Shown piece by piece: positions 1 to 64,000 of a DNA stretch of 64,000 nucleotides. A program made the translations under genes and the position numbers. Position 1 is the first letter of the stretch, and each line of letters begins with the position of its first letter. The stretch comes from Marinobacterium sp. LSUCC0821 (GTDB lineage Bacteria > Pseudomonadota > Gammaproteobacteria > Pseudomonadales > Balneatricaceae). The notes under the pieces were generated by a model. The model was given only the letters and a program-made list of their open reading frames with translations, was not told the origin of the DNA and made no database searches. Location of the stretch: NCBI RefSeq assembly GCF_012848475.1, contig NZ_CP051666.1:2073501-2137500 (forward strand). Direction: 5' to 3'.

Positions 1-590
1 ATGTCCTCTCTGCTCAGGTTCACGGTTTTGTGGAGACTGGAAAGGGGTTAAAACGTTCTGGTGCACAGCCAGGCGATCTGATTTTTGTCAGTGGCTCTTT
101 AGGTGATTCACGTGCTGGGCTTGCTACCCTAAAGGGCGAGTTAGACGCTAATGAGTATCTATTAACTCGTTACCTGCGCCCGACACCAAGAGTTGAGCTT
201 GGAGTGGCTTTACGCGATATTGCTTCAGCGGCGATAGATATCTCAGATGGCTTATTGGCAGATCTTGGGCATATTCTCGAGCAATCTCAGATGGCTGCTG
301 AATTAGAGTGTAGCCAGTTGCCGATTTCAGAAGTGCTGGCGCAATCTGTCTCTAAGCCCTATGCGGATCATTGGGCATTAACGGGTGGTGAAGATTTTGA
401 ACTCTGCTTTACAGTGCCCTCTGAAATGAGAGCTTCTGTAGCAGAGCTGGCTAAAGCCCTCTCTTTGAATCTGACCGAGATCGGCTGCATAGTTGCTGGT
501 GAGGGGGTTCATCTCACCGATAATGGAGTCTCTATAGCTCTTCCTGAGACATTCGGATTTGACCATTTTCACAAGCAAGGTAACCCTTGA
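1..590 (+). CDS. thiL: Thiamine-monophosphate kinase, C-terminal part
   Basis: ThiL phosphorylates thiamine monophosphate to thiamine diphosphate in the cytoplasm. The reading frame is open from the first bases of the window, so the N-terminal part lies outside; about 195 C-terminal residues remain of the roughly 320 usual for the family. Recognisable ThiL segments are the QVHGFV stretch and RRSG-like KRSGAQPGD near the start, DISDGLLADLGHI in the middle and TGGEDFELCF towards the end, which belong to the AIR-synthase/ThiL nucleotide-binding fold. The stop is one base before the pgpA start, so the two are co-transcribed, the usual gammaproteobacterial order. The family call is secure; only the start is missing. 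Confidence 0.93.
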   Translation, partial: VLSAQVHGFVETGKGLKRSGAQPGDLIFVSGSLGDSRAGLATLKGELDANEYLLTRYLRPTPRVELGVALRDIASAAIDISDGLLADLGHILEQSQMAAELECSQLPISEVLAQSVSKPYADHWALTGGEDFELCFTVPSEMRASVAELAKALSLNLTEIGCIVAGEGVHLTDNGVSIALPETFGFDHFHKQGNP

Positions 591-591
591 T

Positions 592-1068
592 ATGAGTAAA
601 ACTCCAGCCTCAATTTGGCGTAATCCTATCCATTTTCTAGCCTTTGGGTTGGGCAGTGGTGCCGCTCCGAAAGCGCCCGGCACCTTTGGAACGCTTGCTG
701 CAATTCCGCTCTGGTTGTTGTTTGCTGATCTTCCAATCCTCTCCTATATTGCACTGATCGTTGTGGCATCTCTGGTCGGGATTTGGCTATGTGGGCAGAC
801 CTCAAAAGATCTGGGCGTGCATGATCACGGCGGCATTGTTTGGGATGAGTTTGTAGGCCTATGGATTACCTACATTGCACTTCCTGAGGGTTGGGTATGG
901 GTGTTGTTTGGGTTCCTACTCTTCCGCCTGTTCGACATTTGGAAGCCTTGGCCAATCGGTTGGGCTGATAGCAAGGTTAGTGGTGGCTTGGGCATCATGC
1001 TTGATGATATCTTGGCCGGTTTTATGGCCCTAGGTGTACTTCAGGCGGTAAACTATCTACTAATTTAA
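592..1068 (+). CDS. pgpA: Phosphatidylglycerophosphatase A
   Basis: PgpA removes phosphate from phosphatidylglycerophosphate to give phosphatidylglycerol at the inner membrane. The protein has 158 residues with several hydrophobic segments and the family signature GSGAAPKAPGTFGTL near residues 19-33, followed by WDEFVGLWI and FDIWKPWPIGWAD. I chose the ATG at 592, immediately after the thiL stop, over an upstream in-frame start inside thiL because homology begins there. Gene order thiL-pgpA supports the call. Confidence 0.93.
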   Translation: MSKTPASIWRNPIHFLAFGLGSGAAPKAPGTFGTLAAIPLWLLFADLPILSYIALIVVASLVGIWLCGQTSKDLGVHDHGGIVWDEFVGLWITYIALPEGWVWVLFGFLLFRLFDIWKPWPIGWADSKVSGGLGIMLDDILAGFMALGVLQAVNYLLI

Positions 1069-1159
1069 AGAATCCGGAACCCAATCCTTAACGTAACATC
1101 ATAAACTTGGGTTCAGAGTGATTAACCGGCGTATGGAAATGCCGAATGAGGATTTTACA

Positions 1160-1771
1160 GTGAGTATCAAATTTGTAGCAGAGTCAAAATTGCCAACACC
1201 CATGGGTGTGTTTCGCATGGTTGGCTTTGAAGATACTGAAACCGGCAAGGAGCATGTTGCTCTTGTTTACGGTGATGTAGCGGGTGATACCCCGGTCTTG
1301 GCGCGTATGCATTCAGAGTGTTTAACGGGTGATGCACTGTTTAGTTTGCGTTGCGACTGTGGATTTCAGCTGCAAGAGGCGCTTAAGCGCATCGCAGAGC
1401 AGGGTGCAGGTGTACTGCTATATCTTCGCCAAGAGGGGCGCGGTATCGGTCTTTTAAACAAGATTCGTGCTTACAACCTTCAAGATGGCGGTTGCGATAC
1501 CGTTGAGGCGAACGAAAAGCTGGGCTTTGCGGCTGATATGCGAGACTACTCTATGTGTCAGCCGATGTTGGAACATCTAGGCGTTAAAAGCGTCAACCTG
1601 ATGACCAATAACCCTCGCAAGGTAGATGCACTAGCGCGGTACGGTGTGAACGTATCAGAACGTGAACCTCTTCAGGTAGGTAAAAACCGATACAACGAAC
1701 ACTACCTCGAGACCAAGATGGGTAAGTTAGGTCATATGATGACAGAGGTTCATTTTAAGCCTGACGCTTAA
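1160..1771 (+). CDS. ribA: GTP cyclohydrolase II
   Basis: RibA opens the GTP ring for riboflavin synthesis. It is zinc dependent, and the metal motif with three cysteines is visible as [19 protein letters not shown] near residues 48-66. [16 protein letters not shown] and TNNPRKV are further family blocks. The GTG at 1160, preceded by GAGGA at about 7 bases, gives a 203-residue protein that aligns from the start with E. coli RibA (196 residues). An upstream start at 1118 would add an unsupported N-terminal tail. It is not fused to RibB. A stem-loop terminator follows. Confidence 0.93.
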
Positions 1772-1794
1772 TTTGAGTGATGTTTGAATACTCT

Positions 1795-1823
1795 AAACGC
1801 CTTGCAATTACGCAGGGCGTTTT
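1795..1823. terminator. Terminator between ribA and dxs
   Basis: AAACGCC and GGCGTTT arms separated by about 15 bases are followed by T-rich sequence. The hairpin sits between the convergent ribA and dxs genes and can serve both strands. Confidence 0.7.
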
Positions 1824-1861
1824 AGTTTTCGGAAGAGGCTTTTAGCTGCTCTTAATGGTTT

Positions 1862-3637
1862 TTAACTAAGTAGTTTAGTGATGCGGTTTAGCAGACTATC
1901 TTGATCTAACCCAGCAGCCTGCAGCTGTTCATCACGTGTGCCGTGGGCAATCCAGTGGTCAGGTACACCGAATGAGCTCAGTTTCACATCAACCCCACTC
2001 TCAGATATCCACTCAGCAACAGCACTTCCAGCACCGCCTTGCAGCGAATGATCTTCAAGAGTGAATAGTTGGTTGTGACGGGTCGTCAGTTCCGTTAACA
2101 ACTCAGTGTCGAGCGGTTTTACAAAACGCATATCGACAAGTGTTAGATCCAATGCATCGGCTACTGCTTTTGCACTCTCTAATAGCGGCCCGAAGTTAAG
2201 AATGGCTGCTCCACTGCTGCCCTCTCTTAATAAGGCACCTTTTCCGAGTGCTAGATTACCAGTATATGTGTGTCCGGATTCGGGTACGCCGCTACCGCGT
2301 GGATAACGAATAAACACAGGGCCAACGTGTTGGTAACCAAGTTCTAGCAAGGCTCTCTGTTCTGATAGCGTAGAGGGTGTCATCACAACCGCACCGGGCA
2401 GAGTGCGTAAGAAAGCGATATCAAAAATACCTGAGTGGGTCGGGCCATCTTCGCCCACAAGTCCTGCCCTATCTATAGCGACTAAGCAGTCCAAATTTTG
2501 CAGGACGATATCGTGTACAACCTGATCATAGGCGCGCTGTAGAAATGTGGAGTAGATCGCTAGGACTGGTTTCATTTCACCAACAGCGAAGCCTGCCGCC
2601 AGTGTCGCTGCGTGCTGTTCTGCTATTGCTACATCAAAGTATCGATCAGGAAATTCGTTGGCAAAGCTAACTAGACCAGAGCCCTCTCGCATAGCTGGAG
2701 TAATCGCTACCACGCGGTTATCGTTGCGCCCTTTTTCAGTTAACCACTGGCCAAAGTTATCGCTGTATTTCACCTTTTGGGCACCGGATTCACCTGGATG
2801 CTCCAGTTTGGTGATTGCATGGTAACCCACGGGATCCTCTTCAGCCGGTGCAAAGCCTTTCCCTTTTTGAGTTCTTACATGCAAAAACTGAGGACCGCTG
2901 CTATTCAGAGCCCTATTAAGTGCTGGTAGTAGTTGCTCAAAATCATGACCATCAATAGGCCCTGTATAGTTAAAGTTGAGCGCCTCGAACAGTGGCATGA
3001 CAGGGTTAGTAGGTACTCGCTCGCGTAACTGAGTTGCGAGATAGGTTGCCAATCCGCCCTGATTTGGTGAGATCGACATATCATTATCGTTGAGTATAAC
3101 GAGCAGGTTAGCACCGGTATGTGCTGCGTGGTTTAGGGCCTCAAATGCCATACCGGCAGTCAGTGCGCCATCACCAATAACCGCAACGGATTTTCGCTGC
3201 TGACCTTGCATTTTATTAGCCAGTGCCATTCCCAGGGCTGCACTGATTGAGGTGCTAGAGTGACCAGTGCCGAAGCTATCAAATTCACTTTCACTCATCG
3301 TTGGAAATGGAGTGAGTCCGTGAGCCATTCGCATCGCTAGCATCTGTTCGCGGCGACCTGTCAGAATCTTATGCGGATAGGCTTGGTGCCCGACATCCCA
3401 GATTAGATGGTCCGTTGGGGTATCCAATAGGTGATGGAGTGCCAGTGTTAGCTCTACAACCCCTAGGCTTGCTCCCAGATGCCCGCCCGTTTGTCCCACT
3501 GTAAATAGCAAAAATTGACGAAGCTCGTCAGCCAACTGTGTTAACTTATTAATGCTACAATTTTTCAGATCAGCAGGGCCTGCAATCTTGTCGAGCGCAG
3601 GGGTGTTTGGGCGGTTGCGAGGGAAGTCGGAGATCAT
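1862..3637 (-). CDS. dxs: 1-deoxy-D-xylulose-5-phosphate synthase
   Basis: Dxs condenses pyruvate and glyceraldehyde 3-phosphate using thiamine diphosphate, the first step of the MEP isoprenoid pathway. It has 591 residues, slightly shorter than the usual 620. The N-terminal TPP domain has GQTGGHLGASLGVVELT and the GDGALTAGMAFEALN ... NDN pyrophosphate motif. The central transketolase-like domain has AIAEQHAATLAAGFA. The start codon overlaps the ispA stop as TAATG, so the two genes are translationally coupled in an xseB-ispA-dxs operon. The assignment is secure. Confidence 0.96.
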   Translation of the reverse strand: MISDFPRNRPNTPALDKIAGPADLKNCSINKLTQLADELRQFLLFTVGQTGGHLGASLGVVELTLALHHLLDTPTDHLIWDVGHQAYPHKILTGRREQMLAMRMAHGLTPFPTMSESEFDSFGTGHSSTSISAALGMALANKMQGQQRKSVAVIGDGALTAGMAFEALNHAAHTGANLLVILNDNDMSISPNQGGLATYLATQLRERVPTNPVMPLFEALNFNYTGPIDGHDFEQLLPALNRALNSSGPQFLHVRTQKGKGFAPAEEDPVGYHAITKLEHPGESGAQKVKYSDNFGQWLTEKGRNDNRVVAITPAMREGSGLVSFANEFPDRYFDVAIAEQHAATLAAGFAVGEMKPVLAIYSTFLQRAYDQVVHDIVLQNLDCLVAIDRAGLVGEDGPTHSGIFDIAFLRTLPGAVVMTPSTLSEQRALLELGYQHVGPVFIRYPRGSGVPESGHTYTGNLALGKGALLREGSSGAAILNFGPLLESAKAVADALDLTLVDMRFVKPLDTELLTELTTRHNQLFTLEDHSLQGGAGSAVAEWISESGVDVKLSSFGVPDHWIAHGTRDEQLQAAGLDQDSLLNRITKLLS

Positions 3638-4518
3638 TAGCTAGATCTTGAGATGATGAATTGAGCTATCTCCCTAAGAGGAGTTGCCTGCTCGCCGAAA
3701 CTGGAGAGGGCGTCATTGGCCTGTTCGACTAGCTCTTCTAACCAAGCCTTGCTTGCTTCCAGACCCATTAGAGCCGGGTAGGTCGGTTTGTCTCGCTCCA
3801 GGTCTGAGCCCTGAGGCTTACCAAGCTGTTCTGTGCTTCCCTCGATATCTAGAATGTCATCCTGAATCTGGAATGCGAGACCGATGGCGACACCATATTG
3901 GTCGAGTGCGGTAAGACTGTCTGGCGTGGCATTGTTGCTGGCAAGTGCACCTAGGCGCAGAGCTGCACGAATTAGCGCACCAGTCTTGGCACCGTGCATT
4001 GATTGCATCTCTTCAAGTGTAAGGGCTTTACCCACAGAGCCTAAATCAAATGCCTGGCCATCAACCATGCCCAGATCACCACTCGCTGTTGCGAGAGTTT
4101 GAACCATCTTGAGTTTAATATCGGGCGATTGCAATGAATCGTCACAGCTTAACAGCTCAAAGGCGAGCGTTAGCAAGGCATCACCCGCAAGTATTGCAGT
4201 CGCTTCATCGAACTTAATGTGGCAGGTGGGTTTGCCGCGGCGAAGATCGTCATCATCCATGGCGGGAAGGTCATCATGCACCAGCGAGTAGCTATGTATC
4301 GCTTCAATGGCACAAGCTGCATTATCAGCTTGCTCTAAGGTGCCACAGAGTAATTTACACGCCTGGTAGACCAAAATAGGGCGAAGGCGTTTACCACCAT
4401 TCAACAGACTATACTGCATCGCCTCATTTAGATGAGATGCAATATTTGCGCGCGACGAGAGCAGTGAGAGTAGTTTTGACTCAACGCGCTCGCGGTACAG
4501 TTGCATCTCAGAAGCCAT
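3637..4518 (-). CDS. ispA: Farnesyl diphosphate synthase
   Basis: This short-chain trans-prenyltransferase makes farnesyl diphosphate from IPP and DMAPP. It has 293 residues, the usual length. The first aspartate-rich motif is in LVHDDLPAMDDDDLRRGKP and the second in FQIQDDILD; GGKRLRP is the pyrophosphate-binding block. It lies between xseB (9-base gap) and dxs (overlapping), the standard operon. Confidence 0.96.
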   Translation of the reverse strand: MASEMQLYRERVESKLLSLLSSRANIASHLNEAMQYSLLNGGKRLRPILVYQACKLLCGTLEQADNAACAIEAIHSYSLVHDDLPAMDDDDLRRGKPTCHIKFDEATAILAGDALLTLAFELLSCDDSLQSPDIKLKMVQTLATASGDLGMVDGQAFDLGSVGKALTLEEMQSMHGAKTGALIRAALRLGALASNNATPDSLTALDQYGVAIGLAFQIQDDILDIEGSTEQLGKPQGSDLERDKPTYPALMGLEASKAWLEELVEQANDALSSFGEQATPLREIAQFIISRSS

Positions 4519-4527
4519 GGCGATGGA

Positions 4528-4761
4528 TTACTCTTCTACAAATGGCTGCTCAGTAATCTGACCAGCTTTTTCAGTAAGGAGAACGACTTTCTGCTCGGCA
4601 TCTTGCAGAATCTTTTGGCACTCACGTGTAAGGCCTATACCCTCTTCAAACGCTTTTAGCGCCTCTTCGATGGGTAGGTCGCCCTTCTCCATCTCGGTCA
4701 CCAGCGCCTCTAGACGTTTTAATGAGCCTTCGAAATCGCTTGCCTGTTTCTTATCTGACAT
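4528..4761 (-). CDS. xseB: Exodeoxyribonuclease VII small subunit
   Basis: The 77-residue protein is almost entirely helical and carries the XseB pattern FEGSLKRLEALVTEMEKGDLPIEEALKAFEEG (residues about 10-40, shortened here to its landmarks FEGSL, LE.LV..ME.G.LPLE). It binds the large subunit XseA, which is not in the window, to form the single-strand DNA exonuclease VII. It is the first gene of the xseB-ispA-dxs operon. Confidence 0.93.
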   Translation of the reverse strand: MSDKKQASDFEGSLKRLEALVTEMEKGDLPIEEALKAFEEGIGLTRECQKILQDAEQKVVLLTEKAGQITEQPFVEE

Positions 4762-4827
4762 GTCCTAGCCTATTAGCATCGAATTCAGTTTGAGTAAGTA
4801 TACCCTGCTTCTCAAGCTTTTCAGCCT

Positions 4828-5607
4828 TTACAGTGCAATCGAGCGAATAAGCCCAAGTGTGCTGGTAATGATTAACACGCTACCCATGATTTTGAAAAAG
4901 AGAACGGAGTCTGTATTCACCAGATAGCTGTGTAAACGCTGCCCCAACTTGTGACCAATAAAAGCGCAGGGGAGTAGCCATAAATGGTGAATGAGTTGCA
5001 GATCGACGCCAGCAATCACAAATGAACCAAGTTTGATCACTACCAGAATAAACCAGAGTACGAAGAGGGTGTCTCGCAACTGGGCTTTAGCTACATGGCT
5101 CGCGAAAACAGCCATCACGAGAGGTGCTGCGATCAATGAGGTACCGCTGACATAGCCGCCCAGCATTAAAAATAGATTATCAATCCAAGGTCTGTTACTG
5201 CGAAACGGCTTGTTAAGTATGTAGCCGATCGAATAGATAATGACGATGACAAAGATCAGGCCGGCCATGATCTCATTTGGCAGTGTTAGCAGACCAAATA
5301 CCCCAATTAACTTGGGGATGATCATGATCTTTAGGCTCTTTTTCAGATAGTCCCAATCAACGTTCTCGGATAAGCCAGAGTTGCCACTGCGTTTTGCTTT
5401 GAGATGATTTGCGAGTGTGATCGAGCCTGAAAAAATCAGCAGGTGCATGCCAATGATTGGAAGAAAAATAACTGGATCATCAACAATTAACAGTAGAAAT
5501 GGCAGCGATAGAACAGCACCGCCAAATCCAAGGCCGGTGCGAACAAAACCACTCCAGACAAAAATTAATGCGATCAGGCTATATTGCCACCAGAGAAGAT
5601 CAGTCAT
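4828..5607 (-). CDS. TauE/SafE family sulfite/organic anion exporter-like permease
   Basis: A 259-residue membrane protein with about eight hydrophobic segments and the TauE/SafE pattern GFGGAVLSLPFLLLI near the N terminus repeated more weakly in GGYVSGTSLIAAPLVMAVF. Members move small sulfonates, sulfite or other organic anions; the substrate cannot be read from sequence. I prefer the ATG at 5607, with GGTGA upstream, over an earlier TTG. It stands between xseB and a cytochrome c gene on the same strand without obvious functional link. Confidence 0.8.
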   Translation of the reverse strand: MTDLLWWQYSLIALIFVWSGFVRTGLGFGGAVLSLPFLLLIVDDPVIFLPIIGMHLLIFSGSITLANHLKAKRSGNSGLSENVDWDYLKKSLKIMIIPKLIGVFGLLTLPNEIMAGLIFVIVIIYSIGYILNKPFRSNRPWIDNLFLMLGGYVSGTSLIAAPLVMAVFASHVAKAQLRDTLFVLWFILVVIKLGSFVIAGVDLQLIHHLWLLPCAFIGHKLGQRLHSYLVNTDSVLFFKIMGSVLIITSTLGLIRSIAL

Positions 5608-5657
5608 GAATTTATTCACCAAATAATGGGGCGATGATCATACCAAAATTTGGGCAC

Positions 5658-5684
5658 AAAAAAGCCGACACGAGGTCGGCTTTT
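5658..5684. terminator. Intrinsic terminator after the cytochrome c gene
   Basis: AAAAGCCGAC-ACGA-GGTCGGCTTTT is a 10-bp stem with a 4-base loop flanked by A and T runs, so it can work in both directions. It follows the leftward cytochrome gene. Confidence 0.85.
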
Positions 5685-5700
5685 CAGAACACTCTAAGAA

Positions 5701-6006
5701 TTATTTAGAGTTGTTGATCATGTGCTCGATAGCGCCTTTAAGTTCTGCATCTGAACAGTCCATGCAAGTACCCATTGGCGGCATTGCATTGATACCTGTT
5801 TTGGCAGTTGCTAGAAGAGCATCAACACCTTTTGCAGCACGTGGAGCCCAAGCTGCTGCATCACCCATTTTAGGTGCGCCAGCAACGCCAACCATGTGAC
5901 ATGCAAGACAGTAAGTGTTGTATACAGTAGCACCATCACGCTCAGCCATTGCTGAAGCAGGAACCATTAGAACAGCGGCAGCTAGGCCGATTAGAGTCTT
6001 TTTCAT
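5701..6006 (-). CDS. Periplasmic class I cytochrome c (c5-like)
   Basis: A 101-residue precursor with a signal peptide (residues 1-21, cleaved after SAMA) and one heme-binding CLACH motif near residue 33. The distal methionine is probably in INAMPPMG. A second cysteine pair, CMDC near residue 83, is typical of small cytochromes c5, where it forms a disulfide. It should carry single electrons between membrane complexes and terminal oxidases or reductases. A good AGAGG ribosome site precedes the ATG. The partner cannot be deduced from the neighbours. Confidence 0.88.
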   Translation of the reverse strand: MKKTLIGLAAAVLMVPASAMAERDGATVYNTYCLACHMVGVAGAPKMGDAAAWAPRAAKGVDALLATAKTGINAMPPMGTCMDCSDAELKGAIEHMINNSK

Positions 6007-6164
6007 CTATCTCTACCTCTTTGAGATTGGGTATCGGTCGTCTTACCAGTAAAGATCGCCGACTGAATAAACCTGGCTATAAGTTTAGAACTTTTAGTTT
6101 GGCTAAGTCTAGCACTAAAATTACGCGCAGAGGCAGAGTGTGGATCGCTTTTTAGCTATGCACC

Positions 6165-6356
6165 TTAGCGATAGGTCAGTCGCATCGCAAAATCAGCTTG
6201 CGAGTGCTGTGTACGATTCAAACGCTTTGCTTTCTCGATGTTCTCGATTTTGCGTGAAGCAGCAGCGAGTTGCTCTTCAGTGATCTCAAGTTGCGTAGAG
6301 ATCTCTTTTACGTCGTAGCCACGATGATGCATACGAACTAGGCTATCTATATTCAT
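6165..6356 (-). CDS. Small conserved-looking hypothetical protein
   Basis: A 63-residue soluble protein rich in charged residues, with a probable helix-turn-helix-like start (YDVKEISTQLEITEEQLAAA). No family is recognised. An AGGAT ribosome site precedes the ATG and codon use resembles the neighbours, so I believe it is a real gene. The helix layout would fit a small DNA-binding or regulatory protein, but that is a guess. Confidence 0.6.
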   Translation of the reverse strand: MNIDSLVRMHHRGYDVKEISTQLEITEEQLAAASRKIENIEKAKRLNRTQHSQADFAMRLTYR

Positions 6357-6491
6357 CTTTTTATATCCTATCTATCTTTTCTCTATGTAGTGGCGCCATT
6401 AGAGCTTAGTTTGATGACTGTTTAATGACAGGATGTTTGAGTTACCAAAAAGATGGGCGTAGATTGGGTCTATTCCTATTAGGGTCTTTCC

Positions 6492-6995
6492 ATGCTGCAA
6501 CTGATAAACCTAAATGATCTAAGCATCTCATCAGAGAGACTGCAGTCCAGTTACCTGCAAACTGAGGTCGGTTTTCTCAAAGTTATATGGTGTGAAGAGG
6601 GCATTTTTACCTCTGAGTTTGTCGATGGTCTCCCCGGGTCTGATGAATTCAACAGTGCATCCTTTTTGAGTTTTTTGCGTAAACATCCAAATCAACTCCC
6701 CCTTATTGTGCAGGCAACTGAATTTCAGAAGAGTGTTTGGCAAGCAATATCTAAGAGTGTAACGGGGCAGTGCTTCACCTATAAATCACTGGCTATGGAT
6801 ATGGGTAAGCCGGATGCCGTGCGTGCAGTGGGCAGTGCCTTAGGTAAAAATCAGCATGCGCTTTTCATACCCTGTCATCGTGCTATTCGATCTGATGGTG
6901 GGTTGGGCGGTTTTCGTTGGGGGCTAGAACGAAAAAGCCACCTGCTCAAGTTAGAAGCAGATGGCCTTAATTTGATCGAGCAGTTGCTGGCTTAA
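6492..6995 (+). CDS. ogt: Methylated-DNA--protein-cysteine S-methyltransferase
   Basis: This suicide repair enzyme transfers alkyl groups from O6-alkylguanine to its own cysteine. The active site is visible as IPCHRAI near residue 125, and the C-terminal domain has FQKSVWQAI and GKPDAVRAVGSALGKN. The 167-residue length is that of Ogt-type enzymes without an AdaA domain. It ends four bases inside the stop region of the convergent dehydroquinase gene, so the two overlap tail to tail. Confidence 0.9.
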   Translation: MLQLINLNDLSISSERLQSSYLQTEVGFLKVIWCEEGIFTSEFVDGLPGSDEFNSASFLSFLRKHPNQLPLIVQATEFQKSVWQAISKSVTGQCFTYKSLAMDMGKPDAVRAVGSALGKNQHALFIPCHRAIRSDGGLGGFRWGLERKSHLLKLEADGLNLIEQLLA

Positions 6996-7438
6996 GCGTT
7001 CAGTGCATCAGCAGCAGCGATGATGCCAAGCTTGTAGCTGGTTAGGCCGAAACCAGAGATTTGGCCAATCACCTGATGTGAAAATACCGACTTATGGCGG
7101 AACTCTTCACGTGCGTGAACATTCGACATGTGAACCTCAACGATAGGCCCCTTATCTTTAAAGATGGCCAGAGCGTCTGCAAGACCGTAGCTGTAGTGAG
7201 TCCAGGCGCCTGCGTTTAATACAATCGCATCTATATCTTCAAGGAAGGCTTGGTGAATCTTGCGAGCCATTTCACCTTCGATATCTGTCTGATAGCACTC
7301 CAGTTCACAACCCTGTTCTAGTGCCCACTTAGCAGAAGCCTGTTCAATATCTTGTAGTGTGAACGTGCCGTAGTGTTTTGGGTCACGTTTACCAAACATT
7401 GCATGGTTGATGCCGTGTAAAAGCAGAATTTTTGCCAT
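6992..7438 (-). CDS. aroQ: Type II 3-dehydroquinate dehydratase (divergent)
   Basis: AroQ dehydrates 3-dehydroquinate to 3-dehydroshikimate as a dodecamer in the cytoplasm. The 148-residue protein keeps family positions Asn11, Arg18, Tyr23, Asn75, His81, His103 and the SNVHAREEFRH block. The normally near-invariant lid entrance PNLNLLG reads INHAMFG (residues 10-16), the QSN motif is QTD, and NP.A.TH is NAGAWTH. These differences set it apart from typical biosynthetic enzymes and fit a paralogue devoted to quinate catabolism, in line with the three AroE genes and the QuiC downstream. An altered substrate is also possible. An AGGAA ribosome site precedes the ATG. Confidence 0.85.
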   Translation of the reverse strand: MAKILLLHGINHAMFGKRDPKHYGTFTLQDIEQASAKWALEQGCELECYQTDIEGEMARKIHQAFLEDIDAIVLNAGAWTHYSYGLADALAIFKDKGPIVEVHMSNVHAREEFRHKSVFSHQVIGQISGFGLTSYKLGIIAAADALNA

Positions 7439-7597
7439 CTTCTCTATTCCTTAAGTTTCGCTCTGTTAGCGAATATATGGTTGTTAGTCTAAGTCCGTGA
7501 GCGATGAGTGCAAGATCTTTCTGTGGTCTTGCAGCTATTGTCGCTATACTGCCTGCTCAATTTATAAATGTTGCTAGTTTATCTGCCAGGTTGAATC

Positions 7598-8353
7598 GTG
7601 ATCGAGATTGGAAGCTCTGCCTTTATTGTTGCCTGTTTTGCAGCCTGGATTGTTGGTCTCTCGAAAGGTGGCTTACCCATCGTCGCGATGCTCTCTGTTC
7701 CCATTATGTCGCTGTTTATGCCGCCGATGACGGCCGCAATTCTGCTACTTCCAATCTATATCGTTAGCGATATGGTGGGTGTTTGGTTGTACCGTAAACA
7801 CTACTCAGCAATTAACCTCAAAATACTGCTGCCCGCCGGGCTCTTTGGTGTCTTTATTGGTTGGGCCACCGCCTCAATCATCTCAGATGAGTTAGTCGCA
7901 CTGTTAGTCGGCATCATGGGACTCTCGTTTGTTGCTTACACTTGGTTCGGAAAGCGTCATCTCAAAGAGGCACGTGAAGCGACTACTGGGAAAGGGTTGT
8001 TCTGGGGAACGATCGCAGGTTTTACCAGTTTTATATCGCATACCGGTGGACCACCTTTCCAGGTCTATACCTTGCCGCAAAAGTTAGAGAAGTTGGTGTT
8101 TGCAGGAACGGCAACGATCTTCTTTGCCATCATCAACCTCTCCAAGTTGCCGCCCTATCTAGCCCTTCGCGGCTACTCTGCAGATGATCTTAATCTTGCT
8201 CTGTGGCTAGTCCCAAGTGCACTGGTGGGCACTTTTATGGGCGCCCATTTGACCAAGATTTTAAAAGATCGTTGGTTCTTCGGGCTAATTGAAGTTGGGC
8301 TTCTGCTAGTTTCGATTAAGCTGATTCACGGTGTTGTGATCGGCGCTATGTGA
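7598..8353 (+). CDS. TauE/SafE family permease
   Basis: A 251-residue membrane protein with about eight segments, carrying the family blocks GLSKGGLPIVAMLSVPIMS and GFTSFISHTGGPPFQVYTLP. It is not closely similar to the one at 4.8-5.6 kb. Start is a GTG; homology begins immediately after it. It is divergent from the aroQ-like gene and convergent with an AroE gene, so its substrate may be a carboxylate or sulfonate tied to the catabolic region, but nothing in the sequence proves this. Confidence 0.82.
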   Translation: MIEIGSSAFIVACFAAWIVGLSKGGLPIVAMLSVPIMSLFMPPMTAAILLLPIYIVSDMVGVWLYRKHYSAINLKILLPAGLFGVFIGWATASIISDELVALLVGIMGLSFVAYTWFGKRHLKEAREATTGKGLFWGTIAGFTSFISHTGGPPFQVYTLPQKLEKLVFAGTATIFFAIINLSKLPPYLALRGYSADDLNLALWLVPSALVGTFMGAHLTKILKDRWFFGLIEVGLLLVSIKLIHGVVIGAM

Positions 8354-8369
8354 GTTTAGCTTCAAGGCC

Positions 8370-8395
8370 CGGTGACTGGTTAAAACCAGTCACCG
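8370..8395. terminator. Hairpin between convergent TauE-like gene and AroE gene
   Basis: CGGTGACTGGTT and AACCAGTCACCG form a 12-bp perfect stem with a 2-base spacer. There is no long T run, so termination strength is uncertain, but the position between convergent genes fits. Confidence 0.6.
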
Positions 8396-8408
8396 AAGCA
8401 ATGGCTAT

Positions 8409-9272
8409 CTACTGTATCTTGATAAACGTACTCGAGATATCAAACTCTTTTACGAATCGCCCAAGTGCTTCGTGTCCATCAGCCTTAGTGCCTGAGAAGG
8501 TTGTGAATGCATCAATGCCTTGGTGGAAAAAGAGGTCAAAACCACTCACCAGTTCTAGGCCCGCCTCATGTGCAGCCTTCATGAATTCAGTCTCTAACGG
8601 CACGTAAACGGCATCAAATGCCCAATCTTGTCCGCCAAATAGAGATGGATCTAAAGGGGTGCCTGGGGTTGCGTAGTGACCCACGGGTGTACAGTTTACG
8701 AGGCCGTTGACCGATTTTGCGATAGTCGGTAACTCATCCGCTGAAATCACTTCGGCACTGTAACCCTTCGCATTCACAGCTGCAGCTAAGCTCTTTGCTC
8801 CTTCGACGTTAAGGTCAAAGATATAGAGCTTAGTCGCGCCGCAATGGAACATACCAAAGGCTACAGCACGGCCAACACCGCCAGCACCAATCATTAGTAC
8901 TTCGCCTGCAGGCGCATCGCCGCGCTGAGCGTGATAGCCATGAATAAAGCCTGTGTAGTCTGTGTTTGTAGCACGAATCTTGTCATCCGCTAGGTAGAGC
9001 GTATTTGTCGCACCTACTTCACGCACCGCTTCGTCTGGCTCGTCCACATACTCAACCGCTAGCGATTTAAATGGGAAGGTGACGTTACAACCGGTGTAGC
9101 CCTCTTCACGAAGTGACTTTAAGGTCGCTTCAAATGCTTCGCGGCTGTTGATACCTGGATCTTTTAGGTCGTAACTCACATCAAAATCGTAGATTTCACC
9201 CAGCATCTTGTGCAGAAAAGGGGCACGAGATTGCGAAATCGAATTACCGATCAATGCCAATTTCAATTTCAT
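8409..9272 (-). CDS. Shikimate dehydrogenase family protein (AroE paralogue 1)
   Basis: A 287-residue NAD(P)-dependent oxidoreductase of the AroE/YdiB family, which interconverts shikimate (or quinate) and the 3-dehydro form. Visible landmarks are the substrate loop ISQSRAP (12-18), catalytic Lys69 in NVTFPFK, catalytic Asp105 in NTDYTGF, and the nucleotide loop GAGGVG (129-134). The C-terminal SGFDLFFHQGIDAF block is family-typical. It is the last gene of the leftward TRAP operon dctP-dctQ-dctM-aroE, so it probably oxidises the imported compound. By eye it is more than half identical to the AroE at 27.7 kb and far from the one at 20.1 kb. Biosynthetic AroE would not normally sit in a transporter operon. 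Confidence 0.88.
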   Translation of the reverse strand: MKLKLALIGNSISQSRAPFLHKMLGEIYDFDVSYDLKDPGINSREAFEATLKSLREEGYTGCNVTFPFKSLAVEYVDEPDEAVREVGATNTLYLADDKIRATNTDYTGFIHGYHAQRGDAPAGEVLMIGAGGVGRAVAFGMFHCGATKLYIFDLNVEGAKSLAAAVNAKGYSAEVISADELPTIAKSVNGLVNCTPVGHYATPGTPLDPSLFGGQDWAFDAVYVPLETEFMKAAHEAGLELVSGFDLFFHQGIDAFTTFSGTKADGHEALGRFVKEFDISSTFIKIQ

Positions 9273-9292
9273 GACTTGCTACTCCAGCAGCG

Positions 9293-10576
9293 TTACAACA
9301 GACCAAGCGCCTTCGGCAGACCAATAACTAGATCTGGGACGAAGGTGATGATGATAAGAACCAATAACTCAACCAGGAACAGTGGCAGAATCACTTTGCT
9401 AAGCCGTGCCATACCAACTTTGGCTATGGAGTCGGCGACAAAGAGACAGAGTCCCATCGGCGGTGTGATTAGACCGATCATCAAGTTGAAAATAATGACG
9501 ATACCTAGGTGGGTTGGGTCGACACCAAGGCTCACCGCAATTGGGTGCAGAATGGGCACAAGTACCAACATCGCAGCAATACCTTCTAGGAATAGACCAA
9601 CCACCAGGAAGAGTACGATTACACCAACAAGGAACATCCACTTCACAGTCATGTACTCAAGTGCGAAGTCCGTAATCATGTTTGGCACACGGTTGTAGTT
9701 CATCAGCCAGTTAGCCGCTGCTACCGCACCGATTACCACCATGATGACCGAGCTATCACGCATGGCACGAGCAAATAGGCCAGGTAGCTGAGTCACTTTA
9801 AGTTCGCGGAATACGAATAGACCAACAAACATCGCGTAGCCCACTGCAAAACTAGCTGCTTCGGTAGGCGTCACAACACCCATAAGGATGGAGCCCACAA
9901 CGAATACCGGCATAAGAAGCGGGATAATGCCCTGAATGAGTGCTTGCGAGTTTGACTGCTTCTCGGCAAATTCATGTTGCTCGCCCGACTTCTCGTAGTG
10001 ACCTTTAAATAGGTAAACATAGACAGAGAGGAAGATCGCAAGCAGGATGCCTGGAACCACCCCCGCCATGAACAGTGCCGGTACAGAGACACCTGTAACA
10101 GTTAGAGCGTAGATGATGACAGGAATTGAAGGTGGGATAATCGGCCCGATAACAGATGATGCGGCTGTAATTGCTGCAGCAAAATCACGTGGGTAACCCT
10201 TCTTCTCCATCTCTGGAATAAATACACGACCAATCGCTGAGGTATCGGCAACTGCAGAGCCTGAAAGTCCCGCAAAAATAACCGATGCCCAGATGTTTAC
10301 CATCGCAAGACCAGCACGCATACGGCCAACAAGTACGTTGGCAAAGGCGATGATTCGGCTTGTGATGCCTGATTCATTCATCAACTCGCCTGCGAGAATA
10401 AATAGCGGTATAGCCAGAAGTGGGTATGACGCCATGCCACCGAACATCTGCGTAGCGACGATACGAATGTGGTACGGGAATTCACCCACTGCCATGAAGT
10501 AAAGGAGTGAAGCGATAATCGCAAACGCGATAGGTAGGCCCAGGAAGATGCCGCCTAAAAGAACTGCATATGTCAT
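9293..10576 (-). CDS. dctM: TRAP transporter large permease (DctM family)
   Basis: A 427-residue inner-membrane protein with about a dozen hydrophobic segments, the usual DctM length. Family blocks include SGSAVADTSAIGRVFIPEM, SSVIGPIIPPSIPVIIYA, GVVTPTEAASFAVGYA and GLITPPMGLCLFV. It is the sodium-coupled channel of a TRAP system; the small subunit gene precedes it with a TAATG overlap and the binding protein gene is further upstream. The downstream AroE gene suggests the cargo is a cyclic hydroxy acid such as quinate or shikimate. Confidence 0.93.
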   Translation of the reverse strand: MTYAVLLGGIFLGLPIAFAIIASLLYFMAVGEFPYHIRIVATQMFGGMASYPLLAIPLFILAGELMNESGITSRIIAFANVLVGRMRAGLAMVNIWASVIFAGLSGSAVADTSAIGRVFIPEMEKKGYPRDFAAAITAASSVIGPIIPPSIPVIIYALTVTGVSVPALFMAGVVPGILLAIFLSVYVYLFKGHYEKSGEQHEFAEKQSNSQALIQGIIPLLMPVFVVGSILMGVVTPTEAASFAVGYAMFVGLFVFRELKVTQLPGLFARAMRDSSVIMVVIGAVAAANWLMNYNRVPNMITDFALEYMTVKWMFLVGVIVLFLVVGLFLEGIAAMLVLVPILHPIAVSLGVDPTHLGIVIIFNLMIGLITPPMGLCLFVADSIAKVGMARLSKVILPLFLVELLVLIIITFVPDLVIGLPKALGLL

Positions 10577-11133
10577 TAGAATGCTCCCTCACCAACTTGA
10601 TGATCAGCTTTAGCAAGACGATTCAAGAATCTTAAAAGGGCAGCTAACGCAAGCATTGCACCACCGAGGACCATGGCAAAGTAGTAGGGGTACATCTGAC
10701 CCAGCACAGCGAGTTGCTCAATCCCTGTCGCATCACGAAGAGCACGGGCACTAGAGATAATGCTCGATGCATCGACCTTGCCGCGCTTGAGCATAAATAG
10801 GTAGCCTGAGTAGCTCAGTAGCGTACCCACAGCGACCATTGAAAGATCAACAAATAGACTGATTGGACGGTGCATACCCTGTGGTAGCAATCCCGCAACC
10901 AGATCAAAAGAGACATGGCGGTCTAGAAGATAAGCCCAGGCCATGCCAAACATAATTCCGTATACAGCCAGGTAAACAGGTAGCTCTTCACCCCAAGGGA
11001 GAGACTCGCCCATCGTGTAACGTCGGATAGAGTTAATAAAGATGATTAGGAATACCAACGCCATAGAGAGCGCTGATCCCGCAGCAAAAAAGGTCCCGAC
11101 ACAACGGGTGACCGTACGCAACATTGAAAGCAT
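10576..11133 (-). CDS. dctQ: TRAP transporter small permease (DctQ family)
   Basis: A 185-residue protein with four predicted membrane segments and the DctQ pattern RRYTMGESLPWGEELPVYLAV near residues 38-58 (landmarks RR, W.EE). It pairs with the DctM subunit. It follows dctP after a stem-loop and overlaps dctM at its stop, so dctQ and dctM are translationally coupled. Confidence 0.9.
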   Translation of the reverse strand: MLSMLRTVTRCVGTFFAAGSALSMALVFLIIFINSIRRYTMGESLPWGEELPVYLAVYGIMFGMAWAYLLDRHVSFDLVAGLLPQGMHRPISLFVDLSMVAVGTLLSYSGYLFMLKRGKVDASSIISSARALRDATGIEQLAVLGQMYPYYFAMVLGGAMLALAALLRFLNRLAKADHQVGEGAF

Positions 11134-11173
11134 AGGGTTTACCGGCAGTTAGATAGTTAAATGTATAGAGGAG

Positions 11174-11199
11174 AGACTCCAGCCGGGCGGCTGGAGTCT
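11174..11199 (-). terminator. Stem-loop between dctP and dctQ
   Basis: AGACTCCAGCC and GGCTGGAGTCT form an 11-bp stem with a 4-base loop, directly after the dctP stop in the transcription direction. There is no strong T tract, so it is more likely an mRNA-stabilising or partial-termination element that lets the binding protein be made in excess of the permease. Confidence 0.65.
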
Positions 11200-11211
11200 T
11201 GGGTGGTTCGA

Positions 11212-12216
11212 TTACTTAGAAGCAGCTGCTACAGCTGAATCAAGTTTTTCGATCCACTCTTTGCTGCCTAGCTCTTTCGCTAGCCAATCTTTAACTGCTG
11301 GCTGAGCAAGTTTCTTGAACTGTGCCATTTCATCAGCAGTTGGAGAGTGAACTTTCATGCCTTCAGCAACAACTTTAGTTACGCCTTCAGCTGTGTTGAA
11401 CTGCTGAATTGCGCGGCCCATTAGACCAGCAGTACGTGCAGCTTTAGCTATGATGTCCTGCTCTGCAGAAGATAGTGACTGGAAGAACTCATCGTTGATT
11501 ACGATGAAGTCAGCAGCGTATACGTGGCCATCAAGAACCATGTACTTCTGAAGCTTGTGAAGGTTGTTGTTGTAGATGGTACCTACAGGGTTTTCTTGGC
11601 CATCAACTACACCAGTAGTTAGTGCGTTTGGTAGCTCAGACCAAGCGATAGGAGTTGGTTCACCACCTAGGCCGTTAACCATCTCAACATATAGAGGGAT
11701 TGGCTGAACGCGGAATTTTAGACCTTTCATGTCTGCTGGTGATTTGATTTCACGAACGTTGTTAGTGAAGTTACGGAAACCAGTTTCACCGTACGCAAGA
11801 GTACGTAGACCAGTCTCTTCTAGACAGTGTGCAGCAAGGTCCTGACCGAACTGTCCATCAAGTACATCCCACGCGATAGTAGCGTTTGAGAAAGTGTAAG
11901 GGATGTTTAGTACGTCAGCTTCTTTACAGATTTTAGCCATTGCACCAGAGATGATAGCCATCTGAGTTGTGCCTTCCTGCGCCTGCTGTACTAGTGAACC
12001 TTCGTCACCTAGTGCTTTAGCTGGGAAAAGTTCAACTTTGATATCAGTCTCGCCTTCAACGATGTTTTTGAAGATGACACCTGCAGCACCTTTTTTAGAT
12101 GTCTGCCAGTCAGCACCGTCAACGTGACCTAGTTTAATAGTTGGTGCTGCGAAAGTTGAAACAGAAGCAGCCGCTACAGCAGTAGCAACAAGAGTTTTTA
12201 GCATCGCCTTTTTCAT
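11212..12216 (-). CDS. dctP: TRAP transporter substrate-binding protein (DctP family)
   Basis: A secreted solute receptor of about 334 residues with a signal peptide ending near SVSTFA. The family arginine that binds the carboxylate is in GLKFRVQPIP, and WSELPNALTTGVVDGQENP is the conserved DctP block. I set the start at the ATG at 12216, which has GGAGAG 4 bases upstream; an in-frame GTG 12 bases earlier overlaps that ribosome site. It is the first gene of the TRAP-aroE operon, divergent from a TetR regulator with repeated operator-like sites between. Confidence 0.92.
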   Translation of the reverse strand: MKKAMLKTLVATAVAAASVSTFAAPTIKLGHVDGADWQTSKKGAAGVIFKNIVEGETDIKVELFPAKALGDEGSLVQQAQEGTTQMAIISGAMAKICKEADVLNIPYTFSNATIAWDVLDGQFGQDLAAHCLEETGLRTLAYGETGFRNFTNNVREIKSPADMKGLKFRVQPIPLYVEMVNGLGGEPTPIAWSELPNALTTGVVDGQENPVGTIYNNNLHKLQKYMVLDGHVYAADFIVINDEFFQSLSSAEQDIIAKAARTAGLMGRAIQQFNTAEGVTKVVAEGMKVHSPTADEMAQFKKLAQPAVKDWLAKELGSKEWIEKLDSAVAAASK

Positions 12217-12335
12217 CTGGCTCTCCACTTTATTATCTTTTTGCGCTCGAAGATGGCGCTATTTAGGGTCTAAGGTCGTCTCTCAAATGCCGATTTACCC
12301 CAAGTAAAATCGACTTTTAAGATTCGATCTTGGTT

Positions 12336-12468
12336 TTTTGTACCATTTGGTTAAAACCAAGTGGCCTAAATTTGCCACACCCTTGCAGAGAAGATCAATA
12401 GTTTTGTACCATTTGGTTAAAACTTTTTTGAATTACAGTTATTACCTTTTTATAGGGTTTTGGTTAAA
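12336..12468. promoter_or_regulatory. Repeated operator-like sites between dctP and the TetR gene
   Basis: A 22-bp sequence beginning TTTTGTACCATTTGG and ending TTAAAAC occurs identically at 12336-12357 and 12402-12423, 66 bp apart start to start. A third, shorter version TTTGGTTAAAA lies at 12458-12468 just before the TetR start. Each full copy contains the palindrome ACCA-TT-TGGT. The position in the divergent promoter region suggests operators for the adjacent TetR regulator controlling the TRAP operon and itself. Confidence 0.65.
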
Positions 12469-12477
12469 AGAGCGTTT

Positions 12478-13125
12478 ATGACTCAAAGCGAAATATCCAA
12501 AAGCAGTTCTAAGAAACGTAATCCAGAAGCGGTGAAAGCGGACATCCTTCGCGTCGCAACCGAAGAGTTTGCTACATCCGGGTTTGCAGGTGCGCGAGTC
12601 AACCTGATAGCTGAGAAGACCGAAACGTCGAAACGCATGCTCTACTACTATTTCGGAGATAAAGAGCGTCTCTATATCCAGGTTCTAGAGAATGCTTACC
12701 GTGATATTCGACTGGGCGAGCAAGAGCTGAGACTGGCATCCCTTGAGCCTAAAGAGGCACTCAAAACTCTGATAGCGTTCACCTTTGATCACCAGCGAGC
12801 TAATCCTGCCTTTATCAAACTTGTCATGATTGAGAATATTCATGAAGGGCGTCATCTATTGGCTAAAGATGCCTTCGAGCAGGTCAATGCTCCGGCTATT
12901 CAAAGGTTAACGGAGATCTATCAGGCTGGCGTCGCCTCAGGCGATTTTCGTTCAGGGTTAAACGTCGTGGAGTTGCACTGGTTTATCAGCTCAATGTGCT
13001 TTTTTAATAACTCAAACCGGAGTACATTCTCTGCAGCTTTTGGTACCGAGATTTTTTCGGATGCAGGGCAAGAGAGATTGCGCACAGAGGTAGAAGAGTT
13101 AATCTGCCGATATGTAAGCGCATAA
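12478..13125 (+). CDS. TetR/AcrR family transcriptional regulator
   Basis: A 215-residue repressor-type protein. The N-terminal helix-turn-helix is visible as ILRVATEEFATSGFAGARV ... TSKRMLYYYFGDKERLY (about residues 22-65). The C-terminal half is helical and contains EELHWFI-like VVELHWFISSMCF, as in the PsrA/RutR-like branch. The ATG at 12478 is preferred to a TTG 18 bases upstream. It is divergent from the TRAP-aroE operon, with repeated sites between, so it probably senses the imported acid or a product. The MFS gene follows 35 bp later on the same strand. Confidence 0.88.
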   Translation: MTQSEISKSSSKKRNPEAVKADILRVATEEFATSGFAGARVNLIAEKTETSKRMLYYYFGDKERLYIQVLENAYRDIRLGEQELRLASLEPKEALKTLIAFTFDHQRANPAFIKLVMIENIHEGRHLLAKDAFEQVNAPAIQRLTEIYQAGVASGDFRSGLNVVELHWFISSMCFFNNSNRSTFSAAFGTEIFSDAGQERLRTEVEELICRYVSA

Positions 13126-13160
13126 TTTCGTTCGAACAAATGTTGCCAAGGAGATAGGCA

Positions 13161-14336
13161 TTGTCTCGATCCGCGCTTTTACTACTACTCTGCTTCATCG
13201 CATTTATTTCATTGGGTCTGCCTGACGCGATTTTGGGTGTTGCCTGGCCATCAATGACGGGTGAGTTAGATGCAACACTAGACCGCTTGGGACTTATCAT
13301 CGTAGGTGGTACCAGCGGCTACATTATAAGCAGCTTTATGACGGGCGCAGTACTGCGCTTGATTGGAGTCTCATGGCTCTTGATAGGCAGTGGATTGTTA
13401 ACAACAGTCGGACTTATTTTAGTCACGGTTGTCGATAGCTGGTTATATCTACCCTTTATTGCGTTGATCTCTGGCTTGGGTGGCGGTGGTATAGATGCCG
13501 CACTCAACACCTATGTCGAAAAGCACTACTCGGGGCGTGTTATGCAGTGGCTGCATGCCAGCTTTGGAGTGGGCGTGACCATCGGCCCTTTGATTATGAC
13601 AGGTGCTTTGGTCGCAACCGGTCAGTGGCGTGTTGGCTATCTAGTAGTCATCGTTTTAATGCTGCTGATGATCGCTACCTTCCTCTATTTCCGAAAGCTA
13701 TGGGACGATCCTGATCAAACTGAAGAGGTTCATGACGAGCCATCTTCCACGCTAATCGATTCTCTAAGACTGCCCGTTGTCTGGTTTAGTATGGCGACAT
13801 TTTTCTTCTACACCAGTGTAGAGATCGGTGTCGGAATGTGGTCTTTTACCCTGCTTACAGAATCTCGTGGCGTATCTGTTGAGCAGGCGGGATTTTGGGT
13901 CTCCGTCTATTGGGGTTCATTCACAGTAGGGCGCTTAGTCGCGGGTCTACTGTCAGAGCGTTTGGGAGATATGAAGATGACACTCATCGGGCTCTCAATG
14001 AGCTACGTTGGTATTATGGGTTATCTATTTGTTTGGCCGGGGCCTGGCGGAGTCTACTCTCTCGTGCTTATAGGTTTTGGTTTGGCACCAACGTTTCCTG
14101 CTCTTATTTCTACCACTTCAGAGCGAGTTCCAAAGAGTCACGTTGCTAATACGGTTGGGATGCAAATAGCTGCGGCTGGGGTAGGGATGTTGATTATTCC
14201 AGGTGTGATGACTTGGGCGGTCGGACTTTTTGGTATTGAGATTATTGTTTCAATCTTTGCAGCCTTGCTGGCTCTAGTACTGGTTACGGTAGGAATATTG
14301 AACAACTCTGCAAAGAATAACCCGAAGCCTGTTTAA
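13161..14336 (+). CDS. MFS transporter
   Basis: A 391-residue protein with twelve hydrophobic segments and the fucose permease/YfkF-like style of N terminus (FISLGLPDAILGVAWPSM). A glycine-rich GGGGIDAALNTYVEKH block follows segment 4. Start is an unusual TTG, supported by a strong AAGGAGA ribosome site 5 bases upstream. It is downstream of TetR and convergent with the QuiC-like TIM gene. The substrate is unknown; a sugar or cyclic acid is plausible from the neighbours. Confidence 0.85.
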   Translation: MSRSALLLLLCFIAFISLGLPDAILGVAWPSMTGELDATLDRLGLIIVGGTSGYIISSFMTGAVLRLIGVSWLLIGSGLLTTVGLILVTVVDSWLYLPFIALISGLGGGGIDAALNTYVEKHYSGRVMQWLHASFGVGVTIGPLIMTGALVATGQWRVGYLVVIVLMLLMIATFLYFRKLWDDPDQTEEVHDEPSSTLIDSLRLPVVWFSMATFFFYTSVEIGVGMWSFTLLTESRGVSVEQAGFWVSVYWGSFTVGRLVAGLLSERLGDMKMTLIGLSMSYVGIMGYLFVWPGPGGVYSLVLIGFGLAPTFPALISTTSERVPKSHVANTVGMQIAAAGVGMLIIPGVMTWAVGLFGIEIIVSIFAALLALVLVTVGILNNSAKNNPKPV

Positions 14337-14350
14337 CGACCTCGGGTTTT
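14319..14350. terminator. Hairpin between convergent MFS and TIM-barrel genes
   Basis: AACCCGA and TCGGGTT arms are separated by 16 bases and followed by TTT on the plus strand. It overlaps the end of the MFS gene. This is a moderate candidate for a shared terminator. Confidence 0.5.
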
Positions 14351-14353
14351 ACT

Positions 14354-15160
14354 TTACAACGAAGCAATCAGCTCTTTTGTGCGAATCAACGCTTGAGAAG
14401 CGCGATCTTTAGCGGAGATTGTCGCCTCTTCAGCGGTGCGAGGTATCTCTATGCTGATGACCTTGTCTCTGGGCAGGGCGCGCAACATTGAAGCGATATC
14501 TATTTCACCATCACCTGGTAAGAATCGTTCACCCCTTGCGTTGTGAATAAGCTGCTCTAGGGTCGGATTCTCGATTTGTGGAGCATCGCAAACCTGAATG
14601 TAGTTAATACGCTCGGGTTTGATTGCACGTAGATCCTCTAATGAACTCTCTGATCGATCGTAATGTAATGCATCCACCAGAATGGCAGCGTTAGTGCAAT
14701 TCACCGCTTCAGTCACTTCAATAGCGTCACGTATATGTCTGACGGCAGTCCACGGCATAGGTTCTAAATCTGCAGTCATGCCAAATTCAGCAGCACGTCT
14801 ACAGAAACGCCCGTAATTCTCAATCAGGCGGTTTCGATCTAGATCATCGCCCGCGACCAGAACATGTTTCGCTCCAAGCTCGGCGCCTACCGTTAAGAAC
14901 TGATCAAAACGCGCAAGATCGAATGTGTCGTTTACGCGTACGATCTCAATATCCGCAAGTTGTATGCCTGTTTCGCGAAGCGCTGCAATTGTTCGCTGTT
15001 GTACCTTAGGGTCTGTAAGGATTGGAAATGGTGCCTCTGTTCCCGCAGGTAAGAGGCGAAACCCCACCATGTCATATCCAGTTTCGGCTGCAACACGTAC
15101 AGCCTCATCTGGAGATAGATCTTTGGTTGTTAAATATGCGAGTGAAAACTTCGTGTTCAT
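14354..15160 (-). CDS. Sugar phosphate isomerase/epimerase-like TIM barrel (QuiC-like, copy 1)
   Basis: A 268-residue xylose-isomerase-like (AP endonuclease 2) barrel. Likely metal ligands are Glu in TADLEPMPW, Asp and His in ILVDALHYDRS, Gln and Asp in YIQVCDAP, and Glu in VISIEIPR. The block QVCDAP followed by GERFLPGDGEID matches, in order and spacing, QVADAP ... RCFPGQGDMP of the QuiC dehydratase at 28.7 kb, so it is related to 3-dehydroshikimate dehydratases but lacks the HPPD-like domain. It may dehydrate or isomerise a ring intermediate. It is the last gene of the IclR-flavoprotein-NIPSNAP-TIM operon. A second copy closes the opposite operon at 22.6 kb. Confidence 0.8.
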   Translation of the reverse strand: MNTKFSLAYLTTKDLSPDEAVRVAAETGYDMVGFRLLPAGTEAPFPILTDPKVQQRTIAALRETGIQLADIEIVRVNDTFDLARFDQFLTVGAELGAKHVLVAGDDLDRNRLIENYGRFCRRAAEFGMTADLEPMPWTAVRHIRDAIEVTEAVNCTNAAILVDALHYDRSESSLEDLRAIKPERINYIQVCDAPQIENPTLEQLIHNARGERFLPGDGEIDIASMLRALPRDKVISIEIPRTAEEATISAKDRASQALIRTKELIASL

Positions 15161-15164
15161 TTGC

Positions 15165-15782
15165 TTATTTCAGCGGTGAGAATGGCATTGGAATAGCCAT
15201 AGTTGATTCCATTTCAGGGCGTAGGAAAGCAGGTCCGCCCGCTGGTGGCCATACGCCATCTGCAACACTCTTGCCGCGAGCTTCAGCACGTGCATTAGCC
15301 GATTCATACGGCCAGATTTGAGTGAATCGTGTAGGACCATCTATTGAGTACATTGCGATCGTAAGTGGTGAATACTCTACGCGCTTAGGTACTGCTTCAC
15401 GCCATTTCTCGATCGTTGGAGCTAGGCCATTAAGCGTTGGTTGGTAAGTACGGATCTCATAAACTTTGCCAAATTCACCTGGCTCAATTTCAGGCATGAA
15501 ATCCAACGCTTTATATGAATCGCAGCTGTAGTGAAGCAGGTCTTCACCGCCGTTAAATGGATCAGATGAAAGGCGGATACGATCGCGCTCTTCGAACATC
15601 TCGTCAAGGGAGTTGAAACCACGCAGTAGATACACCTCGTTAAGGCTGCCTACGTCAGAGAACCATGCACCGTATAGTGTGCCCTTGGCTTCTGGTGCAT
15701 ATAGGAAAGCTTGAATGCCATCGGCCATTTTGCCGGCACCAAATATCACAGTTTTAAGGGTGATCAGTTCGTAGTATTTCAT
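15165..15782 (-). CDS. NIPSNAP-like protein
   Basis: A 205-residue protein made of two ferredoxin-like alpha+beta halves, each starting with a strand of the YYELITLKT / VYEIRTYQP kind (near residues 3 and 108), the signature of NIPSNAP/dimeric alpha-beta barrel proteins. Such proteins are often found in catabolic operons and may be cofactor-free oxygenases, isomerases or binding proteins; the function is not settled. It sits 12 bp after the flavoprotein gene and 4 bp before the TIM gene, so it is part of the same pathway. Confidence 0.78.
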   Translation of the reverse strand: MKYYELITLKTVIFGAGKMADGIQAFLYAPEAKGTLYGAWFSDVGSLNEVYLLRGFNSLDEMFEERDRIRLSSDPFNGGEDLLHYSCDSYKALDFMPEIEPGEFGKVYEIRTYQPTLNGLAPTIEKWREAVPKRVEYSPLTIAMYSIDGPTRFTQIWPYESANARAEARGKSVADGVWPPAGGPAFLRPEMESTMAIPMPFSPLK

Positions 15783-15794
15783 CTTCTCTCCAAA

Positions 15795-17516
15795 TTATTG
15801 GTCTGATTCGTTGTTCAAATGTTTTGCGATAGCTTTTCCGCAGAGATAACCAAAGGTCATGGCAGGTCCAAGGGTTATGCCCCCGCTGGGGTAGTCGCCC
15901 CTGAATATACTGGCGGCCTCATTACCAACAGCATACAACCCAGGAATCGGTTCCTCTGCTGCATTAATGACTTGGCATTCATGATTGGTCTTGAGTCCTA
16001 TAAAGGTGCCAAGACTGCCGGAGTTCAGTTTTACTGCATAGAAAGGTGCTTTTTTGATTTCACCTAACGATGGGTTTGGTTGGTGTTCAAAATCACCTGC
16101 ACCTTTGTTGTAGGTTGACTCGCCTCGTCTGAAATCTAAATCTTCGCCTGTTTTGGCAAATTGATTAAAACGGGAGATGGTCTCCTGAAACGCCTCAAAA
16201 GGAACTGCAATTTTATCAGCCAGCACCTGTAGCGATTGAGCCTTGATTAGATAACCGCTTTTTAATGCCTGAATATTTAAAAAGGGTGCAGGTTTCGCGC
16301 AACCTAAGCCCCAGCGCCTATAGGCTTTGCGATCGGCTATCAGCCAGCTGTAAGGTTGTTCGCTGGAGTGGCTATCAAATAGCCCTTTCTGGAATTGGTG
16401 GTAGCAGTTGGCTTCATTTGTAAAACGACGACCATCCTGCCCAATCGCTAGAATGCCCGGTTTGCCTCGTTCTAACAGGTGTGGGTAGTTGCAGGTCGTA
16501 CCATCAATTCTGGTGTAAACACTACATGGAGCCCAAGCTGCTGCCTCTGCGTAATCTGCGGAGATCGCGGCACCCTGTTTAAGAGCCATCTGAATGATAT
16601 CGCCAATATTTTCAGGTACTGCAGCAGAAAAGTGTTTAGCTCCTGCTCGGTGTGCAGCAAACTGATCCAATAACGCTTTGCTATGTGGAAAACCACCCGC
16701 TGCTGAAACAACCGCATTGGAATTGATCACAAAATCGGCATCGTTGCTCTTGATGCATACTCCTGTGACTGAGCCGTTCTCACAGATGAGATCGTTAATC
16801 TGAACATCAGTAAACAGATCGACTCCGAGGTTCAAATTGCTCTTAAATAGAGATGCAGCAAGGACGTTGCCGTTTTGCAGATACATACTTCTGCGATGAA
16901 GTGCCAGGTCTTTAAAATGCGCTGTGAAGCGCTTGCATACATGCAGAAGGGCAGAGGGTTTTCTTAGGGCATCATAGAATTGGCGTAACTCAAAAGAGCC
17001 GATGCTCATACCCCATACAGTCGTTAAATCTAACGGTTTTCTCAGAAAACGAATCTCACGTCCCAGTGTTCTGCCATCGAAAGGTGCGGCACATAAAGAT
17101 CGGCCACCCTTAACAGAGCCAGGAAGATCCTGCATATCAGGCACTTTATCCCCAGAGATAAAGTCTACTTCGGTTGTTGAGCGGTAGTGCTCAACCATTT
17201 CTGGGGCTGCATCAAGAAAGGTGTCGACTCTTGGATCGAGTTCACGCCCGCCTGCTACGGACTGTATGTATCGCTTAGCATTCTCTTTAGAGTCCTGAAA
17301 ACCGGCCTCTTTCGCGTAAGGGTTGAGCGGCAGCCACATCCAGCCACCAGACCATGCTGTAGTGCCACCAATGTGCGAGCTCTTTTCTAGAACTGCAACA
17401 GATAGTCCCTGCTGAACTGCACTTAATGCTGTTGAAAGAGCCGCAGCCCCAGATCCTATGACAATGACGTCGTAGTGACTCTTGGGACTGGTATCAATGA
17501 TGGAGGCTACGGGCAC
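15795..17516 (-). CDS. FAD-dependent dehydrogenase, 3-ketosteroid-dehydrogenase-like (flavoprotein 1)
   Basis: A 573-residue flavoprotein of the FAD_binding_2/fumarate reductase fold. The dinucleotide motif VIGSGAAALSTALSA starts near residue 19, with SSHIGGTTAWSGGWMW just after, and the C-terminal FAD block is ALYAVGNEAASIFRGDYPSGG (landmarks AVGN, YPSGG at 542-546). The tyrosine plus glycine four residues later matches the position of the catalytic Tyr/Gly pair of 3-ketosteroid delta-1-dehydrogenases. By analogy it may desaturate a carbon-carbon bond next to a ring ketone. Start is a GTG 4 bp after the IclR stop. Two paralogues are at 18.4 and 21.0 kb. There is no signal peptide, so it is cytoplasmic. 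Confidence 0.82.
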   Translation of the reverse strand: MPVASIIDTSPKSHYDVIVIGSGAAALSTALSAVQQGLSVAVLEKSSHIGGTTAWSGGWMWLPLNPYAKEAGFQDSKENAKRYIQSVAGGRELDPRVDTFLDAAPEMVEHYRSTTEVDFISGDKVPDMQDLPGSVKGGRSLCAAPFDGRTLGREIRFLRKPLDLTTVWGMSIGSFELRQFYDALRKPSALLHVCKRFTAHFKDLALHRRSMYLQNGNVLAASLFKSNLNLGVDLFTDVQINDLICENGSVTGVCIKSNDADFVINSNAVVSAAGGFPHSKALLDQFAAHRAGAKHFSAAVPENIGDIIQMALKQGAAISADYAEAAAWAPCSVYTRIDGTTCNYPHLLERGKPGILAIGQDGRRFTNEANCYHQFQKGLFDSHSSEQPYSWLIADRKAYRRWGLGCAKPAPFLNIQALKSGYLIKAQSLQVLADKIAVPFEAFQETISRFNQFAKTGEDLDFRRGESTYNKGAGDFEHQPNPSLGEIKKAPFYAVKLNSGSLGTFIGLKTNHECQVINAAEEPIPGLYAVGNEAASIFRGDYPSGGITLGPAMTFGYLCGKAIAKHLNNESDQ

Positions 17517-17520
17517 GAGC

Positions 17521-18312
17521 TTAGCTCTCTAGATGTTTAAAGTAGTTAGACGCACGGCTCGCTTCACTTAATTCCAGTGCTGTAGCTTCAAGAAGCTGCT
17601 CAAACCCTGCCATTCTCTCTGCGGTTAATCTAACCGCAGGGCCCGCAATACTGACAGTACCAAAGGGTTTGCCGGTGATTGGATCAAAGATCACTCTAGC
17701 CATAGCTGACATGCCATCTAAGAAGGAGTTGCTGTTAATGCTATAGCCTCGAGTTCGAGTGACTGCGAGGGTCTCCAGCAACTGCTTAACAGTCATAGGC
17801 GCATCTGCACCCTGTCCCTCACGACTCATGCCCTGTTTCATGACGCGTGCTATAGCATCTTCGTCACTCATCGTGGCAAGCAGTGCGATACCAGAAGCGG
17901 ACGAGGCTAAGTGAGCAGTCTGTCCCTGTTCTGAGCTTGGGTCATATTTAAGGCCTGATTTTGTACCCTGTGAAACGCCAACCCATACCAGAGATTCGCC
18001 ATCAAGAATGGCCATTCGGATAAGCTCTTCAGTTTGTGATGCGAGATGGTCGAGCAGTGGTTGCGTAACATCATTCAGCCCTAAGCCACCTAAGTAAGAG
18101 AGCCCTAAAGCTGATAGCTTGATGGTTAGAGAGTAGTGTTTGCCCTGATCCAGCTGGCGAACATAGCCTAACTCTTCAAGCATTTTTAGTGAGCGATGGA
18201 TGCCGCTGGCTGGTTGTCCTAGTGCTTCTGATAAAGAGGAGACTGAACTGCCATGCGGGTTTTGGGCTAGATGCTCGATTAGACTAAAGGCTTTCTCTAG
18301 TGCGCTACTCAT
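17521..18312 (-). CDS. IclR family transcriptional regulator
   Basis: A 263-residue regulator with an N-terminal winged helix (KAFSLIEHLAQNPHGSSVSS ... GIHRSLKMLEELGYV, about residues 8-52) and a C-terminal effector-binding domain ending with SGIALLATM and RGYSINSNSFLDGMSAMARVIFDP landmarks. IclR proteins often control aromatic and quinate catabolism. It is first in the leftward operon and divergent from the second flavoprotein operon, so it probably governs both. A palindrome in the shared promoter region is a candidate operator. Confidence 0.9.
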   Translation of the reverse strand: MSSALEKAFSLIEHLAQNPHGSSVSSLSEALGQPASGIHRSLKMLEELGYVRQLDQGKHYSLTIKLSALGLSYLGGLGLNDVTQPLLDHLASQTEELIRMAILDGESLVWVGVSQGTKSGLKYDPSSEQGQTAHLASSASGIALLATMSDEDAIARVMKQGMSREGQGADAPMTVKQLLETLAVTRTRGYSINSNSFLDGMSAMARVIFDPITGKPFGTVSIAGPAVRLTAERMAGFEQLLEATALELSEASRASNYFKHLES

Positions 18313-18380
18313 ATCTACTTCTTCTAATAACTTCGTTAAGTAAAGTTGGACTATAGCAGAAGTAGAATATTTTTAAAAAG

Positions 18381-18395
18381 TTGAATGAAATTCAA
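18381..18395. promoter_or_regulatory. Candidate IclR operator
   Basis: TTGAAT-GAA-ATTCAA is a perfect inverted repeat with a 3-base centre in the 132-bp divergent region between the IclR gene and the second flavoprotein gene. Its size and place fit an IclR-type operator. Other AT-rich palindromes could occur by chance in this sequence. Confidence 0.5.
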
Positions 18396-18444
18396 ATTTA
18401 TGAGATTTTTGTTCAATCAATCTTAGCGATCGAGGTAAGTTCGC

Positions 18445-20130
18445 GTGTCTAACTCAAGCTCAAATTACGATTTTATTGTCTGTGGTTCTGGTGCGGCAGG
18501 TCTCTCTGGTGCTGTTTTCGCAGCGCTTAAGGGTTGGAGGGTTTTGCTGCTTGAAGAGAGTCAGTATATTGGCGGAACCAGTGCCTTATCGGGCGGCACG
18601 ACTTGGACTCCACTTAGTTCAATTGGGCGTGAAGTTAACGACAGCGATTCACTGGAAGAGGTGACAGCTTTCTTAGATGGTACTGTCGGTGAAGCATCAG
18701 ACGCTAAGGTTCGTGCAAGTTTTCTGGCGCATGCCGCAAGTGCGGTTGAGACGCTTCAGAATCATACGCGTATGGAGTTTCGTCCATGCCCTAAACATCC
18801 AGATTACATGTGGAATGCAGGACATGCGACATTGAACGGACGAGCGATTGAGCCGGTACCATACAAAACTGGCCCTATGGGTAAGCTCCGTGAATTGGTG
18901 CGCCCGCCTATCGAAGAATTTACTGTTCTTGGTGGTATGCAGGTTGACCGTATCGATATTCGTAACCTACTTGATCGTTACAAGTCAGTGAAATCATTTT
19001 TCTATGTTGGGCGTTTAGTTGCGACCTACGTGCTCGATCGAATTTTTTATGGACGTCACTCTCGCTATGTCATGGGGCAGGCGATGATTGCTCGTCTACT
19101 TCACTCAGCCAGTGAGCTTGGTGTTGATATAAAAGTGAATGCGTCGGTAACCGAACTTGTTGAAGAATCGGGTCGGGTTGTTGGAGTTAAGTACTCTGAT
19201 AACGGCAGCACAAAAGAGGCTACTACCAAACGTGGCGTGTTGCTTGCTACGGGCGGGTTTGGTGCAAACAAAGAGCGTCAAAAACAGTACTACGAAGCTA
19301 CATGCTCTGGTGTTTCACCTGCGAGCTCAGATAACAAAGCATCTATTCATCCACTGGTTGAAGCACTCGGTGCACACTATGGTTCTGCCGATAAACATCC
19401 TGCCTTTTACGCACCCTGTTCAACACGACAGCGCAAAGATGGTTCAACAGCTGTGTACCCTCACTTTGTCTTTGATCGAAGCAAGCCCGGTACAATTTGT
19501 GTTAATGACGAGGGCAAGCGCTTCCTAAACGAGACGATTTCATATCACGATTTCGGTCGAACAGCGTTGGCTATGCAGATGGGTGGTGAGCCGATTTGGC
19601 TTATCGGCGATCAGAGAGCTGCAAATAAGTATGGTCTAGGTTTACTCCGTCCAGGTGGCGATAACCCGAAACCTCTTATCAAAGAGGGCTACCTTAAGAG
19701 CGCATCAACTATTGCAGGGCTTGCGAAAGAGATTGGAGTATCCGCTGAAAATCTTGAAGCTACACTCAATCGTTACAACGAATCTGCAGTGCGAGGCGAA
19801 GACCCAGAGTTTGGACGAGGTAGCACACCATACCAGCAACATAATGGCGACCCGGATAACGCACCGAATACGACAATTCGACCGCTGTCAGGCCCATTCT
19901 TCGCAGTGAAGCTTGAAATAGGTGTCATAGGAACTGCAAAGGGCTTTGCAGGTAATGCATTTGCTCAGCTAAACAAGGGCGATGGCTCGGTCATTGAGGG
20001 AGTTTACGCTGCTGGTAATGACCTTCAATCAATCATGGGTGGTGTATATCCTGGACCTGGTATCACGATTGGTCCTGGAATCACCTTTGCATACATCGCG
20101 ACTCAGCATGCTGCAGGGGAGTTGAGCTAA
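18445..20130 (+). CDS. FAD-dependent dehydrogenase, 3-ketosteroid-dehydrogenase-like (flavoprotein 2)
   Basis: A 561-residue flavoprotein. Features are the N-terminal VCGSGAAGLSGAVFAAL dinucleotide fold near residue 12, GGTSALSGGTTW, the central HPAFYAPCS, and the C-terminal AAGNDLQSIMGGVYPGPG with Tyr535 and Gly539. The sequence YPGPGITIGP is nearly the same as in 3-ketosteroid delta-1-dehydrogenases, making this the closest of the three to that family. Start is a GTG with GAGGTAAG upstream. Its stop overlaps the next gene (TAATG). It heads a tightly coupled operon with AroE 2, flavoprotein 3 and TIM 2. A steroid substrate is unlikely given these partners. Confidence 0.84.
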   Translation: MSNSSSNYDFIVCGSGAAGLSGAVFAALKGWRVLLLEESQYIGGTSALSGGTTWTPLSSIGREVNDSDSLEEVTAFLDGTVGEASDAKVRASFLAHAASAVETLQNHTRMEFRPCPKHPDYMWNAGHATLNGRAIEPVPYKTGPMGKLRELVRPPIEEFTVLGGMQVDRIDIRNLLDRYKSVKSFFYVGRLVATYVLDRIFYGRHSRYVMGQAMIARLLHSASELGVDIKVNASVTELVEESGRVVGVKYSDNGSTKEATTKRGVLLATGGFGANKERQKQYYEATCSGVSPASSDNKASIHPLVEALGAHYGSADKHPAFYAPCSTRQRKDGSTAVYPHFVFDRSKPGTICVNDEGKRFLNETISYHDFGRTALAMQMGGEPIWLIGDQRAANKYGLGLLRPGGDNPKPLIKEGYLKSASTIAGLAKEIGVSAENLEATLNRYNESAVRGEDPEFGRGSTPYQQHNGDPDNAPNTTIRPLSGPFFAVKLEIGVIGTAKGFAGNAFAQLNKGDGSVIEGVYAAGNDLQSIMGGVYPGPGITIGPGITFAYIATQHAAGELS

Positions 20131-20960
20131 TGAGTATTGAACTCTCAGGAGAGACTCGTCTTTTCCCTATTGTTGGTGACCCGATTGCCCAGGTTCGCTC
20201 GCCAAAGTATCTCACTGAAATTATGGCTTCGCGCGGGATTAACGGCATAGTTCCACCGGTCCATGTTGCTCCCTCAGAGTTGGCTGGCTTCTTTGCTACA
20301 GCCAAGGCTATTCAAAACTTGGATGGCATCGTCATTACACTGCCTCACAAGATCGACTCCCTGGCATTTTGTGATCGAGTGACAAAGCGTGCATCAGTGA
20401 TTGGTGCTGTGAATGTGACGCGTCGAATGGCAGATGGGTGCTTCTATGGCGACAACACGGATGGTGAAGCTTATGTCTCTGCAATTCGAAATCGCGGTGG
20501 TGAGCCAGAGGGTAAACAGGTACTGCAAATTGGTGTCGGTGGAGCTGGAAGTGCGGTGGCCTATGAGTTTTTGGCGCAGGGTGTAGCAACCCTTTATATA
20601 TTCGATGTTGATGCTGCTCGTTTATCTCAGGCAGTTACCAAATTAGATGCGGTGTTCCCGGGTCGTGTTCGAGCTGCAGAGAGTAACTCTCCTAAAGGTA
20701 TGGATATAGTTGCTAATGTAACGCCGGTGGGTATGAAAGAGAGTGATCCTACGCCCGTTCCTTTGGATGAGCTTACGTCAGATATGATGTTTGGTGATGC
20801 GCTGACTAAACCTGCTATCTCTAAAACGGGTGAGTTTGCCCGCTCTATTGGCTGCAAAGCAATGGCTGGCGCTGATATGTTTGATGCACAGGCAGAAACA
20901 CTCGTTAACTTTATGACAGACGACGAGTCTAAATTTCTCGCTGGATTTGAATTACTTTAA
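20130..20960 (+). CDS. Shikimate dehydrogenase family protein (AroE paralogue 2)
   Basis: A 276-residue AroE-like oxidoreductase. Catalytic Lys74 (VITLPHK), Asp111 (DNTDGEAY) and the nucleotide loop GVGGAGSAVA are present. The substrate-carboxylate motif SxS, seen as ISQS in the other two copies, is IAQVRSP (residues 19-25), so the acid-binding contact is changed. The last part, KAMAGADMFDAQAETLVNF, has the family Q but is shifted. It probably acts on a related ring compound rather than shikimate itself. It overlaps the stop of flavoprotein 2 and the start of flavoprotein 3, both as TAATG. Confidence 0.83.
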   Translation: MSIELSGETRLFPIVGDPIAQVRSPKYLTEIMASRGINGIVPPVHVAPSELAGFFATAKAIQNLDGIVITLPHKIDSLAFCDRVTKRASVIGAVNVTRRMADGCFYGDNTDGEAYVSAIRNRGGEPEGKQVLQIGVGGAGSAVAYEFLAQGVATLYIFDVDAARLSQAVTKLDAVFPGRVRAAESNSPKGMDIVANVTPVGMKESDPTPVPLDELTSDMMFGDALTKPAISKTGEFARSIGCKAMAGADMFDAQAETLVNFMTDDESKFLAGFELL

Positions 20961-22648
20961 TGGGGTCAAGAATGGATAACGCTCACTACGATATGATTGT
21001 TCTTGGCTCCGGCGCAGCGGGTCTGTCTTCTGCTGTCACGGCGGCTAAAAACGGCTTGCGTGTCCTGGTTATTGAGAAAGATAAGGATATCGGCGGGACC
21101 ACGGCGTGGTCGGGTGGTTGGATTTGGTCCCCACGAAATCTGTTTGCCACTGCCCGCGGTATTCATCATGAACCTTCAGAGGTTAGAGAGTATCTGAAGA
21201 ATGTTACCGGTCCGTTTTTTAATGAAAAGCGAGTTGATGCTTTTATAGAAAATGCGCCAAAAATGATCGACTTCTTTCACAAGAATACCTCACTTCAGTT
21301 TCAGGGTGATCCAGGTATTCCAGACACCTATGGACATCAGCCTGGTGCAGGAATGGGTGGACGTTCAGCGATAGCGGAGCCTTTTGATGCCAAAATGCTC
21401 GGCCGCGATTTTGCTAAATTGAAGAAGCCTCTAAACGAGACCACATTTTACGGCTTAATGATTCAGTCTGGGTCAGACTTGAAAGCTTTTATGTCGATGA
21501 CTCGCTCTTTCAAGTCTATGGTGCACGTTGGCAAGCGTATGACGCGCTTCTTCTTTGACATGCTGCGTTTTAGACGCAGCACAGATCTTAGAAATGGCAA
21601 TGCATTGATTGGTCGCCTTCTTAAATCAGCGATAGATCTCGGTGTGGAATTCAAGTTAGAGGCTCAGGTTACAGCCCTAGTCCAGCAATCAGATAGGGTT
21701 GTTGGCGTTAAATTGGGCGAACAAGAGATTTTGGCGAATAAAGGTGTTGTATTGGCCAGCGGGGGGTATCCGCATGATCAGCAGCGCAGAGAGAAGTTGT
21801 TTGTGCGAAATGCCGAGCACTCAACTCTTGCAACGTCGCTTGCTACTGGTGATGGTGCATCACTCGCTGAAAGTGTCGGCGGACATTTTAAGTCAGATAC
21901 CGCAGCCCCAGCAGCCTACTGCCCTGTTTCATTGGTGCCCTGGCAGAACGGCCGTATTGGAGTCTTCCCTCATATCATCGATCGCGGCAAGCCAGGTCTG
22001 ATTGCTGTCCGTCGAAATGGTCAGCGCTTCTGTAATGAAGGACTGGGTTACCACGACTTTGTTGCCGACCTTCAGGCTCAATTAGATGCCGACGAGCCTG
22101 CAAAGGCATGGATGATCTGTGATTACCGATTCTTACGTCGATATGGGCTTGGCATTGTTCGTCCAACTCCTGTTCCATATTCTCCATGGGTTAAATCTGG
22201 GTATCTCAAAGAGGCTAACACTCTAGAGGAGTTAGCACGCCAGTGTGGGATTGATTCAGCAGCTTTTGTTCAAACGGTAAAATCGTTCAATGACTCGGCT
22301 GCGAAAGGTGAAGATCCAGAGTTTGCTCGAGGTACAACTCCTTATATGCGTCTACAGGGAGATGCTGAAATTCAGCCTAACCCCTGTGTTGCGCCTATCT
22401 TGAAAGCGCCATTCTTTGCTATTGAAGTTGTTCCAGGAAGTTTTGGTACTTTTGCCGGTATAGATGTCGATGAGAATTGCCGTGTGCTTACCGCGGATCA
22501 GAAGCCCATCGAAGGGCTCTTTGCGGTTGGAACGGATGCCGCCAGCGTGTTTGGTGGCTTCTATCCGGCCGGCGGTATCGCAATTGGTCCTGCGCTGACC
22601 TTTGGTTATGTCGTAGGTAATTATGTAGCAGGCACGACAAATGAATAA
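20960..22648 (+). CDS. FAD-dependent dehydrogenase, 3-ketosteroid-dehydrogenase-like (flavoprotein 3)
   Basis: A 562-residue flavoprotein resembling flavoprotein 1 more than 2: VLGSGAAGLSSAVTAAK near residue 14, GGTTAWSGGWIWSP, and the C-terminal AVGTDAASVFGGFYPAGG with Tyr535 and Gly539. The start is either the ATG at 20960, overlapping the AroE 2 stop, or the one at 20972, which skips four residues. Having two flavoproteins in one operon suggests two successive desaturations or two substrates. The next gene overlaps its end by 8 bases. Confidence 0.83.
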   Translation: MGSRMDNAHYDMIVLGSGAAGLSSAVTAAKNGLRVLVIEKDKDIGGTTAWSGGWIWSPRNLFATARGIHHEPSEVREYLKNVTGPFFNEKRVDAFIENAPKMIDFFHKNTSLQFQGDPGIPDTYGHQPGAGMGGRSAIAEPFDAKMLGRDFAKLKKPLNETTFYGLMIQSGSDLKAFMSMTRSFKSMVHVGKRMTRFFFDMLRFRRSTDLRNGNALIGRLLKSAIDLGVEFKLEAQVTALVQQSDRVVGVKLGEQEILANKGVVLASGGYPHDQQRREKLFVRNAEHSTLATSLATGDGASLAESVGGHFKSDTAAPAAYCPVSLVPWQNGRIGVFPHIIDRGKPGLIAVRRNGQRFCNEGLGYHDFVADLQAQLDADEPAKAWMICDYRFLRRYGLGIVRPTPVPYSPWVKSGYLKEANTLEELARQCGIDSAAFVQTVKSFNDSAAKGEDPEFARGTTPYMRLQGDAEIQPNPCVAPILKAPFFAIEVVPGSFGTFAGIDVDENCRVLTADQKPIEGLFAVGTDAASVFGGFYPAGGIAIGPALTFGYVVGNYVAGTTNE

Positions 22649-23450
22649 CTACCCTTTAGGGTTGGCACACCTTTCGGCCTTAGACCTGCCGCCTCCGCAA
22701 TTTATTCGTGTAGCAGCGAAAGCTGGATTTAGTAGCGTTGGACTTCGCTTTGTTGCAGTAAACGATGTAACCCCGGGTTATCCGTTGATGTCTGATGCCA
22801 AGATGCTGCGTGAAACGAAAGATGCGTTATCAGAAACGGGACTTCGGGTTAACGATGTCGAGTTTTTAAAGTTCGAACCTGGTACTGATCCTCGCTCGTT
22901 TGATGCGTTAATTGATACGGCAGCAGAACTAGGCGCAAGAACTATTATTACCGCCCCTTATGATGAAGATCTCACTCGACTTGGTGACAACCTTGGGCAG
23001 TTTGCTGATCTGACTGCTGCCAAGGGTGTTCAGACTGTCCTAGAGTTTTTCCCTTGGACTGTCATTGATGACTTGGCGAGTTGCTGGAAGCTGGTACAGA
23101 ACAGTTCAGAGCATCTAGGCATCTTAGTTGATTCACTTCACTTCAACCGTTCGAACTCGAGCATAAAGTTGCTAAAGAAAATTCCGGCTAAACGACTTCC
23201 GTTCGTGCAGCTGTGTGATGCACCTGTGCAATCGAGCTATACCTTTGAAGAACTGATTTACGCGGGTCGTGATGAGCGATTGGCGCCTGGGTTAGGTGAA
23301 ATACCTTTGGCAGAGATTGTGACGGCTCTGCCGAAGGAAATAGTAATTTCACTCGAGGTGCCTCAGATTAAAAAGACTAAAGAGCTTGGTGAGGACCGGG
23401 TATTGCAGCAGCTCTTTGCCGATACACAAGCTTATCTAAAAAATCGATAA
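22641..23450 (+). CDS. Sugar phosphate isomerase/epimerase-like TIM barrel (QuiC-like, copy 2)
   Basis: A 269-residue barrel homologous to the copy at 14.4 kb. Probable metal ligands are Glu in VLEFFPW, Asp and His in ILVDSLHFNRS, Gln and Asp in FVQLCDAP, and Glu in VISLEVPQ. As in copy 1, the QLCDAP ... DERLAPGLGEI blocks echo QuiC. It is the last gene of the flavoprotein-AroE-flavoprotein-TIM operon, starting 8 bases inside the preceding gene. Dehydration or isomerisation of a ring keto acid is a reasonable inference. Confidence 0.8.
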   Translation: MNNYPLGLAHLSALDLPPPQFIRVAAKAGFSSVGLRFVAVNDVTPGYPLMSDAKMLRETKDALSETGLRVNDVEFLKFEPGTDPRSFDALIDTAAELGARTIITAPYDEDLTRLGDNLGQFADLTAAKGVQTVLEFFPWTVIDDLASCWKLVQNSSEHLGILVDSLHFNRSNSSIKLLKKIPAKRLPFVQLCDAPVQSSYTFEELIYAGRDERLAPGLGEIPLAEIVTALPKEIVISLEVPQIKKTKELGEDRVLQQLFADTQAYLKNR

Positions 23451-23462
23451 TAAGTAGCATAT

Positions 23463-23481
23463 AAGTTATTAGGTATAACTT
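23463..23481. promoter_or_regulatory. Inverted repeat upstream of the LysR gene
   Basis: AAGTTAT-TAGGT-ATAACTT is a perfect 7-bp inverted repeat just after the TIM 2 stop, followed by TATAAT-like sequence at about 23484. It could be a LysR autoregulatory site or a weak terminator; there is no T run. Confidence 0.4.
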
Positions 23482-23547
23482 ACTATAATTTGTTAGTTTT
23501 ATTATTAAGCGCAGTAAAGCGTAACAAAATAACCCCAAGGAATCGGT

Positions 23548-24444
23548 TTGCGCGATATAACTCTTAGGCAAATTGAAGCGATTAGAGCGGTCATGCTACG
23601 CGGGAGTATTCGCGGTGCAGCTGAGCATTTGCATGTCTCGGCGCCCGGAATAAGCCGCATTATCAAGCATGCCGAAGATACCTTGGGTATTCGATTGTTT
23701 GAGCGAAAGGGTGGCACCTTTGTCCCTGCGGTTGAAGCGAGAAACTTTTTTGACCAGTTGTCAGAAGTTTATAAAGGTGTTGAGAATCTTCAGCTTGCCC
23801 TTGAGTCGGTAAAACGCGGTGACGATTCAGAGTTGTCCTTCGCTTCTGCTCCATCAATAGCTGCTTACATTGCGCCGCAGGCGATACGGACGGTCAGAGA
23901 CTGTTACCCAGGCCTCTATATCGATCTGAATATCGTTAAATATGAAGAGGCGATTGATTATGTCCTGCTAGAGCAGGGCGAATTCGCCATTATGACTACC
24001 GATGTTGATAGTCAGGGTATTGAGGTTAAGTTTCTGGGAAGTGTACCTGTAAAGGTCATTCTTCCTCTTGGGCATCAGTTGTCCTCGAAAGAGGTTATTT
24101 CGGTTCAAGATATCCGAAACGAATCGATTATAGGTGTTGATCCTCATGACCCTTTTGGTGCTCAGCTTTACGCGCCATTTAAAGATGCTGGACTCAATGT
24201 TGTCTATGCAACGCGAGGACGCTTCTCGCAAACGGTGATCGGTTTGGTTCGTGAAAATCAGGGTGTTGCGTTAATTGATGACACCTCTGTTTTAAGAAGA
24301 GATTTGAGTGGTGTAGAGGTTCGTGACTTGGCTGAAGATTACTATATCTCGGTCTACCTCTACTCTAAGTCTGGGCACAAGATGTCGAGTTTTGCACAAC
24401 AGACGATTTCAGAAATTGAAAAAAGATTGGGTCGCGGAAAATAA
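23548..24444 (+). CDS. LysR family transcriptional regulator
   Basis: A 298-residue regulator with an N-terminal winged helix (LRQIEAIRAVMLRGSIRGAAEHLHVSAPGISRII, landmarks residues 5-38) and a C-terminal periplasmic-binding-like effector domain. The start is TTG with AAGGA upstream; no ATG fits. It stands between the flavoprotein operon and the TTT transporter genes, all on the same strand, so it probably regulates the downstream tctCBA-aroE-quiC set. Confidence 0.88.
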   Translation: MRDITLRQIEAIRAVMLRGSIRGAAEHLHVSAPGISRIIKHAEDTLGIRLFERKGGTFVPAVEARNFFDQLSEVYKGVENLQLALESVKRGDDSELSFASAPSIAAYIAPQAIRTVRDCYPGLYIDLNIVKYEEAIDYVLLEQGEFAIMTTDVDSQGIEVKFLGSVPVKVILPLGHQLSSKEVISVQDIRNESIIGVDPHDPFGAQLYAPFKDAGLNVVYATRGRFSQTVIGLVRENQGVALIDDTSVLRRDLSGVEVRDLAEDYYISVYLYSKSGHKMSSFAQQTISEIEKRLGRGK

Positions 24445-24551
24445 CATTAAGTTAACATTAGTTAAATATTGGTATTTTACGTTATTCACAACCGGGGCAA
24501 GAATGTAAAAAGGTCTTGGCCTAATAAATAAAAAAATACTGGAGAGATACA

Positions 24552-25544
24552 ATGCGCAAGCTTCTTCTCGGTGCTGCTATAGCACTAACAGCTACTACTA
24601 CGTTCGCTGCTGATTACCCTGCTAAAGATGTACAGGGCATCATCCAATGGGGTGCTGGTGGTTCTACTGATACTGTAATGCGTTCAGTAACACCGCACGC
24701 TGAAAAAGCGCTTGGTCGTGACATCGTTATGACTAACAAAACAGGTGGTGTTGGTGCGATCGCAATGAAATATGTAAACGCTCAGAAAGCTGACGGTTAC
24801 ACACTTCTAATGGGCGCTGAAAACCCACAGATGTACAAGACTCTTGGTCTTGCTGACATCGACTACAACGACATGATCCCAATTAACGTGTTGGCTCGTG
24901 GTGTACCAATTTTCGTTGCTCGTAACGATGCACCATACAACAACATGAAAGAGCTTGTTGCTTACGCTAAGGCTCACCCAGGTGAAGTTAAAACTGGTTC
25001 AACTGGTCCTGGCGGTCTAACTTCTATCGTTCTTGCTATGCTTAACGCGCAAGCAAACGTTGAGTTCACAGGTGTTCCATACGACGGTGACGGCCCAGCT
25101 CTTACAGCACTTCAGGGTGGCGCTATCGACGTAATGCCTGCGGTACTTGGTGCTGCTATCGAGCACGTTAAAGCGGGTCGTATGAAAGCGATCGGTCTTG
25201 TAGACGTTGCAGCTAACCCACTTCTACCAGGTGTTGCGCCAATCACTGAAGCATTCCCTGGTTACAACGAGTTCCTACCTTGGGGTCCATTCTTTGGTGT
25301 ATTCGTGAAGAAAGGCACACCAGCTGATGCTGTTGCTAAACTTCAGGCTGCATACGCTGAAGGTGCTAAATCTCCTGAGTTCTTGAAGCTTATGAAAGAT
25401 CGTGGTTTCACTGTAATGGGTATTTCTGGTCCAGAAGCTGAGAAATTCCTAACTAACTACCGTGCAACTTCGTCTTGTATCGTTCACAACGCTGGCTTCG
25501 GCAAGCAGGATCCTAAAGAGTTCGGTATCAACTGTTCTAAATAA
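24552..25544 (+). CDS. TTT transporter substrate-binding protein (TctC family, copy 1)
   Basis: A 330-residue secreted receptor with a signal peptide (cleavage after TTFA near residue 19). TctC/Bug hallmarks are WGAGGSTDTVMRS, GGVGAIAM, TGSTGPGG and GAIDVMPAVLGAAIEHVKAGRMKAIG (landmarks only). These receptors bind carboxylates in the periplasm and deliver them to TctA-TctB. Together with the AroE and QuiC genes that follow, a shikimate or quinate-type ligand is plausible. Codon use is strongly biased, as expected of a highly expressed gene. Confidence 0.9.
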   Translation: MRKLLLGAAIALTATTTFAADYPAKDVQGIIQWGAGGSTDTVMRSVTPHAEKALGRDIVMTNKTGGVGAIAMKYVNAQKADGYTLLMGAENPQMYKTLGLADIDYNDMIPINVLARGVPIFVARNDAPYNNMKELVAYAKAHPGEVKTGSTGPGGLTSIVLAMLNAQANVEFTGVPYDGDGPALTALQGGAIDVMPAVLGAAIEHVKAGRMKAIGLVDVAANPLLPGVAPITEAFPGYNEFLPWGPFFGVFVKKGTPADAVAKLQAAYAEGAKSPEFLKLMKDRGFTVMGISGPEAEKFLTNYRATSSCIVHNAGFGKQDPKEFGINCSK

Positions 25545-25560
25545 GATCGTTTGAACGCAG

Positions 25561-25586
25561 CAGTCGGGTCTTTTCAGGCCCGGCTG
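25561..25586 (+). terminator. Stem-loop between tctC and tctB
   Basis: CAGTCGGGTC and GGCCCGGCTG pair with G-T wobbles around TTTTCA and are followed by TTTC. It probably attenuates transcription between the receptor and permease genes. Confidence 0.6.
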
Positions 25587-25623
25587 TTTCTAACCATTTT
25601 GGCCAAGATGGCCACTATCTTGG

Positions 25624-26160
25624 ATGGTTGCTTCTATGCTTCACTCTCAACACGCAACTGTAAAACCAGGCGAAGTTCTATTCGGCTTCCTACTGGTGGC
25701 ATTCAGCCTCTTCCTGTTTTGGCAGTCTTACGAAATAGCGGGTTTTTCTGCGCTAAGTTCTCCAGGCTCATTTCCGCTAGCAGCTTCAGCACTCATGGTG
25801 ATTAGCTCATGCATCGTGGCGGTTCAAAACCTTAAACTACCAAAACAAGAGGGTGCTTTTTTCTCAGTCGACATCATGCCTAAGATTGTCGCTGTTACCC
25901 TTGCGATTCTGTTGATCTTCTCAGTGGTGCTTGAAACTGTTGGTTTTATTCTAACGGCATTTGTTTTCTTGGTAGCCTCTATTCGTTACCTACATCGCTC
26001 TTCTTGGCAACGTACTTTGCTGCTCTCTACTATGATTCTTGTGATTATCTATGTTGTATTCCGCCTTATCTTCCAGGTTGTGCTTCCTGAAGGAATAGTG
26101 CCGGAGCGTGAGATTATGGCGTGGTTTGAGGATCTCTTTAAATCAGGAGGCACCAACTAA
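25624..26160 (+). CDS. TTT transporter small permease (TctB family)
   Basis: A 178-residue protein with four hydrophobic segments and the TctB layout: FLLVAFSLFLFWQ, PGSFPLAAS, a loop, then a pair of segments ending in QVVLPEG. The start is ATG at 25624 or at 25636. Its stop overlaps the tctA ATG as TAATG, so the pair is coupled. Confidence 0.85.
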   Translation: MVASMLHSQHATVKPGEVLFGFLLVAFSLFLFWQSYEIAGFSALSSPGSFPLAASALMVISSCIVAVQNLKLPKQEGAFFSVDIMPKIVAVTLAILLIFSVVLETVGFILTAFVFLVASIRYLHRSSWQRTLLLSTMILVIIYVVFRLIFQVVLPEGIVPEREIMAWFEDLFKSGGTN

Positions 26161-27650
26161 TGGAAGCTATTAGTAACTTTTTAATTACATGGACCTCGAT
26201 TGATCTTCTAGCGCTAACAGCTCTTGGAACATTCTTGGGTATATATATCGGTGCGATTCCTGGTCTATCAGTAACGATGGCCGTCTCAATCCTGATCTCA
26301 TTTACCTTCTCTTGGGAGGTTTACAATGCACTAGCATTGATGGTGGGTGTCTTCATGGGTGGTGTTTACGGTGGTTCGCGTACAGCGATTCTGCTGAACA
26401 TCCCTGGTGCTCCATCGGCAATCGCGACAGCGCTTGATGGTTTCCCAATGGCGCAAAAGGGTGAGGCAGGACGTGCTATCGGTCTCTCTACAGTGATGTC
26501 TGTAGTGGGTGGTTTTGTTGGGATTATTATTCTTTCAATTGCTGCGCCTAATATCAGTGAATTCGCACTAACCTTCCAGCCGCGTGATTACATGATGCTC
26601 GGTATCATGGGTATCCTCTTGGTAGGTTCGCTTTCTGGTGAGAGTTTGACCAAGGGTATCTTTGCCGGTGCATTTGGTATGTTGATTGGTACAGTTGGTC
26701 TTGACCCGCTAACAGCAGAAGAGCGCTTTACATTTGGCGTTGTCGAGCTGTGGAACGGGATCAATCCAGTGGCTGTCATGATCGGTATGTTTGGTCTCTC
26801 TGAAGCGCTGATGCAGCTTCATCATCTTGATAAACAGGCCATTAAACAGAAGTTAGATAAGATCATCCCTAGCTGGGGCGATGTGAAAAAATATCTGCCA
26901 CTGAGTCTGCAAACTTCAACCATTGGTACCATTATCGGTGCACTTCCAGGTACGGGTGGTGATATCGCAGCCTTGATCTCTTACGACTACGCAAAACGCA
27001 CGACGAAAAAACCGGAGGTGTCATTTGGTCAGGGTGCTAAAGAGGGTTTGATTGCTCCAGAGTCGGCTAATAATGCAGCTGTAGGTGGCGCCTATATTCC
27101 AATGCTAACCCTTGGTATCCCAGGTGATGCTGTAACAGCGGTATTTATTGGTGCGTTGTTCATTCATGGTTTGAACCCTGGTCCGTTGCTTCTGATCGAA
27201 CGCCCAGAGATGTTCTGGATGACCGTAGGTAACCTGACTCTAGCTAATATCTTTGTTCTGATTTTTGGTCTGACGGGTATCAAAATCTTCTCTAAGATTG
27301 TTGAGTGTCCAAAAGGACTTCTCATCCCAATGATCTTTATGCTTTCGATTGTCGGTGCTTATGCTATTAACACCTCGATCGCGGATGTTTGGTGGATGAT
27401 CGCCTTTGGTGTGCTTGGATATTTCATGAAGCTTTATGGCTTCCAAGTAGGCCCAGTAATTTTGGGTGTCATCTTGGCTCGTCTAGTTGACGAGAACTGG
27501 CGCCGTGCGATTATTTCGGAGCGTGAATCGCTTCCAGATTTCTTTGCCAATCTGTTTGCAAGTCCGCTTTCGGTTGCTCTCTTCACGATAATCGTACTTG
27601 CGGTTGTGACTCAGACCCCGCTAATGAAGCTGATCAAACGTAAAGGCTAA
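26160..27650 (+). CDS. TTT transporter large permease (TctA family)
   Basis: A 496-residue membrane protein with the two TctA signatures: GAIPGLSVTMAVSIL near residue 31 with GGSRTAILLNIPGAPSAIATALDGFPMA following, and GALPGTGGDIAALISYDYAKRT near residue 260 with GLIAPESANNAAVGGAYIPML after. It should move the TctC-bound carboxylate across the inner membrane using an ion gradient. Confidence 0.93.
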   Translation: MEAISNFLITWTSIDLLALTALGTFLGIYIGAIPGLSVTMAVSILISFTFSWEVYNALALMVGVFMGGVYGGSRTAILLNIPGAPSAIATALDGFPMAQKGEAGRAIGLSTVMSVVGGFVGIIILSIAAPNISEFALTFQPRDYMMLGIMGILLVGSLSGESLTKGIFAGAFGMLIGTVGLDPLTAEERFTFGVVELWNGINPVAVMIGMFGLSEALMQLHHLDKQAIKQKLDKIIPSWGDVKKYLPLSLQTSTIGTIIGALPGTGGDIAALISYDYAKRTTKKPEVSFGQGAKEGLIAPESANNAAVGGAYIPMLTLGIPGDAVTAVFIGALFIHGLNPGPLLLIERPEMFWMTVGNLTLANIFVLIFGLTGIKIFSKIVECPKGLLIPMIFMLSIVGAYAINTSIADVWWMIAFGVLGYFMKLYGFQVGPVILGVILARLVDENWRRAIISERESLPDFFANLFASPLSVALFTIIVLAVVTQTPLMKLIKRKG

Positions 27651-27692
27651 TGTTTCATCTGACCACTCTTACTTGGGGTAGTGGTTATTTTT

Positions 27693-27716
27693 GAGAGGCT
27701 TAGGCCTCTCTTTTTT
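27693..27716 (+). terminator. Intrinsic terminator before AroE 3
   Basis: GAGAGGC-TTAG-GCCTCTC is followed by TTTTTT, a standard factor-independent terminator after tctA. A weaker hairpin, GACCACT...GTGGT, lies just upstream at 27661-27685. AroE 3 therefore may depend on read-through or on its own promoter. Confidence 0.85.
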
Positions 27717-27735
27717 GGTCGAAAGGAGACCGAAT

Positions 27736-28599
27736 ATGACGATTAAGATTGGATTGATTGGACATGCAATCAGTCAGTCACAGTCCCCTGCGCTGCATGA
27801 GATGCTGGGTGAGATCTATGGTTTTGACGTGAAGTATGATCTGATCGAGCCAGAGCATAATACGCTTGAGTGCTTTCAGGAGACCGTCGATCGAATGAGA
27901 TCAGAAGGGTACGTAGCAACCAATGTGACTTTTCCCTTTAAGCAGTTAGCAACGCATGTCGTTACGAATGGTGATCAGGCTGTTGAGATGGTGGGTTCTA
28001 CAAATACAATGCGTATTGGGCAAGAATCGATTGATGCCACCAACACTGACTTTAGTGGCTTTGTAAAAGGCTATCAGAGCCGCCGTGGTGATAGACCAGC
28101 CGGTGACGTGCTGATGCTAGGAGCCGGAGGTGTAGGGCGTGCAGTGGCTTTTGGTTTAACGAAGCTCAATGCAAAAAAAATCTACGTCTACGACCTTAGT
28201 GCTGCAGGAGCTGAATCGCTCGTTGAAGCATTAGTTGCTGTAGGTGCAGATGCAGAGGCGATTCTAGCGGATGAGATCCCAACGATTGCTAAGCAGGTTG
28301 ATGGTCTTGTGAACTGTACCCCTATAGGGCACCTTAAATCGCCAGGTAATCCATTAGATCCTTCGCTTTTCGGCGGACAGAAGTGGGCATTCGATGCCGT
28401 ATATGTGCCACTGGATACTGAGTTTCTGAAAGCTTCTCATGCTGCAGGCCTTGATTTGGTTTCAGGCTTTGATCTCTTTTTCTATCAAGGAATCGATGCA
28501 TTTCAGTTCTTTGTTAACAGTAAGGTCGATCCTAGTGAGGCGCGAACTCGGTTTGTTGAGAAGTTTAAAGTGAGCAGTGATCTTTTAGATCTAGCGTGA
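27736..28599 (+). CDS. Shikimate dehydrogenase family protein (AroE paralogue 3)
   Basis: A 287-residue AroE-like enzyme, the same length as paralogue 1 and clearly its close relative. Substrate loop ISQSQSP (12-18), Lys69 in NVTFPFK, Asp105 in NTDFSGF and GAGGVG (129-134) are all in register with paralogue 1. I placed the start at the ATG with AAAGGAG upstream rather than an in-frame start 45 bases earlier inside the terminator. It follows the TTT transporter and precedes QuiC, so oxidation of imported shikimate or quinate to the 3-dehydro compound is the simplest role. Both flanks carry terminators. Confidence 0.88.
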   Translation: MTIKIGLIGHAISQSQSPALHEMLGEIYGFDVKYDLIEPEHNTLECFQETVDRMRSEGYVATNVTFPFKQLATHVVTNGDQAVEMVGSTNTMRIGQESIDATNTDFSGFVKGYQSRRGDRPAGDVLMLGAGGVGRAVAFGLTKLNAKKIYVYDLSAAGAESLVEALVAVGADAEAILADEIPTIAKQVDGLVNCTPIGHLKSPGNPLDPSLFGGQKWAFDAVYVPLDTEFLKASHAAGLDLVSGFDLFFYQGIDAFQFFVNSKVDPSEARTRFVEKFKVSSDLLDLA

Positions 28600-28605
28600 A
28601 ATTAG

Positions 28606-28632
28606 AGAAGAGGCGAATGCCTCTTCTTTTTT
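28606..28632 (+). terminator. Intrinsic terminator after AroE 3
   Basis: AGAAGAGGC-GAAT-GCCTCTTCT is followed by TTTTT. It separates AroE 3 from quiC, which has its own AT-rich promoter region (28633-28735). Confidence 0.85.
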
Positions 28633-28735
28633 GATTGATGAAATTTAAGTAATACAAAACTAATTAAATAGTATTTAGTGTTTTTTGTAGATCTTGCTAA
28701 AATGCCATCAGTTAAACCCAACTGGAGGGAACATC

Positions 28736-30589
28736 ATGAAAACAGCAATCGCAACGGTAACACTCTCGGGCAGCTTGCCTAAGAAGTTAGAAGCAGCCGC
28801 AGATGCCGGTTTTGATGCTGTAGAGCTGTTTGATAATGATTTGATTCAGTTTTCGGGAACGCCGCGAGATGTTAAAGAGATTGCGGATGACCTAGGTCTT
28901 AAGATTTTAGCGCTTCAGCCTTTCCGTGACCTGGAGGGGATGCCAGAAGAGCTTAAACGTCAGAAGTTTTACCACATGCAGCGCCGTTTTGAGATGATGC
29001 ATGAGTTAGGTACCGAACGTATCCTTTGTTGTTCTAACGTTTCCCCTTACGCAGTTGCTGATAAAGAGCGTTGTGCTGCGGACCTTTATGAAGCTGCAGA
29101 ACTGGCGCATAAAGAGGGCTTCATTATGGGTTATGAAGCGCTATCTTGGGGACGTTACGTGGCTGATTATGAGGATGCTTGGGATCTTGTTAAACGTGCT
29201 AACCATCCTGCGCTTGGTATCAACCTAGACACGTTCCACATGTTCTCACGTGGCAATACACTCGATTGTCTTCGAGATGAGATAACCGTTGATAAGATCG
29301 CGTTAGTGCAGGTTGCAGATGCGCCAATTATTCCAACATCCGATCTAATGCACTGGAGCCGTCACTACCGCTGTTTCCCAGGGCAGGGTGATATGCCGGT
29401 TGCTGAGTTTATGAAGGTTCTGTGTGATAAGAACTTTGATGACTACATTTCTCATGAGATCTTCAATGATGAGTTCCGCTCTTCGTCTGCTGAACAGCGT
29501 GCCGTTGACGGTATGCGTTCACTTATTTGGTTAGATAAGACCTGCAAAGATGTAAAACCTACTGCAGATATCACTGATATTGAATTTGTAGAGTTTGCGA
29601 TTGAGGGTGAGCAGGGTGAGGCGCTAGTTGAAACGCTCAACTCACTTGGATTCAATGAGACTCATAAACACGTTTCGAAAAATGTCAGCCTGATGCAGAT
29701 GGGTGACATTAACCTTGTATTAAACCGCGAACCGACAAGTCAGGCGCACCAGCACTACCAGGTTCATGGTGCATCGGTATGTGCATTCGCTTTGACCACT
29801 TCAAGTGTGAAAGAGTCCCTCAGCCAGGCTGATGAGTACCGAATCAAGCGCTTTAAAAATGCTACGGGTCCTGGCGAGCTAAATATTCCTGCGTTGCGAG
29901 GCGTAGGGGATGGTTTGGTCTACCTTGTTGAACGTCATAAGAAGTTTCGTTTCTATGATGTCGACTTTGATGCAATTGAAGGCGCGCAGCCTGGTGATGC
30001 AGGACTTATCCGTATCGACCACATGGCGCAGTCAGTGGCTAATACAGACTTCCTGTCGGCCTCTTTCTTCTATAAATCGGTATTTAACTTTGATATTGCA
30101 CCGGTGCAGGATCTTCCAGATATCTACGGATTGGTGACCAGTCGAGTGGCTTCTAGCCAAAATGGCCGAGTGAAGATTCCGCTTAATATGACAGAGGCTA
30201 AACAGGCGTCACCAGAGCGCTTCATTCAGCGTACCCATGGAGCAGGTGTTCAGCAGATCGCATTTGAGTGTGAAGACATCATCAAAGCGGCCGCTAAGCT
30301 GAGTCAGGATAAGGTTCTGCCAATTCCTGATAACTACTACCGTGAGATTGAAGGTAAGTTCCAGATTGAGCCGCAGCTTCTCGAGAAGATGAAATCACTT
30401 AACGTGCTCTATGATCGCAATGAAGATGGTGAGTTCTTCCACTTCTATACGCGCGAAGTACAGGGTGCATTCTTCGAGGTTGTGCAGCGTGTGGGGAACT
30501 ATGCAGGTTTTGGTGAACCGAATGCCCACGTCCGTTTTGCTGCGCAGGCTGCGATTCGTGAGATGGAAGCAACGCTAGCGCTTAACTAA
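28736..30589 (+). CDS. quiC: 3-dehydroshikimate dehydratase fused to an HPPD-like domain (QuiC type)
   Basis: A 617-residue two-domain enzyme. Residues 1 to about 285 form a xylose-isomerase-like barrel with metal ligands expected in MGYEALSW, INLDTFHMFS, VQVADAP and SHEIFNDEF; this converts 3-dehydroshikimate to protocatechuate. From about 290 to the end is a pair of vicinal-oxygen-chelate modules like 4-hydroxyphenylpyruvate dioxygenase, with His in IDHMAQSV and Glu in FFEVVQR. The second HPPD histidine position reads GVQQIAF, so the full metal triad seems absent and HPPD activity is doubtful. The fusion itself is known from Pseudomonas QuiC. The ATG at 28736 has GGAGGG upstream. It is the key link from shikimate/quinate to aromatic catabolism; no protocatechuate ring-cleavage genes are in this window. 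Confidence 0.92.
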   Translation: MKTAIATVTLSGSLPKKLEAAADAGFDAVELFDNDLIQFSGTPRDVKEIADDLGLKILALQPFRDLEGMPEELKRQKFYHMQRRFEMMHELGTERILCCSNVSPYAVADKERCAADLYEAAELAHKEGFIMGYEALSWGRYVADYEDAWDLVKRANHPALGINLDTFHMFSRGNTLDCLRDEITVDKIALVQVADAPIIPTSDLMHWSRHYRCFPGQGDMPVAEFMKVLCDKNFDDYISHEIFNDEFRSSSAEQRAVDGMRSLIWLDKTCKDVKPTADITDIEFVEFAIEGEQGEALVETLNSLGFNETHKHVSKNVSLMQMGDINLVLNREPTSQAHQHYQVHGASVCAFALTTSSVKESLSQADEYRIKRFKNATGPGELNIPALRGVGDGLVYLVERHKKFRFYDVDFDAIEGAQPGDAGLIRIDHMAQSVANTDFLSASFFYKSVFNFDIAPVQDLPDIYGLVTSRVASSQNGRVKIPLNMTEAKQASPERFIQRTHGAGVQQIAFECEDIIKAAAKLSQDKVLPIPDNYYREIEGKFQIEPQLLEKMKSLNVLYDRNEDGEFFHFYTREVQGAFFEVVQRVGNYAGFGEPNAHVRFAAQAAIREMEATLALN

Positions 30590-30599
30590 GCGTTAGCGA

Positions 30600-31790
30600 T
30601 TAACCTGCCGCTTTAAGGAAGGCTTGGTTATCCAAGCCGAAGTTTGAGTAGATTGGAAGGAGTGCACCGCCTTTGGCGCGCGCTTCAAATCCTAAATGAC
30701 CGGCAAGGATGCTTGGTTTCTCCAAACCTTCCCAGTTAGTTTCGCTGGTCGCAGCGTTAACTGCTGAAACTAGATAGTTAGTCGCCACCTTAGGTATGCG
30801 ACCATCAATGATGATGCCATCCGGATCTAATAGCGCTGTGCCAGCTGCAACAGCGTCGGCAATGTATTTTGCAGCGCTATCTGCCCAGGCTGTGAAATGA
30901 TTCCACGCCTCTTCACCCATCGATGCCGATAGGTTGGCAAAGTTAGCGCTTAGATTGTGCTCTTTCAGCGTTTTATCAAGCTGATGGAGTGAAGCTTTGT
31001 GGATCAACTGCTTACGATTCACCGTTGGAAGTGAACCAATCGCCCCTGCGTTTGAGTGGCTGCCATTCCAAATCTGACCGTTCATCACTACGCCGCCACC
31101 AATAAATGTGCCGACATATATGTAGATGATGTTTGACCACGCTTGTGGGTTGCCGAAGGTGATTTCCGCAAGGCAGGCTGCGGTTGCATCGTTGATGAGA
31201 CTGACATCAAAACGTGTGCGTTTACGAACTTCGTGAAGGATATCGACCTTTGCCCAGTCGCGCAGTGCATTGCGTGCTTCAACTAGCTCGTCACTCCAGC
31301 CATCTAAAGCAAATGGCGCTGCAACACCGATTCCTGTGCATCGCTCAAGCTGAAGCGGACTGAGTGTATCTGTAAGCTTGAAGATGCTCTCTTGGATCTT
31401 GGTAAACACTTCGTTGGGAGTTGGGAAATCATACTCGTGAGTGAATTGAGTACGTACTTGCCCCGTGAAGTCCATAAAGAGGATATCGGTTGATGCACGA
31501 CCGATCTTGATACCAATACTGTAAGCACCATCAGGATTGAGGCTGTATGGCGTTGAGGGTTGACCCACGCCACCACGACGTTTTGTTCCCGCGATTAGAA
31601 GATCCTGAGCGCAGAGTCGGTTGATGATTGATGCTGCAGTCTGTGGTGTTAGATTGGTCGCCTTAGCTATCTCGGCTTTGGTCAACGCACCATTCTCCCG
31701 AATTAACGAGAGAATGACCCGCTCGTTGTACTGGCGAACCCCAACTTGGTTGGAGCCAGATACTTGCTGAGTGACTGAGCTAAGACGCAT
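30600..31790 (-). CDS. ROK family transcriptional regulator
   Basis: A 396-residue NagC/XylR-type protein. The N-terminal winged helix (VILSLIRENGALTKAEIAK ... TAASIINRL, about residues 26-60) is followed by a sugar-kinase-like ROK domain with GIGVAAPF and the GTFIGGGVVMNG block. The usual zinc cluster with CxCGxxGC is not visible, so the kinase-like domain may be degenerate in metal binding. It lies 14 bp downstream of the ABC ATPase gene and diverges from the binding protein and permease genes, which it probably regulates in response to a sugar-like ligand. Confidence 0.87.
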   Translation of the reverse strand: MRLSSVTQQVSGSNQVGVRQYNERVILSLIRENGALTKAEIAKATNLTPQTAASIINRLCAQDLLIAGTKRRGGVGQPSTPYSLNPDGAYSIGIKIGRASTDILFMDFTGQVRTQFTHEYDFPTPNEVFTKIQESIFKLTDTLSPLQLERCTGIGVAAPFALDGWSDELVEARNALRDWAKVDILHEVRKRTRFDVSLINDATAACLAEITFGNPQAWSNIIYIYVGTFIGGGVVMNGQIWNGSHSNAGAIGSLPTVNRKQLIHKASLHQLDKTLKEHNLSANFANLSASMGEEAWNHFTAWADSAAKYIADAVAAGTALLDPDGIIIDGRIPKVATNYLVSAVNAATSETNWEGLEKPSILAGHLGFEARAKGGALLPIYSNFGLDNQAFLKAAG

Positions 31791-31804
31791 ATCTTCTAAT
31801 ATCC

Positions 31805-32581
31805 TTAGATGTAGCTCGCGTTTTCGTGCACGCCCTGGTCTGCTGCACCCGTGATCAATGAAACGATTTCGTTACCATTGGTCTCTTTAGCAACACGTGT
31901 ACCCACGATGCGACCTTGACGGAATACCACAATACGATCGACAAGGTTAAATACCTGGCGAAGGTTGTGGCTGATAAGAATCATCGGAATGCCCTGTTCT
32001 TTCAGGCCGCGAATGATGTTCTCTACGCGTGTAGTCTCTTGAATACCGAGTGCAGCTGTTGGCTCATCCATGATGATAAGCTTTTCGCCCCAAGCTGCTG
32101 CACGGCTTATCGCAACACACTGGCGCTGACCGCCTGACATGCCACGAAGTGACTGAGAGAGGTCTGGAATTTTTACGCCAGTCTTCTCAAGCATCGCTTC
32201 AGACTCGCGACGCATCGCCTTTTTGTCTAGCCAGCTCAGTGGACCCAAGTTGAATTTGGTTTTCTCACGGCCTAGGAAGATGTTTGCTGGTACATCAAGT
32301 TCATCTGCAAGTGCTAGGTTCTGGTAAACAGTTTCAATACCTGCGTCACGTGCTTCTAATGGCGAAGCAAAGTCGATCTCTTCACCGTAAAACTTGATAG
32401 AGCCTGCAGTGCGCTGTTCAACACCAGTTAGGTTACGAACGAAGGTTGACTTACCTGCACCGTTGTCGCCAACGATTGCTACGTGCTCACCTGGAGCTAG
32501 GTCGAAATCCGCATCATTTAGAGCGTGTACACCGCCGTAATGCTTAGTTAAACCGCGAATTTCTAGTACTGGATGAGACAT
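31805..32581 (-). CDS. Sugar-type ABC transporter ATP-binding protein (single domain)
   Basis: A 258-residue ATPase with Walker A GDNGAGKST near residue 38, signature SGGQRQ, Walker B LIIMDEPTAALG and the switch histidine in ISHNL. Ribose-family transporters usually have a duplicated ATPase of about 500 residues; this single-domain form is like FrcA or XylG-short types. It pairs with the divergent receptor and permease genes. Confidence 0.92.
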   Translation of the reverse strand: MSHPVLEIRGLTKHYGGVHALNDADFDLAPGEHVAIVGDNGAGKSTFVRNLTGVEQRTAGSIKFYGEEIDFASPLEARDAGIETVYQNLALADELDVPANIFLGREKTKFNLGPLSWLDKKAMRRESEAMLEKTGVKIPDLSQSLRGMSGGQRQCVAISRAAAWGEKLIIMDEPTAALGIQETTRVENIIRGLKEQGIPMILISHNLRQVFNLVDRIVVFRQGRIVGTRVAKETNGNEIVSLITGAADQGVHENASYI

Positions 32582-32651
32582 AACATCTCCTAAGATTAGA
32601 GGTTAATAATTGTTCGAATGAAGGCAAATGTAACGGCAAATAATTTTTAAA

Positions 32652-32672
32652 TCAATTGAATTTAATAATTGA
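32652..32672. promoter_or_regulatory. Inverted repeat in the divergent ABC promoter region
   Basis: TCAATT and AATTGA arms with a 9-base AT-rich spacer sit in the 178-bp gap between the divergent ATPase and receptor genes. AT-rich spaced palindromes are usual for ROK regulators, so this is a candidate operator; the base composition makes chance matches likely. Confidence 0.4.
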
Positions 32673-32759
32673 CACGAAATTAAGTTTCAGGAATTATTCA
32701 CCTCAGGCAACGACTCGGTCGCCGAAAACAAGAACAACCAAAATTTTGGAGATCTACCC

Positions 32760-33689
32760 ATGAAATTGAAAAAAATGCTTGGTGTAATGGTTGCGGGTGC
32801 AATGCTTTCTGGCGCTGCATACGCGGACTCAATCGGTTACATCACTAAATCTGCTACCAACGCTGGTTGGATGATGATCAACCAGGGCGCAGCTGATGCT
32901 GCTAAAGACGCTGGTGTTGATCTAGTGACTGTTGGTCCTGCTTTCCAGGGCGACCTTTCTAGCCAGCTAGAAGTTTTTGAAAACCTTGTTGCACAGGGTG
33001 TTAAAGCGATCGGTATCGCACCAGTTGACTCTTCTGGTGTAGCTCCAGCAGTTAAAGATGCAATGGGCGCAGGTATCCCTGTAGTTGCAATCGATACTGG
33101 TGTATCTGGTGCTGACGTTACTTCATTCGTTGCTACTGACAACTACGCAGTTGCTAAAGTACAGGGTGCTGTTGCAGCTACTCTAATCAACGATGGCGAC
33201 GCTATCATCTACGTTACTGGTAACCAGGCACAGTCTACTGGTCAGGAACGTCGTAACGGCTTCATCGAAGCATTCAAAACTGCACGCCCTAACTCTGAAA
33301 TCCTAGAAGTACCAACTGAGTGGAACTCTCAGCAGGCTCAGGAAGGCGTAGAAGCTATCCTTAACTCACGTAGCGACATCAAAATGGTTGCTAACGCATG
33401 GGACGGCGGCACCATGGGTGCTAAAGCTGCAATGGAAAACCTAGGTCTTTCAGCTGGTGATATCAAACTAGTTGGTTTTGACGGTGCAACTGACGCTATC
33501 GAAGCTATGGACAAAGGTTGGGTACACGCTGATACAGCACAGATGCTTTACCAGATGGGTTACCAGGGTATCAAAGCAGCTGCTGCAGCAGCACAGGGTA
33601 AAGCAGTATCTCCACGTATCGATACTGGCTTCTTCCTAGTAACACCATCTACTTCTGGTGCTTACAAAAACCTAGTTGGTATCAAGTAA
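32760..33689 (+). CDS. Sugar-type ABC transporter substrate-binding protein
   Basis: A 309-residue periplasmic receptor of the ribose-binding (Peripla_BP_4) class, with a signal peptide cleaved after AYA near residue 22. Landmarks are ITKSATNAGW, IAPVDSSGVAPAV, VATDNYAVAKVQG, GNQAQSTGQERRNGF and LVGFDGATDAIEAM. Ligands of this class are pentoses, hexoses or inositols. It is strongly codon-biased and has its own promoter region. The ligand is not identifiable, though the QuiC neighbour leaves a cyclitol or quinate-like compound open. Confidence 0.9.
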   Translation: MKLKKMLGVMVAGAMLSGAAYADSIGYITKSATNAGWMMINQGAADAAKDAGVDLVTVGPAFQGDLSSQLEVFENLVAQGVKAIGIAPVDSSGVAPAVKDAMGAGIPVVAIDTGVSGADVTSFVATDNYAVAKVQGAVAATLINDGDAIIYVTGNQAQSTGQERRNGFIEAFKTARPNSEILEVPTEWNSQQAQEGVEAILNSRSDIKMVANAWDGGTMGAKAAMENLGLSAGDIKLVGFDGATDAIEAMDKGWVHADTAQMLYQMGYQGIKAAAAAAQGKAVSPRIDTGFFLVTPSTSGAYKNLVGIK

Positions 33690-33772
33690 TAACTTGATCC
33701 GATGATCTACGAATGGATCGGGTGTTACCCGGTCCATTTTTCTTTAAAGCTAATTAAATATGGTTCTTACAC

Positions 33773-35305
33773 ATGTCCTCTAGCAGCCTTCAAGACAAAG
33801 CGATCGGGTTAACAGTCTCGTTCTTTCGCAAGGAGTGGTCTGGTGCTCTTTTGGCGATCGTGATTCTAGCAATTGCAATCGAGATGGTGACTGACGGTAA
33901 ACCGTTCTTCCACCCAACAAACTTGATGACGATCCTCAACAACTCAGCCGCGATTGGTGTCGTTGCTGGTGGCATGACACTCGTAATTCTCGCAGCAGGT
34001 ATCGACCTGTCTGTCGGATCCGTTATGGGATTAATTGCAGCATTAACGGGCTACATTTGTAGCTACTGGGGTTTCCCAGCCTGGGCCGCAATTCTATCGG
34101 GTCTAGCAATGGGTGCAGCGGTAGGGATTATTCACGGAACACTGGTCGCTTACGTAGGCATGCCTGCCTTTATCGTAACTTTGGCTGGTCTTTCTGTTTG
34201 GCGTGGTGCTGCTCACTTATCTACAGGTGCCAAAGCGACGCCTAAACTACCTGAAACTTTTGATCTCTTTGGTCGTTACAACCCTTTTGCTGGGATTCGT
34301 GATGACTACAAAGCGGGCGAGCTTTCTGGATTTATGGAGTCAGTAGGTTCTTTTATTGATGCTCATTGGATGGATTTCTTCCGTACTTTCCAAATGAGTA
34401 TGCTGATCTTCATTGTCTTCTTTATTCTGTTGGCGATGGTCGTATCTAATATGCGTCTAGGTCGCTACATCTATGCTATCGGCAGTAACGAGCAAGGCTC
34501 TCGTCAGGCTGGTATCAATACGAAAATGTACACGCTTTACACCTATGTAATCTGTTCGCTTGGTGCGGCGCTTGGAGCAATGCTGTTCTTAGGTCGTGCG
34601 CCTTACGCTAAATCTGACTACGGTCAGATGTGGGAGCTTGATGCGATTGCAGCGGTAGTTATCGGTGGTACCTCGCTATTTGGCGGCCGTGGCACAATCA
34701 TCGGCACATTTATGGGTGTTATCCTGCTTAAACTGATTAACAACGGATTGACGCTAGCTCAGTTAGCGACTTTCTGGCAGATGGTTGTACTAGGTCTAAT
34801 CATTCTTGTTGCTGTTGGTTTGGATATTGTTCGTCAATCTAAATCGGCTCTACGTGTTCAGCGAATGATGGGTGTGGTTGCAATTGTTTTAGCTCTGTTT
34901 GCAACACTGACGCCGGGTTCTAAAGTGATTAGCTCTGCTGTTACTCTTCACGAGCACAACAGCATGGTTGCTCTACAGGCGGCAGGTACTGACCTTGCAG
35001 CTAACCAGACTGCACGTCTTCTAGCAGAGCCAGTAGTGGCTGAGCACGCTGCGACTGTTGCAGCTAACTGGCAGCCAGCATTGCTTCTATTAGTACTTGT
35101 TGTTGCTGCACTACTAGTTTCTATCACTCTTAAACGTACTTTCGCTCTGGGTGCTGCTGCGCTTTATGCAGCGGGTGCTGTAGCGGTTGTTTCCATGGGA
35201 ATGGCAGCGGTAGCGCCACTGCTTATCCTAGGTGCGGTCGTGTTGGCAGGTCTAACAACTGTGCCTTACATGTTCGATCGTGCACGTGCATTGAGTGAGT
35301 TTTAA
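33773..35305 (+). CDS. Sugar-type ABC transporter permease with extended C terminus
   Basis: A 510-residue membrane protein of the BPD_transp_2 (RbsC/FrcC) family. The core shows GGMTLVILAAGIDLSVGSVMG near residue 63, AFIVTLAGLSVWRG, GSNEQGSRQAGIN and the loop AAVVIGGTSLFGGRGTIIGT. The core ends near residue 355; family members are usually 310-400 residues. The extra 150 residues hold three or four further hydrophobic segments around an Ala- and Glu-rich loop (NSMVALQAAGTDLAANQ ... VVAEHAATVAANWQ). The role of the extension is unknown. The gene follows the receptor after an 83-bp gap. Confidence 0.88.
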   Translation: MSSSSLQDKAIGLTVSFFRKEWSGALLAIVILAIAIEMVTDGKPFFHPTNLMTILNNSAAIGVVAGGMTLVILAAGIDLSVGSVMGLIAALTGYICSYWGFPAWAAILSGLAMGAAVGIIHGTLVAYVGMPAFIVTLAGLSVWRGAAHLSTGAKATPKLPETFDLFGRYNPFAGIRDDYKAGELSGFMESVGSFIDAHWMDFFRTFQMSMLIFIVFFILLAMVVSNMRLGRYIYAIGSNEQGSRQAGINTKMYTLYTYVICSLGAALGAMLFLGRAPYAKSDYGQMWELDAIAAVVIGGTSLFGGRGTIIGTFMGVILLKLINNGLTLAQLATFWQMVVLGLIILVAVGLDIVRQSKSALRVQRMMGVVAIVLALFATLTPGSKVISSAVTLHEHNSMVALQAAGTDLAANQTARLLAEPVVAEHAATVAANWQPALLLLVLVVAALLVSITLKRTFALGAAALYAAGAVAVVSMGMAAVAPLLILGAVVLAGLTTVPYMFDRARALSEF

Positions 35306-35323
35306 TTTTTCTAGGCCATTCCT

Positions 35324-35349
35324 AGCCGGGCTTGTCCCGGCTTTTTTTT
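35324..35349 (+). terminator. Intrinsic terminator after the ABC permease gene
   Basis: AGCCGGG-CTTGT-CCCGGCT is followed by seven Ts. It ends the receptor-permease transcript. Confidence 0.9.
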
Positions 35350-35424
35350 GCCCGAAATAAACTCAGTAAAGCTTAGCTTCACGGAATCCCGTATACTGCG
35401 CCCATCTTACAAGGCGAAATTCTT

Positions 35425-35973
35425 ATGGCTCAAAACTCAACAATTTTTAAAGTATTTCTTCAGATCGCAGATATGGATCGTCACTACTATGCCGACCACA
35501 ATCTGACCTTAGCTCGTCACCCATCTGAGACTGATGAGCGAATGATGATGCGTCTGTTGGGTTTTGTCATAAATGCAGATGAGCGTTTGGAGTTTACTCG
35601 TGGTCTCTGTGTAGAGGATGAGCCAGATCTATGGAAGAAGAGCTACTCTGACGAAATTGAGCTATGGGTCGATGTAGGTTTGCCAGGCGAGAAACAGATC
35701 AAACGTGCTGCGAGTCGTGCACAGCAGGCACAAATAATTGCTTATGGTTCAGATCAGGCTTTTGATCCTTGGTGGAAGGGTGTGAAGGCCGTGGTGACTA
35801 AGCAGAGCAATGTTCAGTTACTTCGAGTCAATCCTGAGCAGAGTGAAGCCTTAGCAGATTTAGCTCAGCGCGGTACGCAACTGAGTGTGAACATCCAAGA
35901 TGGCCAGCTTTGGTTTAGCAGTGAAAGTGGCGAGGTGACTATTGAGCTGGAAAAAATTTTCCCAGCTCAATAA
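35425..35973 (+). CDS. yaeQ: YaeQ family protein
   Basis: A 182-residue cytoplasmic protein with the YaeQ layout: ADMDRHYYADHNLTLARHPSETDERMMMRLL near residues 13-42 (landmarks DMDR, TLARHPSET), ELWVDVG, and YGSDQAFDPWW. It has a PD-(D/E)XK nuclease-like fold whose function is poorly defined. A TATACT -10-like box at about 35390 precedes it. Confidence 0.9.
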   Translation: MAQNSTIFKVFLQIADMDRHYYADHNLTLARHPSETDERMMMRLLGFVINADERLEFTRGLCVEDEPDLWKKSYSDEIELWVDVGLPGEKQIKRAASRAQQAQIIAYGSDQAFDPWWKGVKAVVTKQSNVQLLRVNPEQSEALADLAQRGTQLSVNIQDGQLWFSSESGEVTIELEKIFPAQ

Positions 35974-35977
35974 GGGT

Positions 35978-36340
35978 TTACTGTAAGCCTTCAACCAATT
36001 GGTTGCAGGTGTTTAGTTCGTGAACAAAGGGCGAGTATTCGTTTGAATTCACAACAGCTTTTACAGCGGTCTCATCATCGAAAGTGATTACTAACTCGCA
36101 TTTACCCTGTTGCGATGATTTGTTCTGTTCTGTATCCGAGTGATAGACCCAAACTGAAGTGTGCGGCCCGGTATCTGTTTTGCTTCGCGGACTCCCTAAC
36201 TGCATCTCGACAGATGTTTTATCGAGTTTAATAAGACGTTCGCTAATCTTCTCAGTGGTGTCAAAACGCACCTGCGGGGCAGAACACGCGACGAGTAAAG
36301 ATGTTGAAAGCAGTAGCCCAATTAATGCGGTACGGTTCAT
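35978..36340 (-). CDS. Putative small lipoprotein
   Basis: A 120-residue protein with a lipoprotein signal peptide: LLVAC places the lipidated cysteine at residue 19. The mature part has a BamE-like helix then strand pattern (LIKLDKTSVEMQLGSPRSKT), reminiscent of SmpA/OmlA folds, with two further cysteines (GKCELVITF, NTCNQL) that could pair. No specific family is recognised. It is convergent with yaeQ and divergent from the helicase. Confidence 0.68.
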   Translation of the reverse strand: MNRTALIGLLLSTSLLVACSAPQVRFDTTEKISERLIKLDKTSVEMQLGSPRSKTDTGPHTSVWVYHSDTEQNKSSQQGKCELVITFDDETAVKAVVNSNEYSPFVHELNTCNQLVEGLQ

Positions 36341-36419
36341 ACTAACCTCCTAGAATTGAATTAAGCTAAGTCTTGCACGGCTTAACAGCCTCAGCAATAG
36401 AGTTTTACAAGGAATTTGA

Positions 36420-37712
36420 ATGACTAAATTTGCCGATCTTGGATTGTGTGAAGAGCTGGTTGAGCAGTTACAGCTGCTAGGTCACCACACGCCGACACCG
36501 GTTCAGTCCGAAACCATTCCTTTGGCTCTAAATGGTGCTGACGTTGTTGCTGAAGCACAGACGGGAACCGGCAAAACTGCCAGCTTTGCCCTCCCAATGA
36601 TCCAACGTCTGCAACGTGATGCCATTGAGGGTGAATACCGCCAGGTGCGTGGTTTGGTGTTAGTGCCAACGCGTGAACTTGCAGTTCAGGTGGCAGATCA
36701 CACCCTCGAGTATGGACGCCCACTTAAGATGCGCGTCGTCTCTATCTTTGGCGGTGTTCGATTTGATAATCAGATTCGAAAATTAAAGCGCGGTGCAGAT
36801 ATCTTAGTCGCAACCCCGGGGCGACTTTTAGACTTGATCAGACACAACGAAATTTCCCTTAAAGAGGTTGAGATGTTGGTCTTTGATGAAGCCGATCGCA
36901 TGTTGGATTTAGGTTTTATTGGCGATATTAGAAAGCTCTTGGACTTCATTCCCGAGAAGCGTCAAACGATGCTCTTCTCGGCAACCTTAAACGACTCTGT
37001 TGAGGTGCTGGCAGAAAAACTCCTGACAGAACCCAAGCGCATCTCCGTGACTCAACGCAATTCTGCCAGCAAACAGGTAAAGCAGAGTGCCTATGCTGTA
37101 GAGCATTCAGACAAATCGGATGTACTTGCGTTTCTTTTACGCAACGGTAACTGGCAGCAGGCCATCGTATTCACTCGAACCAAGAAGCGCGCGGATCAAG
37201 TGACGTTTGATTTGGCAGCCGAGGGGATAGGCGCGGTGGCAATACATGGTGATCGCTCCCAACGTGATCGTTTGGCAGCGCTAAAAGCATTTACAGAAGG
37301 TGAAGCCCAGATACTCGTGGCAACGGATGTTGCAGCGCGCGGTCTAGATATAGAGGCGCTGCCGCTTGTAGTGAACTATGAGTTACCTAATGTACCTGAG
37401 GCCTATGTGCACCGAATTGGGCGCACTGGCCGTGCTGGGCTACAGGGAAGGGCAATCTCTCTAGTGGGCGGTGATGAACGACGCTTCTTGAAGGCGATCT
37501 CTGATCTTTTAGGTAAGCCAATCCAACTTCAGCCGGTGCCAACTCTTGAATGTGGAAAGCTTGTTGAGGGTGGAGTGTTATCTGAGAAGAAGCGTAGCCC
37601 TAAAAATGGCAGTGTGTCGGCTAAAAATCACAGCTCTAAGGCAGCCCCTGAAACCTACCAAGTTGATAAATCTCGTAAAAGCTTGCGACCATCGCTTTTC
37701 AAAAAAGGGTAG
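36420..37712 (+). CDS. DEAD-box RNA helicase (RhlE-like)
   Basis: A 430-residue ATP-dependent RNA helicase. Motifs in order: Q motif TPTPVQSETIP near residue 22, Walker A AQTGTGKT, PTRELA, TPGR, DEAD in VFDEADRMLDLGF, SAT, and HRIGRTGRAG in the second domain. A short basic tail after residue 385 (KKRSPKNGS ... RKSLRPSLFKKG) should bind RNA. Likely roles are ribosome assembly or mRNA turnover. Confidence 0.93.
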   Translation: MTKFADLGLCEELVEQLQLLGHHTPTPVQSETIPLALNGADVVAEAQTGTGKTASFALPMIQRLQRDAIEGEYRQVRGLVLVPTRELAVQVADHTLEYGRPLKMRVVSIFGGVRFDNQIRKLKRGADILVATPGRLLDLIRHNEISLKEVEMLVFDEADRMLDLGFIGDIRKLLDFIPEKRQTMLFSATLNDSVEVLAEKLLTEPKRISVTQRNSASKQVKQSAYAVEHSDKSDVLAFLLRNGNWQQAIVFTRTKKRADQVTFDLAAEGIGAVAIHGDRSQRDRLAALKAFTEGEAQILVATDVAARGLDIEALPLVVNYELPNVPEAYVHRIGRTGRAGLQGRAISLVGGDERRFLKAISDLLGKPIQLQPVPTLECGKLVEGGVLSEKKRSPKNGSVSAKNHSSKAAPETYQVDKSRKSLRPSLFKKG

Positions 37713-37948
37713 CTCTGAACACTGCTCTTTAAGCCAGAAAGTCTTATAGAAATCATAACTGCAATAAATGTCATTTCGGTTTTGATTGAATCGAAAATAT
37801 TGCTGAATCTATTCTGAAGATTTTTTCGTTTCTAACTGATTGAATTAACAGCTCTATGAATCATTTCTGAAGCGCAACAGTTACTCAGCCCCATATTTTC
37901 ATAATCCTTTTCTACACTGAAGTTGTTCAGAAATTAAAGGAGCCCCTC

Positions 37949-38254
37949 ATGAATACACTTATCCTAGCTACAGCGCTCTCATTTTTAAGCCCGGCTGAAG
38001 CCGCTACAGAAACATCAAACTGCAAATCGTTGGAGCGATATGCTGCCGTAGTCATGCATGCCCGCCAAACTGGTACCGGCAAAGCTGACATAAGCTCATT
38101 GGTTTCTACTATTCCGGCAAGTTACCAGCCAGCACTATCTAGCATGATTAACACGGCGTACAAGAAACCTCGTTTTCTATATTCCGGTGAGGAACGTTTA
38201 AATTCAGTCAATCAATTCCGTACAGAAATTGCACTTGAGTGCTACTCAAAGTGA
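37949..38254 (+). CDS. Small secreted hypothetical protein
   Basis: A 101-residue protein with a probable signal peptide cleaved after AEAA near residue 20, and two cysteines (NCKSLE, LECYSK) near the ends of the mature part that could form a disulfide. AAAGGAG precedes the ATG. No family is recognised. It is 10 bp upstream of the helical-repeat protein gene, so the two may be co-transcribed. Confidence 0.6.
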   Translation: MNTLILATALSFLSPAEAATETSNCKSLERYAAVVMHARQTGTGKADISSLVSTIPASYQPALSSMINTAYKKPRFLYSGEERLNSVNQFRTEIALECYSK

Positions 38255-38264
38255 GGATAGAACA

Positions 38265-38879
38265 ATGAAAAAGTTAATGTTTACATCACTATTAGTTTCG
38301 ACACTGTCTTTATCTGCAAGTGCATCGATAACGCTTCAGTCAGGTCAAGTTATTGGCCCTGATGGGGCTATTTATGATGGTATGTCACCACAAACTGAAG
38401 CTGCTTTGCTTGAATCTATCGAACCTGGCGAGACTAGGGTGGGAGTTGTTAACAATAGTTTTTACGTGATTGTTAATGATGAGATTACAACTGTTCCACT
38501 CAGTGATTTGCAGAGCTTAGATAGTGATTCACGTCTTGAGTACATAAAGGATGCAATAAAGAGTGACTACCTCGAGAGCGGATCAATTGAGTTATCTGAT
38601 TCACTCAATCACAGTGAGGTGGAGAGAGAGCTTGAACATCAATCTAGTGAACTAGAGTCAGAAATGGAGCGTTATTCTTCTGAGATAGAGTCAGAGATAG
38701 CAAAGCATGAGACTGAAATTGAACAAGAATTAAGCAAACATGAAGCCGAAATTGAAAACGAACTTTCAAAGCATGAAACTGAAATAGAGCATCAGTTGGC
38801 GGAGCATAAATCCGAGATAGAAAGTGCTCATGATAATGGCGCTGAACACGATGATCATGATTCTGATGGCCATAGTTAA
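38265..38879 (+). CDS. Secreted helical-repeat protein with His/Asp-rich tail
   Basis: A 204-residue protein with a signal peptide (cleavage after SASA near residue 20), a globular part to about residue 110, then a long charged helix. That helix contains near-perfect 11-residue repeats: AKHETEIEQEL, SKHEAEIENEL, SKHETEIEHQL, AEHKSEIESAH. The tail HDDHDSDGH is rich in metal-liganding residues. Eleven-residue repeats favour right-handed coiled coils, and the tail suggests zinc, copper or nickel binding. I know no named family. The ATG at 38265 with GAGGA upstream is the start. Confidence 0.65.
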   Translation: MKKLMFTSLLVSTLSLSASASITLQSGQVIGPDGAIYDGMSPQTEAALLESIEPGETRVGVVNNSFYVIVNDEITTVPLSDLQSLDSDSRLEYIKDAIKSDYLESGSIELSDSLNHSEVERELEHQSSELESEMERYSSEIESEIAKHETEIEQELSKHEAEIENELSKHETEIEHQLAEHKSEIESAHDNGAEHDDHDSDGHS

Positions 38880-38935
38880 GAGTGTGTGAGCTAGATGGTT
38901 ACAGTTCTAATCGACATCTAGCTCACTATATAAAT

Positions 38936-39682
38936 CTACTCCTTATAAGAGGGATCGATCTTCTCAATGATGCGGGTGAAGGCTGCAACCGCATCTTTGC
39001 CTGCACCAAACTTCGGGTTGAAGTTGAGAGAGTCTCGTACACACTTATTAAGAACATCTTCTGGTATCTCAATCAGCTCACCCATCGATGCAGATGCCAT
39101 CTGCACCTCACATGCGCGATTGACGAGCCACATTAGAGAGAATGCTTGCGCTAAGGTTGATCCTATAACGACGGGTCCATGGTTCTTGAGAAGAAGTACT
39201 GGTTTATCGCCAGCGCTCTCGAGAATACGAATCCCTTCATCTCGATGAACTGTAATACCTTCAAAGTCATGGTAGGCAACCTTCCCATACAGCTGAGCTG
39301 AATAAAAGTTAGTGTAACTTAACCCCTCTTTCAGACAGCAAACCGCGAGTGTAAGTGTGGTATGAACGTGCATGACACAGTGCCCACCTGGAACTCGCTT
39401 ATGTATCTCGCCATGGAATGTGAATCCGGCAGGGTTTATCGGCCAATCAGAATGGCCAATGATGTTTCCGTCTATATCGACCTTAACCAGATTTGATGCA
39501 GTAACCTCAGTGTAGTGGAGCCCAAAAGGGTTTATCAAAAAGTGCTCATCTTCCCCGGGGATACGAAGTGAGATGTGGTTATAAATCGCCTCATCCCACT
39601 TCAAGTAAGCGAAGATACGGTACATAGCAGCGAGTTCTACACGGGCTTGCCACTCTTGTTCTGAATAGGTTGCTTTGGTCAT
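38936..39682 (-). CDS. Class II aldolase/adducin family protein
   Basis: A 248-residue zinc-dependent aldolase-fold protein. Metal ligands are expected in the VMHVHTTLT pair of histidines and the later LLLKNHGPVV histidine; YNHISLRIPG near residue 36 is the substrate-loop block. Members act as fuculose-phosphate-like aldolases or decarboxylases, or lack known activity. I prefer the ATG at 39682, where homology begins, although no clear ribosome site precedes it; an in-frame start 84 bases upstream would reach the ParE stop. Confidence 0.85.
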   Translation of the reverse strand: MTKATYSEQEWQARVELAAMYRIFAYLKWDEAIYNHISLRIPGEDEHFLINPFGLHYTEVTASNLVKVDIDGNIIGHSDWPINPAGFTFHGEIHKRVPGGHCVMHVHTTLTLAVCCLKEGLSYTNFYSAQLYGKVAYHDFEGITVHRDEGIRILESAGDKPVLLLKNHGPVVIGSTLAQAFSLMWLVNRACEVQMASASMGELIEIPEDVLNKCVRDSLNFNPKFGAGKDAVAAFTRIIEKIDPSYKE

Positions 39683-39762
39683 GGGGTGTGGTTCTTTTTT
39701 ATCTGTTTTGCAGTGAGTATAGAGGGCTGAGGGAAGGGTGTCAGCGGATAAGTCGTTCCTAT

Positions 39763-40077
39763 TCAACTCTCAGAGAAGTAGTTGATCGTATCCATGTTTT
39801 TATGTGGTATGCCGATCATGTCTATTGTCTCGTGACCTATTAGATAAAACACTACGTGCTGACCTTTGGGAAGGCTGTAGTAGCCCTCGCAGATATCTGT
39901 TCTATGCCTACCCAAGAATGGATCCTCTGCTAACGATTTGAAGCAGGTCTCTAAACTCTTTAGATAGTGGTTGCGCTGACTATTACCCCAAGTTCTTTCA
40001 GTGTATCGGCCAATATTTTTTAGATCGTCGTATGCGCGGGGTGTGACTCGAACTCGTCGAACCAATTTTTTTGACAT
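39763..40077 (-). CDS. ParE/RelE family toxin
   Basis: A 104-residue basic protein with the ParE pattern VRVTPRAYDDLKNIGRYT near the start, FLGRHRTDICEGYYSLPKGQHVVFYLI in the middle (landmarks GRHR, YYS, HVVFY) and a C-terminal strand with DMIGIPHKNMD. ParE toxins poison gyrase. Its ATG overlaps the antitoxin stop (TGATG), the typical type II arrangement. Confidence 0.87.
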   Translation of the reverse strand: MSKKLVRRVRVTPRAYDDLKNIGRYTERTWGNSQRNHYLKSLETCFKSLAEDPFLGRHRTDICEGYYSLPKGQHVVFYLIGHETIDMIGIPHKNMDTINYFSES

Positions 40078-40325
40078 CAGGACTCCGCATCCAAGTCGGC
40101 GATCAATGAATCCATCGTAAAGTCCTCGACGAACTTTCCATTTTTGGCTTGTAATGCTCCTTCAGAAAGATGTGCACGAAGAGCTTCTATCTTGCTCTTG
40201 CGTTCTTCCATTGCTCTTAAAGCATCACGAACTACTTCGCTTGCGGATCCGTAACGACCGCTAGAAATTTCGTTTTTGATGAACGCTTCCCAATGTTCAC
40301 CTAGGCTTAGGCTGGTAGTTGCCAC
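40077..40325 (-). CDS. ParD family antitoxin
   Basis: An 82-residue protein with the ribbon-helix-helix start ATTSLSLGEHWEAFIKNEISSGRYGSASEVVRDALRAMEE (landmarks SLG..W, GRYGSASEVVRDALR) and an acidic C-terminal tail that should wrap the toxin. It lies just outside the left end of the ssrA island, about 340 bp away. Confidence 0.88.
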   Translation of the reverse strand: MATTSLSLGEHWEAFIKNEISSGRYGSASEVVRDALRAMEERKSKIEALRAHLSEGALQAKNGKFVEDFTMDSLIADLDAES

Positions 40326-40435
40326 AATTCACCTCATATATTCATATTTGTTAATAATGAATATAGTTTTATGGTGGTTGTAATTCAAGCATGGAGCACA
40401 TTTAGTGTTTTCATGTGTGGCTTCTCTTAGTTCGA

Positions 40436-40620
40436 GTGGCGGGTTTGATGCAGGCCTTCCTGGCGCTCGGTCTGACGGAGCAGACTCTGGTAAATAAAAG
40501 TGGCGGGTTTGATTCGGGGCATCCTGCCCCTCACCCCTTTGGGGCAACACTTTGTGTTGTCCAAAACTACATCCTTGTAGTTTTGTCGAACCCGCTCCGC
40601 GGGCTCTGTAACCCGCCACA
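40436..40620. repeat. Multi-hairpin structured element
   Basis: GTGGCGGGTTTGAT occurs at 40436-40449 (from the preceding base pair) and again at 40500-40513. From the second copy, GTGGCGGGTT (40500-40509) pairs with AACCCGCCAC (40610-40619), closing a domain with five successive hairpins: GGGGC-ATCCT-GCCCC, CCCC-TTT-GGGG, CAACAC-TTT-GTGTTG, CAAAACTACA-TCCT-TGTAGTTTTG and CCCGC-TCC-GCGGG. The first copy is followed by two shorter hairpins and is not closed. It codes for no convincing protein and lies next to the terminator of the inferred original ssrA 3' flank. It may be a folded RNA or a repeat-family member. Confidence 0.6.
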
Positions 40621-40626
40621 AAAATT

Positions 40627-40660
40627 AAAAAGGGCCACTCCCTTCGGGGTGGCCCTTTTT
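40627..40660. terminator. Strong bidirectional terminator, probably the native ssrA terminator
   Basis: AAAAAGGGCCAC and TGGCCCTTTTT arms flank a TCCCTTCGGGG loop region, giving a long GC-rich stem with A and T runs on both sides. On the minus strand it follows the copied ssrA 3' end at 40670-40683 by about 9 bases, the distance expected for the terminator of the uninterrupted gene. Confidence 0.85.
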
Positions 40661-40664
40661 AATT

Positions 40665-40683
40665 TTGTATGGTGGAGGTGGCG
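40665..40683. other. Left attachment site (attL) of the ssrA island
   Basis: TTGT-A-TGGTGGAGGTGGCG matches 61743-61761 at 18 of 19 positions and reproduces the last 14 bases of the tmRNA including CCA. It lies between the displaced terminator and the integrase gene. Confidence 0.75.
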
Positions 40684-40899
40684 TCCACCTAGGTCGTGTC
40701 ACAATTTGTGTTGGCTAGTATTAATTTGTCATTATAAAACAATATCTTAAATTGTAATTTATAATTTTTATTTCTCTTTCTGTCGCATCATGTTGCACCC
40801 AATGCTATTATTTTATGTGGGAGCTTATGTGGTAACTGAAGCTGTCTTTGTGGTTCAAATTCCAATCTTCCAAATTCGATAGATAAATAGGGCTTCGAA

Positions 40900-42093
40900 G
40901 TGCCAAAAAAAGCTAAAGAATTAAGTGCCGCTGAAGTGCGACGACTTACTGATCAAGGACGTTATTCAGTGGGAGGGGTGGCCGGCCTGCAAATGCTGGT
41001 CTCAGCAACCGGAGCACGCTCGTGGGTTTTGCGAACACAAATGGGACAAAAGCGCCGTGATATAGGTTTGGGTGGATTCCCTGATGTTACTCTAGCTGGT
41101 GCTAGAGACAAGGCGAGAGAGTTACGCGAAAAAATATCTAACGGTATTGATCCTGTGCTAGAGAGGAAAGCAGCACGTGATGCAATGCGAGCCAGGCAAG
41201 CCAAAGTGTTAACATTCAAAGAAGCGGCATACCTATGCCATAACGCGCGCAAAGATGAATATAGTAATGTTAAGCACCGTCAGGATTGGATCAATTCATT
41301 AGAGCGTCATGCGTTCAGTGTAATAGGTGAGCTGTCTATCGATGCAATTGAGGTGCCACACGTTCTTAAAGTACTTGAACCAATTTGGAAAACCAAAACT
41401 GAAACCGCGACTAGGGTGCGCCAGCGTCTAGAGTCTGTTTTGAGCTGGGCAACAGTTTCTAAGTACCGCAGCGGCGATAATCCTGCGCGTTGGGCCGATA
41501 ATCTAAGTGAGTTACTGCCTACTCCCAACAAAATTCGTAAGGTAAGACACCATAAAGCATTACCCTGGCAAAAGGTGCCAATGTTTATGGTTGATCTACA
41601 ACAGCGAGAGGGTATTGGCGCACGTGCTCTGGAATTCATCATATTAACTGCTGCGCGCTCAGGTGAGGTTCGCTTCGCTACCTGGGATGAAATCGACTTG
41701 ACTGCTAAGCTATGGACCGTCCCAGCTGATCGAATGAAAGCTCGCAAAGCTCACAATGTTCCGTTATCTGGTGCTGTTATAGAGTTACTTGAAGGTTTGC
41801 CCCGTATAGAGGGTAGCAATCTATTATTCACAGCACCGAGAGGGAATGCTTTATCAGATATGAGCATTTCAGCAGTATGCAAACGAATGGAAGTTGAGGC
41901 TACTCCTCATGGGTTTCGGTCATGCTTCAAAGATTGGGCACGGAGTCGTACTGCTTATCCCGATGAAGTTTCCGAACTTGCCCTTGCTCATGTTAACAAT
42001 GATGCTACACGCGCAGCTTATGCACGGGATGAACTACTAGAACAACGTTCAAGACTAATGAGTGATTGGGCTAAATTCATAAATTCTTTATAA
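40900..42093 (+). CDS. Tyrosine-type integrase (P4-like)
   Basis: A 397-residue site-specific recombinase with an N-terminal DUF4102-type arm-binding domain (VGGVAGLQMLVSATGARSW, GLGGFPDVTLAGARDKARE) and a C-terminal catalytic domain. Catalytic residues are visible as Arg in TAARSGEVR, HGFR, His in LALAHVNND and Tyr in TRAAYARDE. It starts with GTG, 217 bp inside the left attachment site. Enzymes of this kind insert islands at tRNA or tmRNA 3' ends, so it is the likely agent of insertion into ssrA. Confidence 0.93.
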   Translation: MPKKAKELSAAEVRRLTDQGRYSVGGVAGLQMLVSATGARSWVLRTQMGQKRRDIGLGGFPDVTLAGARDKARELREKISNGIDPVLERKAARDAMRARQAKVLTFKEAAYLCHNARKDEYSNVKHRQDWINSLERHAFSVIGELSIDAIEVPHVLKVLEPIWKTKTETATRVRQRLESVLSWATVSKYRSGDNPARWADNLSELLPTPNKIRKVRHHKALPWQKVPMFMVDLQQREGIGARALEFIILTAARSGEVRFATWDEIDLTAKLWTVPADRMKARKAHNVPLSGAVIELLEGLPRIEGSNLLFTAPRGNALSDMSISAVCKRMEVEATPHGFRSCFKDWARSRTAYPDEVSELALAHVNNDATRAAYARDELLEQRSRLMSDWAKFINSL

Positions 42094-42115
42094 CTAACTG
42101 TTAATTTGATGGGCT

Positions 42116-42772
42116 ATGGATAACACAAAAATTAATCCTGTTCTCGAATATTTAGGTTATGGTGATCTACCCTTCCCGTACACTGATCCTGAGTTTTTAT
42201 CTAAAGCAGAAGATGAACTAGTTACATGGAAAGACCTTCCAGATAGTTATAAGTTGGCCGCGCTTTGTCATCTTGAGTTTAAGTTTCTTTATCCAAACAG
42301 ATTTGTGGTTGGTTTTTCAAAATGGTTGATATCAGGCCATCCGATTCATGTATTAATAGATTTCGAAACGATTGAAAAAGCTGGAATTAGGGTAACTCCA
42401 GCTATGCAAAAAATATTGGCTATAGCTACCAGTCAGTATCTTTATGACCAGACACCACTAAATAATCCTACTAATAAGACTACGGCCAAAAGGGTTGAAA
42501 TTCAGAACCAGGCACTTCGACTCGCAGCTCAGCTAGAAATTTATATAGGCAACTCTAGGTCTTTAGCATGTAGTAAGGCGTCAAATTACTACAAAAATAA
42601 GTATCCCGATGCTGTTGGAATTAGTCCTGATAGACTGAAAAAGTTACTACAGAAACCTCCAAGACACTTTTTGGAGAGTGTAAAAAAAGATTATCAATCA
42701 TCGGACAAAAAATCGATAACTGAAGTAATACAGTCTTTAGTAGCTATTCCAGATATTGAAGGGTCATTTTGA
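42116..42772 (+). CDS. Hypothetical island protein
   Basis: A 218-residue protein, mostly helical by composition, with no recognised domain. It lies between integrase and alpA, a common place for uncharacterised genes of P4-like elements. Base composition is AT-richer than the surrounding core genes. The start is ATG 22 bp after the integrase stop; no clear ribosome site is seen. Confidence 0.65.
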   Translation: MDNTKINPVLEYLGYGDLPFPYTDPEFLSKAEDELVTWKDLPDSYKLAALCHLEFKFLYPNRFVVGFSKWLISGHPIHVLIDFETIEKAGIRVTPAMQKILAIATSQYLYDQTPLNNPTNKTTAKRVEIQNQALRLAAQLEIYIGNSRSLACSKASNYYKNKYPDAVGISPDRLKKLLQKPPRHFLESVKKDYQSSDKKSITEVIQSLVAIPDIEGSF

Positions 42773-42849
42773 TTTCAGAATGACCCTGACTCTGACATAG
42801 ATTCAGACTTACTATCATTCTTGTCATTAACTAAGACGGGAATTTATAG

Positions 42850-43047
42850 ATGTCTACACATATCGAAACTGCTTATCTTGCAGATCATCAAGTTGCTAAT
42901 CGTTACTCTGTATCAAGGGCCACTATATGGCGATGGGTTCAGAGTAATCGATTCATAAAACCGGTCAAATTGTCCCCAGGGTGTACTCGTTGGCGCTTAT
43001 CAGACATTGAGGTCTGGGAAGAAAATTGGCTGGAGGATGTTTTATGA
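42850..43047 (+). CDS. AlpA family DNA-binding protein
   Basis: A 65-residue helix-turn-helix protein of the AlpA/excisionase type: LADHQVANRYSVSRATIWRWVQSNRF near residues 10-35 (landmarks VA.RY.VSR.TIWRW), then KLSPGCTRWRLSDIEVWE. AlpA activates integrase or directs excision in P4-like elements. Its stop overlaps the next ATG (ATGA), so expression is coupled to the replication protein. Confidence 0.88.
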   Translation: MSTHIETAYLADHQVANRYSVSRATIWRWVQSNRFIKPVKLSPGCTRWRLSDIEVWEENWLEDVL

Positions 43048-45557
43048 AAAATCTAAAAAACACTACCAACGGGGTAGAGCAGTTTGGCGACAGTCACCCC
43101 GTAGGCAGCGACACTAGCAAAGCAGAGTGTGTTGAGAAGTTTAACCCAGATCAACCATTATTTCTCCATGGACGTGGCTTAAAACAAACATCTGGTTTCG
43201 ATTATGTTTCTTTCAACCAGATCACGAATACAAAACCGACTGTTGGTCCAAAACTTGAGGCAGCATTCTTTGCTCCTCATGATGGTTTGGATAAAACAAA
43301 GGAAGGTGCCCTTGCTGGCGCTTTCTCGATGCTGATCATCGATCACGACACCGGTGACCTCAGCAAAGAGAAGATCAAATCTATCTATAAAGATGTGTGC
43401 TTCCACGCATACACAACTTCGAATCATCAACAGAAAGATGAGAGTCATCCTATAGGGCAGAATCGTTGGAAAGTACTGATCCCTCTCTTGCATTCGATCG
43501 ACTTTGTTGAGTTCTCAAAACTATCGATCGGTACACAGCTCAGATTAGGTGCGGATCCATCACAAGCACGGCCAAGTCAGGTCTGCTTTATGCCGAACAT
43601 TCTCTTCAAGGGTGCGCCATTTGAGACTGTTAGCAATATAGCTGAAGTATTTGATCCCTGTGATCGTCATCACCCTTTTGTGCAGTCAGCCTTGGATGCC
43701 TATGACCAAGATGGGTCTAGCAAGAGAGCATTAGCTGAGAAAGCACCTAGTAAAAAGTGTCCAGCGACCAAATCCGGGATCATCGGTTTGGTTAATGATG
43801 CTTTTGATATTCGAGCTGTTTTAACTCAGTTTGGATATCAACCGATTGGCGATCGTTTTCTAGCGCCTGAGAGCTCAAGTGGAATTCCAGGTGTTGTGAT
43901 CTTCGACGATACGCAACGTTGTTATAGCCATCATTCAAAAGATAGCGATCCACTAGCAGATGGATATGCTCACGATGTGTTTGATGTTCTTGTGCATTAC
44001 GAATTCGGGGGTGATGTTGGTATGGCAGTGGCTCACTACGCTAAAGAACTAGACCCTGAAGGTCAAAAGAATCGTCAGAATGAATATAGAGAAAACCAAG
44101 ATTGGCCTGAGTTACTTCCTTTTGGAGAGGCTGTACCGGCCAACTTGCCAGTAGAACTGTGGCCCGAGAAACTCTCAGACTTTGTTCAAGGTCTAGCTGC
44201 TCAAACAGAGACCCCTACTGATCTTGCGGCCGTCCTTGTATTGGGTGCTTTGGCTACTGCAGTACAACAACCATTTCTTATACAGTTAGATAAGAAAAGT
44301 AAGTATATCGAGCCTTTATGTATATACGCACTGGCTGCTTTACCCCCCGCAACAAGAAAGTCTGCTGTATTTAAGAAGGTGGCGAAACCTTTTATAGATT
44401 GGGAATCTCAAAAGCGAAAAGAGCTAGGAGCGGAGGTCAAAGAGATCGAGGTAAAGGTTAGGCGTCTTAATAAAAAGTTAACTAAATTGGAGAAAGATTT
44501 AGCTAATGCAGCTGAGGCTCAGGTGGAAATGGACCTGGAGAAGCAGATCAGAGAATTGGAGTCTAAAATCCCAGTCGTGCCAACTCTGCCAAGGGTTTGG
44601 GCATCTGATGTGACAACAGAGCAATTAGCACTGCTCATGGAAGATAATGCAGAAACTTGTGGGGTGATGTCATCAGAGGGAGGTATCTTCGAAACAATGG
44701 CTGGTCGATATAACCAAGGAGTCCCCAATATCGATCTCTACCTACAAGCCCATGCTGGAGACCCTGTTAGGGTAGATCGAAAAAGTGGTGCACAAGTAAT
44801 TCTCGATAATCCGCGTTTAAGCATGGTATTGGCGGTACAACCGGATGTTCTACAAGCGATGAAAAGTAAGCCTGGATTCAAAGGTCGAGGTCTTCTGGGT
44901 CGTTTCTTGTATGTTGTGCCGAATTCTAACTTGGGTTCTCGTACTGGCAATACAGTGGAAATTTCTCCATTTGTAGAAGCGGACTATGCGGTGTTGCTTG
45001 GAGACTTGTTGGATTTTGCCTTCATGCAGCGAGACGAAGATGGATCAATTATTAACTTATCAGATTCGGCTTTTTCAGAATGGAAATCTTTCTGGCATGA
45101 GGTAGAACAGGATCTGGCTGAAGGCGGTCGTTTCGAGTATTGCCGTGACTGGGGAGGTAAGCTTCCTGGTGCAGTCGGCAGAATAGCCGGGTTGTTTCAT
45201 GTTGCTCGTCATAAAGAATCTAGTGGTAATACGGCATTATGTGTTGAAGATATGACGGCAGCAGTAGAAACAGGTAAGGCACTTGCTGAGCATGCTCTTC
45301 TTGCCTTCGATCTGATGGCTGTTGATCCTGATGTATCAGCTTCTCAAAGGGTCCTAAGATGGATAAAACGTAAACAGTTGAATGAGTTTACTCGTCGCAA
45401 GGTCTGTCAGGATCACAAGAGTTTGTTTACCAAGATTGGGGATGAGGCTGGGGCACTTGAGATACTAGCAGAGCGAGGGTATATACGTAAAAAACAGGCA
45501 AATCATCCACGAAGTACTCTATATGAAGTGAATCCGTTGATATTAGCAGGTGACTGA
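43044..45557 (+). CDS. DUF3987 replication protein of the island
   Basis: An 837-residue protein. The N-terminal part (to about 250) has an archaeo-eukaryotic-primase-like feel: LIIDHDTGDLS followed by NRWKVLIPLLH. The C-terminal part, from about 370, is a DUF3987 ATPase: DLAAVLVLGALATAVQ, ALPPATRKSAVFKK at the Walker A place, a charged coiled coil, then SSEGGIFETMAGRY and KGRGLLGRFLYVVP. The P-loop is degenerate (PPATRKS instead of GxxGxGKS). I start it at 43044, with GGAGG upstream, overlapping alpA. It probably primes or unwinds element DNA, with the repeats right after it as possible target. Confidence 0.8.
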   Translation: MKNLKNTTNGVEQFGDSHPVGSDTSKAECVEKFNPDQPLFLHGRGLKQTSGFDYVSFNQITNTKPTVGPKLEAAFFAPHDGLDKTKEGALAGAFSMLIIDHDTGDLSKEKIKSIYKDVCFHAYTTSNHQQKDESHPIGQNRWKVLIPLLHSIDFVEFSKLSIGTQLRLGADPSQARPSQVCFMPNILFKGAPFETVSNIAEVFDPCDRHHPFVQSALDAYDQDGSSKRALAEKAPSKKCPATKSGIIGLVNDAFDIRAVLTQFGYQPIGDRFLAPESSSGIPGVVIFDDTQRCYSHHSKDSDPLADGYAHDVFDVLVHYEFGGDVGMAVAHYAKELDPEGQKNRQNEYRENQDWPELLPFGEAVPANLPVELWPEKLSDFVQGLAAQTETPTDLAAVLVLGALATAVQQPFLIQLDKKSKYIEPLCIYALAALPPATRKSAVFKKVAKPFIDWESQKRKELGAEVKEIEVKVRRLNKKLTKLEKDLANAAEAQVEMDLEKQIRELESKIPVVPTLPRVWASDVTTEQLALLMEDNAETCGVMSSEGGIFETMAGRYNQGVPNIDLYLQAHAGDPVRVDRKSGAQVILDNPRLSMVLAVQPDVLQAMKSKPGFKGRGLLGRFLYVVPNSNLGSRTGNTVEISPFVEADYAVLLGDLLDFAFMQRDEDGSIINLSDSAFSEWKSFWHEVEQDLAEGGRFEYCRDWGGKLPGAVGRIAGLFHVARHKESSGNTALCVEDMTAAVETGKALAEHALLAFDLMAVDPDVSASQRVLRWIKRKQLNEFTRRKVCQDHKSLFTKIGDEAGALEILAERGYIRKKQANHPRSTLYEVNPLILAGD

Positions 45558-45562
45558 TCAAT

Positions 45563-45679
45563 GAGGTATTTGGGGTAGAATTCCTATAGTTAACCAATCT
45601 AGTGCTAACTCGCTAGATTGGTTAAAAAATAATAATTAGTAAATAAAAATCACCTAAGAGAATCTACCTCAAATACCTC
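45563..45679. repeat. Inverted-repeat module, copy 1 (possible replication site)
   Basis: GAGGTATTTGGGGTAGA (45563-45579) faces TCTACCTCAAATACCTC (45663-45679), and the space between holds a perfect 13-bp stem TTAACCAATCTAG / CTAGATTGGTTAA (45590-45602, 45613-45625). TACCTCAAA is repeated in tandem at the right arm. It follows the DUF3987 gene by 5 bases, and a very similar module ends the island at 61491-61612. Confidence 0.7.
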
Positions 45680-45705
45680 AAATATTTGGCATGAGGGGAT
45701 GTCCA

Positions 45706-45802
45706 ACCGACACGAGGATTTTCAATAATCGAATGCGATTATAAGTTCAATTAAATCATATGGTTATTGGGGCGTCCGTTGCGTGACTTTCATAACTATG
45801 CA
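45706..45802. other. Left copy of tRNA-Phe-like attachment repeat (attA)
   Basis: This 97-bp segment is about 94% identical to 59386-59481 (five substitutions, one gap). It starts with ACCGACACGAGGATTTTCAA, the reverse complement of the anticodon loop and stem of tRNA-Phe, but here the rest of the tRNA is absent. The remaining 45803-45971 stretch is AT-rich and without a gene. Confidence 0.8.
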
Positions 45803-45971
45803 AAAAAACACTACTTAATTACACAAAACTCCGAACACACAACCTATTTAAATTACTCCTTACTAGCAAACGACGTCTTTTGGCTTTTTGCTAAGTGAGT
45901 GACTAGTTCAGTTTAAAGAAGGCATAGGTGTAGTAGTGATTTTCTCTATCAATGGATCGATCTAAATCAAT

Positions 45972-46622
45972 TTAGGTAGGATTGGCTTTATCGTAATTGA
46001 GAGCGGTCCATTCTTGGATTACTCGCTGTTTTACCTCAGGCGGCAGAAGCATACCGGTCGGTATCTCTACTTTACCGTCAGTCGTCACTTTTTTTACAAC
46101 GCAGGATTCTGATGTGATCGTGTTCAGGACTCTAATTCGCGTTAGCGCTTTATCCGACTTGGTATCATCTGGGAAACGAAACCCACTCACCATAAGACGG
46201 TAGCAGCCGATCTCTGCAAAAAAATCTTCTTCTGTAAGAAGTTTGTAGAGGGTTGCTTTTAGATTTTGAATTTCTTTTTGATTCTTGTGATGGGCTTCTT
46301 TTGTTCGATTCTTTAACTCAATTAGCGCAGCTTTAGCTTCTTCAGTTTTTCGCTTTTGTTCGTGTAGGCTGCGTTTTAATTTTTCAGGATTGAGTGAGTG
46401 AAGTAAATTTTTCTCTTTTTCCAATTTATTAATGTCAGACTTTAAACGAGCTAAATCTTGAATGGTCTTCTTCAAGATTGCGGCATCCTTTTCGTGCAGG
46501 CTTTTCGTTGAATCAAGTTCTTCTTTTAAACTTCCAGCATCGGCTCGAGCTGCCGATAAGGCATCTTCTAATTCTAAGATCCTGATTCCTTGCTCTAACT
46601 GGAAATAATTAATTTCGCTCAC
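45972..46622 (-). CDS. Coiled-coil hypothetical protein
   Basis: A 216-residue protein. Residues 5 to about 130 form a continuous charged coiled coil (ILELEDALSAARADAGSL ... LKRSLHEQKRKTEEAK). The C-terminal 80 residues look globular: FFAEIGCYRLMVSGFRFPDD and VKKVTTDGKVEIPTGML. No family is recognised. It and the next gene lie between the attachment repeat and the two-component system, outside the catabolic operon. Confidence 0.6.
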   Translation of the reverse strand: MSEINYFQLEQGIRILELEDALSAARADAGSLKEELDSTKSLHEKDAAILKKTIQDLARLKSDINKLEKEKNLLHSLNPEKLKRSLHEQKRKTEEAKAALIELKNRTKEAHHKNQKEIQNLKATLYKLLTEEDFFAEIGCYRLMVSGFRFPDDTKSDKALTRIRVLNTITSESCVVKKVTTDGKVEIPTGMLLPPEVKQRVIQEWTALNYDKANPT

Positions 46623-46714
46623 TTAAACTACTCACTATTACGACAGTTTATACCCTATAACTTGATGACTTAAGATTGGGAGATGTGATACGAAGAGATT
46701 TTCGAATTTTGGCA

Positions 46715-47257
46715 CTAACGATGAGCAAATTTTATCAAGGATATAGCGCTACAAATTGCGCGGTCTATTGCTAAGTTGAGACGTTGAGGACCAAATAAAG
46801 AGTCCGTGTAGTTTGCTTTACCCTCAATGCGTAGATGTTGAGTCGAATCTTGTTTTTCGTTTGATGGGATTCGAACTTCGATATCTACCCAAGCCTTAGT
46901 TGAAACACCTATAGTAGGATGTTCAATATTGGTCAATCTTATTTCCAGAGTATTGCTGCCATTTTTTGGTGTCAATCCATAGTTATCTAAATTTAATAGA
47001 GCTGCAAAGTGAAGTTCGAAATTTTCTTTGAACCGTGAATGAATTAGGCCACTTTCTATATCGCTGCTGACATTCAGATTTGATGACCGAATTAGAGTTA
47101 GTGCAGATTCTAACTTTGGTGAGGACTCGATAATTTGAGTGCAAGAGTTATAAGAGGGTAGCTCTGTTAGCGACTGTTCTGCCATTACGTTACCACTGAG
47201 AAAGCTTAATAGCATTGATAGAATTTTAAAGTTAGTTGAAGATGCTATTGTTCTCAT
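46715..47257 (-). CDS. Secreted hypothetical protein
   Basis: About 180 residues with a signal peptide cleaved after GNVMA near residue 26, and a beta-rich mature part (LEIRLTNIEHPTIGVSTKAWVDIEV, given by its landmarks LEIRL, WVDIEV). Two cysteines are at SCTQII and AICSAI. No family is recognised. ATG at 47257 is preferred to a GTG nine bases earlier. Confidence 0.55.
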   Translation of the reverse strand: MRTIASSTNFKILSMLLSFLSGNVMAEQSLTELPSYNSCTQIIESSPKLESALTLIRSSNLNVSSDIESGLIHSRFKENFELHFAALLNLDNYGLTPKNGSNTLEIRLTNIEHPTIGVSTKAWVDIEVRIPSNEKQDSTQHLRIEGKANYTDSLFGPQRLNLAIDRAICSAISLIKFAHR

Positions 47258-47400
47258 TTTGTGCACCGACTTGGTTTACTGTCCAGGAAAAACATGTTTG
47301 GTTAAAATTGTTTTATACAGTCGAGAAATGAATCGATAAAACGACCAACGCTTCAAGGGTGTTAGTGTCGTCAGGCCCGGCCTTTAGATTAATACTACAC

Positions 47401-48765
47401 CTAATTAGCGCAGGGTAAACTGAGAGTTAAACTTGCCCCGCTATTAACTGATTCAATTACTAGCTTGCCTCCATTTTTCAATGCGGCAGTAGATGCTATC
47501 GATAGCCCAAGCCCGCTACCCTCTGATGGTTGAAGCTGCCTAAAACGGCTGAACACTTTATCCGAATCTTCGGGCTTAAGATCTGCTCCATCATCTGTTA
47601 CGCGTATGCAAACTACCTGATCTCGTTTGAAGGTTTCTACAGTAACGCTATTTAAACTTTCTCCTCCATGTTTCTCAGCATTATCGATCAGGTTTCGTAA
47701 GGCCTCCTCAATAGCCACCTTATCTGCCAAGGTCACAAGCGGTTCACCAGCTTCGATGTATTCGAATTCTATCCCTGCCCTTATTATTTCTGGTGCCATG
47801 TCTTTACATACATTAAAAGCGATTTCATTCAAGTTTACATGTTCAGCTCGTTCTAGGTCTCCAAGACTGTCAATTCGCTCTAGTGATAGAAGTTGCTGAG
47901 AAACTCTTAGGCCTTGGCGCGCAGCCTTTTTTAATTGATTTAGCTGCTCCTTTCGATCTTCCTCACTCTTCGCATCAGCGAAAGTGCTTACTAATGCGGA
48001 CACTGCCGCAGCGGGATTTCTTAGTTGGTGTGCCGCATCGGATACGAAATCATGTTGCTGATCAAGGCTCAGTTTGAGTTGTGAAAGTAGACCATTTAGT
48101 AAGCGCATAGTTTCATCCAGTTCAGCAGGAACTGGTGCTGCAATCGGTTTTAAATCTCTAACAGAGCGCTCGGAGAGCTCCTTTTCAATTTTTTGCAAAG
48201 GTCGTAGCCCGCGTTTGACTGCAATCCACACAACTACGCCTAAGACTAAGATCAGTACAAAGAATAAAGCAAGTGTTCTGAGTGCGAGTTCAAACTGTAA
48301 ATTTGTTCGTGATGCTACACTTTGCCAAACAGTGACAATGTATGAACGCTCGAAGCCGCTGATAGTCCCGATACTTTTAAGTGCAACCACCCTTACAGGT
48401 TCACCTCTATAGGTAGCGGTTGCGAAGACGGGTTCGCCAACTTTAAGGCTGGCATAGTCAAAATCTGCTGGTGGATAGGCATAGCCAGTAAGGTGAAAGC
48501 CTCCAGTTTCAGCGACATGGTAGAAGATCTCTCCGCCAGTTGCATTAGTAATAATGTCACGTGTTGCAACAGAAATAAGATCACCTGAAAGCGTTGCAGT
48601 ATCTCGACTAATTGCGATAGCAGTAGAAAAAAGTGTTCTATCTGAAAGCTTTTCAGCAACGCCACTATCGTACTCATAGCGCCAGATACCTAATCCCACT
48701 GAAAGAATAGTGAGTGGGATAGTGATCATGCCCACCAATCTAGAACTTAGAGAAGTAAACTTCAT
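47401..48765 (-). CDS. Sensor histidine kinase (TctE-like)
   Basis: A 454-residue membrane kinase: two membrane segments (about 12-30 and 165-185) bound a periplasmic domain with CitA/TctE style YHVAETGGFHLTGYAYPP; HAMP-like linker; H box VSDAAHQLRNPAAAV; N box ALRNLIDNAEKHG; G box GSGLGLSIAS. The sensor domain and cassette suggest it detects tricarboxylates. The ATG is 2 bp after the response regulator stop, so the two form an operon. Confidence 0.9.
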   Translation of the reverse strand: MKFTSLSSRLVGMITIPLTILSVGLGIWRYEYDSGVAEKLSDRTLFSTAIAISRDTATLSGDLISVATRDIITNATGGEIFYHVAETGGFHLTGYAYPPADFDYASLKVGEPVFATATYRGEPVRVVALKSIGTISGFERSYIVTVWQSVASRTNLQFELALRTLALFFVLILVLGVVVWIAVKRGLRPLQKIEKELSERSVRDLKPIAAPVPAELDETMRLLNGLLSQLKLSLDQQHDFVSDAAHQLRNPAAAVSALVSTFADAKSEEDRKEQLNQLKKAARQGLRVSQQLLSLERIDSLGDLERAEHVNLNEIAFNVCKDMAPEIIRAGIEFEYIEAGEPLVTLADKVAIEEALRNLIDNAEKHGGESLNSVTVETFKRDQVVCIRVTDDGADLKPEDSDKVFSRFRQLQPSEGSGLGLSIASTAALKNGGKLVIESVNSGASLTLSLPCAN

Positions 48766-48766
48766 G

Positions 48767-49435
48767 TTAATCAACTAGTTCCAACATGTATCCTAATCCA
48801 CGAGCGGTTTTGATCATCACACCGCTACCTTTGAGTCTTGAACGCAATCGTGACACAAAGGGCTCAATTGAGCTGTCCTCGACGTCTGCTCCTACACCGT
48901 AAATATGATCTATCAGTTGACCCTTCGAGACTAGTCGACCTCTTGAATCCAGTAAGCACTCTAGTAGAGCGGTTTCTTTGCGAGGCACGTCAATAATTTC
49001 ATCATCAATTAATACTTGGCGGCTTCCTTTATCAAAAGCGAGTCTACCAAAGACTTCCTTTACCACCAGATCAAGTCGTTGACGGCGAAGTAAGGCACGA
49101 ATCCTAGCTTCAAGCTCTTCCATTTCAAATGGCTTTACTAGATAGTCATCCGCTCCACGATCTAAGCCAGTGATTCGGTCAGCCATGTCTGCTCGAGCAG
49201 TCACCATAATAACCGGCGTCATCACCCCTTTGGCCCTTAAGCTGCTTAGCAGCTCAAATCCATCCTTGCCAGGGAGATTTACATCTAGAACGATTAGATC
49301 ACTGCCCTCTCTTAATACGAAAGCTTCTGCTGAAGTACCGTTGTTTAACAAATCAACAGCGTGTCCATTGCCTCGTAAGCGAATGGCAATGGCGCTTGCT
49401 AAAGCTTCATTATCTTCAATAACTGTAATACGCAT
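48767..49435 (-). CDS. OmpR-family response regulator (TctD-like)
   Basis: A 222-residue regulator: receiver domain with phospho-acceptor Asp in LIVLDVNLPGKDG near residue 51 and Lys in YLVKPFE, then a winged-helix DNA-binding domain with RGLGYML at the end. It is divergent from the TctC gene 102 bp away, like tctD of tricarboxylate transport systems, and should activate the tct genes. Confidence 0.92.
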   Translation of the reverse strand: MRITVIEDNEALASAIAIRLRGNGHAVDLLNNGTSAEAFVLREGSDLIVLDVNLPGKDGFELLSSLRAKGVMTPVIMVTARADMADRITGLDRGADDYLVKPFEMEELEARIRALLRRQRLDLVVKEVFGRLAFDKGSRQVLIDDEIIDVPRKETALLECLLDSRGRLVSKGQLIDHIYGVGADVEDSSIEPFVSRLRSRLKGSGVMIKTARGLGYMLELVD

Positions 49436-49537
49436 CTAATCTCGCAAGCTTGGCGCAAGGTTGTGTCAGTATTATCGGCTTTGTTAAGCATCCAATGCAG
49501 ACATTCAATTACAAATATAATACGAGGAGTATCTTAG

Positions 49538-50626
49538 ATGAAACTATCTAAGCTTAAAGTAGCACTAACCGCTGGCTTAACTGCCGTTGCGATCTCATCT
49601 TCAGTAAATGCAGCCGTTGATTTTAGCGGTAAAACAATCGAGTGGGTTATTCCGTTCTCAGAAACCGGTGGTTCTGCTAAATGGGCTAACTTTTTCGCAC
49701 CACTTCTTTCAGAGCAGCTTCCAGGTAAACCAACTGTGGTTGTGAAGTTTATGCCTGGTGCTGGTTCTACAAAAGGTGCTAACTGGTTCCAAGAACAAAA
49801 GCACAGTGACGGTACGTTGCTCTTTGGTACTTCCGGCTCAACTCAGTTCCCTTACTTGCTTGAAGATCCACGAGTTCGCTACGAATACAATGACTGGAAT
49901 GCAGTTATGGCATCAGGTACAGGTGGTGTAGCTTACCTGAACGCTAAAGATGGCAAGAAGTTTGATGGTTCTGCAAATAACCTTAAAGGTGTAGATTTTA
50001 TTTACGGTAGTCAGGGTGCTACTACTCTAGATCTTGTTCCTCTCCTTGCATGGAAAATGCTCGGTATGAATGTCGAGCCGGTATTTGGTATCAAAGGACG
50101 AGGCGACGGCCGTTTAATGTTCGAGCGCGGCGAAGCGACTATCGATTATCAAACATCATCTTCATACATCAAAGGCTCAGCACCACTTGTTGAGGCAGGC
50201 TCTGCGGTACCAATGATGTCTTGGGGTGCATTGGATGAGAACGGTAACATCGTTCGTGACCCTACATTCCCTGAAATGCCATCATTTAAAGAGGTATGTG
50301 AAGCGACAGTGGGTTGTGAAACTAGCGGTGATGATTGGGAAGCATGGAAAGCCTTCTTCATCTCAGGATTTGCTGTTCAAAAACTGGCATTTTTGCCAGC
50401 TGGAACTCCCCAAGATGTCATCGATACTTATTCAAAAGCGTTTGATGCTGTGCGTAAACACCCTGATTTCGCTAAACTCGCAGCCAAACATGTCGGCAAG
50501 TATGATGTATTTGTAGGTAAAGGTGCCGAAAAAGCACTTAAAAATGCAACATCTGCGCCAAAATCTGCTAAGCAAAACGTCAAAGCTTGGTTGAAAAATG
50601 ATTACGGTGTCGACCTCTCTAAATAA
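49538..50626 (+). CDS. TTT transporter substrate-binding protein (TctC family, copy 2)
   Basis: A 362-residue secreted receptor, signal peptide cleaved after SVNA near residue 25. It has IEWVIPFSETGGSAKWANFF and MPGAGSTKGANWF blocks, a long variant of the family (usual 320-330), resembling receptors in tricarballylate/citrate clusters. It is first in the rightward catabolic operon and divergent from the two-component genes. A ribosome site GAGGAG precedes the ATG. Confidence 0.87.
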   Translation: MKLSKLKVALTAGLTAVAISSSVNAAVDFSGKTIEWVIPFSETGGSAKWANFFAPLLSEQLPGKPTVVVKFMPGAGSTKGANWFQEQKHSDGTLLFGTSGSTQFPYLLEDPRVRYEYNDWNAVMASGTGGVAYLNAKDGKKFDGSANNLKGVDFIYGSQGATTLDLVPLLAWKMLGMNVEPVFGIKGRGDGRLMFERGEATIDYQTSSSYIKGSAPLVEAGSAVPMMSWGALDENGNIVRDPTFPEMPSFKEVCEATVGCETSGDDWEAWKAFFISGFAVQKLAFLPAGTPQDVIDTYSKAFDAVRKHPDFAKLAAKHVGKYDVFVGKGAEKALKNATSAPKSAKQNVKAWLKNDYGVDLSK

Positions 50627-50650
50627 GTCACAGGTTCTCATCGAACATCA

Positions 50651-50679
50651 ACCCTGCCAGAGTTTCTGGCAGGGTGTTT
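50651..50679 (+). terminator. Stem-loop between tctC and tctAB
   Basis: ACCCTGCCAG-AGTTT-CTGGCAGGGT is a perfect 10-bp stem followed by GTTTCTTG. It probably causes partial termination, favouring the receptor over the permease. Confidence 0.75.
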
Positions 50680-50705
50680 CTTGTAACTAAATATCTGGAA
50701 ATTCC

Positions 50706-52736
50706 ATGGACTTTTTAACTGGAGCTGTACCTGCATTGGCAGATGCATGGGCTCTAATTATGCAACCTATCGTACTTGGTTATCTGTTCCTCGGTGTACT
50801 TCTAGGGCTATGCGTCGGAGTGTTTCCCGGTTTAGGGGGCATCGCGGGCCTTTCATTGGTATTACCATTTATGTTTGGTATGGAACCTGTATATGGTTTA
50901 GCGCTGATGATCGGGATGCTTGCTGTAGTTCCTACTTCAGATACATTTGCATCCGTACTTATGGGAATACCTGGTAGTTCAGCTTCGCAAGCAACTGTGT
51001 TAGATGGCTTTCCAATGGCACAAAAAGGTGAGGCTGCACGTGCTTTATCAGCTGCATTTGCATCTTCGCTGTTCGGTGGTTTGGTTGGTGCTGCGTTTCT
51101 AACTCTTTTTATACTTGTCGCCCGCCCAATTGTTTTGGCCTTCGGGTTGCCCGAAATGCTCATGATTACAGTTCTGGGATTATCAATGGTCGCTGTTTTA
51201 GCTGGACGTATTGCGCTAAAGGGGATTGCTGCTGCTGGCCTGGGCATGATGATTGGTACCATAGGTGTGGCGGATGCTGGTGGTAGCCTGCGTATGGCAA
51301 GCTATGACTTCCCATACCTTACCGACGGATTGAAATTAGTAATTGTTGGCTTAGGCATTTTTGCAGTTCCAGAAATCGTTTCTCTACTTAGGCAAGATCG
51401 TTCTATAGCCAAAGAAGCTCAACTTGGAGCAGGTTGGACTGAGGGTGTGAAGGATTGGTTCAACAATAAATGGCTATCGATGCGTTGCTCCATAATTGGT
51501 GTGATCGTAGGAGTTATTCCGGGGCTCGGTGGTTCAGTTGTTGATTGGATAGCATACGGACATACTGTTCAAACAACGAAAGATAAATCGAATTTCGGTA
51601 AAGGAGAGATCCGAGGTGTTATTGGTCCTGAGAGTTCTAATAACGCTAAAGAGGGTGGCGGTCTTGTTCCTACTCTCTTGTTTGGCATTCCTGGATCGGG
51701 TTCAATGGCGATCTTTATTGGTGCCGTTGCACTGCTTGGTTCTGGCTCTATCGAGGTAGGGCCACAGATGCTGAAAAGCAATCTAGATATTACCTACTCT
51801 ATTGTCTGGCTTTTAGCTCTGGCAAATGTTTTAGGTACATTGTTATGCATAGCTGCTTCTGGCGGTATAGCTCGCCTCACAACTATCCGGTTTACATATC
51901 TCGCACCGTTCCTGTTTATGCTGATCAGCTTTGCAGCCTTTCAGTCTGGACAGAATTTTGAAGATTTATTGGCACTATTTGCTATAGGTTTGATCGGCAT
52001 ATTTCTGCGTCGCTTTGATTGGTCTCGTCCGGCATTCTTAATCGGTTTCGTTCTTTCAAATCCAGTGGAAAAGTTTACAAACCAAGCTTTTCAGGTCGCT
52101 AGCTTCCGCTTCCGTAAGAGTTTCGAAGAGGGGATGGACTATGTATTCAGCCCGATCGTAATAATTCTAATCATTATCACTGTTATTTCAGTGGTTGTTG
52201 GTATTCGTCAAGCGAAGAAAATCATGTCAGAGGGTGAGTCTGTTGCCGGGAGTAAGCGTGCGCCATTGCTATTTCTGCTATGCGTGTCGGCTTACATATC
52301 TTTTGCTGTGGTTGATGCTAGCATGATCCCGGATTACAACATGACTGATAAAATCGTACCCCTCGTTATTGGCGGTATCGCACTACTCTGTTGCTTAGTT
52401 CTTTTTGCGCAAATGGTTTTGCGACCAGAGGGTGATACAATTTTTGCCGATAAAGAAATTGCAGGGGATGATGCAACTGCTCCGCACGGACTCTGGGCGA
52501 CGCTGAGCTGGCTTGCGAGCCTGATCATTGCGACTTACTTTGTCGGATTTATCCTAGCGCTCGGCGGCTTTATGATCAGCTTCTTTAGAATCCGGGCTCA
52601 ATCGAGCTGGGGTAAAACTATATTATTGACGGCTGCGGGTGTCGCGTTTATGTGTCTGATGGCAGGCGCATTGAATCGTGATTTCCCACCAGGCCTTTTG
52701 CAAGGAGCGGTTGATCTGCCATGGCCTCTAAACTAA
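50706..52736 (+). CDS. TctA-TctB fusion permease
   Basis: A 676-residue membrane protein. Residues 1 to about 500 are TctA: GVFPGLGGIAGLSLVLPF near 38, TSDTFASVLMGIPGSSASQATVLDGFPMA, and GVIPGLGGSVVDWIAYGH near 270 with GPESSNNAKEGGGLVPTL. Residues from about 520 are TctB-like: four hydrophobic segments starting APLLFLLCVSAY and ending near FMCLMAGALN. A full TTT membrane complex is thus in one chain. The stop overlaps the next gene by 16 bases. Compare the separate tctB and tctA at 25.6-27.7 kb. Confidence 0.88.
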   Translation: MDFLTGAVPALADAWALIMQPIVLGYLFLGVLLGLCVGVFPGLGGIAGLSLVLPFMFGMEPVYGLALMIGMLAVVPTSDTFASVLMGIPGSSASQATVLDGFPMAQKGEAARALSAAFASSLFGGLVGAAFLTLFILVARPIVLAFGLPEMLMITVLGLSMVAVLAGRIALKGIAAAGLGMMIGTIGVADAGGSLRMASYDFPYLTDGLKLVIVGLGIFAVPEIVSLLRQDRSIAKEAQLGAGWTEGVKDWFNNKWLSMRCSIIGVIVGVIPGLGGSVVDWIAYGHTVQTTKDKSNFGKGEIRGVIGPESSNNAKEGGGLVPTLLFGIPGSGSMAIFIGAVALLGSGSIEVGPQMLKSNLDITYSIVWLLALANVLGTLLCIAASGGIARLTTIRFTYLAPFLFMLISFAAFQSGQNFEDLLALFAIGLIGIFLRRFDWSRPAFLIGFVLSNPVEKFTNQAFQVASFRFRKSFEEGMDYVFSPIVIILIIITVISVVVGIRQAKKIMSEGESVAGSKRAPLLFLLCVSAYISFAVVDASMIPDYNMTDKIVPLVIGGIALLCCLVLFAQMVLRPEGDTIFADKEIAGDDATAPHGLWATLSWLASLIIATYFVGFILALGGFMISFFRIRAQSSWGKTILLTAAGVAFMCLMAGALNRDFPPGLLQGAVDLPWPLN

Positions 52737-53818
52737 CTCAAACTGCTATACCTTATCTTTTCATGCGAGGTGGTACTTCGCGTGGCCCTTACTTCAAGCG
52801 TTCGGACCTGCCTGAAGATCTAGATACGCTTGCTCAAGTTCTTATAGCTGCTACGGGTTCAGGGCATTCGCTAAATATTGATGGGATCGGTGGAGGTAAT
52901 GCCGTCACCACCAAAGTAGCCATGCTGTCAGTCTCCGATGATGAATGGGCAGATATAGACTACTTCTTCGCTCAGGTAAGTGTCGAAGAGCAGTTAGTCG
53001 ACTTCAAGCCGACTTGTGGAAATATGTTGTCAGCTGTTGGGCCTGCTGCTATTGAAATGGGACTCATCGATGCGATTGAACCGATCACAGAGATTAAGAT
53101 TCGTGCAGTGAATACGGGTGCCCGAGTAAAAGCGCGTGTCCGTACATCGGATGGAGCAGTGGTTTACTGCGGTGATACTGCAATCGATGGCGTACCTGGC
53201 ACAGCAGCCCCTATCGAGCTCACTTTTCTAGATGTTGCAGGTGGAGCCACTGGCGCTTTTCTGCCTACAGGCAAAACGCGCGACCTAATTGATGGTGTAG
53301 AAGTCACATGTATGGATGTTGCGATGCCGTGTGCTATCGCTCGTGCAGAAGATCTTGGCATAACAGGATATGAAACTGTTGAAGAACTAGATAAAAATGC
53401 TGAGTTTTTTGAGCGGTTTGAAGCGATTCGTATCAAAGCTGGTGAGTTGATGGGCCTAGGCGACGTTAGAGAATCAGTTGTTCCAAAATTCGCGGTTCTG
53501 GCTCCTGCCAAGAATGACGGAACAATTGCGACGCGCTATTTCATGCCTTGGAAGACTCATCCGACTATGGCAGTTACTGGGGGACAGTGCATCGCTGCTT
53601 GCGCACTCACGCCTGGGAGTGTTGCCGATGGAATGCTTACACGGCCGTCCGAAAGCCCCAGCAACGTCAAACTAGAGCATCCAAGCGGTAGTATGGACGT
53701 ATTAGTAGAGTTTAATACCAACTGCGGCTTTGAATTTGAAGCTGCGGGCCTGGTGAGAACCGCGCGTAAGCTTGCCGACGGTAATATTTTTGTTCCCGCA
53801 ACGATTTGGGAGCCCTAG
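52721..53818 (+). CDS. PrpF/GalD-like isomerase (aconitate isomerase or oxalomesaconate tautomerase type)
   Basis: A 365-residue member of the PrpF family with a diaminopimelate-epimerase-like fold. FMRGGTSRGPYF near residue 14, DGIGGGNAVTTKVA, the PTCGNMLSAVGPAA block with the catalytic cysteine near 102, and HPSGSMDVLVEF at the end are visible. Relatives convert trans-aconitate to cis-aconitate, or tautomerise 4-oxalomesaconate. With TcuA nearby an aconitate or methylaconitate role is most likely. The start lies within the end of tctAB. Confidence 0.83.
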   Translation: MASKLTQTAIPYLFMRGGTSRGPYFKRSDLPEDLDTLAQVLIAATGSGHSLNIDGIGGGNAVTTKVAMLSVSDDEWADIDYFFAQVSVEEQLVDFKPTCGNMLSAVGPAAIEMGLIDAIEPITEIKIRAVNTGARVKARVRTSDGAVVYCGDTAIDGVPGTAAPIELTFLDVAGGATGAFLPTGKTRDLIDGVEVTCMDVAMPCAIARAEDLGITGYETVEELDKNAEFFERFEAIRIKAGELMGLGDVRESVVPKFAVLAPAKNDGTIATRYFMPWKTHPTMAVTGGQCIAACALTPGSVADGMLTRPSESPSNVKLEHPSGSMDVLVEFNTNCGFEFEAAGLVRTARKLADGNIFVPATIWEP

Positions 53819-53895
53819 GATACTCAACACCGTCAATTTCGGTTGGAGTGTCGAAATAAGCCTGAATCTGTTCGATGAAGTTTAGGAGATTTGTA

Positions 53896-54876
53896 ATGAA
53901 AGTGCATATCCTTGATGATTGGTTCGATACGTTAAAAACTTTACCGTGTTTTGCAAAGCTGGACGGGCACGAAGTGACTGTTTGGACTGACCACGTTGAA
54001 GAGGTCGAGCAATTGGCACTCCGCTTGAAGGATGCAGACGCAGTAGTACTGTTTCGTGAGCGCACAGCTGTCACGCGCGAGCTACTGGAGCAACTACCAA
54101 ACCTAAAGCTGATCAGCCAGCGTGGAGTGTTCCCGCACGTTGATGTGCAAGCCTGTAGGGACAACAACGTACTTCTATGTTCAAAGCTACCCAAAGGGGG
54201 TGGCTCACCAAACTACGCTGCAGCAGAGCTGACATGGGGGCTAATTCTTTCTGCCATGCGGCAGATTCCTCAGCAAATGCAATCGCTGAAAGCGGGTGAT
54301 TGGCAGATGGGTGTCGGAAAAAGCCTACGAGGCCGAACACTTGGTCTTTATGGTTTTGGCCTAATTGGTCAGGCCGTTGCAGAGGTCGGAAAAGCCTTTG
54401 GCATGCGGGTTCAGTGGTGGGGCTCCGAAGAGGGGCGTGCGCGTGCAAAGGCTGCTGGAGAATATGTACCAGAGAGTCGCGAGGCCTTCTTTGCTAGCAG
54501 CGATGTTGTCTCCCTTCACCTTCGTCTCGTGCCCGAGACACGTGGAATTATAACCTTGAGTGACCTTGAAACGATGCGTTCTGATGCGGTGCTTGTGAAT
54601 ACCTCTCGAGCTGGTCTAATCGCCCCTGGAGCTTTGCTAGCTGCATTGAACTCAAATGAGATTGAGATGGCAGCAGTTGATGTTTTCGATACTGAGCCAC
54701 TTACAGATGCTACCGATGAGCTACTGAATCATGCGCGCCTTATAGGCACCCCCCATATCGGCTTTGTTACAAAAGACGAGTTCAACAAACAGTTTGGTGA
54801 TGCATTCGATCAGATCAACGCATTCGCTGCTGGTGAGCCGTTAAATATGATAAACCCTGAGATCTGGAAAGAGTAA
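53896..54876 (+). CDS. D-2-hydroxyacid dehydrogenase family protein
   Basis: A 326-residue NAD-dependent dehydrogenase: dinucleotide fold GLYGFGLIGQAVAEVGKAFG near residue 152 and catalytic Arg (NTSRAGLI), Glu (FDTEPL) and His (TPHIGFV). It reduces a 2-keto acid or oxidises a D-2-hydroxy acid. Its place in a tricarballylate-type cluster is not standard and suggests hydroxylated tricarboxylates or a side product. The ATG at 53896 has TAGGAG upstream. Confidence 0.87.
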   Translation: MKVHILDDWFDTLKTLPCFAKLDGHEVTVWTDHVEEVEQLALRLKDADAVVLFRERTAVTRELLEQLPNLKLISQRGVFPHVDVQACRDNNVLLCSKLPKGGGSPNYAAAELTWGLILSAMRQIPQQMQSLKAGDWQMGVGKSLRGRTLGLYGFGLIGQAVAEVGKAFGMRVQWWGSEEGRARAKAAGEYVPESREAFFASSDVVSLHLRLVPETRGIITLSDLETMRSDAVLVNTSRAGLIAPGALLAALNSNEIEMAAVDVFDTEPLTDATDELLNHARLIGTPHIGFVTKDEFNKQFGDAFDQINAFAAGEPLNMINPEIWKE

Positions 54877-54878
54877 GG

Positions 54879-55934
54879 GTGATCACTCAGTTCATAGAAA
54901 GGCAGCGGACACGAATATCGACATTTTCTTTTGCACTGCTCGGCGTTGCTGCGTTTAAGGTATTGGATTTGCCGCTGCCCTTTCTATTCGGTCCCCTCTT
55001 TGCCTGTTTAGCTGCAGCGCTCCTAGGCGCCAAACTTCGCGGATTTGGAGTAATCTCCAAGATCGGTAGGGTAATTCTAGGGGTCGCAATCGGCTCATCG
55101 CTGACTCCTGCAGTCATCCACGTGCTGCCGAGTATTGCTTTGTCGGTCGCCTTTATTCCCCTATATGTAATTTTAATCGGTCTAATCGGTGTGCCGTTTT
55201 TTGAGCGTGTTGGTAAACTTGATCGCCAAACCGCGTATTATGCGGCCATGCCAGGTGGACTGCAGGATATGGTGGTTTTTGGTATCGAAGCGGGTGCAGA
55301 TCCAAAAGCACTATCTCTGATACACGCAACCCGAGTGCTCATCGTTGTAGTGGTTGCTCCTTTGCTGGTTAGTCAACTCTTCGGTGCATCCCTAGATCGC
55401 CCCATTGGCGCTCCCGCGATTAGTATCCCGGGCCACGAGCTACTATTGCTGGCGCTTTCCGGAGTTATTGGCTGGCAAGTAGCAGAGCGATTGAAGCTCT
55501 TTGGAGCGACTATTCTCGGCCCCATGTTGGCATCGGCCATACTTTCCCTTTCTGGCGCCGTGGATAGTCGCCCACCAGCGGAGGCTCTTATTTTTGCCCA
55601 ATTCTTTATAGGGCTCGGTATTGGGGTGTACTACACCGGTGTAAAGCTGAAAGAAGTTGCCGGTCTGCTTGCTGTGGCGACGGTCTTCATACTCATACTT
55701 GCAGCGCTAGCAGCCATTTTTACGATCGCTATAGCTTCAATAGATATGGGCCACTCTCAGTTAGACATTTTTCTCGCCTATGCTCCGGGTGGACAGGCTG
55801 AGATGACGCTCTTAGCAATCATCAGTGGGGCTGATCTGGGCTTTATCATAGTCCACCATTTGACACGTATGATTTTGGTTATCCTAGGAGCCCCATTCGT
55901 AGCCCGCCTGTTTTTAACAAGGACGAAAAATTAG
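54879..55934 (+). CDS. AbrB family membrane protein
   Basis: A 351-residue protein with about ten hydrophobic segments in two repeats: LPLPFLFGPLFACLAAALLGA near residue 30 and LKLFGATILGPMLASAILS near residue 205, each followed by MPGGLQDM or APGGQAEMTLLA. This is the AbrB/DUF-type putative ammonia monooxygenase fold, now thought to be a transporter. It starts with GTG two bases after the dehydrogenase stop and meets tcuB tail to tail. Confidence 0.82.
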   Translation: MITQFIERQRTRISTFSFALLGVAAFKVLDLPLPFLFGPLFACLAAALLGAKLRGFGVISKIGRVILGVAIGSSLTPAVIHVLPSIALSVAFIPLYVILIGLIGVPFFERVGKLDRQTAYYAAMPGGLQDMVVFGIEAGADPKALSLIHATRVLIVVVVAPLLVSQLFGASLDRPIGAPAISIPGHELLLLALSGVIGWQVAERLKLFGATILGPMLASAILSLSGAVDSRPPAEALIFAQFFIGLGIGVYYTGVKLKEVAGLLAVATVFILILAALAAIFTIAIASIDMGHSQLDIFLAYAPGGQAEMTLLAIISGADLGFIIVHHLTRMILVILGAPFVARLFLTRTKN

Positions 55935-57076
55935 CCGACGCTTCGAATCGCTATCCGATCTGGTTTTGCTACTCCGACTACTGCCTGATGGCGCTCCTGT
56001 TCGACTGCAAAGGCGACCAAAGCGATTAACCGATAGAAGCCGTGTATAAATTTTCCGTATGGCATGGATAAAAACAGCGCCATCACAAAGCCCAAGTGCA
56101 AGCAGAGTGCGGGCCCGACCCAAGGTGTTGTGCTCACTAGCATCAAGCCGAGTCCCGTAGCGCTGGTGGCAAAAAGCAAGACAAGAAAGCTCACATCCAT
56201 ACCACCATTGTTGCGCCCTCTGACTGCAGGGTCTGCTTTGCGCTTGAGTACTAGTAAGCCCAAAGGGCCCACCAACAAACCAATGCCACCTGTGATTCCC
56301 AAAAGTTTAGGAAGGGAGATATAGCCGTAGGGTGCAGGTAGTTCTAAGCCATAATGCATGACCGTAGCGACTGAGGTTGCCGCAAAACAAAGCATAAAAC
56401 CCCAGAAAGTCGCCTGGTGAAACCAACGGCGCAGCATTGACGGTGTTTCGGTTGGATAGGAACAGCCTTGGCCATTACCTCCATCTAGATATTTCAAGCT
56501 GAGGGCTGCTTTGATACCGGTGCCAACGCTCGCCCAGTCGAGGCTAAATGGACTGGGCAAACTCAACGCACGCCAAAATTTTCGAATCGATAGACTAAGC
56601 GCCAGAAGGACAAAGATACCCACGGAGCCGAATAGAGAAACTAAAACGTTATGTGAAATCACACCGTAAAACTGGTTGGGGTGTGCTGCAAAGAAATCAG
56701 CACCGGTTAGTACCGCTCCGCCGGCCATAAAAAGGCCCAGTATCAATGCAGTCACAATAGAGACCCACAGACCATTTTGTGCGAACAGACGGCCGAGTGG
56801 GGCAGGCCAGGCGTACGCCGCATAATTCTCTTGACGTAAATCCGCAAAAACCGCTGCCACGTTTAGATTGAACTCATGCGGTGGTGCATATTGACAGTTG
56901 TGGTAGCACGAGCCGCAGTTATGACAAAGGTTTGCCAGATAGTCGAGGTTCTCGGTATTGAACTCAAGACGTAGTTCCATCGCCTGAAACACGGCGCAAT
57001 GCCCTTCACAGTAACGGCAAGCGTTACAAATTGTCATGATGCGGGCGGCTTCATTCACATTATTTGTTGAGCGCAT
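55931..57076 (-). CDS. tcuB: Tricarballylate/citrate utilisation protein B (iron-sulfur membrane protein)
   Basis: A 381-residue protein that reoxidises TcuA FADH2 and passes electrons to quinone. The N terminus has two cysteine clusters, CNACRYCEGHC near residue 19 and CHNCGSCYHNC near 53, for 4Fe-4S centres; six or so hydrophobic segments follow from about 100. The ATG at 57076 has AGAGAGG 9 bases upstream and lies 17 bases inside tcuA. The partner TcuA is the next gene upstream on the same strand. Confidence 0.9.
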   Translation of the reverse strand: MRSTNNVNEAARIMTICNACRYCEGHCAVFQAMELRLEFNTENLDYLANLCHNCGSCYHNCQYAPPHEFNLNVAAVFADLRQENYAAYAWPAPLGRLFAQNGLWVSIVTALILGLFMAGGAVLTGADFFAAHPNQFYGVISHNVLVSLFGSVGIFVLLALSLSIRKFWRALSLPSPFSLDWASVGTGIKAALSLKYLDGGNGQGCSYPTETPSMLRRWFHQATFWGFMLCFAATSVATVMHYGLELPAPYGYISLPKLLGITGGIGLLVGPLGLLVLKRKADPAVRGRNNGGMDVSFLVLLFATSATGLGLMLVSTTPWVGPALCLHLGFVMALFLSMPYGKFIHGFYRLIALVAFAVEQERHQAVVGVAKPDRIAIRSVG

Positions 57077-58448
57077 ATTTTGCAGCCTCTCTTCCAGCAA
57101 TCTGTCCAAAAACATTTCCAATTGTCATACCGATGCCGGCGAGGTACCCCTCGCCCAACACATTACCCGCCATTATTTCTCCTGCTGCGAAGATGTTTTC
57201 ACTAGGGGTTTCGTCCCGCATCAGCATTTTTGCCTGTTGGTTTACGCCGACGCCAAGGTAGGTAAAAGTGATGCCTGGCTTGAGGCTGTAGGCGTTGTAG
57301 GGAGGTGTGTCTATAGGTCGAGCCCAGTTAGTCTTGTTTACTTCAAGCCCAGACGTAGCCAATCCATCGAGTTCGGTGTGGTCGAACGTCCCCGGTTGAA
57401 CCGCGGCGTTAAACGTATCTACTGTGTATTTCAGTGTCTGAGGGTCGAGTCCAATTTTAAGCGCGAGCTCCTCGATTGTGTCGGCTGTCTCGGCAGGGAA
57501 CACTGGAGGCATAAAAGCGCCTTTGGATTTGGCATCAATGATGACGTGTCCAATCTGATCTGGTTGTTTTGCGACAAGTCGGCCCCAAATTGCATAGCGC
57601 TTTGGCCAGAAATCCTCTCCCTCGTCATAGAAGCGCTTCGCCTCTTTGTTAACAACAATGCCGAGCGATACGCAGTCAACTCGGGTGCATATACCGCCAT
57701 CAAACTTGGGGGCTCTGCCATCAATCGCTACTGCATGACACTGGTCAGGCTCGCCAATCTGCTTCGCGCCTTTGTCGAGCAGTAGTTTCAGTAGCTCCCC
57801 GCGGTTGTAGGGCGTTCCTCGAATAATAAAATTCTCTGCGACCGGGCCCCAAGCCTCCCTCAACCATTCGATGTTGGCTTCAAATCCGCCAGCAGCCGCC
57901 ACAAAGGCTCGACCTTGAATGTACTCTTTGCCGATGTATGCACCCTCGAAGCGGCCCGCTTCAAATTTAATATCTGTAACTTTTGCTTCGTAAAGTATTC
58001 TGATTCCCAACTTCTCGGCAAAGCGGTAGAGCGCATTGATCAGTTGTTTACCTCCACCCATGAAGAAAGCGTTTGTGCGCCCTAGATGAAGAGTACCTCC
58101 CAGGGGGGGTTGGAACTGCACGCCTCGTTGCTCTAGCCAATCAACACAACTGGCTGATTCGCGCAACATCATCCTAGCCATTGACTCGTTAGTTTTTCCC
58201 TTGGTAACACGCAGGAGATCGTCCCAGTACTCCTCCTCATCATACACGCCGCTAAGTACAGAGAGCGGTCCATTATGCATAGGGCGCAAATTTCGAGTGT
58301 GGCGTGTGTTGCCTCCTCTGTAACTTTTGGGTGCGCCCTCCAGTAGACAAACTGACGCGCCAGCCTCTGCTGCAACAATTGCGGAGATGAGACCCGCCTG
58401 TCCACCACCGGCAACAATAACGTCGAACTCTTTTGTTGATGTGCTCAT
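57060..58448 (-). CDS. tcuA: FAD-dependent tricarballylate dehydrogenase
   Basis: A 462-residue flavoprotein that oxidises tricarballylate to cis-aconitate. The N-terminal FAD fold is DVIVAGGGQAGLISAIVAAEAG near residue 9; RGGNTRHTRNLR, AAAGGFEANIEW and AGEIMAGNVLGEGYLAGIG follow, as in TcuA. I chose the ATG at 58448, with AGGA upstream, over two earlier in-frame starts. It is divergent from a GntR gene and precedes tcuB with overlap. Confidence 0.9.
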   Translation of the reverse strand: MSTSTKEFDVIVAGGGQAGLISAIVAAEAGASVCLLEGAPKSYRGGNTRHTRNLRPMHNGPLSVLSGVYDEEEYWDDLLRVTKGKTNESMARMMLRESASCVDWLEQRGVQFQPPLGGTLHLGRTNAFFMGGGKQLINALYRFAEKLGIRILYEAKVTDIKFEAGRFEGAYIGKEYIQGRAFVAAAGGFEANIEWLREAWGPVAENFIIRGTPYNRGELLKLLLDKGAKQIGEPDQCHAVAIDGRAPKFDGGICTRVDCVSLGIVVNKEAKRFYDEGEDFWPKRYAIWGRLVAKQPDQIGHVIIDAKSKGAFMPPVFPAETADTIEELALKIGLDPQTLKYTVDTFNAAVQPGTFDHTELDGLATSGLEVNKTNWARPIDTPPYNAYSLKPGITFTYLGVGVNQQAKMLMRDETPSENIFAAGEIMAGNVLGEGYLAGIGMTIGNVFGQIAGREAAKYALNK

Positions 58449-58459
58449 TTGCATTCCTG

Positions 58460-58477
58460 TGTATACAACTGCATGCA
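58460..58477. promoter_or_regulatory. Candidate GntR operator
   Basis: TGTATACA (58460-58467) and TGCATGCA (58470-58477) are adjacent palindromes in the gap between tcuA and the GntR gene. FCD-type GntR regulators often bind TTGTATACAA-like sequences, so these are good candidates. Confidence 0.55.
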
Positions 58478-58537
58478 ATTATTTCAGTGTTCTGTTAATC
58501 TGTCAAAAAAATTTGGAAAAGTGGAAGTGGAGTGGAA

Positions 58538-59194
58538 ATGATAAACGACTCGAGAGATGAACGCTCGCGTGTTGAGATTGCATACGACAAGTTACTCACT
58601 GCTATACAGGAGGGAGAGTTAAAGCCGGGAACTCGTATCAGAGAGGTCGAACTTGCCGAAAAGTTTGGAATTAGCCGAACGCCTATCCGCGACGCTATCT
58701 TGAAGCTTGAATCTGAGGGGCTGCTGATTCATGAAGCGCGTAAGGGAGCGGTAATAAAGAGTCTGTCTCACCGAGAGATTATTGAACTCTATGCGATGCG
58801 AGAAGTCCTTGAAGGCACTGCTGCTCGCTACGCGGCACAACATGCCTCGAGTGCAGAGATAGAGGAGCTTAATGCCCTGAATGATCTAATGTATGAGTGC
58901 AGGTCAGAGCCTTCTCGCGTAGTGAGTTTTAACCGTCAGTTTCACAACCTACTCTACAGCTGTGCCAATAACCGTTACCTGCTTGGCGCACTGCGCAGCC
59001 TATCCAACGCTATGGCGCTACTTGGAAAGACCACCCTAGCTGATCCAGTTCGAACAGAAGAGGCTTTCAAGGAGCATAGCTCCATCGTAATAGCAATCGC
59101 ACAGAGAGATGGTGATAGTGCAGAATTTGCCGCAAGAAAGCATATACTCAAAGCTAAGGCTGAGCGGTTGAAACTTTTAAGAGATAAGGTTTAA
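58538..59194 (+). CDS. GntR family regulator (FadR/FCD subfamily)
   Basis: A 218-residue regulator: N-terminal winged helix with LLTAIQEGELKPGTRIREVELAEKFGISRTPIRDAI (landmarks GELKPG..I.E..LA..FGISRTPIRDAI, about residues 17-55) and a helical FCD effector domain with metal histidines in FNRQFHNLLY and EEHSSIV-like KEHSSIV. The ATG at 58538 is supported by GGAG; a GTG six bases earlier is possible. It probably controls tcuAB and the cassette. Confidence 0.9.
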   Translation: MINDSRDERSRVEIAYDKLLTAIQEGELKPGTRIREVELAEKFGISRTPIRDAILKLESEGLLIHEARKGAVIKSLSHREIIELYAMREVLEGTAARYAAQHASSAEIEELNALNDLMYECRSEPSRVVSFNRQFHNLLYSCANNRYLLGALRSLSNAMALLGKTTLADPVRTEEAFKEHSSIVIAIAQRDGDSAEFAARKHILKAKAERLKLLRDKV

Positions 59195-59325
59195 CGGAGA
59201 TATCACGATGATAGCTTCTAATCAGGTCGATTAGCCCCCCTTCTGGTGCATGTAATACAACCTCCCGTCTTTAATGCGTTAAGGGTATGCACATTTAAAA
59301 AAATCGCGAGGTGAAGGGCACATAC

Positions 59326-59355
59326 AAAAAAGGCTTACATCGTCTGCAAGCCTTT
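59326..59355 (-). terminator. Intrinsic terminator of the truncated tRNA-Phe
   Basis: On the minus strand, AGGCTT and AAGCCT arms with an 11-base loop are followed by a T run, 5 bases after the CCA of the tRNA fragment. It is what one expects downstream of a genuine tRNA gene. The gap 59195-59325 before it shows nothing else. Confidence 0.75.
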
Positions 59356-59360
59356 AAATA

Positions 59361-59405
59361 TGGTGCCTCGAGGCGGAATCGAACCACCGACACGAGGATT
59401 TTCAA
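59361..59405 (-). pseudogene. tRNA-Phe 3' fragment
   Basis: The minus strand reads anticodon-loop sequence TTGAAAATCC, the variable region, a T-arm GGTTCGATTCCG, acceptor strand and CCA: the last 45 bases of a tRNA-Phe with anticodon GAA. The 5' half (D arm and acceptor partner) is absent, so it cannot be functional. Such fragments are the tRNA-derived part of an attachment site. Confidence 0.85.
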
Positions 59406-59481
59406 TAATCAAATGCAATTATAAGTCAATTAAATCATATAGTTACTGGGTCGTCCGTTGCGTGACTTTCATAACTATGCA
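59386..59481. other. Right copy of tRNA-Phe-like attachment repeat (attB copy)
   Basis: About 94% identical to 45706-45802, in the same orientation. The first 20 bases overlap the tRNA-Phe fragment; the remainder is non-tRNA sequence containing GTCCGTTGCGTGACTTTCAT in common. The rest of the gap to 59744 holds no gene that I can support. Confidence 0.8.
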
Positions 59482-59744
59482 TAACAAAGCACTACTAACT
59501 TGCGCAAAAGTACGAATAGATCTGCATTACTAATTAATGACTCATTACCCGCAATAGCGGACTAAGGGTCAAAACGGAATTCTAAGTCACCAATATGCAC
59601 AGAAGCTGTGCCGTCAGATAATCGTGCAAGCAAGCCCAGAATTCTCACTTCTTATACTGATCGTTATTTCAGCAATCTGAATCAAGACCAAGTCAACTAA
59701 ACTCAATACCATGCCTACATGGTTTTCAGTGGTAAATTGTCGAA

Positions 59745-60608
59745 ATGAACAGCTTGCACCAAAGAATAGAGCACGTTTGTGAATACATAGAGTACAACTT
59801 GGATGGTCCGCTTAGTTTGGACGTTCTAAGCGATGTAGCATGCTACTCCAAGTTTCACTTTCACAGGGTATTTAAGGCCGTTACGGGATTAAGTGTCCAG
59901 CAATATGTGCTTTACCTGCGACTGCGACGAGCGTCATTCCGCATCAGTTTTGAGAAAAATGTTAATTTGTCAGATATCGGTTTTGAGGCGGGCTTTGATA
60001 GCCCTGAGGCTTTCAGTCGTGCTTTTAAACGTGAAGTTGGACAGCTTCCAAGCGAATTCAGACAAAATGCTGATTGGGGAAACTGGAATTTACGGCTTAA
60101 GAGAGAGCAATCAAGACTCAATAAGAGGCATAAAATGGAAATTAAGGTTAAGGTTACAGAGTTCCCTGAAATACAAATCGCTTATCTGTCCCACATAGGT
60201 TCCCCAGATACCGTGCTCAAAACAGCTGGTAAGTTTATCGAATGGAGAAAAGAGACGGGGCTATCACCAGTAAAGACAAGCCGAACATTTGGTATCGCCT
60301 ATAGTGATCCAGAAACCACACCCCCTGACGAGTTTCGCTGGGATGTTTGTGGGTCAGTTAAAAGCCACGTCCCTGAAAATAGTTTCGGCATTAAAAATGG
60401 AACGCTTCCAGCAGGGAAATGCGCTGTCATACGTCACAAAGGCAGTCACGACGGTCTTAGCGATTCAATTTGGCATGCAATAAAAAACTGGTTGCCTGAA
60501 AGCCAAGAGGAGCTTAGAGATCATCCGATTTACTTCGAGTATCTAAATTTTATTTTCGAAGTTGATGAGTGTGACTTGTTGACTGATATCTACTTACCGT
60601 TGAAGTGA
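59745..60608 (+). CDS. AraC family regulator with GyrI-like effector domain
   Basis: A 287-residue protein: two helix-turn-helix units at residues 8-105 (LDVLSDVACYSKFHFHRVFKAV and LSDIGFEAGFDSPEAFSRAFKREVG are the landmarks), then a GyrI-like small-molecule binding domain from about 128 (IKVKVTEFPEIQIAYLSHIG ... FGIAYSDPE). This Rob/SoxS-type layout responds to drugs or other small ligands. It lies alone between the tRNA-Phe repeat and the island 3' genes, so it seems cargo of the satellite or of the insertion. Confidence 0.9.
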   Translation: MNSLHQRIEHVCEYIEYNLDGPLSLDVLSDVACYSKFHFHRVFKAVTGLSVQQYVLYLRLRRASFRISFEKNVNLSDIGFEAGFDSPEAFSRAFKREVGQLPSEFRQNADWGNWNLRLKREQSRLNKRHKMEIKVKVTEFPEIQIAYLSHIGSPDTVLKTAGKFIEWRKETGLSPVKTSRTFGIAYSDPETTPPDEFRWDVCGSVKSHVPENSFGIKNGTLPAGKCAVIRHKGSHDGLSDSIWHAIKNWLPESQEELRDHPIYFEYLNFIFEVDECDLLTDIYLPLK

Positions 60609-60812
60609 ATCTGATCAGAATCTGAAACGTCACTTAAGATGGATTAAGTGGCGTTCGACTGAAGTTCCAAAATAGGCACATTTAAGCCCTGCACTACCAG
60701 TCATACTTTATCGTAGGGAGGGCCGCTAAGGGCAATTGTAAGACATCATTTACACGCTTTTAGCGGACTAGTTTATGGTAAAATTAGAGTGTCCCAAATT
60801 GAGGTTCACCCT

Positions 60813-61370
60813 ATGCCTAAATCAAAGAAACCATCCACATTAGAGTCTGAAATTTTAGCTGGCGCAGGCAGTGAATACATTTCCGCAGAGCTTGCTGGAG
60901 AGCTTTTCAAAACGGGTAATGGTTCTACCATAGATGTCGCTCAATTCGTCTCAGAAGCTCGCTCTTTAGCTAAGAGCGTTAAGTCTGGCGACAATGGTCA
61001 TCTTGTCGATAAGCTATCGTCCCAACTTCACCTGCTTGATGTGCTTTTTACCCGTACTACCCGACTAGCAGTTGCTCAAAACAACCCTGAACGAATGCTG
61101 GCGATTTTGGATATGGCGCTGAAAGTTCAGAACCACACTCGCCGAACAGCTAGTACGATCAGTGAACTAACCCACCCTAAAGCCAATGTGAGCTTTATTC
61201 GAGCTGAGAATGCCAATGTGGCGACTAATCAGCAGATCAATTATTCAGAAAAAAATCTCGGAAACGAACTAAACACAGGTGATATCCATGAGATGGACAG
61301 ACGAAGCTCGGGCAAAGCAAGCAGAGCGAATCAGGAAATCGAAGCCTTGGTTGAAGTCGACAGGGCCTAA
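60813..61370 (+). CDS. Hypothetical island protein
   Basis: A 185-residue soluble protein, helix-rich, with LVDKLSSQLHLLDVLFTRTTRLAVAQNN (landmarks LDVLFTRT, NPERMLAI) and a polar tail. No domain is named with confidence; similar genes often precede small RWT-type genes near the ends of gammaproteobacterial integrative elements. The ATG at 60813 has GAGG upstream; an in-frame GTG lies 24 bases earlier. Confidence 0.65.
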   Translation: MPKSKKPSTLESEILAGAGSEYISAELAGELFKTGNGSTIDVAQFVSEARSLAKSVKSGDNGHLVDKLSSQLHLLDVLFTRTTRLAVAQNNPERMLAILDMALKVQNHTRRTASTISELTHPKANVSFIRAENANVATNQQINYSEKNLGNELNTGDIHEMDRRSSGKASRANQEIEALVEVDRA

Positions 61371-61494
61371 AACAGAGCAGGGTAAGCGTATCTCCTGCAT
61401 GAATGCTCTTAAGAGCGGCGCTTATGCTGCAGAGATGCGTGATCTAGAGATATTACTTCTAGAAATTAGCCGAGCTGTTGGTCATAACGATTGA
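61288..61494 (+). CDS. Small island protein with RWT-type N terminus
   Basis: A 68-residue protein starting MRWTDEARAKQAERIRKSKP and continuing STGPKTEQGKRISCMNALKSGAYAAEM. This short pattern recurs next to the ends of phages and integrative elements, but I know no proven function. It overlaps the preceding gene by 83 bases in another frame, with AGGTGA before its ATG. Its stop lies inside the right inverted-repeat module. Confidence 0.7.
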   Translation: MRWTDEARAKQAERIRKSKPWLKSTGPKTEQGKRISCMNALKSGAYAAEMRDLEILLLEISRAVGHND

Positions 61495-61612
61495 GGTATT
61501 TGAGGTAGATTCTCTATAGTGGTTTTTAGTTAATATACCTATCTATAAATTCAAAAAAGTTAACCACACAGTAGTTTGGTTAATACAGGGAAATCTACCT
61601 CAAATACCTCAA
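61491..61612. repeat. Inverted-repeat module, copy 2 (possible replication site)
   Basis: TTGAGGTATTTGAGGTAGAT (from 61491, 21 bp) and its exact inverse ending at 61612 flank an AT-rich centre containing GTTAACCACAC and TTTGGTTAA. Arms and centre match the module at 45563-45679. TACCTCAAATACCTC is a tandem of a 9-base unit. Confidence 0.75.
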
Positions 61613-61706
61613 TCGTAGATTGTTGTGATCTAAGTCTTTTGCATAACACCTCAAAATACTCGCTTATTCTAGCCTTTTATCTTTTGTGGGGTGCTATGTG
61701 GGAATT

Positions 61707-61731
61707 ATAAAAAAGCACCTTGTAAGGTGCT
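61707..61731 (-). terminator. Island-supplied terminator for ssrA
   Basis: On the minus strand, AGCACCTT-AC-AAGGTGCT is followed by six or seven Ts, 17 bases after the tmRNA CCA. It replaces the native terminator now found at the far left end of the island. Confidence 0.88.
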
Positions 61732-61742
61732 GATTTATAAGG

Positions 61743-61761
61743 TTGTTTGGTGGAGGTGGCG
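61743..61761. other. Right attachment site (attR) in the ssrA 3' end
   Basis: TTGT-T-TGGTGGAGGTGGCG matches 40665-40683 at 18 of 19 positions. The last 14 bases are the 3' end of the intact tmRNA gene. Confidence 0.75.
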
Positions 61762-62107
61762 GGTTTCGAACCCGCGTCCGTCAATCCTCTGCCTCAAGCT
61801 CTACATGCATAGACATCTCTATTAAATTAACCCGTCACGAGCCGAGAGTCAGGCTGTTATGGGCGAGCCTTTTTAGTGTTTAACCCGTTGGCTTAAGGCG
61901 AAGACGCGGGGCGATTCTATCTCATATGACACTGCCGAAACTCTGAGTTATAGACACCTTAGAGGGCAGCGCTAGCAGGCTTAAGCTGCTAGAGCGTAGT
62001 TATCGTCGTTTGCAACTATAACTGTGTGATGAGGGATTAACGAGAATCATCACATTCTCGACATGCACCTAAGGGTTCGTAATCAGCGTCGAATCCAAGT
62101 CACCCCC
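61748..62107 (-). ncRNA. ssrA: Transfer-messenger RNA
   Basis: A 360-base tmRNA. The 5' acceptor strand GGGGGTG pairs with CACCTCC before ACCA at the 3' end, and GGGTTCGAAACCC gives the T arm. The tag reading frame at 61981-62013 encodes ANDDNYALAA and stops with TAA, one residue different from the E. coli tag. It rescues stalled ribosomes together with SmpB, encoded next door. The 3' end is complete despite island insertion. Confidence 0.97.
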
Positions 62108-62148
62108 AGAACGGGTCATTATAGAGTGTGCGAGTAACGTTACAAGCG

Positions 62149-62625
62149 TTATTGGTTTTTGCTTAAAACTCGCTGTTTCTCGCGATTCCAATCGCGCTCT
62201 TTTTCAGTTGCGCGTTTGTCGTGAAGTTTCTTACCTTTGGCAAGGCCAACTTCACATTTGATACGTCCCTCTTTCCAGTAGATTGAGAGAGCAACACAGG
62301 TGTAGCCTTTTGCTTCCACGGCTCCCGCTAAGCGGTTGAGCTCTGTGCGGTGCATCAGAAGCTTACGTGGGCGCACAGGGTCGGCTACTACATGGGTACA
62401 AGCTGTTTTAAGTGGTGAGAAGTGTGAGCCAAGGAGCCAAGCTTCACCATTTTTGAAGTCGATGTAGGACTCTACCAGTTGTGCACGACCTTCCCTGAGG
62501 CTTTTCACCTCCCATCCGGTTAGGACAAGTCCAGCTTCGAACTTGTTCTCTATCGTGTACTCAAAGCGAGCTCGCTTGTTTTGGCAGATGGTGTTGCCAC
62601 CGGGTGCCTTCTTCTTTTTAGCCAT
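62149..62625 (-). CDS. smpB: SsrA-binding protein
   Basis: A 158-residue basic protein that binds tmRNA and delivers it to stalled ribosomes. Landmarks are [27 protein letters not shown] (shown by FEYTIE and GWEVKS), GSHFSPLK and the C-terminal [17 protein letters not shown] helix. It lies 41 bp upstream of ssrA on the same strand, the usual order. Confidence 0.96.
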
Positions 62626-62751
62626 GGCGCGGATTATATAGAGGCGGGGCTGGCAAAGAAAGGCGTTGCTAACTTGTTGGCCTCTTCTCTTGTGTGTCGA
62701 TACGTTAACCGTGACAATATGGGCACAAGTTAGTTAATAGTGTTTTGATTT

Positions 62752-63183
62752 ATGACGGTTGTGAATCGTACCGCCTTGGTTTTGCATACTGCAGAGCAGA
62801 TGTTCGATCTGATCAATGATGTGCGTCGTTACCCAGAGTTTCTGCCCTGGTGTGCGAGTACCGAGGTCATTAGCGAAAGTGATGCGATGCTTGAGGCGAC
62901 ATTGAACCTCTCTAAGGGTGGTCTTAGTTACAGTTTTACAACGCGTAATGAGTTGAAACGTCCCGCCGAGATGAAACTCTCACTGGTTGATGGGCCTTTC
63001 CAAAAATTGGAGGGTGTATGGACTTTTACTGTTCTCTCTGAAGAGGCGTGTAAGGTTGAACTTAACCTCAATTTTGAGTTCTCGGGTAAATTAACGGGTA
63101 TGGCGATGTCTAAGGTGTTTAACACTGTTGCCACCTCTTTGGTGGATGCCTTTGTTACCCGTGCTGATCAAATTTATGGATGA
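62752..63183 (+). CDS. ratA: Ribosome association toxin RatA / START-like protein
   Basis: A 143-residue START/Bet v1-like domain protein (formerly YfjG): LVLHTAEQMFDLINDVRRYPEFLPWCAS near residues 9-36 (landmarks MFDLINDVRRYPEFLPWC) and the C-terminal AMSKVFNTVATSLVDAFV. RatA has been reported to bind 50S subunits, and COQ10-type lipid binding is the alternative. It overlaps an operon with rnfH, 8 bp apart. Confidence 0.92.
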   Translation: MTVVNRTALVLHTAEQMFDLINDVRRYPEFLPWCASTEVISESDAMLEATLNLSKGGLSYSFTTRNELKRPAEMKLSLVDGPFQKLEGVWTFTVLSEEACKVELNLNFEFSGKLTGMAMSKVFNTVATSLVDAFVTRADQIYG

Positions 63184-63191
63184 GGTGATCG

Positions 63192-63494
63192 GTGATTAAA
63201 GTTGAAGTGGCTTACGCGTTGCCTACAGAGCAGAAAATAATCTCTTTGCAGGTCGAAGAGGGAACAACTGTCTATGAAGCGGTAGCACGTTCTAAGATTG
63301 TTGATCTGTTCCCGCAGATTGATATCAATACCGACTCAATGGGTATATTCAGTCGAGCGATAACCGATCCCAAAGCGGAAATCTTGCGTGAGGGTGATAG
63401 GGTTGAGATCTATCGCCCATTGATTGCCGACCCCAAAGAGGTGCGAGCTAAGCGAGCAGCGCAGAAAAAAGCAGAAAACGAAAAGGCCAAGTAG
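63192..63494 (+). CDS. rnfH: RnfH family ubiquitin-like protein
   Basis: A 100-residue beta-grasp protein of the UPF0125 family: KVEVAYALPTEQKIISLQV at the start, FPQIDINTDSMGIFSRAIT and EGDRVEIYRPLIADPKEVR near the end. It starts with GTG. Order ratA-rnfH is conserved in gammaproteobacteria; function unsettled. Confidence 0.93.
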   Translation: MIKVEVAYALPTEQKIISLQVEEGTTVYEAVARSKIVDLFPQIDINTDSMGIFSRAITDPKAEILREGDRVEIYRPLIADPKEVRAKRAAQKKAENEKAK

Positions 63495-63505
63495 ATACTT
63501 GGCCT
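63484..63505. terminator. Hairpin at the end of rnfH
   Basis: AGGCCAAGTA and TACTTGGCCT form a 10-bp stem overlapping the rnfH stop, between convergent rnfH and bamE. No long T run follows, so strength is uncertain. Confidence 0.6.
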
Positions 63506-63530
63506 ATTGCATATAGTTGGGCTTAACAGC

Positions 63531-63851
63531 TTAGTTTGGCTTGTAATCGCCTTCTAGTCGCACCAACCGTTCATTGTCAAAGTAGACGCTGAACTGGCGT
63601 AACTCAACCACCTTATCTTCTTTAACCATCTGGTAAACGTAGTCCCAGCGGTTTTTGTTAAAGGTGTCAGTTAATAGAGGTGTGCCTAGTACATAACGTA
63701 CTTGGCTTGGCGTCATGCCAGGACGCAATTCGTCCACCATCTCTTGAGTAATATGGTTACCCTGCGGTACGTCCATCTTGTAGACACCAGGGAAATAGGT
63801 ACAACCGCTGATTAAAAGAGCGGCAAAAGATCCAACGATTAGCTTACGCAT
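63531..63851 (-). CDS. bamE: Outer membrane protein assembly factor BamE
   Basis: A 106-residue lipoprotein of the BAM complex. Signal peptide with lipobox LISGC places the lipidated Cys at residue 17. The SmpA/OmlA core has GMTPSQVRYVLGTPLL and RWDYVYQM. It is divergent from fur, the usual arrangement. Confidence 0.95.
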   Translation of the reverse strand: MRKLIVGSFAALLISGCTYFPGVYKMDVPQGNHITQEMVDELRPGMTPSQVRYVLGTPLLTDTFNKNRWDYVYQMVKEDKVVELRQFSVYFDNERLVRLEGDYKPN

Positions 63852-63939
63852 CGGTTTAAAGCTTCCACTTTGTTCCGTAACAATGAATAATCGAGTCTAA
63901 CATTGCTTGTTATTAATCGACTAGTTACAGATTCAATTT

Positions 63940-64000
63940 ATGCCATTAGATAGCCAAGAACTTCGTCGCGCCGGTCTTAAAGTGACCCTTCCGCGTGTAA
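63940..64000 (+). CDS. fur: Ferric uptake regulator, N-terminal start only
   Basis: The last 61 bases encode MPLDSQELRRAGLKVTLPRV, matching the start of Fur (LKKAGLKVTLPR). The rest of the gene is outside the window. Divergence from bamE is the conserved neighbour pattern. This is too short to judge more. Confidence 0.88.
   Translation, partial: MPLDSQELRRAGLKVTLPRV

Follow-up and report, generated by a model that had tools for sequence, protein, structure and literature searches.

Within the window, by which we mean the whole 64,000-nt stretch of Marinobacterium sp. LSUCC0821 DNA analysed here, positions 40500-40619 hold on the minus strand a closed hairpin domain that sequence comparison identifies, with good support, as a divergent trailer unit of the RtT type belonging to ssrA, the tmRNA gene; the full reading, which includes the release of the unit as a stable multi-hairpin RNA, we consider quite probable. 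On the minus strand, past the terminator-like repeat of ssrA, stands a second, partial copy of the 3' end of the gene's T-arm and acceptor, in which an extra hairpin and four conserved hairpins replace the short T-loop and the domain is closed by a new 5' strand. The same element occurs in T-arm copies that follow several tRNA genes, both here and in other Gammaproteobacteria, and a tRNA-free form is dispersed in the genome. As far as the available parts of the literature go, RtT is known from descriptions of the Escherichia coli tyrT operon and of RNAs close to tRNA genes, and a search of the same material found no link of RtT to ssrA and no tmRNA host. The data show a widespread element that carries a copy of the end of the tRNA or tmRNA gene preceding it, whichever that is, and whose four hairpins are kept by compensatory change; they tie together a dispersed repeat and two separate Rfam families, and they make roles such as CsrA binding and RNase P release testable for an RNA class of little-known function.

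The hairpin domain and its probably displaced host gene

The features of the region are as follows.

40436-40499, minus: decayed second unit, read from the sequence and a 34-nt direct repeat
40500-40619, minus: complete RtT-like unit (outer stem, hairpin 0, h1-h4), from folding (z -7.94), our model R1 and Rfam RtT
40500-40509, minus: 3' strand of the outer stem, AACCCGCCAC, which recurs unchanged in the ssrA 3' end
40516-40530, minus: hairpin h4, with a GGA loop, from the fold
40534-40544, minus: hairpin h3, from the fold
40545-40559, minus: hairpin h2, from the fold
40562-40585, minus: hairpin h1, from the fold, with the 12-mer TACAAGGATGTA at 40568-40579
40588-40606, minus: hairpin 0 (h0), GAGCCCGC(GGA)GCGGGTTC, from the fold
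40610-40619, minus: outer stem 5' strand GTGGCGGGTT, pairing perfectly with AACCCGCCAC
40621-40666, minus: terminator-like, T-rich inverted repeat whose 21-nt arms are 95% complementary, located between the unit and the ssrA end copy
40670-40683, minus: copy of the last 14 ssrA bases, CGCCACCTCCACCA (exact match), the far att-like end of an island
40900-42093, plus: tyrosine integrase of the island (PF22022, PF13356, PF00589)
61748-62107, minus: ssrA (tmRNA), the original host gene (ARAGORN; Rfam 200.9 bits)

The perfect 10-bp outer stem GTGGCGGGTT/AACCCGCCAC (40610-40619 and 40500-40509) encloses five hairpins, which follow one another on the minus strand as GAGCCCGC(GGA)GCGGGTTC, CAAAACTACA(AGGA)TGTAGTTTTG, CAACAC(AAA)GTGTTG, CCCC(AAA)GGGG and GGGGCA(GGA)TGCCCC. 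The first-pass annotation had described such a closed domain, and we found it at 40500-40619, with 40436-40499 as a partial copy. Folded as RNA over exactly 40500-40619, the minus strand reached -66.3 kcal/mol (z -7.94) and the plus strand -61.8 kcal/mol (z -7.59), and none of 200 shuffles was as stable in either case; when the flanks were included (40430-40625, plus strand), the minimum-energy fold nested differently (z -5.55). The minus strand folded as DNA was also far more stable than shuffles (z -5.77).

That the outer stem recalls a T-arm, as had been remarked, proved apt: AACCCGCCAC at 40500-40509 is the 3' half of the ssrA T-stem with the beginning of the acceptor 3' strand, and the 3' arm of hairpin 0 copies the T-stem 5' half GCGGG followed by TTC (T-stem 5/5). 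The unit is without a full acceptor/CCA copy and ends CGCCAC-TTTT. In the decayed second unit we read an h4-like hairpin, GCC(AGGAA)GGC, and a second copy of ATCAAACCCGCCAC; a direct repeat of 34 nt, 82% identical, joins it to the complete unit, and the two share GTGGCGGGTTTGAT at 40436-40449 and 40500-40513. The genome-wide search proposed earlier for this 14-mer returned exact copies in the 2.36-Mb genome at this locus only (two, both in 40436-40513) and two matches with one mismatch elsewhere. Model R1 gave no match to 40436-40499 at E 0.01.

The earlier placing of the domain next to an old ssrA flank agrees with the CGCCACCTCCACCA copy at 40670-40683, which stands beside the unit on the strand of ssrA and precedes the R1 match by 75 nt. 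The tyrosine integrase lies at the unit-proximal end of the 21-kb stretch that separates the two ssrA ends. This island (40670-61761, 21 kb) at the ssrA 3' end encodes, by Pfam, the integrase and a DUF3987 protein, and its cargo ORFs look by eye like a two-component system, a tripartite tricarboxylate transporter and an FAD protein. The ORF upstream of ssrA resembles smpB by eye, and on the other side of the unit a ParE/ParD toxin-antitoxin pair adjoins it at 39763-40325 (Pfam PF05016, PF03693). A simple scan found one minus-strand terminator-like site (40645-40629; 0.8 in shuffles) and four promoter-like sites in the region (1.1 in shuffles), one of which (40758-40731, minus, 10/12), inside the island, points at the unit with the terminator-like repeat intervening. 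A repeat of this kind also lies on the path from ssrA to the unit, so that transcripts starting at ssrA would have to read through it to express the unit.

BLASTN found relatives in all five other genomes of the genus that were searched (genomes and loci are given below by our own G and L labels). In the sister genome G005 the unit follows ssrA and a terminator-like repeat without interruption, at a distance of 72 nt; in G003 and G002 the unit is preceded by a copied ssrA end, and ARAGORN reported no tmRNA in the stretches taken from these two genomes; in G001 the ssrA end in front of the unit is kept only in part; and in G004, where the upstream ORF is transposase-like by eye, no ssrA end was found before the unit. 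From these arrangements, the unit is probably an old neighbour of ssrA in the genus and the island a later arrival, which would have integrated at the ssrA 3' end and displaced the gene by 21 kb from its unit. Outside the genus, RtT loci follow tmRNA at 51 and 53 nt in G028 and G015 (L252, L257), both with an eroded 3' copy, and at 30 nt in G104 (L347), with the full CCTCCACCA and a complete CCGCCGCCTCCACCA end copy; one locus of a second Rfam family, AaHKsRNA22 (L357), lies 76 nt behind tmRNA.

Compensatory change and copying of the host gene's end

To follow the family we used R1, a model built from ten units of the own genome; the window unit, which R1 scores at 83.5 bits (40506-40595), is itself a seed, while SerA, SerB, Pro1 and one of two Gln units are not. 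The covariation set comprised 59 matches from 62 loci, aligned to the model. Of its 1190 cells 93.0% pair, against 66.7% after shuffling and 31-44% with partners slid by 1-3 columns, percentages that lean upward because the alignment was fitted to the model and ten of the 59 rows are its seeds. Cells changed on both sides numbered 283, compared with 74.8 ± 7.0 by shuffling (0/500 equal), and such changes occur at all 23 pairs. The six ssrA-linked orthologues of the genus, a set that omits a second G002 copy, gave 119/137 paired cells, a count lowered by h2 being out of register in four rows (1/5 pairs each), and 11/23 pairs with double changes. Across the 59 matches the core hairpins covary strongly. 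The proposal of a structured RNA, in the sense of a conserved structure, withstood the homology and covariation parts of the check set for it at the outset: homologues are present and covariation is strong.

We then compared each unit with the gene in front of it. The window unit agrees with ssrA at 5/5 T-stem and 9/12 3' strand positions, and its own host ranked first. Over 58 rows with a same-strand tRNA or tmRNA within 700 nt upstream (the window's ssrA was assigned by hand), the similarity of T-stem and acceptor to the own host summed to 714, against 525 ± 11.1 with hosts shuffled (maximum 568; 0/2000); six elements are counted twice in this sum, once by each model, the tandem units among the rows are related, and such a host was lacking in another 27 rows. 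The own host was strictly first in 28 of the 58 rows and among the top three in 35. An earlier score, a single ungapped 18-nt probe, had placed the host strictly first in only 11 of 40; scoring by the T-stem and a 12-nt 3' strand was adopted after that result, and its 12-nt part was then applied class-wide. There, 30 RtT loci were read (51 genomes had a match), 26 of which have a host, always within 80 nt, and the sum was 297 against 227 ± 7.1 (0/2000); the Rfam RtT model contains a tRNA end, and shuffling among hosts is independent of that. For AaHKsRNA22, with a host at 6 of 23 loci and three own-genome loci excluded, the same comparison was not significant, 178 of 2000 shuffles reaching the observed sum.

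At least ten of the copied 12 nt agree with the host in 24/26 class-wide rows, 14/20 RtT rows of relatives and 12/36 R1 rows, and NCCA follows them directly in 22/26, 14/20 and 10/36, respectively; by a looser count, CCA anywhere near the end, the class-wide RtT rows give 26/26. Since both counts are higher outside the genus, the copy is most complete there. The longest run of the outer stem averaged 7.46 bp over 97 rows (G-T pairs allowed, one element counted twice), compared with 6.30 ± 0.12 when strands were re-paired between elements, and the stem extends to 12-18 bp in L324, L328, L330 and L333, up to a full acceptor/T minihelix. Nine dispersed copies showed no such excess (5.78 vs 5.90). 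By sequence, then, units tend to copy the tRNA or tmRNA end of their own host gene.

Relation to RtT, predicted release and the GGA loops

On the host strand, the Rfam model of RtT (RF00391) matches the window unit end to end in sequence and structure (21.9 bits, E 0.021-0.048, model 1-130, minus strand 40632-40492), with several pairs flagged non-standard. Two of the 14 fetched stretches matched, namely two Gln units at 39.9 and 36.5 bits (E 1.2e-5 and 8.2e-5). The gathering score of 45 was reached neither by the window nor by the best own unit, and as the unit lies under this threshold it is not a member by that measure and is termed a variant. AaHKsRNA22 (RF02902) matched seven of the 14 stretches at 19.4-35.7 bits, five of them at 26.9-35.7 (E <=0.025) and two near E 1, and its cut-off of 39.8 was likewise not reached by the window (17.0) or the best own unit (35.7); the Phe, Arg-CCG and Arg-ACG units matched neither model. 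Among 57 genomes, our own and relatives, RtT was found in 24 at E <=0.1 and in 17 above its cut-off; among 274 genomes of the class, RtT gave matches in 51 at E 0.001 (18 above cut-off) and AaHKsRNA22 in nine (one above cut-off).

With RtT RNA, known as rttR from the E. coli tyrT operon, where it lies directly behind tyrV, the unit shares its position behind a gene whose 3' end it copies, the tandem copies, the full-length alignment and the order of parts: an outer stem with the copy of the tRNA 3' end, a hairpin ending GGTTCGA, a hairpin chain, and GCCCGAAGGGC-GAG-hairpin-CGAGTAATCC. It differs in that the host is tmRNA, that the score is below cut-off and that h1 is longer, forming an insert in the RtT alignment; the units of the genus carry GGA in the h1 and h4 loops, whereas most units read in other genera do not. 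AaHKsRNA22 has the same h1-GAAC-h2-h3-GAG-h4-GAGTA core but occurs in a tRNA-free form in G307. Because it also matches our units, RtT and AaHKsRNA22 may, judged by sequence, be one superfamily. G307 has the most AaHKsRNA22 matches (13: L354, L363, L366, L369, L371-L379), all of them lacking a same-strand tRNA in the 700 nt upstream; this is apparently a dispersed lifestyle of the common core.

The function of the unit and its excision by tRNA-processing enzymes are what we infer, the latter from the minihelix design and by analogy with E. coli rtT, whose release during tRNA processing serves as the model. The copied acceptor/T minihelix, often with CCA, would let RNase P and 3' nucleases excise the unit, which would be kept because read-through transcripts of tRNA and tmRNA genes yield a stable multi-hairpin RNA. 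In the part of the source available, RtT is described as released from tRNA operon transcripts and as having been connected with the stringent response, and in Actinobacillus northern blots gave signals for two RtT RNAs located close to tRNA genes (PMC4986893); another source, equally partial, reports that RttR had no effect on E. coli biofilm (97 ± 9%; PMC4606813). Several observations weigh against the trailer-unit reading: no own-genome unit attains the RtT cut-off, fewer than half of the rows rank the own host strictly first, acceptor copies are often eroded, and nine of the 24 genomic matches described below have no same-strand tRNA nearby.

The loops suggest candidate CsrA binding. GGA occurs in h1 of 30 and h4 of 32 of the 40 non-dispersed genus units and in h2 and h3 of one each, counts that are not independent because the units are related; in the six ssrA-linked orthologues it is kept in h1 (6/6) and h4 (5/6) while the stems change. 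The window unit has GGA in the h0, h1 and h4 loops, the several GGA loops that mark CsrA-titrating RNAs. Both the h1 12-mer TACAAGGATGTA and the pattern TACARGGATGTA, of which the window has a single occurrence (0.01 expected), resemble the CsrA SELEX consensus. The genome has csrA, and the RsmZ model gives the window a weak match (17.0 bits, E 0.033), far under its cut-off of 44. We therefore offer tentatively, while thinking it rather doubtful, that the GGA loops of h1 and h4 (in the window also h0) may bind CsrA and that tRNA and tmRNA trailers may act as a distributed sponge, a role that would add to the RtT-type trailer explanation and not replace it. Hairpin-loop GGA is common to CsrB/RsmZ-type RNAs and the rrA/B/F sRNAs of E. 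coli rRNA-operon trailers; the latter, a precedent by their trailer origin, use GGA motifs to bind CsrA, and their influence on known CsrA phenotypes is no more than modest according to the part of the source available (PMC8144298). The window unit differs from the CsrB/RsmZ type in its RsmZ score, and the CsrA link comes from the loops. Against the proposal, other-genus units mostly lack GGA in these loops (h1 2/10, h4 1/10), the nine dispersed copies carry it away from tRNA genes (h1 6/9, h4 7/9), and the loops could simply be inherited, the GAA loop of h3 being conserved as well. The accessible portions of the literature searched did not describe GGA in two conserved loops of this genus's units. 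A bolder version, speculative and in our judgement unlikely, is that the RtT-like units behind tRNA and tmRNA genes of the genus form a multi-locus CsrA-sequestering RNA family freed from host read-through by acceptor/T-minihelix mimicry; if so, the output of stable-RNA genes, tmRNA included, would set free CsrA.

Copies elsewhere and alternative explanations

In the own genome R1 has 24 matches at E <=0.1, in keeping with the mobile repeat family suggested at first sight: 15, including the ten seeds, are linked by position to a tRNA or tmRNA gene and nine are dispersed. At E 0.001, matches were found in 31 of 99 family genomes. Twenty stretches of the own genome were read for up to 380 nt past their tRNA clusters, and the parts occurred in the same order behind Ser-GGA, Gln-CUG, Pro-UGG, a Met gene, Arg-CCG, Phe and Arg-ACG. 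Two of the 15 linked matches lie upstream of the intact gene, inside a decayed gene copy, and the dispersed match at 741413 is near a tRNA gene on the opposite strand. A clean T-loop insertion is seen at 1749924 (L300), with the decayed tRNA-Arg body still upstream; around this position an array of decayed tRNA-Arg-like copies precedes the intact Arg-CCG gene. A small hairpin element would have entered T-loops and spread. Matches in plasmid and phage collections were short or partial and in no case covered 80% of the query, and a 16-mer scan of genome contigs returned mostly unrelated genomes among the matches listed, as expected of a T-arm-like word.

The family might instead be a selfish palindromic DNA element of the REP or MITE kind that enters hairpin loops such as T-loops and REPs and has no RNA function, its covariation reflecting selection for single-stranded hairpins in transposition; we regard this as possible, though we lean against it. 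With REP/BIME and MITE repeats the units share dispersed palindromic copies and REP mosaics, several of the nine dispersed matches lying beside or within REP-like palindromes, and rtT-like sequences are placed among BIMEs in the part of PMC2965389 available. In copies of the tRNA-Ser 5' half from three species (L170, L178, L287) the element stands after GGTC of the D arm, and in G009, which has at least 44 R1 matches, a longer repeat bounded by TIRs encloses the hairpin core (L405-L418); of the 14 copies read, 13 begin TA(A/G)CAGGTCGTTGAAAA and 13 end CAACAGCCTG(T/C)TA. The stability of the minus strand as DNA fits as well. The units differ from such repeats in copying the host T-arm and in their regular position behind tRNA and tmRNA genes, and the position behind ssrA conserved in the genus, the retained loop sequences and the orientation along the host gene speak against the idea. 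The sole Y1 transposase found in the genome, a lone RAYT-like gene with its own REP family (L323), was considered as mobiliser and rejected: it is flanked by a different repeat, GGTCACC...GGGGAGGTTC, unlike the REPs beside dispersed units, and the palindromes that flank this gene are not those of the unit.

A role at the end of transcription, as a second rho- or structure-dependent stop insulating downstream genes from strong ssrA and tRNA transcripts, seems to us quite unlikely. Linked units are mostly downstream of their genes, those of Ser and Phe between two terminator-like repeats, and tyrT has a rho-dependent stop; yet a terminator-like repeat already precedes the window unit, and the copied acceptor end, CCA and conserved loops would be left unexplained. 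That the T-arm copies are decayed att sites of ssrA islands, or attC-like folded recombination sites, is very improbable, even though an integrase island does occupy the ssrA 3' end here. Both the 5' complement strand and the conserved hairpins would be missing from a plain att copy, and units stand directly behind an intact tmRNA gene (L173, L252, L257, L347) and behind many tRNA genes; these contiguous arrangements largely refute the att reading, which we rejected, and since related units follow contiguous tmRNA in G005, G015, G028 and G104, the chain of recombination sites considered in the first-pass annotation finds no support.

Downstream of tRNA-Met, we also observed tandem repeats resembling tRNA-Met 3' halves with intact-looking ends (L220, genome 1440000-1443200; L224, 1696-2000); these are possibly tRNA fragments or pseudogene arrays and apparently a separate matter.
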